Shown piece by piece: positions 1 through 64,000 of a stretch of 64,000 bases of DNA. Below the pieces are notes generated by a model, which was not told the DNA's origin, ran no database searches, and saw only the letters and a program-made list of their open reading frames with translations. Numbering within the stretch: position 1 is the stretch's first letter; each line of letters opens with the position of its first letter. The stretch is from the NCBI RefSeq assembly GCF_031877795.1, contig NC_133940.1, positions 13,021,985-13,085,984 on the forward strand, written 5' to 3'. Source of the stretch: Strix aluco. Its lineage: Eukaryota; Chordata; Aves; Strigiformes; Strigidae. Position numbers and translations under genes: made by a program.

Positions 1-710
1 GAAATTATGAGAGAACTATATGGGTTTTGGTTTTACATACCAAGACCTTACTTAACACATATCAAAGCAAAGTATTACTACAAAACTTACAACAGCAAGC
101 CATACTTGTTCCCTTCTACCCTGAACTCTGAAGACCTATTTGATACTACACTGTTAAAAATTCCTTCCAGGACTAGTACTCTTTGACCATGAAACTTCCC
201 TACCCAGTCATGGACAAAGTTAGGAAAAAAAATTGCCACAGTCTTCTACATTTAAAGCAGAAAAATAAAGTATCAGACACTGATTGTTGGGGTTTTTTTT
301 TTTCCACACAAAACCTCACTTGTTTACCAGCACTATGAATCTATGCCAAAGAAAACTACTGAGTATTTTGCTGCATGTCACCTTCTACACTAAGTGGCAG
401 AGAAAATTGGACAAACTGGGAATCACTCCCCTGAAATACACTAAAAGCTTCTCCAAATCTTCAGGGACATAGGGTGACAAAGCCACTTGAAGAAGAAAGA
501 AGCCACAGCAGAAGGAAATGAACTTCTGACAGAAAAAACCAAAAGTTTGTTTAAAAATAAAACCCAGACACGGAGCTACATGAACACGTATTTACTGCAA
601 GTAGCTCTATGGAAAGCCAAGTCAGATAAATATAAACACTATACAGAGCTTCAAGCCAGTCTCCCAAAACCGCAAACGCAATGTGTTTTACAAAGAAAAC
701 AACATAACAA

Positions 711-718
711 TATTTACA
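711..718 (-). promoter_or_regulatory. Pumilio-type element TGTAAATA
   Basis: An exact PUM-binding octamer (TGTANATA class) on the minus strand. It would be functional only if the IRS4 3' UTR extends past the poly(A) cluster at 1,028-1,104, or if another minus-strand transcript covers it. Eight bases can occur by chance. Confidence 0.2.
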
Positions 719-1027
719 ATGGAAGACAAAGCCAGATCAATCAGCTCGACTTTAAAACAGATCTGTGAAGCAGAAATAGCAAATATAATGAACAGTTTCA
801 ACCATATATGTTTTAGTTTGTACAGACAATAACTGTCCAATATCAAATTAAATTTACAGGACAAACATTGTTCTATCATTGGTATTTTTGTACTATACAG
901 CAGCATAAACGGGTAGCTGGAAGGTAGTATATATAGTGATATGTTTTACATCATCTGAAAATGTTCTTCCAGCACAATACTGAATAAATTAGTTGCTGTA
1001 AACTAAGAGATTCAAAAAGATTGCATA

Positions 1028-1104
1028 TTTATTATGCCGTACCTATTAGTATTTGTACCACTATACTTGAGGTTACCCATTTACTTATTTATTCAGCATT
1101 TATT
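1028..1104 (-). terminator. IRS4: Cluster of three poly(A) signals, probable IRS4 transcript end
   Basis: AATAAA occurs on the minus strand at 1,099-1,104, 1,088-1,093 and 1,028-1,033. About 15 bases beyond the last, the minus strand has a T-rich tract (near 1,010-1,020), as expected for a downstream element. Three canonical hexamers within 77 bases make this the most likely cleavage zone. Confidence 0.45.
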
Positions 1105-1771
1105 AAATCAGTGCTGTATATTGTACAATGGCAGCCTCAGGGATCTAATATGAAATAAGTATGTAACAAATTTCTTCAAAACAACCTTTTCCTTTCACAT
1201 TAAATGTTTAGAACTATCTTCATCCAAATTTTGATTTCTTAGAAAAGATGTAAAGCTTTATAAAAAGCTGTCTACATATTGCATTATCAATTTACGAGAC
1301 CAAACAAAAGCTATATGGCAAGACAGTATCATGGTCTGTAAGAGTGGTCGTATTTTTAATTAGTGTATGTTTAGCAGCAACAAGTAACTGTACCAACTTG
1401 AACTTCTCTTCCAGAATCAAAAACAGGTCTGTGCTTTTAAACCCTGTAGCAACAGTTTTTCCTGTCACTAGACACTGCGTAAACTGATTGGTACCATGTT
1501 TAAAAAAAAAAAGTCTTCATATTTTAGTGACATGTACATCTTAGTACTACTCAAAAATAGATTTGGGTACACATCACCGAACAATCAAAGTTGACAGTGT
1601 CTAATTTGTTATACAAACTGTACTAGCAATTTAAAGGTTGTATGTTAGAGGTGAGGCAGCCTGACGAATCAGTTGTACAATATACAATGTAGAGGATTAC
1701 CAGCTGTGTGGTGCAGTACAGCATGAGGATTTGTGTACCACTTCTAAACCCTTTATCAGTCGTCAGTGCCT

Positions 1772-1777
1772 TTTATT
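1772..1777 (-). terminator. IRS4: Proximal poly(A) signal in IRS4 3' UTR
   Basis: Canonical AATAAA on the minus strand about 1.2 kb into exon 2. It could give a shorter 3' UTR isoform. Position and sequence only; no transcript evidence. Confidence 0.3.
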
Positions 1778-2974
1778 ATACATTGCATGTACCAACGACT
1801 AGTGTCATGCTCTTTAAGTTCATAGCAATGTTAAAAACCTAAACTCATTTCAACCAAAAAAAAATTCAGTACAAGAGTGAAGCACTTAAATTGTAGAAAA
1901 ATCAGGGCTTATTGTGTCATTATGTCAAATAGTCATTGTTCACATTTCTGTAAGTGGGATAAAGACAATTCATGAGCCAACATTTTACTTTTTTCTCCAT
2001 TATGCCAGGAAGAAAGAACAAAAATAGTCCCAAATTTAAAATGGGACTTTGGGTGAAAGTAAGATCAATTAGGGTGGTTTCCCTTTAAAAAGCTACAGCT
2101 GACAAGTATAATGCAGAAGTCACAAATGCTGGATACGACTCTGCAGTTCTCCATTTGAATGCATGAACAAAAACCTCATTTTACACAATCCGTATTTATA
2201 AACAAGTATCTTGAGGGTAAGAACAAAAACAACCTACAAGACAACCAGCCCATTAATCCTACTTTGTACATACCAAAATTCTGAGCAAAAAAAAAATTCC
2301 GTTTAAGCTCTGACAGACATTTGATTTCAAATACTCTAGCCTATGATCAAGAAATACCTCTTGTACCATAAAAGCAAAACCTTAAAAAAAAGGAAACAAA
2401 AAAAAGAGGCAGAAGAGGTCTCTCCTCCTCAGACCCATTCAGTCCCACGGGTTCACCCTCAAGCTAATGTGCACCTTTCCCTCCCTCCTTCTGCCGAGCC
2501 ACCTGAAAAAAATCCTGAACTGCCAAAATATTTCTAAACAATACATGTTTTAAGCTAACCACTTGTTAATGTACCAGAGAAGCAAAACCCATGTTAAACA
2601 GACAATCAGAAACCAGCTTTGACTTCTCAGAATATAAATTTTTTTAAAAAATTAATGGGAGAGGCAGGAGGAAGAAAGGGGCATACAGGGATCTCCTATT
2701 AGCATTCACGCTGCCTCCCAAATAGATATGACATGAAAGACCAAATTCCATCACCAAAGCACAGCTATGAAGAAATCTCAATTCAAATTAATTCAACTGT
2801 AGAGAGCGGATGTCTATGAAAAAATTAATTAAAAGGATGTGTGTCCATGTCCGTGCTGGTGGAAATGAAAGTAGCCGGCTGGAGCTGAGCTTTGCTTCCA
2901 AAAGCACCACACAGTTTCTGGAGTTACCAGCAGAAAAGTCTTCTCTTCCAACAATGGTTTCCATGGCAATGCAG

Positions 2975-2979
2975 TCAGT
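2975..2979 (-). CDS. IRS4: IRS4 terminal coding exon: last two bases of the final codon plus stop
   Basis: Exon 1 ends ...AGA AAA G at 19,644. An excellent acceptor (long T/C tract, then TTTCTAG) ends at 2,980. The exon begins AC TGA, so the join gives AGA AAA GAC TGA: Arg-Lys-Asp-stop. As I recall, IRS2 likewise has an intron just before its stop and ends in Lys-Glu, so this looks like the ancestral IRS gene structure; that comparison is from memory. The alternative is that the intron is not used and translation stops at 19,636. Confidence 0.65.
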
Positions 2980-3015
2980 CTAGAAAGGAGGAAAAGAAAA
3001 AAAAAAAAAAAGTCA
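2976..3015 (-). other. IRS4: Splice acceptor of IRS4 intron 1
   Basis: The minus strand carries about 18 T in near-continuous run, then CTTTTCCTCCTTTCTAG, with AG at 2,981-2,980. The tract is nearly pure pyrimidine for over 30 bases. It is one of the strongest acceptors visible in the intron, and the following bases (AC TGA) complete the IRS4 frame. Confidence 0.7.
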
Positions 3016-3169
3016 GTGACATTTTAAATGCAAGTTATATTGGAAAAAAATGTTTTCTAGTGAGGAGAATAGATGGAGTTTATCCACTGCAGGAGTGGCA
3101 GCTGCTGAATGCAGAACACGGGTCCCTCACAGAGGGAGGGGGCCCTACCAGATGATCCCTTGCTCAGAA

Positions 3170-3480
3170 ACCCTGAGCCGTCGGAAGAACTCTGAAGTCT
3201 GAAGCGAGCACCGAAGAGCGGCTGCAGCCGCAGAGCTGACACGTGTACGGTGGCGAGGAGCTGGGGCGGCAGCCAGCACTGCACTGCTAGCCCACGCGCT
3301 GGGGGAAGGACCAAAGCTCACAGCACCCACCGCCTGTCTCGCTATCGGTATTTCATTTAACGAGATCTCGGTCCTCTCACGGCGAGGGGCGATGCGCATA
3401 GCAGAGGCTATTACTAAGCGCGCAGCGCGGGATGAATGGGGAGCAGTTCTGTACGCCCCGTGTAATTAAGGTTGTGGCGA
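3170..3480. promoter_or_regulatory. Small CpG-rich patch inside IRS4 intron, possible second promoter or enhancer
   Basis: About 300 bases with dense CpG dinucleotides (GCGCGC, GGCGAGGGGCGATGCGC and similar) surrounded by CpG-poor AT-rich intron. It lies about 200 bases upstream of the exon-2 acceptor on the minus strand. Open frames on both strands here look like composition effects. It could be an alternative promoter, a divergent lncRNA promoter or an orphan CpG island. No TATA box or clear initiator seen. Confidence 0.45.
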
Positions 3481-5925
3481 ACGCTCCCATTCACAGCAGG
3501 TACAGAACTGCCATGCAAACACTCCCTGCAACTCCAGCTCCAAACAAGGAGTGGCCAGTCAGGACAGCTGCGTGCCCTGTCCTCAACTTTTCAGGGAAAA
3601 AAGCTTCATTTAGTTGTAAGAAGAAACAGCTCAGAGTACCGTTCTCCCTTTTTCAAGAAAGTCTCACTAAAAGGCACCGCACAGTACAAAAGCACCTAGC
3701 TGTGGCAGACAGCCACCTTTACAGCTGTCAGCAAAAACCAGTGGCTTCGAACTGACTGGAAAAGGAAAAATACAAAGTGCTCAGTAAAATGAGGGGGAAA
3801 AAAACATAATCCTGTATTACAGGAAAATACAGTCGGGTGACAAAGCAGAAATGGAAACAGGAGAGGGGACGGCCTCAAAGCAGAATGCCAGCTCTGCAAT
3901 TAACCATGCACATGCCAAGGTAAGAGTGACTCAAAAGGTTCCTGACACAGAAAAAAAACTGATGAAGGGGATGCGAACGCTTTCTGCAGCGGTGTGAACA
4001 CAGATTGAGGAACGTACAGAAATCCACTTTTCAGCTCACTACATAACCCCTTCCACTCCCACCAGAGCCAGTGTGAACACTGATTTTCAGTCTGGAGGTG
4101 TACTACCAGCCAAATCACTGTCTCCCAGCCGTGACGGACTGTCCTCTTCCACCATTTTTGTCCTCTCAGCCAGGACTGAGGGCACTGTCCTCTGCCAGAC
4201 AGGTGGCTAGAGAAAGCCTAGTGCTCCACTGCCTCTGCCACAGGAACACGCTGAAGAAAATGTGATCATCTAAAGAACAGGCAAGCATTATGTATAATAA
4301 TGAAAACCTGTATGTTTACTTACATAACCAATCATAAAGTATGCACACACAAACTCCACCCTAAGTTAAAGAAGTTCTGATTTCCGTCCAGCTAAAAATA
4401 CTGTCCCTTCAAAAGAAAAAGAAAGAAAAGGAAAAGAGAAAAGAACAAAGCTCAGATGAGCTGCACTGAGCAGCCCTGCCCCTACCCCTGCAGCTGGGAC
4501 AGCCCCAGCTCTCCACGAAGGCTGCCCACTGCTCCAGACAGCGAAGCAGAGACCATGGCAGGGCTGGAAGCCATGCACAAGTACAGAGGGGTCCTTCGAC
4601 GGCAGGGGAAACTCCCTTTTATCCCTACAAAACCCACACCAAGGTCTGGGTTGCTGAGTTTCATTTTTCAAATACGTAGTGATTTCTAAAATACAGTAAC
4701 TTGGAAGACACAGCCAAAATACACCCGGCAACCCAAGAATCTCCATTTGTATTATTTCACAGACATCATAAGATCACTACAAAAAGCTATTGCTTATTAC
4801 ACTGAGAGCGTGATGTGGTTAGTGATGCCTTTGTTTTCACAAAAGCCAAGTGAAGCTATTATTTTTGAAATAGTTTTCCTCTTTAGAAAAGTTATTATTT
4901 TGTTGTAGGACCAAAGGATGAAAATATGCACCACAGCTTGCAATGAATCACACCTCAACAATGCATGCAAGTCAAACATTAAAACATTTAAAGCTTCTAT
5001 ATTAAACTTATGTTCAGTAAAAATTAACATTTACCAGCATCCCCCCACCCTTTCCTTGCTGTGGACCTATAAGCTCACATAAAAGGAACTTCAAAAACTG
5101 TCTCTGCTTTTGTCAGGACATTTTTCCTCCACGCCTAACACAAAGGGCACACCTGAAAGCTGTTTGACAAGTTATTCTAATCTCTCCAAGCATATCCCCA
5201 AAACATTTTGAAGAGCAAAGGCCCAGTTATTTGAATCAGACAATCCCATGTGGCAGAACTCAGTATTTACACCTAAAACTTTATGTATGAAGACTTTCAT
5301 AAACTTATGCCAAATTATATTTAAGATACTTGGAGGGGAAGAGGAAGAGCTTAAGAGAAAAAAAAAAAAACAAACTCAGAAGGCAGCATGATAACCAATT
5401 CCAAAGCAAGCTCATCAGGTAACTCTAATCAGAGCCCAGAATAACACAGGTTACTTTATAAGAAACCAGAGGAAAGTATCCTCAGCTAAGTGTCATTACA
5501 GCTTATAAATTCCCTGGACATCCTGGCTCAAATACAGCATTTTGCACCAGCGTGAAGGCAGGCTTGGGACCTCCCTGTAGCATCCCCTCTCCCCAAAACT
5601 CTATGCTTGTTAAAACAAGATCTCATTAATTTGTCCCCCCTCTCCCCAGTTATAAACTATACTTCAGCATGTTTCCTCTTCATTTTTAAGCTAAAACAGA
5701 ATCGTGGGAACTGTAAATAAACATAAGGGAGTTTCACATAAATATTACCTACAAGCTGATAACAGTCTCATAAAGCCCTGAGTCTTTCAGACATGGAGTT
5801 ATTGGTTGTCACCACTTCTCTAATCCCCTTGTTAAAGCTGAAAATTTCAATATTGCAGTTGAGGCAGTACAGCTGGCTGGTGCCCTGAGTCATCAGCTCT
5901 TTTTTGGGGATAAAAGCATCAAGCA

Positions 5926-5983
5926 TTTATATATAGAGAGAGATGAAGATATAAATTGAGATAGATATATAGATAGATAGATG
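5926..5983. repeat. Imperfect GA/GATA microsatellite
   Basis: Runs of TATATA, GAGAGA and then GATAGATA units, interrupted by other bases. Lies within the IRS4 intron. Confidence 0.8.
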
Positions 5984-8900
5984 GTATGTGAACACATATC
6001 AGTATCAGATACAAAAGGCAAAAAGAAACTCATGAAACTTAACCACCAAAAAAATTTCCCTCTGAAATCTAAGGCAAGACTGAGGTCTTGCAAGATCCCT
6101 CCCACAGTGTCTGCAGTCACCACCATTCGTGAAGGTGGTACCCGGGAGTCCATTCCTCCCTGCTGTGGGACCACAGCCGGTCACCCTCCACCAACCTCCG
6201 GGCATCAAAGAAATCCCATGTCATGACCAGTGGAGTCTGCGTCCAGGGGCAAGGGGGGCCTCCAACAGAGCCAGGGACAGTTTCTGCAGTCAGAGTCACA
6301 AGCCCCAATAATGATTTCTGAACCATGAAGTTGTAGGAGCTCCCACTGATGTAGCTTCCCCCCCCCCATCCTCCCAGGAAGGTCCATACGGACCCACCCG
6401 CTGAGCTGCACCTCCCATCTCAGTGCCACAGCTGCCTGCAGGGAGCCAGCAGGGACCTCGCAGTCACAGAGCACTAGTTGCACTTTACACAGAGGCACCT
6501 GCACCCAGCTGTGTGAAAGCACCCACCTGCACACACACCGCAAAAACAGCTGGGAGTCAAAAGAGGCATAAAATGGGTTTAATGTAAGTGAGAACAAGGC
6601 CCATGTCTGTTGTGCTGCTGATACCCGGAGCTAATTTGTGGACTTCCATCCTCGCCAGAAGGACCCTTAGGAAGCAACGTGACACACTTTAAGCTCCTTG
6701 GTGGCTCTTCTCCCCCACACCTGATCTTCTTCCATCTTTTGACTAGTGAGTAGGTGAAGGTAAACTAATGGAAGACATGAAGTAATCCAAGAAAACAGCA
6801 CAGCTTCTGTGAAGCTGGATGACCTTATTTCAGTCTTCATAATTCACCAGCCAACAATTTTGTGTTAATAGTACAAATATGAGAATTGCTGATCAACAAT
6901 AAAAAACAGATTAGCATTTCATTACAGATACCATATAGATGTATTTGACTGAACACTGATTGAACAGTGAAAGAAGGTGTCAGAGAAACGGATGAAACAA
7001 CTCCTCTAAAAGGAGAACAAATTATGAGATGCGAACTAGCTAGGAAGAGAGGAAAAGTAGCCCATCAGTCCCGTGAGTTCTCAAAACGTAAATGCCAGCA
7101 AATAAAATTCAGTGGCCAGACCAGACATGACAAGTTCGAAGATAACTTTCACTTGCAGTGTAAACACACTGCTGTTCCTGGATTGTCACGAGCTCTTCCA
7201 AGAAAATCTGCACAGTCTACCAAAAAAAAAAAAAATCTGATAACTGATCATTACAACAAAACAAGTACCAAAACCTGAACTCAAAAAACCCTCTGCACTT
7301 TTGAAGCAGCCTAGAAATACACTATTCTAAGTAGTTCTCATAGCACCCTACACTGAGCTTTTCTGTTTATTCAAACCTCAGCTCCGTTAACAGATTCTAC
7401 ACAAAAGCTTCAACCTTTATTCAAAATTGAGCTCTACTGATTCAGAATATTGAGAACAATACAAATTCAACTTCCTAGGAACACTTAATATGGGAAACAA
7501 GTCCAGAAAGCATCCAAACGTTTTCACAGATCACCTCTCAAAAGATATAAGCAAAGTTTGGAAAATTAAAACAACGTTCTCTTCATTACACAATTCTATT
7601 TAAATTCATCAGTTTAAGATGGGATCAGATTATAAAACTACACACAGCTGTCCGAATCTTTCCTAGGAACAAACAATCAGAGGAAAAGAATCATGAGGGC
7701 AGAAGAGAAACTAAGAGGGCAAATATTTAAAATAGGATGGCACTATGCCATTGCTCAAAAATGTTTTGTTTAAGATTAAGGAACACACTGAAAAAGTGCT
7801 CTGGAAGTTTTTTAGGCAAAAATAATCTATAGTTTTATAAAAATTAGGAGCAGAGGATTAGATTAGTCTTAATTCATTAGATTGCACACCCAGTGTGTTC
7901 CATTTGAAAATGTATTGGATGAGAATATATCCAATTTGCATTTCATTTCCTGCACCTGAATTATTAAGGTCATACAAGTCAGGCCACTTTGAAACAAACC
8001 AAGAGGTTTTAAGAACATAGCAGACGTATCCTAGTTCTCTCAAAGAAATCCAAGCTAAATAATATCTGTTTTTACAGGAAAGATTTTTACTGACACAATT
8101 CTGCAACTGATTCCTAAAAGGATAAAAGCTTTGCTTATAGAAGATATTAAGATAATTAAATGATTAAAATCTCCATGTCAAAGACTAAGACAGCTTAATG
8201 CTTTCTGGAGAACACTACTGAAGTCCTCCATTTCCTGAACTTCAGGTTAGGAGGAAATTGGAATTAATCTGACTTACACAGATCAAAAGCAGCAGAACAG
8301 CCCTAGACCTTCTTGTGCACATGGCCACACAATATTCCTGTTGTTCAGGAAAGCACCAAATCCCAGCACAACCTCAGGACACAACGTGCACGTTTTGTTC
8401 ACGCTACGGGGACAGGGCAGGAGGACTGCCGTGTATTACATTTCAAGCCTGCCATATGGCAGGCAGGCCAGGGGGAGGGAAGCAATTTGCCCAAATACAT
8501 TCTTCACAAATTAGTGAGAAAATTTTTTGCCCTAGATCTTACCAAATACATAGTTACTATCCTCTGTCATTGTCCTATTTCTTTGAGTTCTTATTTTAAT
8601 GGCATAGCTTTAGACCTTGCTAGAGGCAAGCAGTGTTCTTTGAGAAAAGCAGAATTCCTTCTTAATTTGCACACGCAGACACCAAGTCTACAAATACAAA
8701 TTCAAAAACCTGACACATTTGCTGTGGCCATTGCATATGCAGGTACTGTACCTGGGTAACCCAATTAGCCATTACGCCCATATTCCATGGGTATAGGGTA
8801 ACCATTAAGCACATATTCCACAAACTTTTTTCATTCCACAACAAACTAATAATGCTCAAATTGAGCTAATGAATGTGTTTTGTACCTACAGTTTTGCTGA

Positions 8901-11900
8901 CTTTCCACAAGCAAAAAAAAGCGAAATTTGTTTTAAAAAAAAACTGTTACATGACCCACTTTTCACTGGATAAACTATTTAAAAACAGTGACTGGTAACA
9001 ACACATTCCAGGAAATTAGGTTCTTCCTCAAACTCTGATTCCAAAATTCAGAAGACAAAGTTACTCTTACAAATAATCTTTATACACAATTGTTCATTCA
9101 AAACATGGTTCTGCTATTATTACTGCTTAGCAATTTCATGAGCAAAAAAACCTCTCCCATGCTTTAAGATAATTTTTATTCACTTTGCAGAAATGCCTTA
9201 TCTTTTGCAACAGTGGTGGCTTTTTCTGTTTTAATAAACAGTAGTGTTGTTTCTAGGAAGGCCTTACGCACACTCCCTAATTTCATCTCTTTTACTGATA
9301 CTATTCCTAGAATTAGGAAACTTGCACACAGTTTTGGCAGGGGGCTAACACCAACTCCAATTGCACTGGACAGCTTGACAAGAAGTTGTTGGGGGTTTGG
9401 GGGTTTGTTTTTTGTTTTTTAAACTAGATTTCTATTACAACATATCAAGACAATACTAAAAATCAACTTATCTCCACTTAAACACACATAGAAGTTTAAA
9501 ATTTGATTTTCACATTGCACAAGAACGAAAACATTCTGCTTTTTCAAAAGCACTCTCACAGCCAGTGTGTAAGATACAATGACTGACCTCCTAAACTGCA
9601 GAAAACATAGGTAAATTTTAGCCAAAAAAAAAAAAAAAAAAATCTTGTTTGCATGGCTTCTGACAATCCCACCTGCTACAGTTCACTCTGCTCTCGTGAC
9701 AAAGGTTAGGAGCCCTGAAGTGCCAATAGGGAGGAATGTATTTCCTGCCTGTGCTCTTGCTGCAAAGTGGATGTTAAGAACTGTTAGGAAACAAACAGGA
9801 AAGAAAACAGCCATGTCAAATACCGGTGCTCACGCACAGCTCTGGCTCCCTCATTTAAAAAGGACTCGGAGTAGCTTCCTGGTGAGGAATAGCCAGGTAA
9901 CAAGGTCCCTTCAGCCTGCAGAGAAGTATTAGGATGTAATAGGAAACTGAAAAAAATTATACCCCAGGTCCCTGCTGTGTGCAGTACAGGAAGCCGCTGA
10001 CAGCACACTGGCTAAACGTATGGCAGAGGAGGACACGGCATCTACACAGTCCTAAATGGCACAGAGAGAAAAGATAGGGTTTGTTATCTCTTCCAAAACA
10101 CAAACTAGGGACTGCCAAACAAAGCCTGTACGGAGCAGGGTCCAAAGTAGACAGCGAGAGATCTGCATGCAGCATGTACTGACTGACCACAGGCTGCTCT
10201 GGATACAAGGAGTTTACACAGGATCAAAGAGGGATTGGAAAAGTACTTGGATTAAAGATCCAGAAAGGATTATAAAACAGACAAACTACATCAGGCTCAG
10301 GAAATCCCCCAAGCTGAAAAACAAACCAAAAAAAATATCAGAAGTTTGGTGTATGCTTGTGGGGAAGTATTACATACGCCTGCCCTGCTTTTCCTCTGCT
10401 GGGTGGTGTCTGCTTGCAGGCACACGTCTTCAGTTTGCGTGAGCAAAACTATTCTTATGAACACAACTAAGAGAAAGGACAGTGTCACTCATGACTAATG
10501 AAACAGCTCCCCACCTTTCAAATCACCTTTTCTGACATCTCCTTCCAACAAAGTTTTTCCTTTCTACAGAAAGTTTCACCTGTTCTACTTCATCCCTTTG
10601 CTCTTCCCAATCACTTTAGCCATCGACATTTGAAAGCAGTCAGCACTACCTTTTTCTTTCACCTCTATTGCCATAAATGATTGTCAAAGGCAGAAAGTTG
10701 CTACATGGCCACATACCTGAACAGTTACACCCTCATCAGCCATACCTTTTGCCCATGCGTGCCTGCACAAAAAAAAAAAAATATCTTTGCTATCAGCCAC
10801 TATCTGCTACCACACACTGCAGTGGTGCGCATCGATTTTTTACATTTTCTTACTATCGCATTGAGTCTGCATTAACATTAGGATACCCAAAACCCTGGCT
10901 TAAGCAGGGGAGGAGGAAGAAGGGTTCAGATTGCATTGCATGGGTGAAGCAAGGTCTTCTTAAATCATAGCACGTGCACAGGAGCCAAGGATAGGGCCTT
11001 CAGCTTCCAGGAGCAGCTCAGGAGCCCACAAGGACAGAGTTAAACTGTGTCTACAACACAGACAAGTTTTAATCAACAGCCTGCAACTCTTTAGTGTTCA
11101 CCTTGTGGAACATGTCAACATTAATATTGCAATCACTTACACCCTCAACAGTGAATCAAGCCTCACTGCTGCCACCGCTTCCAGACTCACCCACAACCAC
11201 TACAGTCTCTGTTCAACCTGAGCTACCAACACAGAAATAAAATAACTTTCTCCTGTCAAAGCTATCACTTTGCACTCCAGCTTCCGCAGACTGCTCTCAA
11301 GCAGCTGAAAGCACCGCAGCAGTGATGAGCAGGTGCCATCCAGACCTCCCTGTTTAGGGTTGGACTCCAAATGCTCCAACACACTCATTACAAATTCTGA
11401 AGGTGGATATACCTCCCAAGCCACACTGCTGTCGACTCCTGAACACTAGAAAATTACCTGAAACCCACAGATGCCACCTAAAAAGCCCCTGCAAAACCAA
11501 GAAGAAGTAATGCCAAGGCAGCCCTATCACCCTAACTGCTTCTGGAGTGAAGTGCTGACAAAGAGGATGCAGGTCCCTGCGACATTAACTGCCTAGGGAC
11601 GCTGCACAGGGTGATCCTGTGCTCCAGTATGCGTTCCTGCACCAAATTTATCAGTCACATGGCTGCAGGAAAAGTAACTTACAGAAAGGAAAAAGAATGA
11701 GAGGAAAAAAAATTAAAAATCACATTCCATATCTAAAAGGGAGAAGTAAACATTGGGACATGCTCCTAACTCGGAGATACATGTTGGCCCACATTCCTCT
11801 TACCAAGATTAATATCCTGGCCAGTGTTCTGACATTTACCTCATCCTTTTCAAGTCACTTAAACCATTACAACCACTGTATTTATAGCTCGCTACCTTCC

Positions 11901-12089
11901 ATCACTCCCTGCTGTGTGCATACCCTTCCAAGTGTCTCTACCAGCTTCCTCTTGCAACCACTCTCAGGCAGCCTTTTATCTCTCTGCAAGGCTCTTATCT
12001 TCACTCTGCCAATGGTAGCAGCCTTGATATTTATCTTACTCTCCACCCCAGCACATTAAGTTTCATCCATCTCTTCAGTTTCATCTTTT

Positions 12090-12155
12090 AAATCATGAGC
12101 TCCTTAGGACAGGGACCAACACATTTACATTTGTGGCATGGTACAGGGGACCTCC
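12090..12155 (+). repeat. Possible ancient L3/CR1-like 3' tail
   Basis: The segment with GAGCTCCTTAGGACAGGGAC resembles the 'gctctttggggcagggac' tail of old amniote LINE/SINE families, followed by a weaker TTTGTGGCATGGTACA match. It is decayed and short, so identity is tentative. Confidence 0.35.
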
Positions 12156-13651
12156 ATCCTGCCTACTTGTTCAGGTTCCACACAACGAGTAGAGATCACG
12201 TCTGGAGCTACAAGCTTTCATTAACAGACACACTGTCGTAATATTGTCTGAATGACATCAAGATCAAATCTGTTCATTTTTTCAACTCATTTCTAACTGA
12301 TTTCCTGCTCACCATAATCTGCAATTTAAAAACACCTTGTTCTAAAAGCAAACAAACAAAAAAATCCACCCAGCCCATCCCAAAAAAACACCACAGAGTT
12401 AAATATAGATGGCAAATACGTCCCAAAGTGTCTCACATGACAAGCAGCAAATATTCTGGAAGTTTGAGCTCAGCAGTGGATGTTACTACTGAAAACCCAA
12501 ACAGCTCACAAATTTTTCCATCAGACTAACTCAAAATACAAAAAAATTCCATACAGCAAACAGTATCTTTTTGGCCCCTTAACCCATATTGGTTTAGACT
12601 TCAGTAACTTCATTGGTTTAGACTCACAGAACTTGGAGCATGTTCCTTCATCTGTATTGATGGAACTTTTACCTGCATTCAACTTGCGCTGAAGAATGCC
12701 CTCGGCCAACCCACCTGCAAACAGGCTCCAGTTATTTAGACCAGGAAAGCAAGGGTGCCCGGACTCGAGAAGCCTTTCGGTACCATCTGCTGGTTTGTCT
12801 TGGCCATTTTAGCTCAATTGTCAATAAGGTGCCACAAAAGTCACAGAAATGCCAACATCTGTCAATAGCTTAAAGGGGGTTTTCATACAAGTAAGGTATC
12901 CCATGGCTCACATGAATAGCTCTTCTTGGTCTAGGATGCAATAGGTTCTCATTTATCTCATGATGCATCTGCTGCACTGTCACTAAGGACTCTCCAAACT
13001 CCTGGTAGCCTAAGAGATCTGCGTGAAAAGAAACACTAGTTCCCCAAAAATAATTCAGGCTCAAGCTATCCAGCATCAAAAAAGGTTATACCGCAAATTC
13101 AGCTGTTCACCAAGAGCCATAAACAATAAAGCAAGGTGGCTTGGCATGAGTATGGGAACAGAATCGCACTATTCCCTGTGGAAGGAGGGTATCATTCATT
13201 AGTGCCTCAATAAATCTAGAAGCCAGTTTTACTAGGTTTCTTGCGTACCTTTTGGTGTTATTTCCCATGACTCTGAGAAAAAGAAAAAAGCATTTTGATA
13301 TCCTCAGTCATACCACAAAATCCTGTTCTACTAAATGGGAAGCCTTTCTCCAAGTAGGTAGCATATTTATGAGCCTTTCATGCCCTAGCAAAAAGGAAAC
13401 ACTATTCGCACCTATTTTATGCCTTAAATAATAATTCCATATTTATGTAAAATCGCAATATACATATGCTATACAGTGAACACAGCACTATTCACCTTTT
13501 AGTAGTAATTTAAAAGTTTTCATTTTTCTTGAGTCACATTAAATTATATTGTCACCTTGGAATTATAGCCAAATCTTAACTATATTAATTTTGGTATAAG
13601 CCATCTCTTTCAAAAACCCTTTCTTCTCAAAGACTAAAAAATATTAGACTG

Positions 13652-13682
13652 GCACACAACACACATGTATACACACACACAA
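13652..13682. repeat. Short interrupted CA microsatellite
   Basis: ACACACAACACACATGTATACACACACAC-type sequence of about 30 bases, in the IRS4 intron. Confidence 0.6.
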
Positions 13683-16600
13683 GCAGTCTCAACTGTTAGC
13701 ATCCAACCATAGAGCTAAATTAACAGAAGAATAATGTTTTGAAATAAGCAACCTTTGCCCCTTAAGATACTCATTAAGCTCATGACTTAACCAGGGCAGA
13801 AAATTCTTGCTAACAGTCTGCTACACTGCTGCTCCTGGGGTAATGCTACACCTGAAGCAAGATCTCCACAAATCCAACTATGTTGAAGATCATTTAGATA
13901 AGATACTTGGCAACACCTCTGCAATGCCTTTGATGACTCAGGCTCATTTACCTTTGTCTTCCCACTGCCCTCAAGTATGTCACAAATCCCTACTGATCAA
14001 GGTTCTCAACTAAATCATAACCAGCCCTAAGCTGAGTGACCTTTACGGAGATGCAGGGCTTGATTAAAACTACAACATACTTTTTCCTTTTCCTCCAGTC
14101 ACTGCTTTAACCTGCAAGACAAGAGTGCAACTTGATCACTGGATCGTTGTTAATATGCAAAAGCTAAGCAGGGAAAAGAGTCAAACAGCAAGTTTGCAGG
14201 GTGGGCCATGGGACAGCTCTCCAGCCAAGTCATTACATACCATTTAAGGATGAGTCATCAGATAATGCTACATTTTTAGGACAAAACAGCAGTAATAAGA
14301 CATCCCCAGGCTCCAGAAAGCTTGACTCTCTCTCACCTGCCTTTCAGTTTTAACACTCCATTTTCCTTTGAGCGGAAGAATGCCACATTTGGTCACAACA
14401 GTACTTAAAATAAAATTGTAGAGTTTGTTTCCTGCTTCAGATCAGCAAAACAAACTTGTTAGCGCAATCAACATACTGGAAACCATTCAGCATGTTTTTG
14501 GAAGCACCACAGATCCACAAACAGAGCACGCAAACACACACCAAGGTACACCACAGTACTATAAGCTCTTGTTAGTACCATCCAAAACCTCAAGGTATAA
14601 ATCCTCCCCCCAGCAATCAATATGAAGAAAACTTATTAAAGATCCTTTCATAAAAAGAGACCATATGCTGTGAAAAAAACAAACCCAAAATCTACTACTG
14701 CTAACATGCTGCTGGACATACAAAAAACCCCAAAGAAATACCTAGTGACAAACCACCCCAGTAATCTCGGGCTGGCATACAGCCGCGGGAAAGGACGGAG
14801 TAAGCGCTGCTCACCTTCTGCTACCCAACCCGCTTCCCCAAGTGACGGGGGAACAAGGGGCCCTCAGACATCAAGGGAGGAGGAGAAAATGTGAAGTTTT
14901 AGAGGGGAAGCTAAAAGGGTAATAATGCATTTAAGATTTCACCAAAAGACTTTAAAAAAAAAATTAAAAAGAGTTTGGATCTGTACCAGATGACTCCCAG
15001 AACTCCCCACGTCCTGCAGCGGTGCTTCAACCTGCAAGACAGCTATGAGCAGAACATTTTAGACTTCCAAAAAAGACACATGTCACCATCAGCTGCAACT
15101 ATGGATTTAAAATCTGGAAAGCCAATTTCCAAAAGTATTTCAACACTAACTACAAGTAAATGTTCTCTCTCAATGGCAGAGGAACATTCTTGTCTCAGAT
15201 TTTCTCACCCAAGCACAAGCAAAACCCAACTGATTCTTGGTCAAATATGTCATAATTAGCTCACTCCCACACTGCACGGCAAAAATCTGTTCTGCCTTCA
15301 GCAGCTCATATACTACTTGAGAAAGTTACCCTGGGTATTTTTAAGCATAGCTGTAAGTCACTCAAGACTGTTAAAGTGGCATCTGTTACAGCAAGACTAA
15401 AACGGTTTGGGGTTTTGGGGGGTTTTTTTAAGAATTATTATCCCAGCATTACTTCAAAGATGTAGCATACATAGCAGCATTCGGATGTGCTTCAGTAGGG
15501 TTCTTCAAGTTATTTTTAAATGGGCCCATGCCTTAAGTATTCTGCCGATACAAAAGAGCCTCAGTTTGAAGCAAACTTTTAAAAACCACTAGTCTGAAAC
15601 CCAAAAGGGGCAGTTATTTGCCTGGTATCCTCTAAACTGTAATTTACTATATTAGTAATAGCTAAAATGTCTAGCTTCTGAATTTCTCAAAGTGTATGTT
15701 GTTCATTATATTCTTCAAGATTTTGCATTTGAAATATGCAATTTACCATAAAGGATCTGGACAATTTGGAACACAAGTTTTGCTTTACAGCTGTACTTGT
15801 TTTCCTTCCTCTCAGCTCCCCAAAGTGTACACAACACTCTCGCCCAGTCTAGCACAGGAGGAGATTAAAAAGGTGAGGAACATTCCAATTATAATCCTGC
15901 ACATTAAAGAACTTCTGAAATAATATCTTAGCATAGTGTTAGAATATCAGGTAAAGATAAGATTAAAGAGTGGGTGTAAAATAGGTGGATTGATATTAAG
16001 CTGAACATATTACATTTACTCTGAACAGTCTGTTTTGGTTTTGGAGTCCAGGGTATCTTTGCAGGTTTAATATTTCTAATTAAGACTGAAGAAACTTGCA
16101 TTATACAGGACCCATTATGCAGTTTATTACCGCCCCGTTCTCATTATCCTCCTCGGTTTCTACAAGGTCCAATAACAAGGTATACATTAGCTAAGCCCTG
16201 TTTGAAGTAGCTTTAGTGTTCTGTACTCCTAGCACAAAATTTCATGACTCAGATTCATGTAATCAAAACTGCAAACCGCTTGCTTCAATATTGTGTAACA
16301 ATTTTGTGATGAAACTGTTTTGCTAATGACCTCCTTAAACTTCAAGAATTAAAACTCAGAACACGATATTCTTTTTATCATCGTTATCAACATAAAACCT
16401 GAGCTCAATTTTGCCTAAACCTAAAATGTTTAATAACAAGTCAGGCCTATTTACGATTTCAAGTTAGTGTCCTCCCCCTCCTCCACCCATGTCATGAATG
16501 GAGAAGGGAAAAAAAAAAAAGTTTGACTCACATCAGTGAACCTGAACCAGAAGTAGTTTGGGAATTACAATGAGGGGGCAGTGATGCATTGTAAATCACT

Positions 16601-19469
16601 CCACCACCCTCAGCAGTTAAGAGAGCACAGCTGAGTCACAGAACACAAAATTCCATTTAAGCAAACAAAAACAAAACAAAAAAGCAAACAATCCGAAGTT
16701 GGGAAGTGTTTTCCTTCCAGTAAAACTGCAGTTTAGGGAGAACAGAGAAAGTTCTCTACCTGACAGAATTTAATACATATGGGATAGCTCCCTTCTAGGA
16801 AGTAAAGGGTAAATGCATCTGCTAAATATTTCCTTTAAGAATGGTTTTAACCACAGAGCATTTTTTAGGCAAAGAGACCAAAAAAGCTTTCTGTGGAAGG
16901 AAAGAAAAGACAGCACTCAGTTCTGCTAAAAGTCTCCAGAAGTATTAAAAATATCAATTACACACAGGCACACTACACCTCTTCAGAATACAAGAGGTTT
17001 AAGAGTGAAGCTTCATTTTCACTATTCAAAATGGAATGTGAAAAGTGGTTTTCTGCATTACAGAAAAAAATTTAAATATTAAAAGCTTCATTGCAGTAGA
17101 AACCGGTAAACTGTTGAAAGAATACAGACTTCTAAAATTATGCTTGCTATATAGCTCAGAGACACAATTTAGTATGTGAATTAAAACCGGTATCTTTATG
17201 ATCAAGAATTTTACATCATTCCTAAGAAACAGATATACACCACCAATTTACAACACTGTATTCAAGTTTGGCAAGCTACTTTTAGCCTGGACTATTCCAA
17301 AATCTGTTCACCCCTCTATGAGCCACCTGCAAGTGAACAATGTCCACACCCCACCTGCCCTCCTACTATATACCAGAAATATTTTACGCTCTCTTTATAG
17401 AAAACTGTTAGGCCTTGTTTTGAAGCAGTGTTTTATAATCTTGTTTTTCTTTTTAGGACTAGAAAGAAACCACCAACCTAAGCTCTTACTATTCTTATGC
17501 TTAATTTCCTGTCAAAGTCCGTGTTTTTATGCACAGAGTTTCTTTCACTTCATTTTAATGCATGTTTCATTTCCAGAAAACTTCACAGTGAAAACCAGCA
17601 GCTGTAAGTCTCTTGCCCCTCCACAACTTGTAATAGACAAGGAAAAAACCCTAAGCACGGGGCTGTAGATATTTTGCTGTAGCAGTAGTAAGCAAAATGT
17701 TTAACACAAATACAATTTCTAAACACACTATCTCTTGAAAAACATTTTTAAATATGTACAGTACAGCTGAAAGTAATTAATCTCTGAGGGCTTTTTTTTT
17801 TCCTCCATTTTCTAAGTTGTTTTACTTTATAACACGGATTTTAGTCACATGAGGGGAATAAGATCACGAAAGAATTCTGCTGTCTTTGGGGGTGATTTAA
17901 AAAAAAAAAAAAATCAGCTACAGCAATCAGTGTGCCTTTGACTTAGCAGACAAATTTTTGAAGTGCTGAAAGACTAACTTTGGAAGAAAGCACTTCTTGG
18001 ACTGGCAACTTTCAACGTCTTCTAAATTTGATTCCAACCAACAAAACAAAGCAGAGGAAAAAAACCACTGAGGCAAACCACACATTTCTGAGCAGCCCCA
18101 AGCAGTGCTGCCAGACTTCGAATGGCATGCAAGCTGAGTCAGGCTTATACCTTCTACTATTAAAGGCTACATAATTTTAAGCTCCTGCAATACTTTCTGC
18201 CTTCAGACAGTTTTAAAGTGAAACTAAAAAAAACCCCCTATCATTTCAGTGTTTAAGATTGCAATTAAAAATACAAAAGCCAGCAGTAGGCTGCCCCTTT
18301 ACTGCTTTCTCTGTTGACAGAGAAGTAGACAAGTATCAATGTCCAACAGCAATTAAATATTTCCTCTTAGTACTCATCAATTATTGACTACACATACATT
18401 TGCAAAGAGAGAAAAACATCATTTCCGACACATGCAGTTTTCTATCCAGGTGGGTGAATTACTGTAAGGAGTTCAGTGGGTCACTAACACCAAAATAAGG
18501 ATTATATATCCAAAGTTACAGTGCAACACAGCGCTTGCCCAAACACTGCTGTTCAGTCAGTGGATCTGCATAATACCACTAGCAGCTAATAATTATTTTT
18601 TGCTCCCACCATGAGCGCAAAATGCTTAACATATGAATAGGAGTGTCCCTCCTCTTTCCCATATTCTTCCTCCCCACCCCCAACACCCTTATTTTTTATG
18701 CAGACCTCAAACTGCATTACCTTAAGTTGGGTCAAACCACTGATCACTTGAAAGCTAGCAGCCTCCTCTCCGAAGTTTCGGACCTGGAAGACACCCCTCA
18801 GAGCCTGCTCTGCCTCTATTACAGGCATTGCTCACCTGCTCCGCAAAAGGCAGATCCCTCCGTAAGCAGGGGAAGGGTTCCCGCTCAGCTGAGCCCTTGG
18901 CCACTGCTCAGCGGGGAGCGTGGAGGGAGGGCAGGGGCTGCAGGAGCCCCCCACCCCAGTCAGCCACCAGGAGATGGCTTCTCTGGAGGATCCAAGGATA
19001 CTTTGGAGACCAGAGCTCAAAAGGAGCACACCAAACCTTCAAGGGAAAAAACTCAGTTCTGTTTACATAAGATCCAACTAAATAAATGCAGGCAGATTTG
19101 CACATAAAAAACCCTAAAACATGCACTTCACCTACATTTATTGAAAGAAACAGATCTAAGCCTCACATTTTTATGTCTAAACACAATTTAGGAATTTTCA
19201 GCTTTCCCTAGCCATGACACAAATTGCAAAATATCACCTTCGTGAAATAAAAAAAGTGAAGAGTCATCTAGTTATAAGGGAAGAAGAGGAAGACAAAAGT
19301 GAAGGAAAAAAAGAGCTACCATAACCTCAGGACAAAAATTCGCAATATGAAATGCAATTAATGTTTACACTAGCAGAATTCTTTTATAAAAAACCGAGGC
19401 AGATGACAGTTTGATCACACCTCTAACTGCCTAGAAGAGTCACATAAATCCTTTAGGCCAAGGATTGCG

Positions 19470-19548
19470 TCCCCTGCCGTCGTTCTGTGGTTAGGACGCT
19501 GCGCTACGAGGAGACAGGTTGTACTAGAATACTTAAGACCATAAAAAA
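19470..19548 (+). repeat. Possible tRNA-like fossil (A-box and degenerate B-box)
   Basis: TCTGTGGTTAGGACGCTGCG resembles the D-arm/A-box of Glu/His-type tRNAs. About 25 bases later, GGTTGTACTAGAATAC is a poor version of the B-box GGTTCGAATCC. There is no good acceptor-stem pairing, so this is not a functional tRNA gene; it would be a tRNA pseudogene or SINE head. It lies about 90 bases beyond the IRS4 donor, antisense to the gene. Confidence 0.3.
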
Positions 19549-19634
19549 CATTTACCCCACTCTGAAGACGACATTTTAGTATTGAGAACCTAATTCCTAC
19601 AGTTAAGCAAGCATGAAAGGAATGTGCTTTTAAA

Positions 19635-19646
19635 GTTACAAACCTT
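19635..19646 (-). other. IRS4: Splice donor of IRS4 intron 1
   Basis: On the minus strand the sequence reads AAG|GTTTGTAAC, with the exon ending at 19,644. It fits the AG|GT rule with G at +5 but T at +3, so it is moderate in strength. Its value comes from pairing with the acceptor ending at 2,980: the phase-1 join ends the protein cleanly after one Asp codon. Confidence 0.6.
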
Positions 19647-22600
19647 TTCTCGCAGCGTTACACTTCAGACCGTCTGATCTGCTGAAATCTATGCTTACGT
19701 AAGCTCCACTGTCCAAACCTGAAGTACCATTTTGGAGATGGCAAGTTGGCGCTGTAGTACTTGCCTCACAGCTTATAGGGTCATCGCGTAAATTCAGAGC
19801 GATGTAGTTTAAGCCATTCTGAAATCCAGTTGAGGTATCCCTGGACATTTTGCTTTCCTGACCATCAGAAATGTTTTCATCCGGTTTTAACCAAACATTG
19901 TCAAATGAGGCAGAGCTGTGTCTTTTGCTACTATCAGTGAAGAATGAGGAGGACGTCGTCACAGTCCCAGCAGAAGAGAACGTTTCAGAACTGTGTCTCC
20001 TCCTGCCTTGAGGATCAGCTCGAATCACTTTCGGTCCCATAGGAGGTTCAGAGCTAGGAACAGAGAAGCTACTGTTACCAGCGTATCGATCGACAATGCA
20101 CAGTCTATTAACTATGGAAGAAGGGCTATCAATCTTTACTCCATTGTCGGATTCGGTGGCAAATGGCCGAGGTGGTGTTGCTGCCATGTTGAACGTCATC
20201 TCCGTGTAGTCATCAGTCCTGTTACTTGCGGTGCTAACACAAGCAGTACCAAATGAAAGCCTGGCGTAGTCGGGATTTGGTTGGTTTCTAGGAATACTGG
20301 AACTTGCATAAATTGAAATATCCGTTAGAGAGTTAGACAGTTCCTTTGCTGCTTTCGGTGACTGTACATCCAAGTCAACACTCATATAATCAGAAAGCGG
20401 GGACTGTCTGTGGTCGCTACTTGAGCCCAGAGACGACGGCGATCCTTCTGCAGATAAGGAATATGGTGTATTACTCGCCTTTTCATTAAAATCAATATTT
20501 ATGTATTCACCGGGACTCGCTGGCTCAGGTGGAACTGTACGATCATACATTCTTGGGATAGTATTACTCCCTCTTGTACCTAGGGGGAGTCTTGTGGGCC
20601 TAGTAGCCCTGTTCTGCACAAGTCCTTCATCTGAACCTTTCACTGCTGGCAATTTAGAGATGCCGTTAGCCAGAGCCTCACTGTTGACCCCTTTTACATT
20701 TTCTGGTCCACCGTACAAGAGTTTTCCAGGTGAAGACATTGGAACATATTCACTGTGGTCACCATTTTGTCCTGATAACGCCTTAAAGCTTCGGGGCAAA
20801 GAAAAATACGAACTAAAACCTTTGGAAACAGAAGTGGTGTGAATATAATTCGAATCACCGGGGTGCTTTGGAGCGGAATTACCAGGTGACATATCCATAT
20901 ACTCATTGTTTATGATCTTCTCATTACTTCCTTTAGAAATAAATCCAGTTAAAGGACTTCGTACAGGTGAAGAGCTAGCCTTTGGAAACATCATCATATA
21001 TCCTCTGGAGTCAACCTGAGACGGCGACCATGAATTGTTAATCTGTTTCGGAACAGACATACTTTTAGGAGTCATTGGCAAATAATCGCTGTTGCTGGAT
21101 AGAGAAGATGCAACTCCTGGCATCATTGGCATGTACCCATCATCCCTGGCTTTACTCCTACTTTGGTTACATACGGAATCAAGGTTAGTGTCATTGTACT
21201 CCGATTCATGGTTATCTTTTAGTTTTGGTGTTTCAGAGTAAAGAAATCGCCCGTGATTTCCTGCAGCATCTTCATCTAATGAAGCTGTAGTTTGTGTTGT
21301 CTTCTGCTGCACTGCTACAGAAGTTGGTTTTGTTAGAGAGTAAGTTCTTTTCCTGAAACACTTTTCAGCCTCCATATAATCATCTCTTGAGCTATCATCT
21401 GCCTGCTGCTTACTCATGGACATGTACTCACTCAGACAGTTCTCCTCTCTGATGGGTGGTGTGTTTCCCAGGGAATCCGGTGTATTACTCCTCACCCGAA
21501 AGTACCTGAAATCTCCAGGGCTGGAGCCATATTCGTCAGAAGAGATAAATCCCCCATCACTTGGGGAACCACAAACGGATGAGCTAGAAGGCCTGGTCAA
21601 CATGTCCGAAGCAGAGCCATGGCCACTACTGGAAGAAACACTGATGGGACTTGTAGTGGAGGGAAAATGAGAAACGGGCAGCGAAGCAGACCTGGTGTGA
21701 TAGGATGAGCTGAAAGCGGCTCTGACATACCTTCCACTCCCTTCTTGCCGGCCCAAATTCATCCTCGCAGTATTCAGGTGGATTAGACTCCCAGTCACTG
21801 ACCTAAAAGGTCTAGTCATAGTTCCTTCTCCTTCGCTGGATGTTCTGAAGCGATAGGAGTTGCTGCTTTTGGTGGTAGGAGGAGTCCCTCCGGCAATGCT
21901 CTCGGTTCTGGATCTCCGCTGCAAGCCCGTCTGGCTGGGGGGCAGGTTGCCCAAGTGCCTCCTAGTGGTGATGAAGGAGATAGGATTGGTACCGCTACCA
22001 CCACCAGAAGACTGGCTCTTGCTCCGGGGCCTGAACTCTGCAAAGGCCTTTAGAGCTTTCATGGTCTCCAGAAAAGTCTCGTGCATGTTCTGGGCAACCA
22101 CTGAATCATCCACTTGCATCCAGAGCTCTCCAGGCCCAATAGAGGCAGATCTGCCCACTTCGATGAAGAAGAAGTTCTCCGAGTGCCCGCAGCGGCGAAT
22201 ATTCATTAGCTGCAAGTGGACGGAGGGCACCTCTGAGTTCAGCTTGACGAGGTGGATGGCCTTGCTGGAGAGGCACAGCCTATACACTCCAGTCAGGTTT
22301 TTCGTTTGTCCCAACCCTTTGGGCTTAACGTTGACCTGCCACACCTCCTTGAAGACGGTGCCAGGCCTCAGGGCGGCCCCATAGTGCTCGTCATCCTCGT
22401 CCACCTGCTGATCGGCATGGTCCTCCTGCTCCAGGAAGCCCCTCTTGCTCTGGCTCATGAGCTCGCTGATGGCCTGGTACCAGGCCTCCTGCTCGGCCTC
22501 GTTCTCTGCCAGCATGGCGAAGTACTCGTCCTTGGTGTACAGGGCGATGATGTGCTTGTGCTTGGCGTCCGCCCGCCGGCTGACGGTGAAGCACTGGTAG

Positions 22601-23151
22601 AGGGGGATGACCCGCTTGGGCGGGGGGCAGCAGAGCGAGGCCGCCCCGCCGGCCCCCGCCGCCCGCAGGCTGCTCTTGAACTTCTTCTCGCTGTCGTAGT
22701 ACTCCAGCCGGGCGGGGGCCAGGTGGCTCTCGGCCCGCAGCACGAAGTACCGCTTGTGCCCGTGCTTCTGCTTCCGCAGGTAGCCGCACTTCCTCACGTC
22801 CTCCCCGGCGGCGGGCGGGGGGACGCCGCGGCCCGCCGGGGGGGGCTGCCCGCCGCGGCCCGCCGTGGGGACGGCGCGGCCCGCCGCGGGGGCGGCCTCC
22901 GGCGCCGGGCAGAGCGAGGCGCTGGGCGAGCGCCGCAGCAGCAGCAGCAGGTGGTGGGGCTGAGGGGACGGGCAGCGGCCGCCCTCGCCCGCCGCCGGCT
23001 CCCCCTCGCCCGCCGCCGCGCCGGGCACGCCGGGCTCCTGCTGAGGCACGGCTCCGCCTCCCGTGTGGCGGGCGGCCGGCTCCTCCTCGCCGCCCCCGGC
23101 CGCCGCGCCGCCGCCGCCGCCGCCGCCCGGGCCATTCATCCCACTCGCCAT
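19644..23151 (-). CDS. IRS4: Insulin receptor substrate 4, main coding exon (residues 1-1169 plus first base of codon 1170)
   Basis: Docking adaptor at the plasma membrane/cytosol: phosphorylated on tyrosines by insulin/IGF1-family receptors, it recruits SH2 proteins such as PI3K p85 and GRB2. Seen in the sequence: a Gly/Ala/Pro-rich N-terminus (1-118); a PH domain (about 119-235, starting at KCGYLRKQKHGHKRYFVLR); a PTB domain (about 265-373, with the LMNIRRCGHSENFFFIEVGR core); then a long disordered Ser/Tyr-rich tail. YXXM motifs lie at Tyr576, 673, 690, 718, 751, 802 and 982; a GRB2-type YINI at 883; IRS1/2-like YIAL and YVSIDF at 1116 and 1151. The RGYMMMFP, SYFSLPRSFK and LYQCFTVSRRADA blocks point to IRS4 rather than IRS1 or IRS2. 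The ATG is the first in the open frame, with A at -3 and G at +4. Predicted length is 1,170 aa (human IRS4 is about 1,257). Without splicing the frame ends at 19,636, adding Gly-Leu. Confidence 0.97.
23107..23127 (-). repeat. IRS4: GGC trinucleotide run in IRS4 coding sequence
   Basis: Seven consecutive GCC units on the plus strand (GGC on the coding strand), giving most of the N-terminal glycine run at about residues 9-15. Such runs often vary in length between individuals and species. Confidence 0.8.
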
Positions 23152-23154
23152 CTT
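23146..23154 (-). promoter_or_regulatory. IRS4: IRS4 start site in an AAGATGGCG (TISU/YY1-like) context
   Basis: The initiator codon (23,149-23,151) sits inside AAGATGGCG, giving A at -3 and G at +4. This matches the core of the YY1/TISU element that in other genes marks both the start codon and a nearby transcription start. The sequence match is exact for these nine bases; TISU function is inference. Confidence 0.5.
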
Positions 23155-23387
23155 AGGGGCCAGGCAGGGTCCGGAGCGCCGGGGAAGGGGTCCGGGGCGG
23201 GCAGCGGGTATCCGCCCTCACCGGGGAAGCGCCCCCCGCAGCGGGCCGCGCATGGGGGGCGGGCGGTGCCTGGCGGTGCCTGCCTGCGCGCCCTCCCGCC
23301 GCCCCCGTCCGCGCCCTCCCGCCGGCCGCGCCGCGTCCGGCTACTCGCACTCACGCAGGCAGCCTCGGCGGCACCACGGCGAAAACA

Positions 23388-23396
23388 TCACGTGAC
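23388..23396. promoter_or_regulatory. IRS4: CACGTG E-box (USF/MITF-TFE type)
   Basis: TCACGTGAC lies about 240 bases upstream of the IRS4 ATG in the CpG island. It is a high-quality site for USF1/2 and resembles the TFEB/TFE3 CLEAR motif (GTCACGTGAC) with one outer mismatch. Occupancy is unknown. Confidence 0.45.
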
Positions 23397-23544
23397 CCCG
23401 CGGAGGGCGGGGGCGCGCGCCGGGAGGGAGGCGGGGGCGGGGCCCCGGCCGGCGGCGGGCGGAGCCCCCGGCGCCGGGGCGAGGAGCGGGGGGGGGCAGC
23501 GGCTCGCCGGCCAGGCGGCTCGCCCAGAGCGGCACGGAGGAGAG

Positions 23545-23997
23545 CCAATAGAGAACGGCGGCCCTTCCGCGGCGACCCAATGAGCGGGCGGGGTTGGTGG
23601 GGAGGCGGGGCTCCGGTGGATGGACAGCGCAGCGAGCCAATAGAAGGCGGCGGCAGCCCCGAGCTGGCCGCGATCTAGCGGGGCGTTTCCTGGGCCTGGA
23701 GACGGATGCGTGGGGAAAGAGGCGGGGCTGACGCTGACTGGCGGGGGCGGGGTGAGCGGCCTGGGCGTCAGCCAATCCGCGCCTCACACACACAGATAGG
23801 GGAGGCGGGGGCGGGGAGCGGCGTGTATTCGGCGGCGCGAGTAAAACGGAAGGCGGGGGCTTGGTGGGACGGGCAGGACCCGAGACCAATGAGCGGCAAA
23901 GTCTCGTCCGAGGAGAGCTACCGGCTGACGTTGCCTTTGCCCAGCTCCTTTGCGGAGGAGCCCGCCCCTCCGCGCGGCCGGCGGCGGCCCCCATTGG
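23545..23997. promoter_or_regulatory. IRS4: Array of CCAAT boxes (NF-Y) interleaved with GC boxes
   Basis: CCAAT on the plus strand at 23,545-23,549, 23,577-23,581, 23,637-23,641, 23,772-23,776 and 23,886-23,890, and ATTGG at 23,993-23,997. Several have the good NF-Y flanks (AGCCAAT, CCAATGAG). GC boxes lie between them. Five in one orientation and one in the other over 450 bases suggests an NF-Y/SP-driven, possibly bidirectional, promoter. Confidence 0.5.
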
Positions 23998-25479
23998 CCG
24001 GCGGGAGCTGGGCGGGGGCGGCCGGGCGCGCGGGGCGGTGGCGGGGCGCAGGACGGGAGGGAGGGGTGAGCGGGCGGGCGCGCGCCGCGGAGGAAGTAAA
24101 CAACCCGCCGGCGCGCGAGCGACCGTTGGAGCCGAGTGCAAAACCGGCCGCCGCTGGCGCCGCGCGCCGGGCCCGGGCCCGGGCCCTGCTGGGGGGGGCA
24201 GAGGGCAGCGACGCCCGCGCGGGACACCTGCAGCGCGCGCTGGCCCCTCAGGGCTGCGGCCTCGGCTCCTCCCGCCCTCGCGTCCCCTGTGAGCCTCCCC
24301 TCCAGCTGGGGCTGCCTGTTCCGACACCAGACAATGCGGTTGTGTTAACGTGCGGTGCCCGGCGGTACAGTGCTTTGAGGTTTTTATTTTTGATACACTC
24401 CTGTAGTCATTTGACGATTGTCATGGTTTGGGATGGTCCAGTGCCAGTCAGTCGTGGGTTTGGCAGGATCAGCAACCTGCGTGACTGCTGTGGCTGCTCG
24501 AGACGGCATGTGATCCTCGCGCTGTGGTATCCAAGCAGGCCACTGACATAATCCCTGAGTTTTACATCAAAATACGATGAGTGAGGAGCAAAACCTGTCT
24601 ATTTTGCAGTCAAATTGCAAATGGTCACTTGTGTGCTGTAAAGTTTCTCTTCCCCATCCAGATTAATCGCTGTATTGTTAAAATACAGGGCTAGAGACTA
24701 CCAGATGTACAGATAGATGTTCCACCATTTCAGAGAGTATTGGAGGATGTGGAAGCATTTCCAGCCCTTTAACCTACCTCCATAATGCTTTCTTCCTTTC
24801 TTAATTAATTCTTTCCTTGCCAGCTCATGAAGTGTCCTAGTAGAGGCATTTATTTAATTGGTGTAGAAGCACAGCAGTTCTGTGATCCTGTCCGCAAACT
24901 GTCACAGCCAAGAGCAGAAGCAGCTTTCCTACCTTCCTGCCTTGCGCTGCAGCCTGGTAGTAGTTATTCAGCAGGGGAGGTCAGGGTGTTGCCCACTGAT
25001 GCAGTCCCTCATGTCTTCTCATTTTTAATAAAAGTGCCCTTGCCAAAAGTACATTTAATTTGAATTAGGAGTTTGTGTATGTCAGTCATGTAAGTGTAAA
25101 AATAGTCTTTTTTCCGTAATACAACTGCAAAGATCATTTCCCTAGCCAGTAATTTTGACCATGTGTCTCTTTACTAGCTCTCCCTTCTCTGTCACTCAAT
25201 GTACTTGATTTGCTTTCAAGGTCATTCTTTGTCCACCGCACCTATGATTCATTATTTAGATGACAACTCTCACCAATCCCTGACACCAGCTTCCACCACC
25301 CACTTGTTAAATTTTTGGATAAATAGCTCTGTGTTTTCTTTCATTCTGCCTCTCAGATGTGGGAAAAGATATTTTTTGGAGTCTCCAGTAACTCAATTTG
25401 GAAGCTGGCACGCCAGATCTTGTACTTGCCATATTGATTGTTAATGCCTCATTATTTCTTTGTACTTCTCCATTCTCTA

Positions 25480-25612
25480 TCTGTTCACTGCCTGCTCATC
25501 ATGTGTTTAAACTGCAATCTTTTTTTGTTTTGTGTTTTTACAGCATCTAACACAATATGTTCTTGTCCATGATTACAGCTCCTAAGTGTTATGGCAATAC
25601 AGTGAATAAGTT
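25480..25612 (+). repeat. Ancient L3/CR1-like tail
   Basis: TTTGTTTTGTGTTTTTACAG, CATCTAACACAATATGTTCT, TGTCCATGATTACAGCTCCT and AAGTGTTATGGCAATACA match in order the conserved 3' region of an old amniote repeat family ('tgtttgtacagcgcctagcacaatggggtcctggtccatgactggggctcctag'). The match is diverged but collinear over more than 100 bases. Family naming is from memory. Confidence 0.6.
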
Positions 25613-28004
25613 GTAACTACAGGAATGTAATTATTCCCAAAACAAGTATTATAAACACTAGGAAACTGAGATTAAATTTAGTCTTTAAAGAAATTCAAAC
25701 ATGTTAGTATGAAAATACACAACTAAATGCCCCAGTAATGTTGATTCTGCCATGCAATGGTGTCATGCAATAGCTATACAATTACATTGCATTATATTAT
25801 TGATAGCCCTGGTAGAATTAAACTAGTTTTTTAAGATCTGTTCCTTTAATTTTTCATTCTTTTCTACCTGGTCCATCAGTTGGGCGGAGCAGATATTGCT
25901 TACACATTTCCATATGTTGTTTGGATGTCTTTCTATGCTTTTACACAAAAATTTAAAGAGGTTTTAAAGTTTTAAATATGTTAAAGCCTTAAAACTATAG
26001 AGCAAGGTGAACTGTGTTCATCACAAGCTTATTCCAGCTGGTTGCTGAAGGATACATGTGGGAGGAAGAAAGGAAACAATTTGAAAGAAAGGGCTTGGGT
26101 TTTCTGTTTTGTTTATGGTTTTTTTTTTAGTCATCAACCTCTGGGCCTGCTTGACAGTAACTATGAATAAGCTGTTTGTATATGTAAGAAGACATGTATC
26201 AGTGTTTTCTGGTCTCTTTTTAAAGTCTCTTGCTATTACATTGCACTTGCAAAGTTTTTGCTAGGGGGTAGAGAAAGCAGCATATATATAAATTCAGTCG
26301 TGAAATTTTGGGGTGGTGGACATGTGTGATCAGACCCACAGGTAGCTGCAAAGAACAGATTTTTCTGATGGGCCCTCTCTGGCTTGAAGAGTGCTTAGCT
26401 TTCCTGAAAACTTAAATTGTTCATATTTTTCTGTGTAACTACTAGGAAATACTTCCCCAAACTGCAAACTAATCTTTAATTTGCAAATGCTTTCTCAACT
26501 TTCATTAGTAGGAAGACTAACTCATTTGTTTTATCTCTCTTCAAATAAATGTCATTTAGGGTCTTTGATGCAGTTACTGAATCAAAGTTAGGGATTTTCT
26601 ATAGTAATGATTTTTTATTTTTGTAGCTCATAAAATATGTAAGAATACTTGTTAATATATGATATTCTATTAGAAATAATTGTCTAGATATGGAATGGGG
26701 TCTAATTTTACTATCTTTTATGTCACAAATTATTACAACTTTCACAAATTTTTGTAGGGTTCTGTCTCAATGTTTGTCTGGCTACTGGTCCAGCACATAG
26801 CCATATTTTACTCTGTAAACTCAGTGCCCCACTGTTGTATAGAGTCAGGTTTATATTCTTCAGTTTTACTTATAGGAACCAGCATAGCCTGAGTATGAAA
26901 CGCTTCCTTAACTGTGGTTGCATTGTCTTCCAGCAACTCTAAAGGGAAATCAAGATCCCCTCTTCGCGTCTCTTGATCTTCACCAGACTTGAAGAACCTG
27001 TAGTTCTTAGAGCTGGAGGTATGTTTGCTTTGTGTTTCATTTATTTGCTCTTTCTACCCTACCAAGTGTCTGCATGAGGCAGGAACTGTAAAAGACCAGA
27101 AATTTGAAACCATTTCTTTCATTATAGTTTCCACAAGTGGCTATGATGTCTATGATATGAAATAATTAAGCAATTGGTAATCGTACTGTTGAGCCAAATG
27201 GAGGACCATACATGTCATCTGCTGCAGAAGTATTGAGGGACAAGTAAGGGGTTCCTATAGGTATCCATGAAATTCCACAAAGAGCAATATTGTTAACTCA
27301 GTTAAGATATAAGAGGTAGATGGGTTTGGAGACAATGTCACCTGATTTATTGCTCATTGCTTCTAGTTTCCCCAGCCTGTATTATGCCCATTCTCAGTTG
27401 TATCTACAGGAGTAATTACCTGATAAAAGACAAAAAATAAATCAATTTTACATGTGACATGTTCATAAAAAAGAAAGGAAGTCCAGATTACCTCTCTGTA
27501 GAAATTTAGAATAAAAATATCCCAGAAGCATTTAGCAACCAAAGGATGTTGAGTGAAAGGTAAGCTTCATAGTTTTTAGTTTTATGTGTTACACTGTTTC
27601 ACTGATTATAGATTTGTGTAAGTTTCTAACATTTTCTTAAGTATTTTAACTTAGTTCACAAAATAAATTAAGATAATTCTTCAAAATGTATATTTACGGC
27701 CCAAACTCTTCCCCTAGAAGTCTCCTTTTATCTTTACATCTCCAAAGTAGCCTGCTCTCATTAACTTAGCAGTTCTGTTCTCAGTATGGACATACTGTGA
27801 TTTTTACAAGAGGCAAAGTTATCTCACAAAATCAAAGAGAATAGCAGTTTCAAATTAATCGGTAACAGCTAGGTTATTCTGCAAGTGGGGAAGCTTCCCC
27901 ATTCATTGTATGTCAGTGGAATGAGAAAATGAAATGATTGTGACATTTCTCAATCAAGATCTAGAGGACAAAAATGCCTTCTGTTTAGGCACAGATCAGG
28001 AATT

Positions 28005-28200
28005 CTAAGCTGTCACTTCAGTTTGTGGCAGATTTGCCCTACATCCTTGGGCAAATCTCTCAATCTATCTTGTTCTTCAATTCCTTAGTCATTAAATGGA
28101 AATAATAATTCCTCCCTTTCTCAAAAGAGTGGTTTTGGAGATAAAATCTGTTAATGACTGAGAACCTCAGGTATTATGGTGTCAAGGGTTATGTAAAGAT
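28005..28200 (+). repeat. MIR/CORE-SINE relic
   Basis: Collinear with the MIR core and tail: CTTGGGCAAATCTCTCAATC (MIR 'ccttgggcaagttacttaacc'), CTTAGTCATTAAATGGAAAT (MIR 'tcatctgtaaaatgggga'), then AATAATAATTCCTCCC and an AGTGGTTTTGGAGATAAAAT block (MIR 'gttgttgtgaggattaaatg'). Heavily diverged, as expected for an element older than the bird-mammal split. Confidence 0.65.
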
Positions 28201-30981
28201 CACTGTAAAAGGCAACCTGAAGGCTTTCTTTATCCCCACAAATGCATAGAATCTACCCTGTGTCCAGAGTCCCCTAAACATGCATTTTCCAGGCATGAGC
28301 TACGTGAACTCATTTCTCTCATGCAGGCCTTCCTTCTGTGATAAGATACAGGAACCTTCACAGCATTTATTACGATGCTCACTTATGAAAATGTGTGTAT
28401 TTGAATTTAAGATTTTTAGGCACAAAGATTAAAGGCAGATGTATTAAAGAGTTGTCCAATTTAATTTAGAGGGAACTGTGGGTGCTCAGCACCTCTCTGA
28501 TAATGAAGATCTGGTTGTTTACTTGTTCCATTATACTCCTTTCACCATCTATCTAATCCTATCACATAATTGTCTACAGAAAATACTCAGACGCTTGGTT
28601 TCTTTACTGTTTTGTATAACTGGGGATAGTGTCACCATGCAGTGAAAAGAACCACAGAATGCTGTTTTTCAAAGGCATATGCTCAAATTTGCAAAACGTT
28701 TTCTCACTGGATCAGGAACGAATAATAAGATTATTCTGCCTATTTGTTTTCCTATTTATGGATAGTTGCTGTTTGGGTTATATAGTGATGATAGCTTTGG
28801 GATTATGTGAAATATTACGCAACTACGTTAGTGAAAGAAACATAAATGTGTCCTGCTACAATATACAGGGTTTTGGCCATATGTCCAGATCAGTAAGATA
28901 TGGAAACTACTAAAGCAACCAGACTTATTAACTAATTTCACAGATTGTCTTTGGACAATAGCAGGGTGGAACAGAAATTAAAGATAACCATTTATATAAC
29001 TGGAAATAAAAAGTGGTATAATTAGCGTCAGTTTTCAAGTATTAATGGTGATGAGCTGACAGGACTGTTTTCGTAAAGGAAAAGCATTTTTTTTCCCCAA
29101 ATTTGAGTGCAAATTAACCTTTCCTATTACCTTCTTTGATAGTACATCATATTTACCGAAAAGGTGTTATATATCAATTAGTCAGCATGTCTTTAATTCT
29201 CCGATTTAAAAAAAATATTCGTGGAAGTTAAAGGAAATGCCCTCTAGAGAGTTTAGAAATGAGAAATTGCAGCTTTATGTTGGATGATACAGCTTCTGCA
29301 ATTATTATCTCCATCTTCGCCTTAAGTTAAAAAAAAAATTTTTGCCTTTCAGTTTAATTTTTTGACTTGGGAAGTTGCAAGTAATTTATGTTTTTCTTTC
29401 CTGATGGAGGTTTCTTTATCAGTAAAGGTAGCAAACAGAAGGTTGCAAACCACATTGGTATGTTTGATGTACTTGTTTTCTCTGATCACAGCTTCAGTTT
29501 TAAGTGTGTCAATCCTTGAATACCAGTGGAAGTCAGATTGTTTTTAACCTGAATTTCTCCAGCAATATCTGTCTGAGGGAATAAGTGTGCATATGCTTGT
29601 CTTAACCACAGCCCCACCTAATGAATTGACTATTACTTACGCAGTTTTATGTGGTGTCATTTAGCTTCTATATTTCCTTTTAGTGTCTATTTGACAGAAA
29701 TTGTCCTTTTTTCATTGGTATAAGAGACAAAGAACTCGGTATCTCATCTGTATAGCAAGATACATTGAATTTTTAATCTAGTCATGGCCAATAAAATAAT
29801 TTTCTGAAAATAATTACTGTGGACTCTCCTAACTGTGTCTGAATTCTCATTCTTTGTTATGTAAGGGCATATATTTTAAGTGTTTATGAACAACTGAATT
29901 AGAAAAAAAAATGGAATGCACAGTTGTTAATTGACTAGCTCTTTATTTAGATTTCTTGTACTTTGTGATACAAGACCATGGAGTAGAGTCAGTTTTTGTT
30001 AGAATTGTGGTGTTGTGTAATGGAGCAACAGATGATCACCTGAGCTTAAGAAAAGTATTTATCAGAAGAGAAAAGATCATCTAACTTAAGGGAAAATATT
30101 TTAAAGAAGGAATCCTGGCATATAGAATCCTTTTTCACACAGAAGCTGGTACTCCCACGTGTTGTTTTCTTTTTCAGCTGAGTCTGAGCTTTCTGTTGGA
30201 AAAGTTGGGCTGGTATTTTTGCTGTACGGTATCTTTGACTGACAGTTCAGAAATGCCTCCACTTGTCATTTAGAGGCAGCACAATCCATTTGTGAGGATA
30301 CTAGACCTTCTGTCAGTAAGAAATAATATTGTAACTTCACTATTACTTTTTTTTTTAAACAAATGTGGTCAATTTCCATTTCAGAGTAAGTGCCAGCTTA
30401 GGGTAATGTTTCAGTCTTTTTCAAACAACAAATATCTGTGGTACCTGCAGTAGTCAGTGCATGGAAAAGGCAGGGTGAAAGTGCCTTTGCTCCTTGCTGT
30501 ATGGAGACATTTTTACCCATTTGCAGGAAAGGATGATAGTGGCTTTGCACGTGTTTCTCTTACTTATATACTATTATCTAAATACAGGTAGCCCATGCAA
30601 GATAGTAAAGAGGTAGTTTATGTCTCTTCACTCTATTGAACTGGGAATGATACAGGTTATAGTAAATGACAGTACTCCAAAAAACTTAACATTCTAAACC
30701 ACAAATGCCTACAAAGAATAATTGTGTAGAGCTCTGCAAGAAAGCATAGGGTGAAGCAAAGAACAGAGCCTGGGTTGCAAAGGGGGTGTCTGCACCAGCA
30801 TTTCAGGTTTAAGTGTTCACTTTTGAAGAGGACAGTCTTGGACCATGCAAACTGAATTCCTTTTTGATGAATCTAAACCAAAAGATGCATTCCAGGAGTA
30901 CAGTCATGATGTATCTACATTAGTGTTTTAGTTTGGATTAGAAGTTAACTTTTGAAATTAATTTTAATTTGTCCCTACTCA

Positions 30982-31143
30982 CCTGTTGCAGTCTTGGCGT
31001 GCACATCCTTTCAGATGAAACTAGATCAAAAGCTGTGCTACAGCAGCGTGATGATGGATTGCCTATTCATTGAACCGGCCGACAACTACTGTCAGGCAAA
31101 CTGCAAAATGCGTGTAGAGTGGACATCCAGTTTTCAACACTGA
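30982..31143 (+). other. Unexplained open segment behind an acceptor-like tract
   Basis: A pyrimidine-rich tract ending CACCTGTTGCAG (about 30,991) precedes about 150 bases of open frame rich in Cys and Met (SFQMKLDQKLCYSSVMMDCL, then FIEPADNYCQANCKMRVEW) ending in TGA. On the minus strand the same place reads CAACAG|GTGAGTAG, a near-perfect donor. I recognise no family. It could be a fragment of a retroposed UTR, a conserved noncoding element or chance. Confidence 0.2.
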
Positions 31144-31381
31144 CTTTTTGCCCTTCAGATGTGCTCTGCTGTTCTGTATTTCTTGCTAATGCAGACATAC
31201 CTGTAATGCACTCTAGCCACTAATGAACAGCCAATCTACAGGACCAAATTAAAGTCAGTATAAAGTAAAACCCTGGAAATGCATGTGGTGTGGACTTTGT
31301 GTCCTCAGCACTGTATCTTCACGTGTTGTGGGCCAAGGCCGAGCCCATCAGAGACGGTTGTAGTCCCTCTGTAGTAAGTCA

Positions 31382-32060
31382 GTCCGGATGTGTAAAAAAG
31401 TCAGCATACATTTCCAACAGTGATCTTCTTTCCAGGATAAAAGTTGGAAGAACCACCTTTATTATATTCATTCCTAGTCTAACTTGTGACAATAGATGCA
31501 TGATACACTTTCACGTTCTTCCTCCTTCCCCATCATCATCTTGATCAGCCGGGGGACCAAAGAGATCAGCATTGTCCCCTTAGACATGGACGAACTGAGG
31601 GACTCTGTGGTATCCGGACATTTCAGTACTTGCTGTGGTGCTGCAAGTCAGGACTGCGGCAGACCCTGAAGAGTCCGTACATCGCTTTGGGGAAGAACTG
31701 CTCTGACAGAACTCATCAGCATCGTAGAACTCATCCTCAGTGCTTGAGTAAAAAATCTGGGACTGTGTTTGGAGAAAGATTGACATGGCTCGGAGAAGTG
31801 AGACTGCAGCTAGCTGCTGATTGCCCACTTCTTGTACTGTTTGGTGTCACAGTCGGATTTCCAAGCGATGCCACTATAGGTCCCACTGGCAAAGACAAGG
31901 GTTGCTGCTCTGACTTGCACAACTGAGTGTGTTCTGGAGGTATAACCCACCTGGGAAGGCATTGTGCTGCTCACCGACTGTTCAAAGGACTGGGCTGATT
32001 TTGACGCCTGAACAGGGACATGAGGGGTGGATTGTGTGTAAATTGTCCATTTTTGTCGGC
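31382..32060 (-). pseudogene. OSBPL9P: Processed OSBPL9-like (oxysterol-binding protein-related 9) cDNA fragment
   Basis: Intact OSBPL9 encodes a lipid-transfer protein with PH and oxysterol-binding domains. The minus strand carries, in order and without introns, blocks that I recognise as the linker and start of the ligand domain: [107 protein letters not shown] and [19 protein letters not shown], ending at THPD (31,382). Several frameshifts and a stop before the HLLSQV block break it, so it is dead. The length corresponds to about 225 residues from the middle of the protein. The CR1 fragment immediately upstream has the same orientation. Paralogues OSBPL10/11 are less likely by these blocks. 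Confidence 0.8.
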
Positions 32061-32074
32061 ATTATGATGTTATT

Positions 32075-33560
32075 TTGATTTTGTTAGCTCAAATTTCCTC
32101 CAGAGCCCCTGGCTCATCTCTGTAAGTCTTCAAGTGTGCTCCAGTGTACCCAGCAAGTCTCAGAGCAACAGGCTGGGGGCCCTCACTAGCACCCCATCCC
32201 TCTAACCTTGGAGTGTGGTCCCTTGGTTTGTCATGGGCGAGCCTGATATTATCCCCTTAAAGTTCTGTCAGTGACCCACACTAGCTCGTGAGCAAAGACC
32301 CTCTTCCCCCTTTTGGAAAGCTGAATCCCATCTGATGCCAGCAGGCCTGGTGCCGTGTAGACCATTCCATTATCAGAAACCCATAAATTGTGGTGGTGAC
32401 ACCAGTCATGGAGCTGTGTATTAATAGGCGTGGTCTGTCTGTTTCTTCCAATATTGCTGCCCAAAACTGGAAGGATAGAGGAAAAAATTGCCTGTGCTCC
32501 AGATTCCCTTACCAACTGTCCCAAGGCCCTGAAGTCTCTTTTGATTGCCCTTGGACTACGTGTTGCGACTTCATTGCCACCCACATGGAAGAGCAGTAAT
32601 GGGTAGTAGTCCAAGGGCTGTACCGGACTAGGAGGTTCCCTAGTGATGTCCTTAACCTGGGCCCCAGCGAGGCTGCAGGCTACCCTAAGAGGAGGGTCTG
32701 TCCAGCACATTGGGCCCTCTGTTCCCCTCAGAAGGGAGTCACCTACAACCATAACCCATCTCTTCTTCCTCGTGGAGGTGGTTGTGATACAGGGATAGGC
32801 CCTTCCGACCTTGGCGACTCCTCTGGTGGAGATGGACTGTCACCAGCGTCATCTGTTGACTGGGCTTCCGCACCCAGAGCCTCAGACCTGTTGTACAGAG
32901 GCACCTGGAAAGGCAAGATGGGCAAGGAGGAGGTTCGCCTGCCGCCCTAGGCCTGGACTTGCCACCATTCACTCCTTTCCTTTAAGCTCCTGCCTTCTGC
33001 CTGGCAGGGGAGGATACAGGGTCCGCTTGATCTTGGGTTACTTCTGGTGGCTGTTCTGCCTCGGGGAGGGCAGAGCAAGGTTCCGCCACTCTGTCTCTTT
33101 CTCACACTCCCTGATGCCCCTTAACCTTCCTCCTGCCTCTCGTAGCTCTGCCACCAGGCTGAGCAGATCACCCGCTTGGTCACAGCTCGCACGGCTGTTC
33201 TCCTGCGGTCGTCGCGTACCAGGGACGGGCTCGGGCACGCGCTGCAGCCTGAGGCCCGGACGGCTGCGTGTGTTTGTGGAGCTGGCTCTGGGCTGCCACA
33301 TCCATGCTGGTGAGTGCAGAGGACGTGGCTTTCTGCCGGCGCATCCCACAGCAAAGCTCCTGCTGGGAGGGTGATGACCACCGACTGAACTGGACTCTTG
33401 ACCTGGTAGGGTGGCGACACCCTTCCCGCCCAAAGTGCCGCCAAGCTCCGTGCAGGGGGTGGGGGGGGCGCGGTTGCCCTGGCAACGCCCAGGCCCCGTA
33501 GGCTTCTCTTTCGAGAGCGGCCCCGCTGCGGGCCCTGCGGGATGCGGGGCTGTAAACTTT
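32075..33560 (-). mobile_element. CR1 LINE, 5' portion with ORF1 (truncated, frameshifted)
   Basis: The minus strand contains a GC-rich 5' region and a broken CR1 ORF1: a coiled-coil-like stretch DLLSLVAELREAGGRLRGIR (about 33,180-33,120), a linker with VPLYNRSEALGAEAQSTDD (about 32,905-32,850), then the esterase-like part. At least two frameshifts separate these blocks. About 170 bases after the ORF1 stop (32,249) the CR1-like sequence gives way to OSBPL9-like cDNA; no ORF2 or CR1 3' end follows. Most CR1 copies are 5'-truncated, so one keeping the 5' part and lacking the 3' part is unusual. The outer 5' boundary is approximate. Confidence 0.75.
32249..32752 (-). pseudogene. CR1 ORF1 esterase (SGNH-hydrolase-like) domain, inactive
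   Basis: 167 open codons starting within the block-I motif VVGDSLLRGTEGP (nucleophile Ser at residue 6 of this segment). Then come the typical CR1 blocks YYPLLLFHVGGNEVA (block III; usual GTND is GGNE here, residues 58-61), IKRDFRALGQLVRESGAQ, IFSSILPVLG, and ASDGIQLSKRGKRVFAHEL. In active CR1 esterases the last block reads DGxHL; here the catalytic His is Gln (residue 144). Upstream ORF1 is in another frame. The role of this domain in CR1 retrotransposition is not well established. Confidence 0.75.
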
Positions 33561-36500
33561 AGGTAATTCACAGCTCAAGTTGCTCTATGTACGGTGGATA
33601 TAGCTTCTATATATCAGATATGTAATTATCTTAAATGTCTAGCGGGACAATACAGGCATTTTTAGAAAACACAGATGCTAAATACGCTGTTGTACTGCTT
33701 AAAGTCATTAGCAGTGGGTGGTTGCTTTTTTGTTAATATAAACTACGTTAGTTTTGTTTAACTATTGCAAAGTGAAGCAATGTTGAGTGGAAAATAATGC
33801 TGGTGCTGGTCACAAAGTTGGTGCTTTTGAACTCCTTGACACGTTTCAAAAGGTAAGATGAGATGGAGTATTTGCTTATAGGCCCAAGTATGGGCTGAAA
33901 CGTAGCCTTACCAGTTCAGAAGGAGCTCAGAAAGAAATGATGACTCAGAGACAGTCCTCTGAATCACACTTCCCCTGAGCTGTAGCATTGCACAAGCGAG
34001 GAGTAAGCTGTCAGCACTTTGCCAGCTGAAGCATATTCCCTTGCTCATGTCCAGCCAGCTCTCTCTGCTGACACAGAAGGGAGCAAAGTGACGACTGTGT
34101 TTACTTCTGACCCAATTTCCCCCAACTTCTCCACTTGCTCATGGAAGGAAATAATGTCTCTTCGAGGTCTGCTCATTAATCTAGTGCCCTTAGCATAGCT
34201 TTCAGGAAGGAAGGCGTGATGACACAGTAGAATGCAAGAATACCTTACGTCTTCCATACAGAGCTTTATGACCATCAGATGCCTGGTGTATTATGTTTTA
34301 CTGCTCATTCATAGGTAGGTGGGACACTGTACTCGTCAGGTCTGAAACTAATGCTTGTTCCTTGGGCACTCACTTTTCATCCTATAGGAAGCAAATCTGT
34401 CGCAGTGAGAGAATGTATCAGCAACAGATACATGGCTTGCAAAGTACTGTCTGAGTCTGATTCCAGGCAGATTTGGCAAGACCAATAATCACCAAGTTAA
34501 ATACGATTAAACAAATCTGAGTTCTTGGTAATTATCTTTAAAAAAATGAGTTGTACTCACATGCAAACCAACAAAAATAAATATTTCCTGTGTGTTAAAT
34601 TTAAGAATTTAAGAATAGCATAAGCAAATAATCAACTGATGAGCTAATTAAGCTCTGCAATGACTTTTAACAAATTCAGTCAGCAGATTTTACAGATGAA
34701 CAGTGATTTACCTGTAAATAATTGAGATTAAAGTATTCATTTGTTAGTATTAGATCAGCTAGCAATGCAAAGGTCCATTGTTCTTAATGGTTAAAAAGGT
34801 TAATGATTCTGGTAACCTACTAGGAATCAAGCATTTAAAATTCCTAATTTGTGTGAAGCCTGACAGTGAATATATTTATTTTCTTTCCTGGTTTATGAAT
34901 GAGGAAAATCTAAAGTAGATAGGATAGCATATGTTGAAATTAGTCATTTCAGTGTTAAGACATCTATACTTTGATAGTGAAATTTTAAGAAAATTTTACC
35001 TGAACCATGTACTTAAGGGACAAATTATGCACCTATCAGTACAGGAGGAAATGCATGAGGAAATATCAATTTGTTGAGTTTAGCCTGTAGGACTGCTTGA
35101 GTAAGTAGCTGCTCACCAACACAAATATAGATTGTGCAATCTAATTTTAAGTAAGTGACTTGGAATTCCATTCTGTATGATCTTTACACCTACGTTTGTT
35201 CTTTAGAAAGAGTTTTCACAGATTCACAAGTAGTTTTCACAACAACTAAACATTTTTACAAAACAAAATCGTTTATAATAAAGCCAGGAAAAACCTTACG
35301 CTTCAATAAATTGAAACAGCAGGAGATTGTCATTGAGTATTTGCTGTCTCCTGATATTCAATTGTCAGGGCTGTTCTGTTATTCTTGGTAATCTTTTATG
35401 CTTGCCAAGCTTTACTTTCCATCACTTTGCAAAAAAAATGAAGAATAGACTGAGTAATAAATGATCATAATTATAAAAATTGTGATGTGCCTGTGTTTTT
35501 TAGGAACCTTACAGTCACTCTGAAAGATACACCCTTATGGTGTAAATGGTAAAACTGATAAACCTGGTCTAGGCTGTCTCTATGACTGGCATACCGTGCG
35601 GCCAGTGAACAAGTGTTAGTCTGCTTCCATGGTATTATTCACCGTTTTATGGAGTTCTGAGAAGCTGTGTTACCTATAGTGCCTTTTTAGGTAATAGTGA
35701 CATCATTTATACGATTTGTTTTATATTGTACTTATTTTTAATACATCACTATAGATTAACTCAACATTTCTTGATACTGATGCATCTTGGTGAATCGGGT
35801 AATTTTCCTCCACATCCATGGCTTGATATGAGTGAGAGTAGGGGAGAGGAAAGAGTGTGTGTAAATGTGTTATATCAGTGCAAAATCAATCACTTAATGC
35901 CTTTCAGGGCTTCCCTTACTACAGCTTTCAGTAGTAGAGTATTCTGTTACTTAGTACTGTTGGCAGTTCAGTGTTATTTCTGTGTACAATATGCAGCATA
36001 ATGACCTTTACTACAATATGAAGAATAAATAATAATACAGGGGCAATGGGTCTCTAAATTATATTTCATACTAGATTAGAACAGGCTTACCTCTCTTTTT
36101 TCATAAAGGCATTTGATACATTTTGAAATAAAGTACTTCTTCATTTTTTTGAATAAAAACTTCTCCAAAATTTCCATCCTAAAACTCCCAAAGATAAAAT
36201 GTACAAGGTATGCCTTTGTATCACTCCATTTCATAGCAATGTATTTCTCATCTCCAGACAGTTCATAAAGGAATAGTGTTCAGAAGATTTCAAAATCTTG
36301 CCTAACATTCTGCTCTTGCTTCTTAAATCAGATTCTGAAGTGTTCATGTTCCAAATCTCAGTTATTTTTGAATCCTGCAAAGTGAACATGACATTGGATG
36401 CTGATCCCTTCAACATTAAAGCCATGTATGATGTAATGAAACTGTATTTCATACAGTCTTACAAATGAATTGTGTCCCAAATAAGTTTATAGAATTAATT

Positions 36501-38100
36501 ACTATTTTTGTTTGTCATTTAGATGGGTAGTTACAGAACAAAATCAAGGGTATACATGTAAATGACATAAATAAGTTTAAAGAATGAACAAATGCAACAG
36601 ATAATGCCCCTATGCTTATTCTTATTTACATATTTAAATGCCTGTTATTAGTTTGATAATAAGTAGTTAATAGTTATTAAATAAGTCAGCATATAAACAG
36701 GTGGCAAGGGAGTATGCAGAAAAAGTCATACTTGATGTGATTCCTTCATATAGTGATTACACATTTGAGGGGTGTTGGCCATAATACTTTAGAAACTAAA
36801 TGAAATAAAAATAAATAGCTACAATATTTCTTCTGAAAATAATTTAGTGACATTAATATTTTACTTTGAATCAAGACATAAACATTTGCTTATTCTTAAT
36901 ATGCTATGATTAGAAGGTGTGCTAAAGCCTTCTGAATGCCTAGTAAAATAGCAGGATGTGTCAAATGGTCTGAAGAAAAGAAAAACAAGTAAGAAGGGCC
37001 ATTATGAAAAGGTAACTGAACAGTGTTAGGAGAGGGAAGAAAATACAGTTCTCATACAGTTGGAAATAACTCAAAATGGTCTTAGAGCAACACTAATTTG
37101 TCACAACTGACAAGTGGATTGGGTCATCTTCTCCTTCCTTCTCTAAAGTTCACTGCTTTTAGCTTTCAGGTTATTTTTACATGCTTCTCTGTGGACCCAC
37201 ATAAAAGCATTAATACAGCTGTGTAATTCAGAGAAGTCTAAGTCTCTTCTAAGATGTCTCACGGGTTTTTTCTTCAAAAAGTATCAGGATGATATTGTTG
37301 GCTAGAGAGACAATTTGGGTTAGTGTATTTTTCAATTAAATAAAAATATGTATACAATAATAACACACTTTATTTTCACACTCTATGTTGCAAATACATA
37401 GAGTTTTGCCATACAGTGTAAACGGTGCGAATTGTATTTGGATGATACACAGTGTACAGACTAAAGCATATACCACATCAATTCCAGTCATAAAATTAAT
37501 ATGGATACAAATACACATACATTCACATATATATACACAAGCACTACAAATATATGTACATCCAGTAGAAGAAAAGCTATAGCCCAGACAATCAATGAAA
37601 AATAGGTCTATATAAGTGAGTGACTTGTTCAGAATCATGGTAAACTTAGCATCACTGTGTAGAGTCAAGTAAAGCAGCTGGCCTAATTGTGTAAACCTAG
37701 TTCTCAGTTTTGCTGAAATTAAAAAGCAGGAGACATATTTCCATTGACTGAAAGGACAAAAAATAAAGTAAACCTTTTAGTGTCTAAATTTTTGATCCCC
37801 AAAACAGTTAATGAATAAGAGCACAGCTCAACTGATTGTTTAGTATACTCAGAGTTTATTTAAGGCTGCTAACCCTAAAGTTTCTCCTTGGCTAAGGGAA
37901 AAAATGTAAATCAACATTCACACTGTTATAATTTCTTTCATTTTAAAACCCAGTTCTTATTTAGGGATATTAGAGAAGGTAGGCCTAGTCAATTATTTGC
38001 TCACACATTCAGAGACTGCTTTTCTTTCAGAAATTTGCACTAAAGTTACCTGTACCACTTGAAGATGTACCCAGGTACTCTGTGTGCAACAATTTGAAGC
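33561..38100. other. Gene-free intergenic stretch
   Basis: AT-rich, with only short frames that do not resemble any protein known to me. A CA/TA-rich microsatellite near 37.5 kb is listed separately. Nothing else recognised. Confidence 0.65.
37495..37562. repeat. Interrupted CA/TA-rich microsatellite
   Basis: ATACACATACATTCACATATATATACACA-like composition over about 65 bases. Open frames on both strands here (rich in Ile/His or Cys/Tyr) are products of the repeat. Confidence 0.6.
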
Positions 38101-38182
38101 TGACTCAGAGCAGCTCAGTGCAAAAAAACAAAGTGACTAATCTCTTTGTAAAACTGAGGCTTTGCAACTTTGCTCTGAGTCA
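38101..38182. repeat. 82-base imperfect inverted repeat (long hairpin)
   Basis: TGACTCAGAGCA at 38,101-38,112 is exactly complementary to TGCTCTGAGTCA at 38,171-38,182. Just inside, AGTGCAAA pairs with TTTGCAACT with one bulge, and an inner ACAAAG...CTTTGT pair follows. The overall size is like a pre-miRNA or a small MITE. No conserved miRNA seed recognised. Confidence 0.5.
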
Positions 38183-39734
38183 TCATGACAGCTCAAAGTG
38201 CCTAGACTTAGTAGAGAAATAAACAGAGCACTCTGTTTCGAAACAAACATTACTTCTGGTCCTTCTCTCAGAATGACCTTGGTAACACTATTTAACATCA
38301 AAGTGTCACTGATATGCAGGGTAGTTTAAAATCTCTAGAAGACTATCAAAGTGAAATCTGAGAAAGAAAGGGAAAATGAGGAAAGAAAGAATAAAAGAAG
38401 GAAGGCAAAAATATTTTCTTACCCATTGAGAATGCCACATATAAAGAGAGTGGGAGCAATCATTTGTCTAGTTGCAAGATCAGAACTGAAAGAATAAAAC
38501 TGAAATTGGTGGCATTAGGATGTGTAGGGGAGACACAAGGGAGATCTTTAATAATTTGCCTGTTCTTGACATATTCTAGCCACTCTTAATTAGTCCTTCA
38601 CATTCTAAGATCAAATAAATAATTAAATGGTAACATTAATCCTACTTTATTCAGCAAATATCTCTCTTTGTGTTAAAAATTTATGGTTCTCTATCTTTAT
38701 GCTGCTATCTAAAGGGTAAATATTAGTACAAGTTGAGCCGGAATCTCTTCTGAAACGGATGAGCGGCTGCTTCTGCCACCCCCAAGTTATAGGAGCAGAT
38801 CTTTCTTTTAGTGGTACTAGTGCAAATTTGGAGAAGCAGACCTGAAGTTAATGATCTGCAAATTAAATATGGAAATAATGAGTTACTCCTGATTTGCTGT
38901 TGTGTAAGTAAGAGTAGTATTTGGCCCTATATATTTATTTCAAGATCATAAAATACATAACCATTTTGAAATCTTTACTAGAATGGGTCTGGGCATGTCT
39001 GTGCAGACAGACCCAAGTTTTTATGCCTGTAGTCCAAGATAGTCAGCCACGATCTAGCTCTGACTCAGAAGCATCAATTCTGTGCTGTTGCAGAGCTAAG
39101 AAGCCCTATGTGGCATCCGAAAGCCACACAGGTATGCTGGCGTGACAGTGTGCCCAGACTAAGTCCAACCATTCAGCAAGGTTGGTTAGCCTATGCACTT
39201 TTTTTTGGTCCGAAGTTGATTTACCTCAGCGTAACGTACAAGGAGTGTGAGTTCAGGTCTGCCAGTGTGTCTGTTTAGTAATGCCCACTATCCACATGCA
39301 AGGCATCTTCACTAGGGAACAAGTATTCCAGAACAGAAAAGAAACTTAATACAGAACTTACAAACATAAATTATGGGTATCTAATTTAATAGATTTAGTC
39401 ATTAGATAATCAGCACTAGCACTGAGTATATTATAGGGCTTGAGGTAATAATTTGGTTTATTACACATATACTACTACATCTCTGTAATTAAGATATATA
39501 TATTTAGGTATTGAAAAAGATTCTTATAGAAATGGTATCTCATTTGGTGTCTCATTTCATATAGGTTGCAATTGCTGCAATAGTGAAAAAAGTAAATCTA
39601 ACAAAACTCCAGAAATGAGCAATGCTGCATGTCTTGTTCTTTGAGTCACAAAATTAGCAAGAGGTAACATGTTAATCACTTTAACATTAAGAAAGCTAAT
39701 AAGCATGTTAGTTTAAATGCTTTTGTGCTTGAGG

Positions 39735-39950
39735 TAGGATCATGTAATATCTCAGAAACTAAGCAGAGTTGGTCCTCGTCTGTACTTGAATGGGAGATGT
39801 GTAAGAAAAATTCATCGTATTACGAGAAAGGATGTCAGTGGTTTAATAGGTTTCATCATTACAGCTGAGTCAGTACTGAAGTCATGGCTGCTATGGTGTT
39901 AAGGAAACATTCTACTGTTAGAATTGGATCCCAGATTCATTCAGTGGTTT
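39735..39950 (+). repeat. 5S-rRNA-headed SINE relic (AmnSINE1/SINE3-like)
   Basis: ATCTCAGAAACTAAGCAGAG, then TTGGTCCTCGTCTGTACTTG and AATGGGAGATG follow 5S rRNA (ATCTCGGAAGCTAAGCAGGG... GTACTTGGATGGGAGAC) base by base with scattered changes. The following CTGAGTCAGTACTGAAG and ATGGTGTTAAGGAAACATTC resemble the body of amniote 5S-headed SINEs. Too diverged to be an rRNA gene. Body extent is approximate. Confidence 0.65.
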
Positions 39951-42900
39951 GGCTTAAATTTGGATCCACAGTCTGTGGCATTACATTTAGGAAAGCTTTT
40001 TGTCTGAATTTACACTAGCATCCTCATGACTACAATAGAAAACATTCAAAGTTTGACAATGGGGTATAGTATTAAAGTAATATAAATATACTTTAGTAGT
40101 TACTATCAACTGCTCAATACCTTTTCTTTTGTCTTCAGCATAAGTCAGTAGGAGGATATGGTCATCATCACAGTTTCTCTGTCTTCTTTGTTGAACCCAA
40201 ATTTTTTACTTGTAAAAATAATGAAGAGGAAAATTGATGAAAGGATAATTAAAAAAATCAAGTAAATGTTCATCACATCATATATACAATACAAATATAA
40301 AACCCAGAAATAACACTTCAAATGAACTGAAAATTAGGAATTTCAGAAAACTGAGATGGGAAGATAAAGATAAAAGGACAAAGTCTATTAATAGCAGGGC
40401 TAAAGAAAATTTTGTGGCATTTGAAGAGAATCAATCCAAAAATTGTTTGAAGTCTGTTAGTACATTAGTTAGTACAAGAAAGACATACCTTTTCATGGAG
40501 AGTACAGTCATTGCACTTTTAAAATTGCATTCTTTCTGAAGTAAAATTGGGTCTGAGTCTGAGAATTAGAATGTGATGTAAAATTCACCCTTGTTGATAC
40601 ACATTTTCAGAACCACATTGTAGTCTGGAAATTATTCTTGTTTTTATTAGATTGAATTTGATTCTTCTTGGTTTTCCAAAGCTTCTTTGAAATCCAGAGG
40701 ATTTAATTTCTGTGGATGGTTAGCTCTGTCACTGATGTAGCTATCAACCTTATCTTTAATACAAAAAAAGACGGAGACAAATTTGGGACATAAATATCTT
40801 CAAGTAACATTGAGATTGTTGAAGAGAAAAGGGAAGGTAAATTTCTGAAACTCTGGAAAATAAAAATTGCATGGAAATTTTGAATATAAAATCTTTTCCT
40901 CTATTCCTGTTTGTTTTGCTCCTTTTGATGAAGTCAAAACCCCTTATCTTAATCCAGAAAACTCCTGTTCCTACTTGGTTGAGAAACATATCCTCTGCTG
41001 TTTCATCACATTTCTTTATCGTGAACGATCATTCCCTTCATAGGGAATCAAGGCAGATTCCTGAAAAAAGAGGACATTAATATTTCTTTAAAGATAATAC
41101 TGTTTACATCCTCTACACAGTGTTTGCTGTATTATCTGCTGTATTTCCTGTTGATGTGAGTAACTCAAAAGACTGCACATGCAATATAGTGTGTAATTAA
41201 CCATTTCTGGGGTTGCTACACTGTTACGCCATTGTAGTTGTTGGTGGGATAATGAAAACACTTTCTCAGTCACTGCTGGAGCAAATGCCTTATTATTGGA
41301 TCCAAGAGACATTCTGACATCCCAGTGTTTCTAGGTCTAAAAAGCACTCACCTCAGAGGAATTTCATCTTTTAACCATACAAGTCTCAGAATGTCTGTGG
41401 TCCAGCAAAGCCACTGTCTCTGGAAATTAACCACATGTTTATGAACCGGTGTTACACTTCTTAACAGAAGAGCCAAAAGAAGCTATAATGTATAGTTAAA
41501 AGGTCTGCAGACTAGTTTGTATGTGGCAATAAGATTTCAATGTCATTAATGAAGTTAATTAACATTATTATTGATCTTAAATCTGAAGATTTAAAAAACA
41601 GAACAGTGTTTCATAATATCTTTTGGGAATAGTATGACAAATATATCTGCAATCAGGTATCATTTCCTGACTCCTTGGGTGCTTTCTGGAAAGATAGTGT
41701 AATATGTTTATAATGGGTTGTTGGATTATATTCACACTTAAATAACTTAAACTATCTTTGCCTCTGCTTACTTATGTGGAAAAAGAAAAACAGTATTTTT
41801 AGAGAGGTTTTGATTAATTTCCAAATTTTTGGAGTGAAGGAAGTTACTTTAACTGGGTGGGGTTTATTCGTAGAAAATCTTATTTCTTCTGTTTCATGGG
41901 AGAACTGACAGAGATTAGTTTTCAAATGAATACCAGATAATATTCTGCAACAACATCATGTCATTGTGATATTTTTAAAATAATTATGTGTTGGAGTAAT
42001 GAATAAGTACAGATAACAAAGAAGATTGCTGAAGGCTGCTCACATTTGCATGGGCAAAGATAAAATACGTGTTTAATTGTATTCATTCTCAGACTTCTTT
42101 AAGGAAATATTACATTTCTTAGGTAAACATGCTTGACTTTTGTATCCAATTGTAAATTAAAATTCATATTTTTACTATTCACACAGTTAATAAAATACTC
42201 TCCCTCTTGTGTCTACAGTCATATAAAAATATATCAAAAATATATCCACTAGAGCTGCTGCTGTGACTGACACTGAGTGGCACAAGCACTGCTATTTTGG
42301 GCGTGGGTGCAGCCTAAAATGGGAGGCTAGGGTGGAGTCATGTGCTTGTGCATGTTAGTTAATTTTCCTTCTGCAAGCCATGGAAAGAGAATTCTGTCTT
42401 AGAGTTTTAAGAGCAAAAAAGGAGGCAAAGTTGTGCTTTCATTGCAAAAAAATTACGTATAGTATGTCAGGGAATATGAGTGTACTTGATTCCCCTTTCT
42501 CTGAGGCTAATTCTGTTCTTAGCTGCATAATAGATCTAGAGCAGCTTCACAAGAAGTAAGACCACCTGATAAAGATAGGAAAGGTTTTACAATTTCTATT
42601 TATACTAAATTACAATTTTTAGATCTTGAAATTTGGTGTTTCTTTCAGTTTGTCACCTGCTCTATCTCTGAACTTTGGTGCCTTCATGCAAATATGATAC
42701 TGCATGCTTTTCCTAGGGTCATATTTGTGAAATTATTTCCTGATTAATGTTACAGGAAATATTTCTGAATATTGTTTGACAAGCCACAACTGGTTAGGAT
42801 ATCTAATAATTGAAAGCTGGTGATGTCTGAAGTTGCTTTGCTAAAACTCAGATATAAATTTGCTCAAAACTGAAGAACAGGTGACAAAGACTGTAACTTT

Positions 42901-45691
42901 TTGATTCCAAATATGGTAGGGAAAGCCCACCCTGTCGAACCTCTGATAAGAACCATGTTTTTCACAAGCATCTTCTAAAAGTTTTTACACTCATGGATGT
43001 TTGTATACAGTTTGAATTTGTTTGTCTAAATTCTCATGCAGAAAATTGGTGAACTTTCCAGAGCTGTTGATAAATTTTTGGGCTTGCTGTTGAATCTATA
43101 GAATGCTAAAATAATTGGTTATGATCTGTCTGTACAAAAATGTTTATGCATATGTAACAATCAGTGCATGAAAAATATTAAGATTAAATTAGTGAAAGTA
43201 ACATTTTTAAGAGGACTTAGATATTTAGAATTATTAAAAGGAAAGACAGTAGAGTTTTTGGTAAGTGGCCTTCATTCCTCTGTGTTCCCATGTGTTTAGG
43301 ATTTCATTTGAAGGGCATAAAGGGTGCTAGAGCCTGCCTGTACAAGCAGAAGCAAGTAAGAGTGCCAAAGATTTAATACATTTCTCTAAATTTTAAAGCA
43401 TCTAATAGAGCTATTCTTCTGGATTGCCAGAAAGGGCAAGAATTTGGGTCTTTGGCAGTGTCTTTAATGAGAGAGACTCCTCTTGTGTATGTTACCTGAC
43501 CGAAAGGTGGTATAGTGCACTGTTGAGTCAACACAACTGTTCTGCCTTGTTTTTTAAATATTTGCAGGGAGTTCACAGATGATTAGCTGACAACCAAGAA
43601 TGAGACTCTAGAAATGTATTGTTTGAGAGAATCCTAAGCCTTTGACTCACACGCAAGAATAAGGTTTTATAAGAATAACAGAGGGGCACTGAGTTCATGA
43701 GTCAATATATTGGGCTGGAATGCAGCCAGCTGTAGTCACGGAACAACAGTAGTGCGCTCCAGAAGTTGACTGCTTTTTGTAACTTTGTAAAATATTTCAG
43801 AATTTGCAAGAACAATTACATCTAGAAGCGCAATTTCTTTTAAAAAAGCCTACTTTTATTAACTAAAAATCAGACATTTACACCAAGGCAGCTCTTGTTA
43901 ATAATATATGTATCTCCATGTGGCCTGTTTCCACTAGCTGTATAACATAGAGAAAAAAACATAAGAAAGATGCTCCAGAGAAGGGAAATAACAACAGCTA
44001 TTACAGGTTATATTGCTTCACAGTTGGACAGAGCTGAGTAAGTATGCAGCTCACTCCCAGGGCAGTCTAGAAGTCCCTTTAACAGAGTATTTGAAATACC
44101 TACATTTTTGTTGCCAATCCGGTGATGTAGGCTTGATATGGGACCACACAAACTGTTCACAAGTCATGTGTGACTCGAGCTATATATATGTTGGTAATTA
44201 TGTCTTACAAACACAGACCTACAATGCTCATGACGACAGTGGATTAGAGCAAAAGGCAAATGGATAATTTTTTTGTTGCAGTTAATCTAGTCCTTTTAGG
44301 GGCAAAGCCTGCCCAGTCATTTGCTAGTTAAAGGTCCATAGTACACAGTCTAGTGTTAGTGATGCATATAGTCCTAGACAAAAATAGTTCTATAAAATAC
44401 TGGAAAAAAGTTCTGAATTGTGAAAATATATTAATATGTAAGAATGCCATTGTAAGCTTTCTGGACAGTTTTTATTCAGGCAAAGCTGCAACTGAATGGT
44501 TTTCTAATCTTCTATACAAAATAAATATGAATAGTTAAAAGATCAACTAAAATCAATACAAAATAAACTGTAAACTAAACTAAGATCAATATAAATAATT
44601 AAACCAAACAGGTAAAGAATCCTATTTTCTAGTTTCCTTTTAGATACTATGCAAATATGGACAAACTTAATTTTGAGAGGGTGCGCACATGTCCTGTTAG
44701 GGAAGATCCCATCTCACCTACTGTGGACATAGAGAGAACATGGCATTTACACCTTACGAAATGAACTTAATTCACAAAGCTCCTCTGCTCAGCTCAGACA
44801 TGCTGATAGGATCAGTCCCTCCAAAATCTTTAAATGCATTTTATTACCAATTACTTTTCCAACAGTCCATCAGCTGTATCAAAGCACTATTTGCCTAATA
44901 GTGAACCAAATAAGTAATTTATTGTCAGTTGATAGAAAAGATTGGTATTTTAAATGCTGTATCTTGCATTCAATCACTGGAATTAAAAATTTTATATACT
45001 GGGCTGTTTATAATTGATAAAATACAAAATATCCATATCTGCTGTAAGGGAAAAACTGGGCTTTTGTTTCTGCAGAAAGAGGATACAAGTTCCTAATTAC
45101 AGTAATACACTATTGTCCCTCTTTCATCCTTTTGGCAAGTAATGATTATTTCCCTTTTCATACAAGTTAGTAACTTTAAAGATGTCACTTATCCTATTAC
45201 AGAGGCAAACAGTGTTTACAATTAAAACCTTTAGGCTAAATTCCATTGCAGTTGGGTTTAGTTGTATTTTAATAGACTACTTTTTGTAATTAACTGTAAA
45301 TAGCACTGGTTTCAATTAAGAAAATGTTACATATGTTTCTTGAAATACTTTTTCATTTTTTCTTTGATGAAGGTATATCTTTGCTTGTAACTAAGCTGTT
45401 AACACTATTTTCAGTTTTGAAAACTAAAATAGTTTATAGATTTATTCATCATGAATTGAAATCACAAAGGAAGAAAGAAGTGATCCTGATAATTTTTATT
45501 TTCTTGCCTGTCTTTTCTAGAAATGGAAAATAACATTTATCTGTGAAATTATTACATTTCTAGAGCATAGGAATTAATCATTCTTGTTTTCTTTTACTTC
45601 CATGACAATTAAGCAGCAACAGTAGGACTAAATAACATCAATCTTTTGATATTATGAGGCCTAACATTTATTGAATTCTTTGTTCTACATC

Positions 45692-45763
45692 AGCTGTGAT
45701 TCTGTATTTCATGATCTCCCATCCAAATGTTAACCAGGGTTAGTAACATTTAGTTTCCAGGAT
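45692..45763 (-). repeat. Second 5S-rRNA-derived SINE head relic
   Basis: On the minus strand GATCCTGGAAACTAA, CCCTGGTTAACATTTGGATG, GGAGATCATGAAATACAG and AATCACAGC align in order with the 3' two thirds of 5S rRNA (GATCTCGGAAGCTAAGC...GCCTGGTTAGTACTTGGATGGGAGACC...). Diverged; no clear SINE body downstream. Confidence 0.6.
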
Positions 45764-48700
45764 CAAATGTGATTGAGTGCTTTCAGTCTGTGTTGGCAGC
45801 CTACCAGGAGAAAAAATATACATGCACCTGATAATACTAGATTGACTGTTTTGCTTACAGTGATTATGTTTCTATCGGTGTGTACAGAATGGAGTATCTG
45901 TTCACAAAGTAAGGTTGTTATTTATAACTTCCAGAAGGGGAATGTGTCTATGGCTAAAATACTTAAGAAGAGTGTTTTAGTGGTGTTACTACACATCTGG
46001 ATGAATAATACTTGTACCTACAATGTGCTCGAGTACTGCATAGAGCAAACAATGATTCATTCTCTTCTAATACACCTTTTCTTAAATAGGGTGATTCATA
46101 TCAATACTTCCCTAGAGGAAGGCACTGTATTTTTATTTGTTACTGAAACCAGACTGCAAGACCCAACAGAAGATTTTTCAGTTTCTCTTAAGACAGAGCT
46201 CTGTAGGAGTTTTTGTTGTTGTTGAATAGAACACAGAAATGAAAGTTGACAAAAATTTAAGTGCAGGTCTGATTTAGATTCTTAGGTGACAGAAATGCCA
46301 TTTGCCTTTTTTCAATAAAGACATACTACCGAATCAAGGATAACAGATTCTGTGAGTTAGACGTGAGAAGATGGAAAAAACCAAGATCATCTTACAAGTG
46401 CAGGCTGGGATTTAAGGAACAGAAGCACTAAGAACCTATTGTTTGTCTGTTAATGTCCTACCACAGCTAAAGTAACAATCAGATTGCTCAATGCCTCATC
46501 ACTAGTTGCTACAACACAAAAGTGCAGTGCACTCCAAGGCTAGATGACGCAACGGGTCTGTGCTTCCTTTTACTTTTAATCTAGAAATATGGTTTATGGG
46601 AAAAACATACCTTGTATTCAGTTCTTTATCTAGATTTGAATACCACCAACTCCATAATCTCAGTTCATAGTGTAATTTTTTAAAATTTTATGTTCATCTT
46701 GCAGGCTTTTGACAAGGTGTAATGCTTTGTTCAGTTATCTTTCCCAATTTAAGAGTAATTTTTGCTTTGAGCTACTACTGATGATTCTGCCCAGTAAGCA
46801 AATCCTTTTTCTACAAATAATAAACTGTGAACAAAAAAAAGCACAAGATCACTCTAAAAATGAAGAAACAAAGCTTATTTTAAAATACTGTTTTGCTGAA
46901 TATGCATTTTGTCTCCTGTTTATACTCTCAACTTTTCCCTATGCAATTCTCTACATATAATCATGGTGTGATATTAACCTTGGAAAGATGTGTTACAGGA
47001 AGGGAATCAGGAACAGAGGACTGAGAGTGCATAATTAGAAGCAGCATTTTTTCACAAAAGAAGCCACTGTGATACCTGGTCAAAAAAATAAATACATATT
47101 TGTCAAGCAATGCCAGCCTTCCATTTCACAGACTTGATGGCCAGAAGATTCTCTGTTGTTATAGAGCTTGAGCAAGACCTTCTACTTTGTAAATACTGGA
47201 GTTGTAAGACACAAACAGCAGGAATTTGGAGATAGGATGTCAAAATTTTTAGGCTATTCCATGACACAAGAGATTTGAAATGTGGGCAGGAGCTGATGGA
47301 CAGGGACACACACATTTTTTGGCACAAGCTGACAGTAAATAAGTTTAGCCATAATATTAGGCTGCTCCTCAGCTAGTACACATCACAGCTTGGCTTTTCT
47401 TAAAAAAGCAGTTGGTAGCCTCAGTGGAGAAGCCTAATACTGGGTGGTTTTAAAGGCTTGGTCTGCCTTCTTGCCTACAGAAATATTTCCTCTGAAGGAC
47501 ATTAGGGTATATGAGAAAGGTGATCTGAGATGTTAACATGGCTGTTACGCTTGCCATCCCTGATCTACGAGTAAACAGAGGGTCTCAAGGATGTTTACAT
47601 GGTGCTATGCAATGCAGAGATAGCTCAGGTCCTGAAAGCACTATAGCTACATTCACAGAGCACTCTGCTCAGACTTACTAGGTCAACAGCCTTTGCAAAA
47701 CAGCTGGACAGCTACTTTGCCCCACATTGTGCTGTGTAAACATTCCCTATAACCTCCAGTTCAGGTATAGCATAGGTAGTGGCAGGTATTTCTGGAGTGC
47801 CCTACATTGTACTGTGGGCAAATCTTTGGTTTCAAAAGATCTTAATTAAGTATTAATATGTTGTTATTAGATAAAAAACCATGATAGTTCCATTGTAAAC
47901 TGCCCAGCATTCCTGAGTTATTGTTATAATGGATGATTTGAGTCATCTTAAACAAGGGGTAGGGTTCTATTTGGTAAATTGCCTAACTGAATTCCCAGAC
48001 ACCCCAGCTAGACTGCTTTTGGCACCTGAACTAACTCTATAAGATAGGTTTGAGTATTTCCATGATATATTTCAGTCTGCAGGTCAGAGATACCCTATCC
48101 TTTTGATGCCACTCTGATTTTATTAAACTACGTGCCTTGTAACTGAGCAAAATAGGATAATAAAACATACAGAAAATATTCTAATTAATTTATGCATGCT
48201 CATGGTAAGGTTTTTCTAAGATTTTTTTGTTGAATTCTCTTACCCTGAATGACTTCCTGCACTCTGTCTTCAGTCAGTAGAATTGCTTTTTGTAAACTAA
48301 TACGGCATTTTGGAAGTTCTGTAGTCAGCCACCTAACATTCAAGTGCAATATACTGACTTATGCAAGATCCCAGCTGCTAACAGATGTGCAATAGTTATG
48401 GCTAAATGAAAGTCTGTCTTGGAAATCTGTCTTCGTGATATGAAAGAGAAAGTATGCATGATGTTTCTCTCTCTTAGAATAATAATCCTACTGTGCTGAA
48501 AACTGTACCCATCAAATTAATAGGAACTACTTAAGAGTGGAGTAAGTTCACACAGTAATAATTATATATTCAGGAAAAGTCAACTCAACTTTTGTCACAA
48601 ATCTATTGGAATCTTTAAAGAAGTCACTGAGCAGGTGAATGAGAAAAAAGCAGTCGATAAGTCTACTTTTATTTGTAAAAGCCAATTAAAAAATCACATG

Positions 48701-51075
48701 TGTCAAAGGCTCCCATAGAAATTAAACTCTCAGAGGTTAAGAAGGAAGATCTTCACTTGGGTGAATAAGTGGTTAAAGGGTAGAGGAAGAATCAACAATC
48801 AGTTTTCAGTCGGTTTTGTAGCTGTAAGAGTATGTAGCTCAGTACAGTCTAGCACCTGATTATTCCATTTTTTGAGTAGGTTTCACAAACTTGTGAAAGA
48901 CAAGGCCTAAGATACCGGTTTCTCAGACTGGGGGGAATTACACTAGAATTTGGAAAAGAAGTACTATTCAAACTTCTGATCCTTCAATCCACAGAGGAAA
49001 ATTGGCTCAAGCTGTTGCAGTAATAGTAATTAAAGAATAAGAAAAGAACACTTCAGTTAATCCTTTTTTTTTCTTCATTTGTAATGTTTCATGTTTATGA
49101 AACACATTAGGCAGGCCATCATAATAAGAGATTCAAAAATTCAGTAACAGAAAAGCAACTGAGAGTCAAATTTTAGCCTTACTATAACTGTGATTTAAGA
49201 ACATACATAAACATGAATGTAATTTGTAGTTGTGGATTGAATCAGTGTACTAGACCACTTTTTCACAGAAACAGGATGAAGAATCACAAGCACAGGAGAA
49301 TGGATATTCTTTATTTGTACTACTATTGTAAGAGTCTCAATGAATAGTAAGTATATAGTATAATATCAAAAGAATACAAATTAATAATACCTTTATTAAA
49401 CAATATTTGAGATCAAAAGAAAGCTGTAAGATTTTTAAGACCCACATTCCATTAAAAATTAGAGGTTTCTATTACTCTTTCCAAAATAAAAATGATAGTG
49501 ATTACACATTGATTTGGAGTACCACTTCCACAATAGGAGAAATTTTGACTTATTAAATTCTTAAATTTACTTCAAGGATTCAAGAAAGACTCTAGTTTTA
49601 TTTTAATATTCAGTTGCCTTAGGGCTTCAGAAAATGTATGAAAATGGAGGAGATAATCCATGGAGATAGGGAAATTGGTAAACAGCCAACTCCAGAACTA
49701 ACACAAGTGAGTACAAATAAACAGTATAAGCAGTAAGTGGCAAACCAGCTTATGCTGGTGCCATACAACGAGGCTACAGAAGCATGACATAAATGAAATT
49801 TTTAAAAAATCCAAAAAGCTGGCTGGCTAACCAGTGCATGTTCTCCCTCCTGTGTTTTCCAACATCTTTTCACAGTTCATTTACTCATTAATATAAAAAT
49901 AGTGGGATATAGAAGATGGTGCATGATTAAAATATTATTGGCATTCATTTAGTGATATTCTTTACTGAATGGCCTACTGAGGCTTTTGCTGTTTCAAGAG
50001 CCTGTTTAGGTAGCAAAACCATCCTGATTTAAATTTTTATTCTTTCCTGGATACTGTGGGTTATACCTGTAATTGTGTGAATTGATCTAGTTCTCCTGAT
50101 TTTTTTTAAAGAATTTACTCTCCTTGGTGTGAACACAGCACATCTTTGGGAGAGGAATCTAGACAGCTGTAAGCCTGCCAGAGCTAAATCAATAGTCCCC
50201 TGTGTATTTTGACATACCCTCTTCTGAAGTGTAGTATGTGGCATATCAATAGTAACAGTGATGGATTACTTTCCAAAGCATTTTAACAATTTTCATCTTC
50301 CATTTTCAAGCTTTGTGATCACATTTTCTAACATTAAAAACTAGATAATTTTTGCAGGTCATCAATTTATTTTTATGCCATTCTATTCATTCATACTTAA
50401 TATTCAGACTTCAAGTATTGGTCTTGCTTGTGTCGTCTGAAAGCAACATTGAAATTAATCTGATCTTAAAAGAAAAAAAGCATTTCTCCAACATTTGCTT
50501 AAGCAGCCTTAAGTGCATTACTAAGCCAAATGGTTAAGATTAAGGCACTTCCTACTGTACAAGAATTTACGAGACAATCCATGCAGTACTAATTTACAGC
50601 CAAAATACTACTTTACATTTATTGAATATTTTACAGAAAAAAGAAATCCTTCAAGTGTACAAAATGTTACAAAAGGTGTTATCACTGACAAGCAGGCCAA
50701 GAGAAACACCTGAAGTGTGCATTGCTAGATACTTGTGTTCTTTCCAGTACCGCAGGCAGAGTTAGGTTATCCCTGGCAGCTGGGCAATATAGCATTTGGT
50801 ATTCAACCATTACCATCCTAAAGCTAGATGTGTGCTCATTAAAAATGATTCAAACTCATTACTTTGCAGCCATTCTTTTCAGACTCCAGCCAGCTGTTCA
50901 GCGTTGGTAGCGTGTCTGTATGTGGGAGAGGTGAAGTCGAGTGGGGAAAGAGGGAGTTACGTGATTTCCCTTTAACTTGGGCATTGTAAGCAGAGCTTGG
51001 TTCTGCATACTGATTTCAGCAGGCAGCCAATGTCAACACTGACATTTTCAATCTCTTTCTTTTATGTCGCATTAG

Positions 51076-51231
51076 TGGAAAGTGACCTGTTGTGTTTGTG
51101 GAAGCTCTGGAATCCCGCAGGAGAAGGATCACTCAGCACCGTGGCAGGCTGCCAAGTACAACTTGTACTGAAACACAGTGGTGCTGAGAAGTTGCATTAT
51201 CAACTGAAACGCACTGTCGGCTTAGCAGGAG
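51076..51231 (+). other. Candidate orphan exon (open, 156 bases, acceptor and donor)
   Basis: A good acceptor (TTTCAATCTCTTTCTTTTATGTCGCATTAG) ends at 51,075 and a donor GGAG|GTAGGT lies at 51,231/51,232. The interval is 156 bases, a multiple of three, and open in one frame (includes WKLWNPAGEGSLSTVAGCQV and QLVLKHSGAEKLHYQLKR). It is more GC-rich than its surroundings. No family recognised, and the minus strand is also open here. It may be chance or a lncRNA exon. Confidence 0.2.
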
Positions 51232-54200
51232 GTAGGTTAGACTGTTGATTAGCTGAGTTGTTATGACCAGCTTACCCTCCAGGGTACACTGCACCTCTGC
51301 TGCCTGGCTCTTCCCTTTTTCTTCTCCTTTCTCCTGACATGATGTCTCGTACTCTTCTTGGAGGGAGGTGGCCATGACAGAGTTCAAAATTACACCCCGC
51401 TCTAGCACTGTACTGTGCTCAGCATCTGCTGTGTACATTGGGAATGGAGGGCCTTCATTTATGAGGAATAGTTTCTTAAACCGCTCAGTTGTTCAGAGTC
51501 ATATGTTTTGTTCCAGTGATAACAAATGCTAAAAAGTGTAAAAGATACTAATTCAAGTTTTAATTTTATTTCTGATATCCTGTTTCTTTGGCCTGTTTTA
51601 TGAAGGCAGAAGTCTTGATATCATTTCATACTCTAATAAGAATATGATAACAAATCCATCTAATCAACGGAGAATAATAAAATAGTTTAGCCAGTAGGAA
51701 AGGGAAGTAGCTTAAATAAGTGTCTTGCAGATGGAAAAGACATACTGTGTGCTAAAAATACAAATGCGTTTGTATTGTTCCAAGAATTCCTGATTAACAA
51801 GAACAAACTGAGAGCAGACTAGGTTTACATCAGGAGGTCTTAACTCGAGTACTAGTAGGAAAGGAGGTACTTCAACCCACCAAAACAAAGTGCTTACTAC
51901 AGAAAGATGATATAAAACAAATTGTCAGGCAGATCAGAGTCATCTCATCTTTGTCCAAAGCTCATAACATCTAAAACTTCTCATGGGCTTACTTTTATCT
52001 TCAGTCCTCAAACCTGTGACTATACTTTGTAGAAAAAAACTAGACTGTATCTGCAGAACATAGACTTTTATCACAGGGCAGGCAGTGAGTACTTGCACCC
52101 AGTACTTCCCTGCTGCATGGAAACCACAGAAAATGGTGGCAGCATGGAAAAGCGTAAACCCTCTCTATATGACTGCACGGGGAGTGTGAGCTGTATAGAG
52201 CTTGGCAGGCTTCACTGGCAGGAGGCTGGAGCTTACGCTGCCAGAGGACAGTGGCAAAGAGTTGAGTGTATGTTGATAAGAGTGTCTATGTGTAAAATAA
52301 ATTAGTAAATACACTAGAATAAATTGGGCAAGATAAGCAGATGACTAAAAAGTCTGCAGTTGAACAAATCTATATTAAAAGTCAATATAAAAGTACTGAA
52401 CATGTGGAGTAGACTTTCAGAGGAAATAGAATGAGTATTTGTGTAATATGCAAATAGATGTGATTTATACACTTTTATGCATAATACAAGCTTCAGGGCC
52501 CAGACAGAAGAAGGGCCTAATCTGAAAAGAATGAGGCAGGTTGGTATGCCATGTTAAAGAAGAACTGATGGCCTCAGAATTGTTTGAAACGATTTTTACA
52601 TATTTTGGTTGAATGTCTGACTTAAAGTTTATGGAAATTCACCTGAATTTTTTCAGTAAGCTATGCATCATATAGTACTGTTTGTTCATATTAGGGGAAG
52701 TTTCAGTTTAAAAAATATCTTTGCATTGTTCAATTTTTTAATATTTTCCTAAATGAGGCAGTAAAAATGATGAAAAGAAGCTGGCAAGCTTTAAGCAATG
52801 TTAGCATGTTTTTCATACTGCAATTGCATACAGTCTCTATATGTCATTATGTTCTTATATGGATATGGTACATTCTCTACTGGAGATATCTTTTTGAGGA
52901 TGAACATGTCTTGTTAATATGAGGTATATTGTCAAGGATAGAGTATCAAAATAATAATTTTAAATACCATAATAATTGTGCATCCTGATCTGAGTCCTAA
53001 ATATCTGCTCATATCTGCACATTACTTTATAAAGGTGGGTAATTTGCAGTGTTGGAAACTTCAAAAAATACTAAAGAAGAAAGATGATAATAGACATTTT
53101 TAAAAAGAACTAAGCAGCAGAGCAACTGCAGCTGTCAAAGGCTGCAGGATTACAAAATTTGTTGTTTAAATTCAAGGACATCGGATGCAATAGGGAAACA
53201 AACATATAGAACATTGAAATATTAAAAATATTACACTTTATTATTTTTGACCTATTGTGGAGTTTTTAACCGGCCACATAAAGTCTGCAGAACCTGCAGC
53301 ACTAAAGGACTATTTTGTAAGGCACATTGTAAATGGGTTGAACTTTGATTTTTCAAGTGACCTGTGGCTAGATATTAGTTGTTAAAATCTCAAGCAAAGA
53401 CACTGTATTCATCTGAGATTGTAAGAGTATATTTCTTTTGTAGCTTTAAAATGTTGGCCTAATGTGCCCTGCTGAAAATTGAAAGCAGTGAACACAGTTT
53501 TGCGAGTGCCTTGTTCCACACTTATCAGAAATCTTACAACAACAATGCTGTGATTTTGTATGTGTAAACACAATGGAAAATGCAATATTAATAAAGAACC
53601 ATTTCAATGTAAAATTTTAAAGAATACATTATGAAATACAGTGTGGACTAAATGAGAATATAAATTATAATATATATCAGAACTCATTTTTATTTTCCAA
53701 ATAGTGATTAAAATCAAACAATATAGTACAAAACTAAATCTAGCAATCATGAATCCATTGTGTTTGCAAAAAGTGTGAGCTGACTCTGACAAAGTTGTAG
53801 AATGGAATGTACAGAAAACCTTGAATTCTTTAGTTTCATTTAGTTTCATTTGGCAGTGTCATGGATTTAGTTCATTAATTGTAGTCTTCTTAAATCATTG
53901 GAATTAAAATTTCTCTCAGTGTTCCATGAAGTATAATACACCCCAGTTTGGAGTGTTGAGGGAATGTCTGTTTAGCTCAGACACAGGTACCCAGGATTGT
54001 GTGCACAGAATCAGGCCAGCCGAGGGGTTTCTGGAAAATGAAGTCTGAGCAAAAGGAACACTTCATCAGGTCTGATTCTGCAGCCACACCCCACATGGAA
54101 CTTTCCTTGAAGTCACGCACATTTTTATGAGATTTCTTGCCCTACTTCTGGAGACTCCAGAGACCTAGAGAAGCATCCAAACTTGCATGTGTTTGGATGA

Positions 54201-55944
54201 AGTGAACCGTTTAATTTCTTAAGGACTCAAACTAGAGGAACAGGTTATTTCTGAATTATGAGAAGCTTAGGTCTAAATTCAAATGCTTATATAACATTGA
54301 GTTATATCGTGTGTGGATAAAGAAATGCCTGTGATAGTGTCCTTAAAGCCAATTTCCCTCATGATCTTAGTCTTAAATTTTGATTGCCCTTGGGGAGTCA
54401 TAGAGACACACTGGTGGTAAACTAAGGGAAGCCTCCAGAAACACCCAGATTTAGAGAGGCCTCCACTATGTCCTTACAGACTTTTGTGGTGATGATCAGC
54501 AATGGCTCTGCTGCCTGTGTCACATGTTCCACAGAGCAGCCTGCATTATTGCACCATCTTGCCAAAACCCCGTGCGCTCTACTGTGTACAGTCTGGCAGA
54601 TACTGAGGTGACATTTGGAAACAATGTTCTTATAATCCAAGAGTCTAGCCAAAGCCCATAGAAATCATTATATTCTGGGTTAAGCTTGAAACCATTTTGT
54701 GTTTTAGTTTCCAAACCTGTAAAATGGAAAAAACACCACCTTTCTTCCAGATTTCCTTCTATCCTTTTTAGATTGTATGTTTTCTTGGGCAGGTATATTT
54801 GTCAAATATTATCTAGAATATTAACTGAATAGTACCTGTGAATATTTGAATTCCAATCTCAATTAGGTCTAGACTCTATGGTAATAAAAACTGTAAGCTG
54901 TAATGTATTTACAAGCTTTGTGTCTCTGTTCAGTCAAATACCAAGTTTCAACTCAAAGAGTGGTCATAACTGTCTTGTGTGATTACTACACACACTGTGA
55001 TGTGCTTATCAGCAATCTTCATTGCAGTTATGTGTACTTGTTTTATTTTTTCTAACTGTCTCTTTGATCTTTCTCCAAGCTTGCAGTTCTGTGACCATTT
55101 CTGTTTTTATACCCAAGAGCAAAAGCTAAACAGGAGGAATATGATTAAGGATTTAGCATAAACCTTTTAGATACTGTGTCATTAAAAGCAAAAAGCACTT
55201 CCTGTGAATCTGAACATTTATGCTATTAAAATGGATAAAAGTACAATAGAATTCACAGATTTACTTAAGATTTTTAAAAGAAAAAATTTCCAGTTCTCTG
55301 TGAAGATAATGCCATGGGAACTCAAAAAGAGGCATTTTGTCTTGTTAATCACAGATGTTACTATACAAATTCTTATATCTAATCTACTTGGTACAAAACT
55401 GTATTATAATGATTAAATGCTAAAAGCTTTGTTTAAATAACAATAGGGTCATCTTGCAAACCAATACCCTCCTACCTTTCAGATGAAAAAGGCAGAAATT
55501 GAAGTGTAGAAGCACAGCTCTTACTCACAAAAAAGGTAAATTTTCAAAATGGATTAAAAGTATGAGACCCCATCAGCATCAAGTTTCTCCAGCTTCCTGC
55601 CATTGATACTGTGATCTATCATGGCATTACTCCAGTTTCACTGGAAATGACCTCTGATGAGATCTTGACCTATTAACTGTGCTATGCTGGCTTTATGCTG
55701 ATAATCATTAACTGAATCCAAATCTTTCCACTTTGCCAATATAACGATGTTTAATTCATTACAGCCACACTGATACAGTGGAGGTGGCAGTCTTATATAT
55801 GTACAACTTCATAGCTAGACTTCTTTATGTGGTAAATCAGTAATTAAACTTAGGTGAATTTCTGAACGATCAACCCTTCAAAATTCAGCCTCTAACTACC
55901 TATAGTTGCTCTTAATTCAAAATGTTGGCATGTAAATTTAGACA
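51232..55944. other. Gene-free intergenic stretch
   Basis: AT-rich sequence with short frames only. One repeat relic at 54.7 kb is listed separately. Nothing else recognised. Confidence 0.6.
54703..54800 (+). repeat. MIR/L3-like relic
   Basis: TTAGTTTCCAAACCTGTAAA followed by ATGGAAAAAACACCACC resembles the MIR 'cagtttcctcatctgtaaaatgggg' segment. About 35 bases on, TTAGATTGTATGTTTTCTTG and GGCAGG resembles the 'ttagattgtaagctctttggggcagg' tail. Short and diverged. Confidence 0.5.
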
Positions 55945-58190
55945 TCTGGCTGGTGGGGAGTGTGAAGCTCAAGGGCAGCGTTGGCTGTAGTGACTATGAA
56001 ATGGAGTTCAAGATCCTTAGGGCAGCGAGGAGGATGCACAGCAAGCTCACTGCCCTGGACTTCAGGAGAGCAGACTTTGGCCTCTTCGGGGATCTGCTTG
56101 GCAGAGGACCATGGGATAAAGACCTGGAGGGAAGAGGGGCCTAAGAAAGCTGATTAATATTCAAGGATCACCTCTGCCAAGCTCAGGAGTGATGCAGCCC
56201 AACAAAGAGGAAGTCAGGTAAGAACGCCAGGAGGCCTGCATGGATGAACAAGGAGCAGCTGGACAAGCTCAAACACAAAAAGGAAGTTTACAGAGGGTGG
56301 AAGAAAGAGTGGGTAGCCTGGGAGGAATACAGAGAAACTGACCAAGCAGCCAGCAATCAGGTTAGGAAGGTCAAAGCCCTGATAGAATTCAGTCTAGCCA
56401 GGAACATCAATGGCAACAAGAACAGCTTCTATAGGTACGTCGGTGATAAAAAGAAGACTAGGGAAAATGTGGGCCCTCTCCAAAAGAAATGGGACACCTG
56501 ATTACCTGGGTCATGGAGAAGGCTGAGGTCTCAGTGACTTTTCTGCCTCAGTCTTCACCAGCAAGGGCTCCAACCACATCACCCAAGTTGCAGAAGGCAA
56601 AGGCAGGGACTGGGAGAAGGAAGAACTGCCCACTGTAGAAGGTGATCAGTTTTGAGACCATCTAAGGAACTGGAAGGTGCACAAGTCCATGGGACCTGAT
56701 GAGATGCATCTACGGGTCCTGAGGGAACTGGCAGATGAAGTGGCTAAGCTGCTATCCATCGTATTTGAGAAGTCATGGCAGTCCGGTGAGTTCCCGTGGA
56801 ATGGAAAAGGGGAAACATAACCCCCATTTTTAAAAAGGAAAAAAGAAGACCCGGAGAACTACAGGCCAGTCAGTCTCACCTCTGTGCCTGGCAAGGTCAT
56901 GGAGCGGATCCTCCTGGAAACCATGCTAGGGCCCATGGAAAATAAGGAGATGATTGGTGGCAGCCAGTGTGGCTTCACTAAAGGCAAATCCTGCCTGATG
57001 AATGGATAAGGGTGGATAAGGGAAGCGCAACTGATGTCATCTACCTGGACTTGTGCAAAGCATTTCTGACACTGTCCCGCACGACATCCTTGTCTCTAAA
57101 TTGGAGAGATTTGACGAATGGACCACTCAGTGGATAAGGAATTGGCTGGATGGTCGTACTCAAAGAGCTGCGGTCAATGGCTCGATGTCCAAGTGGAGAA
57201 CAGTGACGAGTGCCGTTCCTCAGGGGTTGGTGTTGGGACCGGTGCTGTTTAACACTTTTCTTGGTGACATGGACAGTGGGATCGAGGCACCCTCAGCAAG
57301 TTCACCAATGACACCAAGCTGTGTGGTGCGGTCACACGCTGGAGGGAAGGGATGTGCCATCCAGAGGGACCTGGACAGGCTGGAGAGGGGGGACCATGCA
57401 AACCTCATGAAGTTCAACAAGGCCAAGGGCAAGGTCCTGCCCATGGGTCAGGGCAATCCCAAGCACAAATCCAGGCTGGGCAAGGAGTGGATTGAGAGCA
57501 GCCCAGTGGAGAAGGACTTGGGGGTATTGGTGGATGGAAAACTGACTGTGAGCCAGCAATGTGCACTCACAGCCCAGAAAGCCAACCGTGTCCTGGGCTA
57601 CATCAAGAGCAGTGTGGCCAGCAGGTTGAGGGAGGGGATTCTTCCCCTCTACTCTGCTCTCATGAAACCCCCCCCTGCAGTTCTGTGTCCAGCTCTGGGG
57701 CCCCCAACATCAGAAGGACATGGACCTTCTCAAGTGGGTCCAGAGGAGGCCACAAAGATGATCGGGGCTGGAGCACCTCCCCTGTGAGGACAGGCTGAGA
57801 GAGTTGGGGCTGTTCAGCCTGGAGAAGAGAAGGCTCTGGGGAGACCTTGTAGCAGCCCTCCAGTACTTAAAGGGGCTACAGGAAAGGTGGGGAGGGACTC
57901 TTGATCGGGGGGTGTAGGGATAGGACAAGGGGTGATGGTTTTAAACTGAAAGTAGATTCAGATTAGATACAAGGAAGAAACTCTTCCCTGTGAGGGTGGT
58001 GAGACACTGGCACAGGTTGCCCAGAGAAGCTGTGCCTGCCCCCTCCCTGGCAGTGTTCAAGACCAGTTTGGACGGGGCTCTGATCAGCCTGGTCTAGTGG
58101 ATGGTGTCCGTGCCCATGGCAGGGTGGGGGGGAACTAGACAGTCTTTTAGGTCCCTTCCAACCCAAACCATTGTATTATTCTATGATCTC
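55945..58190 (+). mobile_element. CR1 LINE, 5'-truncated, with decayed ORF2 and intact-looking 3' end
   Basis: It begins inside the C-terminal part of the ORF2 endonuclease (LKGSVGCSDYEMEFKIL) and continues through the linker ([20 protein letters not shown], then [18 protein letters not shown]), the reverse transcriptase ([35 protein letters not shown]) and the C-terminal region ([38 protein letters not shown]). It ends with ATTCTATG at 58,178-58,185, the CR1 3' hallmark. The frame is broken by several stops, frameshifts and small deletions. Plus-strand insertion, independent of the minus-strand CR1 at 32-33.6 kb. Confidence 0.92.
55948..58110 (+). pseudogene. CR1 ORF2 endonuclease-reverse transcriptase remnant, inactive
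   Basis: Active CR1 ORF2 nicks DNA with an APE-type endonuclease and copies RNA with its reverse transcriptase. Here two catalytic motifs are lost in addition to the frameshifts: the endonuclease SDH is SDY (55,989-55,997), and the RT catalytic FADD is FTND (57,301-57,312). A small deletion around 57,000 removes part of the RT between the GFTKGKSC block and the next conserved segment. The longest remaining frame (57,053-57,787) covers RT motifs and the thumb region (MQ...SDTVPHDILVS to LRE...LPLYSAL). Confidence 0.88.
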
Positions 58191-60853
58191 CCTCACTGTT
58201 TTTTTCTATAAAATATATCGCCATAAATCACTTTACCAGTCTGTTAAATAGAGGACTATAATATTTATCTTTTTTTCAGCCTAAGCATAATTAGGGAAGC
58301 TTAACTAACACTCCACAGTATTCTTTGTATGACAGTTTTTTTTATTAGAGGTAAAAGCCCAACGAAAGGGTTAAGGATGAAACTCTGAGTGATTAAAAAA
58401 GCACCTTCATGTGGAAAGGACTGTAAATATAGTGAGGGCATAAATGAATTTACTCTCATTCCAATCGTTTAGCTGCAAGAGGCCTCGAGCATACCACATA
58501 CTTTTTCACTTTTAGAGGCCCTCTACGTAATACAAATTAAAACCAGGGCATGCCTTTTCTTAGAACCTCTGCCAGGCAGTTTATTTTCATAGCTGTCAAC
58601 TTTAAAATCATGCTTTCCTCTTACTGATGTTTTGATGGAGGTGGAAGAAAAGAGTGTGCCAGTGAACTCTGTTTACGTGAATGAAAAGTGTTAGTCATTT
58701 GGGCCATTTCTTTGTGTCCTGCAGGTTCCTGGCTGACCCTTTTACGTGGAGGTGGGGGTGGGGAGCAACATCAGTCTAGACAGAAGAGGCCAACAACTAG
58801 TTGTCCACTCAGGTTTCAGATTATAAATGAATAGTGTTCAATTTCTCACAGATGTTTGGCAGCCGCCGTGCTTTCACTCTAATCACAAGCAGGATTTCTT
58901 CTGCCTGAAGAATGCAGTGACCAGTAGACACATGTAGACTCATAGAATAATGATTCCATCTGCTGTGGTTTAGATTTATCAAGTAGAATCCAGTAAGTTT
59001 TTAAAAGTGAGATCTCTGGGATTATAGTCTTACTAAATATTTTGAATTATTCACACCTGGCACATCTTTTAATGTTTGGGGAGTTGAATGTTTGTTTCCT
59101 GTAGAATATTTGTCAGCAGATTTGGTCCAGAGATTAATTTAGTCCTTTAAATCTAAAGTCAGAGTGCATCTGTAAAGGCTCTTCAAGGATTAGCAAAAAC
59201 AGAGTTAAAAACTATGTATGTCCACCCTAAAAATAAAGGAATGTTTTGGTTTTCCCTATTCTGCCTAATTTTAAAAAATGGTAATCTGAAAACTGAGGCA
59301 TTAAATACAATACTCTTAATTTCTCTTTGGACACTCAGTTTCACAGTTGCCAATTACCATGTCAAATTACCAAAAATGGAACTCAAGTTTAAAAGCACAT
59401 CTCTTTTTTAAAGCTGTATTAAAGAAGAATCTGATTTAACAGCTAGATGTTGATGTTTAAAGGCTTTGATCTAGTCTGAACACAGGCAAAAGTCCAGGTT
59501 GCCTCTATCTTCTGCCATATTATAAACCATAAATGAATACACTTAATGTTAACTGAAGTGAAAAAAGATAATACAGGTTGGACATTTTTGACTGTCATAA
59601 TATCATAGAAATTGCTCATTAGGGTGGTCAACAAAAAAAGATGCGAGAATGATGACAGCAAAAGCAGTCCAGTGGCAAACTGAGTAATATATGAAGAAAA
59701 TATTACAGATTAAGCCTAGGATAAAGAAGTTTTAATCTCTATGTGACTAAAAGCTGATACTCTTCTGTTGCTGAGCATCCCGATGGCTTGTTATAGTTGT
59801 GTATTTAGTTTACACTTGAAAATGTACCATGAGAGAATTATGAGAAGCATATTACTTCCTGTGAAGTTACCCCCAAATGAGAAAGAACCCAACCGTCAAA
59901 AACCCATTGTGGCCCTTAACAGGGATTCCGTTCTAAGAGATGTGTTGGGCAATGCAAACAGAAACATTGTGCTTCTTTAAAAAGGGAACAGAAAATGTAG
60001 GCTGAATAGCAGGTTGTGACAGAGAAACCTATTAGATTGTGAAAAAGTGTCCCAGAATAAGCACTGGAAACAAAATATCTGGAAACATTTAGGAACTGAT
60101 CAATAAAGTCTACTGGAAATACAAGGAAGGGGACCATCATGCCTTAGCAGAGCAAACAATTGCTCCTTTCTTAAATTATCTGGGACTATTGTTTATTACT
60201 TTGTACAGGAGATATCACTGTATATATAGTTGAAGTTTCTAGATACTGTCACAATTCAAATAACATTAAAGTAATACTGTCTCACTAACACTTGGAAATG
60301 AAAACTAGTGTAAAATATTCAAAGAAACTTAAAAAACTGCTGTTCACAGTCAGGGTACATAGAGGATAAGAGCAGGTCAGTAAGGCATAAAACCAGGTAA
60401 ATGTCTTAGCCTAACTTCTCTCTATCCATCATTGTTTGAAAATGTTTGCATTGTAACAGAAAAGAGGAGAGATGTATTTAAAGAAGGAGAGGGATTGTGT
60501 TACTTTGAATTACTTTTTTAAATTTGAGAGGGTACTCTGGAAGGACAGAAATACCTGAGGAGGATGTGGGTGAGTGGATGCAAAGGACTCAGTGGAATTG
60601 GAAGAATACTTTAAAAAAAAATCCCAGCACTTACAAAATCAATTTTCCATACTTACATACTGAAACTACCTGTCTGTGATTTGACAACAAATGAACAAAA
60701 AACCTGTCTGCTGACCTGAGTTTCTGGGACCACCACTCAAAATACACATTTGGAATGGCAAATGCTTAAAGAATTATTCAAACAACAGACTAAGAATTAT
60801 TGTACTGGAAATCTGTAACTTTTCTTGCATAATTTTCAATTATTTAAGGCAAG

Positions 60854-60878
60854 GAAAATCACAGCCTCTGTGATTTTC
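60854..60878. repeat. Perfect 11-bp hairpin with 3-base loop
   Basis: GAAAATCACAG (60,854-60,864), loop CCT, then CTGTGATTTTC (60,868-60,878). No flanking T-run or other sign of a terminator; function unknown. Confidence 0.5.
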
Positions 60879-63062
60879 AAGCTGCATACAGACAAATCAT
60901 TAAATAAGCAATTTCTGATGTGTATGGTTGTTCCATTTTCCAACTTTTATGTTTATGAGTCTGGGAATGCCATACATTCCTAGCCAACATGTGGCTGCAA
61001 AGGGCACATGTCCAGTTGATTTGGAGCTGTGTTGGTCTTCTGTAGCTTTCAGTTCTGAGCAGGACTTCCAGAAATGAGGAGAATGGTCCTAAAAGATTTT
61101 AAATTATCCAGAAGTTTCTAGCAAAGAGAGGCAAATGATACAAGGGCATCTAGGAATCCATTTACAATTTTAGATGCTATTTGAGATAAGTCATATCGTA
61201 AGTTGTATTAAAAAATAACAGGAGGAATGAGGATGTATTTTGAGGAAAGAAAACTCCAGGTTCAGAGAATCTAGTGAACTTGCTTTTGAACTAAGTTTCT
61301 TCAGTTACACAATTTTTATGAGGGGCCTGATCCCATTCCCATACAAGTACAGTGCAATGTTAAAATCCTAACTTCATAAAGCAGAGGCAATCTTAACAGT
61401 TTTGATTTAATGTTTGATTAAATGAATATGGCAGAATATATACATTAAGGAGTGGTATAAAGTTAACTTTCTAAATCTGTATTTTTGAAAGTATATGAAT
61501 TTGCATTTATCCATCTGCAATCTGCATTACCCTTCTGCCACTGAATTTGCACAGCTGTGACTCGTATGAAGACTGTCTCTGATGCCTGACAGCAGTGTCT
61601 TTCAAAAAACACAGGTGTTCACTGATGGATAAGCAAGTACTATGTGGAGTTGGAGGGAGCAGAGAATGCTCCATCGTCTTGCTCAGAAGTGCTGACTGTT
61701 GAGATTGTGCTTACTTTTAGAATCGATGCCAAAATAACATCCTGTGAAGTGACACCTTTGTAACACAGAGGAACAAAACAACCAAAAAAATGCCTCCTAA
61801 TGCTGTAAGATCAAGAGTCAGTTTCAAACATACAGTGATGTTCATTCACCTTCTATAACATATATTTACTGAATGTTACGTTTAAGTTGCCAAGTATAAA
61901 AACAAGGGCAAAGAACTTCCTAGGTAAAATTTTACTGTAAAGTCTAAACAAGAAGCATACAGCTTCAGGCATGGAAGTTTGATTCCTAAAGGATGTCTTT
62001 CCAGTTCTATTAGAAAATTACAAGCTACCTGTAAATATCAGATCATAATAATTATCATAATAGTAAACATAGACAGAAATCTATAGTTCTATAAACTTCT
62101 AAAATTTCCAAAGAAAGGCTCTGATTCTCTAGAAAATTATACAGGTTTTTTTAGACAAGTAACATTCCCATAGAATCTTTTTCTATTTCTGTAGAACCTG
62201 TGTTTTTTTAGTCTTTGCTACATTTTTTAGGCCTTTTCCACAAAGGTCCAACTTTTGCTGCTATCCACAAGAGAAGCAAATATTTTATTCTGTACTCTTT
62301 TGGAATTATTCCTTAATGGACCAAATTGGGGAAATCTTTCTGTCCCATTTGAAAGTCATAGTTCTCTTCATTTAGACTAAAAATTTCATTAGGTTATTAC
62401 CATTGCTTCTTGCTGAACTTTCTCTGCTCTGAAAAACTAAAGCAGATAGGTCAACAGAGCTTTCTTAAGGCTATTGATTGATCCAGGCAGGATTGGAAAT
62501 ATGAAATTCCTGGCTTTTGCTACTGTACCCAGACCACTAGACCACATATTTTTATGTCACAGAAAATTAAACCCACTTACTTTGCAAGATTTCTTGACGT
62601 GTTGCTACTCTTACCCTGTTTGCATTGCTTTTTGCTCTGGTAAAGATACAAGATCCAGATTTTAGAGTTAAAATTCAGCTTTTAATGAATCTGAAAACTA
62701 AAATCTTTTCAAGAATAATACTTTTAGTACCCCCAATATTCAGATTACTGCCAGATCAATCAGCGCTTCAGCATGAGATGATATTGTTTTCTTCTGGCAG
62801 TAAGTAGCCCACATTATGACTTCACCTCTTAAATTTCCTCAGGAGGTTGGTTTTCACTAGAAGTGCAGTTTTTCCAAGCCTTATTCAACTTAACCATATC
62901 ATAATTTAGGAATTTAATTTGTTCCATATTCTTGCAACTGCCGCTCTCAGCAGTTGAATGGATGGCACTAGTTTTTTGAAGCTTGGGAGCATAGAACTTG
63001 TTTGCTTAGGCTTTCATAGAATTTAAGAAATTAAAAAAACCAATAATGAATCCAATTCTATA

Positions 63063-63113
63063 TAAGTACTTACGTACATGTGTGTAAGTACATACATATG
63101 TGTGTGTATATGT
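63063..63113. repeat. TG/TA-rich microsatellite with inverted TACTTAC/GTAAGTA
   Basis: TACTTACGTACATGTGTGTA, then AGTACATACATATGTGTGTG and TATATG. Simple, partly palindromic repeat. Confidence 0.6.
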
Positions 63114-64000
63114 TAATTAACCTGGTTAATTTTTTATATTGTACTTGTATTATCATGCAGATACTGCCCCTAAGAAAAAGCCATTGCATGAAAATAAATT
63201 CTTGTGTAATATGACATAGGCATAGGCAGCTATTCCACCCTTCCCATAATAGTTTTCTGGGCAGGAAACATGTCACAGGTTTTCTAAGACAATCATAGAT
63301 ATGCCCAGAGCTCTGCAATATCTCAATATTTGTTAGAGCAGGGATGGTGAGTAACCACAAAGGATATAATGGTAGTTCTAGTACGGCCTCATAAGGAAAG
63401 CATCTGAAATGCTCTGCATCCACCATGCTTTGATCCAAATGTCACTAAGAAAGAATTCAGAGCATGGGTGGAGGTGGACACAAAAGAAAGTGAAGTATTT
63501 GGGGAGAGGAAAAGAAGAGCCGAGGACTGGAAAATGGTAAGAACAAGGAGGCTGGAGACTGGAGTAAAAAAATTTAAGATAATTTAGAGGAGAAAGGGGG
63601 GCATGTACCAACAGGAATGTAGGAGGGGCTGGACAGGGACCTTGCGGTTATTTCATCCTGAGGAAGGTGCATAATAAGCTGCACAAACTAGTTGCCAAGT
63701 TGGGCACAGGTCTCAGGGTGGTTAGCCAGCAACAACTAATGGCTTCACTGATGCTACTGCAACTGACGCTGAGAGACCCAAAGGCGAAAGGCAGTGAAAA
63801 AGCCCCAATATATCACTATTGCCTTCCAGGCTGATGAACTGTGATGCAATAATGGACTGTGTCATGGCCATGGGAAGAGAGATCACTCCTCAGTGAAATA
63901 CATCCATTTCTGAAGAGGAAACATGAAATTCAGATTGCATTAAGGGCTGCAGAAGGTGTTTTTGGCAAAGAAATGAGAATGCTACATCAGGCTGAGGCTA

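What the first reader, a model, noticed from the sequence alone, without database searches (positions are those of the whole stretch)
31382..33560. CR1 5' end joined to OSBPL9 cDNA: candidate chimeric retrotransposition
A CR1 5' segment with ORF1 (minus strand) runs, within about 15 bases, into an intronless OSBPL9-like fragment in the same orientation, and no CR1 ORF2 or 3' end follows. Processed pseudogenes are rare in birds because CR1 reverse transcriptase is thought to prefer its own 3' end. If the junction is single and precise, template switching between an OSBPL9 mRNA and a CR1 RNA during first-strand synthesis would explain it: OSBPL9 copied first (3'), CR1 5' part last. This is analogous to U6-L1 chimeras in mammals. 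Two independent insertions remain possible.
Basis: partly seen in the sequence, partly recalled or inferred. Interest (0 to 1): 0.75.

Follow-up and report, generated by a model that had tools for sequence, protein, structure and literature searches.

The report
Four-piece retrotransposon and mRNA patchwork
In what looks like a bird genome, an old insertion turns out to be stitched together from part of a jumping gene, two scraps of a virus-like repeat and a spliced copy of the gene OSBPL9, most likely made while a broken chromosome was being repaired with reverse-transcribed fragments.

Summary
CR1 5'UTR+ORF1 and an intronless OSBPL9 fragment are really there, but they do not meet at one precise junction. 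Against the window's own genome the stretch is at least a four-piece mosaic (minus strand): CR1 (about 33550-32082), a 67-70-nt piece X of an ERV-like repeat (32083-32014), six joined OSBPL9 exon sequences (about 32016-31381), and a 47-nt piece Y of the same repeat family (31377-31331). OSBPL9 starts 11 nt inside one exon and stops 10 nt before the end of another, without poly(A); CR1 has no ORF2 or 3' end. Two of three internal junctions share 2-4 nt. X and Y appear antisense to CR1 and OSBPL9. No tested target-site duplication exceeds chance. This fits capture of several reverse-transcribed fragments at a double-strand break (sequential RMDR, known from mouse) better than one CR1 template switch. 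OSBPL9 differs from its parent by 11%, so the event is old. Later, 1.32 kb of the CR1 half was exchanged with a CR1 copy 0.99 Mb away (14 differences in 1,321 nt; the 41 other listed matches are 72-82% identical). No empty site was available: the mechanism is inferred.

The parts
33402..33550 (-). CR1 5'UTR, GC about 74%, CpG-rich; outer end set by a GC step, similarity shown only to 33515
   Evidence: 77% to L011 at 33515-33456, 80% at 33439-33380
32082..33401 (-). CR1 ORF1 and ORF1-ORF2 spacer; 3 frameshifts and 1 stop in ORF1 against a recalled consensus; tract shared with L009 (14 of 1,321 positions differ)
32014..32083 (-). Piece X: 67-70 nt of an ERV-like repeat, antisense to the repeat's putative direction; shares CA or CAA with the CR1 end
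31381..32016 (-). OSBPL9 retrocopy fragment, six exon sequences joined; starts 11 nt inside exon A, stops 10 nt before the end of exon F; 5 frameshifts and 1 stop against recalled human ORP9
31331..31377 (-). Piece Y: 42-47 nt of the same ERV-like repeat family, same polarity as X

Best explanation
The stretch is an old mosaic insertion made in a germline cell or early embryo when a double-strand break was closed with several pieces: a reverse-transcribed fragment of spliced OSBPL9 mRNA, the 5' part of a CR1, and two scraps of an ERV-like repeat, partly joined through overlaps of 2-4 nt (sequential RT-product-mediated DSB repair, s-RMDR). Shown: the four pieces, their order, the internal junction sequences, the joined exons, truncation of OSBPL9 at both ends, absence of poly(A), of a CR1 3' end and of LTR ends. 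Inferred: the break, the capture, and that all pieces came in one event. Much later the CR1 half exchanged 1.32 kb with the CR1 copy L009, 0.99 Mb away, by gene conversion; the direction window to L009 is a weak inference from the GC/CpG gradient.
For: Six exons without introns; both OSBPL9 ends inside exons, not at splice sites; X|OSBPL9 share CCCT, CR1|X share CAA with L009 or CA with the other copies; two further repeat pieces at the junctions; X lies on the strand opposite to an LTR-end plus primer-binding-site-like motif in 6 of the 6 repeat loci that carry it (6 of 13 loci; motif recalled), so mixed polarity; no duplication above chance with the ends tested. Ono et al. 2015 (PMC4516963; abstract and passages seen) report each of these features in mouse: spliced mRNA pieces, several truncated retrotransposons at one break, 1-5 bp microhomologies, no poly(A), no LTRs, mostly no TSD; the passages do not show all of them in one allele. 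Conversion: 14 differences and no gap in 1,321 nt to L009 against 72-82% identity in 41 other listed matches.
Against: The empty site is unknown, so the break and a one-step origin are not shown. The OSBPL9|Y junction has no clear microhomology and about 3 unexplained nt. Overlaps of 2-4 nt are common by chance and were not tested against chance. X and Y come from one repeat family, and in 2 of 13 repeat loci (L025, L029) a Y lies about 1.1 kb downstream of an X, so an older repeat copy at the site cannot be excluded. Old decay could hide a duplication. The repeat's direction rests on a recalled motif.
Confidence: 0.55

Rival explanations
1. CR1 reverse transcriptase made the whole insert at a nick, jumping between templates at least three times (repeat RNA, OSBPL9 mRNA, repeat RNA, CR1 RNA).
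For: CR1 and OSBPL9 in the same sense, CR1 5' part last, short overlaps at two junctions; multi-template LINE chimeras exist (PMC2104539, passages); [quoted passage not shown]
Against: The 3' end is not a CR1 3' end; X and Y would have to be antisense repeat RNA; no duplication above chance with the ends tested; the 5'UTR shared by L011 and L012 reaches further upstream than the window's.
Confidence: 0.2
2. LTR-retrotransposon-mediated capture: OSBPL9 mRNA was recombined into an ERV-like element (X-OSBPL9-Y); the CR1 neighbour is a separate event.
For: Repeat sequence on both sides of an mRNA fragment truncated at both ends.
Against: The mRNA lies antisense to the putative element direction; four repeat loci compared with the whole window found only X and Y of the element; CR1 lost its 3' part exactly at X, which independent insertion does not explain.
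Confidence: 0.12
3. Separate insertions (CR1, ERV-like repeat, OSBPL9 retrocopy) later trimmed by deletions until they touched.
For: Two of 13 repeat loci carry X and a downstream Y about 1.1 kb apart, so OSBPL9 could have replaced sequence between them.
Against: Needs several deletions ending at piece borders; no further CR1 match in 29000-36000 with six fetched CR1 loci and no further repeat piece with four of 13 repeat loci.
Confidence: 0.1
4. Retrocopy of one spliced chimeric transcript in which repeats had become exons of OSBPL9.
For: All pieces lie close together and OSBPL9 is spliced.
Against: Junctions are not at splice sites; no X, Y or CR1-segment match in C8:7530500-7589900 around the gene at E 0.01 (a gene extending beyond that stretch was not read).
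Confidence: 0.03

Closest known systems
Sequential RT-product-mediated DSB repair (s-RMDR), Ono et al. 2015, PMC4516963 (abstract and passages seen)
   Same: Spliced mRNA fragment cut at both ends, several truncated retrotransposon pieces, short overlaps at junctions, no poly(A), no LTR, no evident duplication
   Different: Natural and old, in a bird-like genome, with CR1 instead of mouse retrotransposons; break site not known; one junction without clear microhomology
Multi-template LINE chimeras (U6-L1; tripartite WEIRD/Mg-SINE/MGL; B2/U6/L1), PMC2104539 and PMC4476161 (passages seen)
   Same: Copies of different transcripts directly fused, a LINE among them
   Different: There the LINE 3' part forms the 3' end and direct repeats flank the insert; here the LINE 5' part is at the 5' end and the 3' end is a scrap of another repeat
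LTR-mediated retroposition (mechanism recalled; search listing only)
   Same: mRNA fragment between LTR-retrotransposon-like sequence
   Different: Opposite polarity, no LTRs, CR1 attached
Gene conversion between dispersed repeats (recalled)
   Same: Near-identical tract inside two otherwise diverged copies, in register, ending where homology ends
   Different: Ordinary; seen here between two CR1 copies 0.99 Mb apart

Membership tests
s-RMDR (Ono et al. 2015) | captured mRNA fragment without introns | tested here: met
   six exons joined
s-RMDR (Ono et al. 2015) | fragment cut at both ends, no poly(A) | tested here: met
   starts 11 nt inside exon A, ends 10 nt before exon F end; a few nt later repeat Y begins
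s-RMDR (Ono et al. 2015) | several retrotransposon pieces at one site | tested here: met
   CR1, X and Y; that X and Y belong to a retrotransposon rests on a recalled motif
s-RMDR (Ono et al. 2015) | 1-5 nt microhomology at junctions | tested here: inconclusive
   2 of 3 internal junctions (CA/CAA, CCCT), third none clear, outer two unknown; chance level not computed
s-RMDR (Ono et al. 2015) | insertion at a double-strand break, no integrase or TPRT duplication | tested here: inconclusive
   best candidate duplications are not above random pairs; no empty site available
CR1 target-primed insertion or template-switch chimera | 3' end is a CR1 3' end | tested here: not met
   3' end is repeat Y, then other sequence; no ORF2 or 3' part nearby
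CR1 target-primed insertion or template-switch chimera | direct repeats around the insert | tested here: inconclusive
LTR-mediated retroposition | mRNA in the element's sense direction | tested here: not met
   X opposite to the PBS-like direction in 6 of 6 repeat loci with the motif (6 of 13); PBS consensus recalled
LTR-mediated retroposition | LTR or other element parts on both outer sides | tested here: not met
   only X and Y found in the window with four repeat loci as queries
ordinary processed pseudogene | mRNA 3' end with poly(A) | tested here: not met
   stops inside an internal exon
gene conversion with L009 | near-identical tract inside diverged copies, in register, with diverged ends | tested here: met
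   14 of 1,321 differ at 33401-32081; 7 of 28 differ at 33429-33402; beyond 32081 different sequence

The most novel reading that the evidence does not exclude
Break repair with reverse-transcribed scraps is a natural germline route by which birds gain intronless gene pieces, bypassing the CR1 need for its own 3' end; this locus is an old four-piece example, and the inserted CR1 half later served as donor that overwrote another CR1 copy 0.99 Mb away by gene conversion.
Probability: 0.4. Interest if true: 0.65.

Novelty: new member of a known kind. Interest (0 to 1): 0.5.

Why it matters
Birds have few retrocopies (78 in chicken against 4,738 in human in one survey; PMC3136929, passages), and this is put down to CR1. 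A mosaic with spliced mRNA but no CR1 3' end points to another entry route, repair with reverse-transcribed scraps, which can be tested genome-wide: look for intronless fragments cut at both ends and joined to truncated retrotransposon pieces. The recent CR1-CR1 tract also warns that one half of a composite can look young while the other is old, which would mislead dating.

Tried and rejected
Single-junction template switch: rejected because a repeat piece intervenes. Exonised repeats in one spliced transcript: rejected by junction positions. A recent origin suggested by 98% identity to L009: rejected because OSBPL9 differs from its parent at 74 of 645 aligned positions and carries 5 frameshifts and 1 stop against the human protein as recalled. 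Two by-eye duplications (33570/31381 and 33564/31324): no better than random pairs (61% and 76% of random pairs score as high). Before the genome answered I tried to extend CR1 and OSBPL9 across the junction with recalled proteins. The OSBPL9 extension was not above controls (34 of 60 random windows as good; 7 of 60 shuffles upstream and 54 of 60 downstream; 110 to 151 of 200). The ORF2 leader beat 59 of 60 random windows, but at an implausible place; my guess that CR1 ran into ORF2 codons at 32070-32042 had 46 to 187 of 200 shuffles as good and is contradicted. Scans of viral contigs, genome contigs, phages and plasmids found no relatives. Rfam: nothing at gathering scores in the window; three matches far below their gathering scores in 30900-33700. 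Separate searches of the outer flanks and of the repeat's copy number did not complete, so further small pieces outside 31331-33550 are not excluded.

Full report
What was checked. The window lies in a 1.41-Gb genome held as G000 at C10:13021985-13085984; I take it for a bird from gene and CR1 content, not from a record. On the minus strand CR1 ORF1 is present at 33184-32258 (recalled consensus, an independent match of its esterase part to the ORF1-encoded protein 4c1b, E 1.8e-12, the next matches being chance at E 0.14 or worse). The OSBPL9 part is supported independently of recall by the oxysterol-binding domain (Pfam PF01237, E 5.6e-5 but below the curated cutoff; PDB 8p7a, E 4.3e-7) and by the gene itself: six exons at G000:C8:7540081-7547034 match window 32017-31381 head to tail. 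In the gene the exons are bounded by AG and GT and, joined, read in frame as STINPVDAVYQPS...HPDLFV.

The junction is not simple. Of 42 listed genomic matches to the CR1 part other than the window itself (40 of 1,049 candidate places were scored, so a lower bound), none passes query position 1480 and 24 end at 1479-1480, that is at window 32082-32081. In the five fetched diverged copies (L010-L014) and in L009 the sequence runs on into the CR1 spacer and ORF2. In the window a different sequence follows, X, of 67-70 nt, which 22 of the 43 rows share (40 of 100 candidates scored); 13 of these 22 were fetched. OSBPL9 begins at about 32016, 11 nt inside exon A. After OSBPL9, which stops at CGGACT, 10 nt before the end of exon F, comes Y (31377-31331), 42-47 nt shared by 11 rows and found in 11 of the 13 X loci, one of them weakly. 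X and Y are thus pieces of one dispersed repeat family.

What the repeat is. In 6 of 13 loci the repeat carries a motif that looks like an LTR end followed by a lysine-tRNA primer-binding site (recalled), and in all 6 that motif lies on the strand opposite to X as X stands next to OSBPL9. I therefore call the repeat ERV-like, with X and Y antisense to OSBPL9 and CR1. Long frames in three larger loci were listed but not scanned for gag or RT domains. On the X strand, Y lies 227-252 nt before X in 10 of the 11 loci that have it; in L025 (only there) and in L029 (in addition) a Y lies about 1.1 kb behind X, so the order X-Y is not by itself proof of shuffling.

Junction letters. CR1|X share CAA if L009 stands for the CR1, CA with the other copies; X|OSBPL9 share CCCT; at OSBPL9|Y about three letters have no source. 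No splice donor or acceptor lies at either OSBPL9 end. The best candidate duplications around the insert, with two choices of the 3' end, score no better than random pairs of flanks.

Ages. OSBPL9 versus parent: 74 mismatches in 645 aligned positions plus 32 gap columns, a few border positions included; with 70 of 639 up to CGGACT the corrected distance is 0.118, which at a recalled rate of about 2e-9 per site and year, mostly on the pseudogene side, means tens of millions of years. The last 76 nt (exon F) have 1 mismatch against 69 of 563 elsewhere (Fisher p 0.0015, picked after the fact). Against recalled proteins CR1 ORF1 has 3 frameshifts and 1 stop in 306 aligned codons, OSBPL9 5 and 1 in 202; the difference is not significant (p 0.21).

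A later exchange. One CR1 copy, L009 (G000:C10:12061409-12062757, 0.99 Mb away), is 98.4% identical over 1,349 nt without a gap. The differences are not even: 7 lie in the first 28 nt (33429-33402) and 14 in the other 1,321, while the 41 other listed matches are 72-82% identical. With no gap between them, both share the frameshifts; the window's one stop codon falls on a later, window-side difference (32948). L009 goes on into ORF2 where the window has X. A tract exchanged in register between two old CR1 copies explains this. In the window the high GC and CpG content continues into the 5'UTR outside the tract; in L009 only 27 nt of CR1 lie outside on that side, with GC 56%, so a window-to-L009 direction is a weak inference; polarised differences (7 window, 4 L009, 3 unclear, judged by six other copies) do not decide it.

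Mechanism. The anatomy (spliced mRNA fragment cut at both ends, three truncated repeat pieces, mixed polarity, short overlaps, no poly(A), no CR1 3' end, no LTR) matches sequential RT-product-mediated DSB repair as described for mouse zygotes (PMC4516963; abstract and passages), feature by feature though not shown there in one allele. LINE template-switch chimeras differ in having the LINE 3' part at the 3' end and flanking direct repeats (PMC2104539, passages). Template switching by bird CR1 has been proposed for a SINE (PMC5729268, passages) and is hinted at by a U6 copy in turkey (PMC4476161, passages). My nine paper searches (listings and starts of abstracts only) showed no report of such a mosaic with CR1 or with OSBPL9; subscription papers, among them Suh 2015 on CR1 and retrogenes (seen only as a reference), were not available.

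Verdict. The finding is real and more complex than described. The multi-piece structure is shown; the break-repair route is the best-supported reading but remains inference without an empty site.

Noticed in passing
window 33401-32081 and L009 (G000:C10:12061409-12062757): Gene-conversion-like tract of 1.32 kb between two CR1 copies 0.99 Mb apart on one contig, 14 differences and no gap.
   Followed up: yes
window 31458-31381: The last OSBPL9 exon piece is almost identical to the parent exon (1 mismatch in 76) while the other exons differ by about 12%; chance, or a second small exchange.
   Followed up: partly
window 19636-23217, minus strand: Long single open frame of an insulin receptor substrate family protein (PDB IRS1 1qqg, E 1.1e-85) with a GC-rich stretch at 22-25 kb (67, 78 and 58% GC); by recall it resembles IRS4. 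The mosaic lies about 8-10 kb upstream.
   Followed up: partly
window 55950-58187, plus strand: Another CR1 copy with decayed ORF2 and a 3' part.
   Followed up: no
window 33402-33550: The CR1 5'UTR here has GC 74% and CpG o/e 0.69 against 50-59% and 0-0.35 in five other aligned copies; possibly long unmethylated or shaped by GC-biased conversion.
   Followed up: partly
L025, L029, L032: The ERV-like repeat occurs with direct repeats about 1.4 kb apart (L032: 1.1 kb at 87%), suggesting tandem or nested units.
   Followed up: no
G000:C6:11497269-11497345: A 78% match to the last OSBPL9 exon piece, perhaps the matching exon of a paralogous ORP gene.
   Followed up: no
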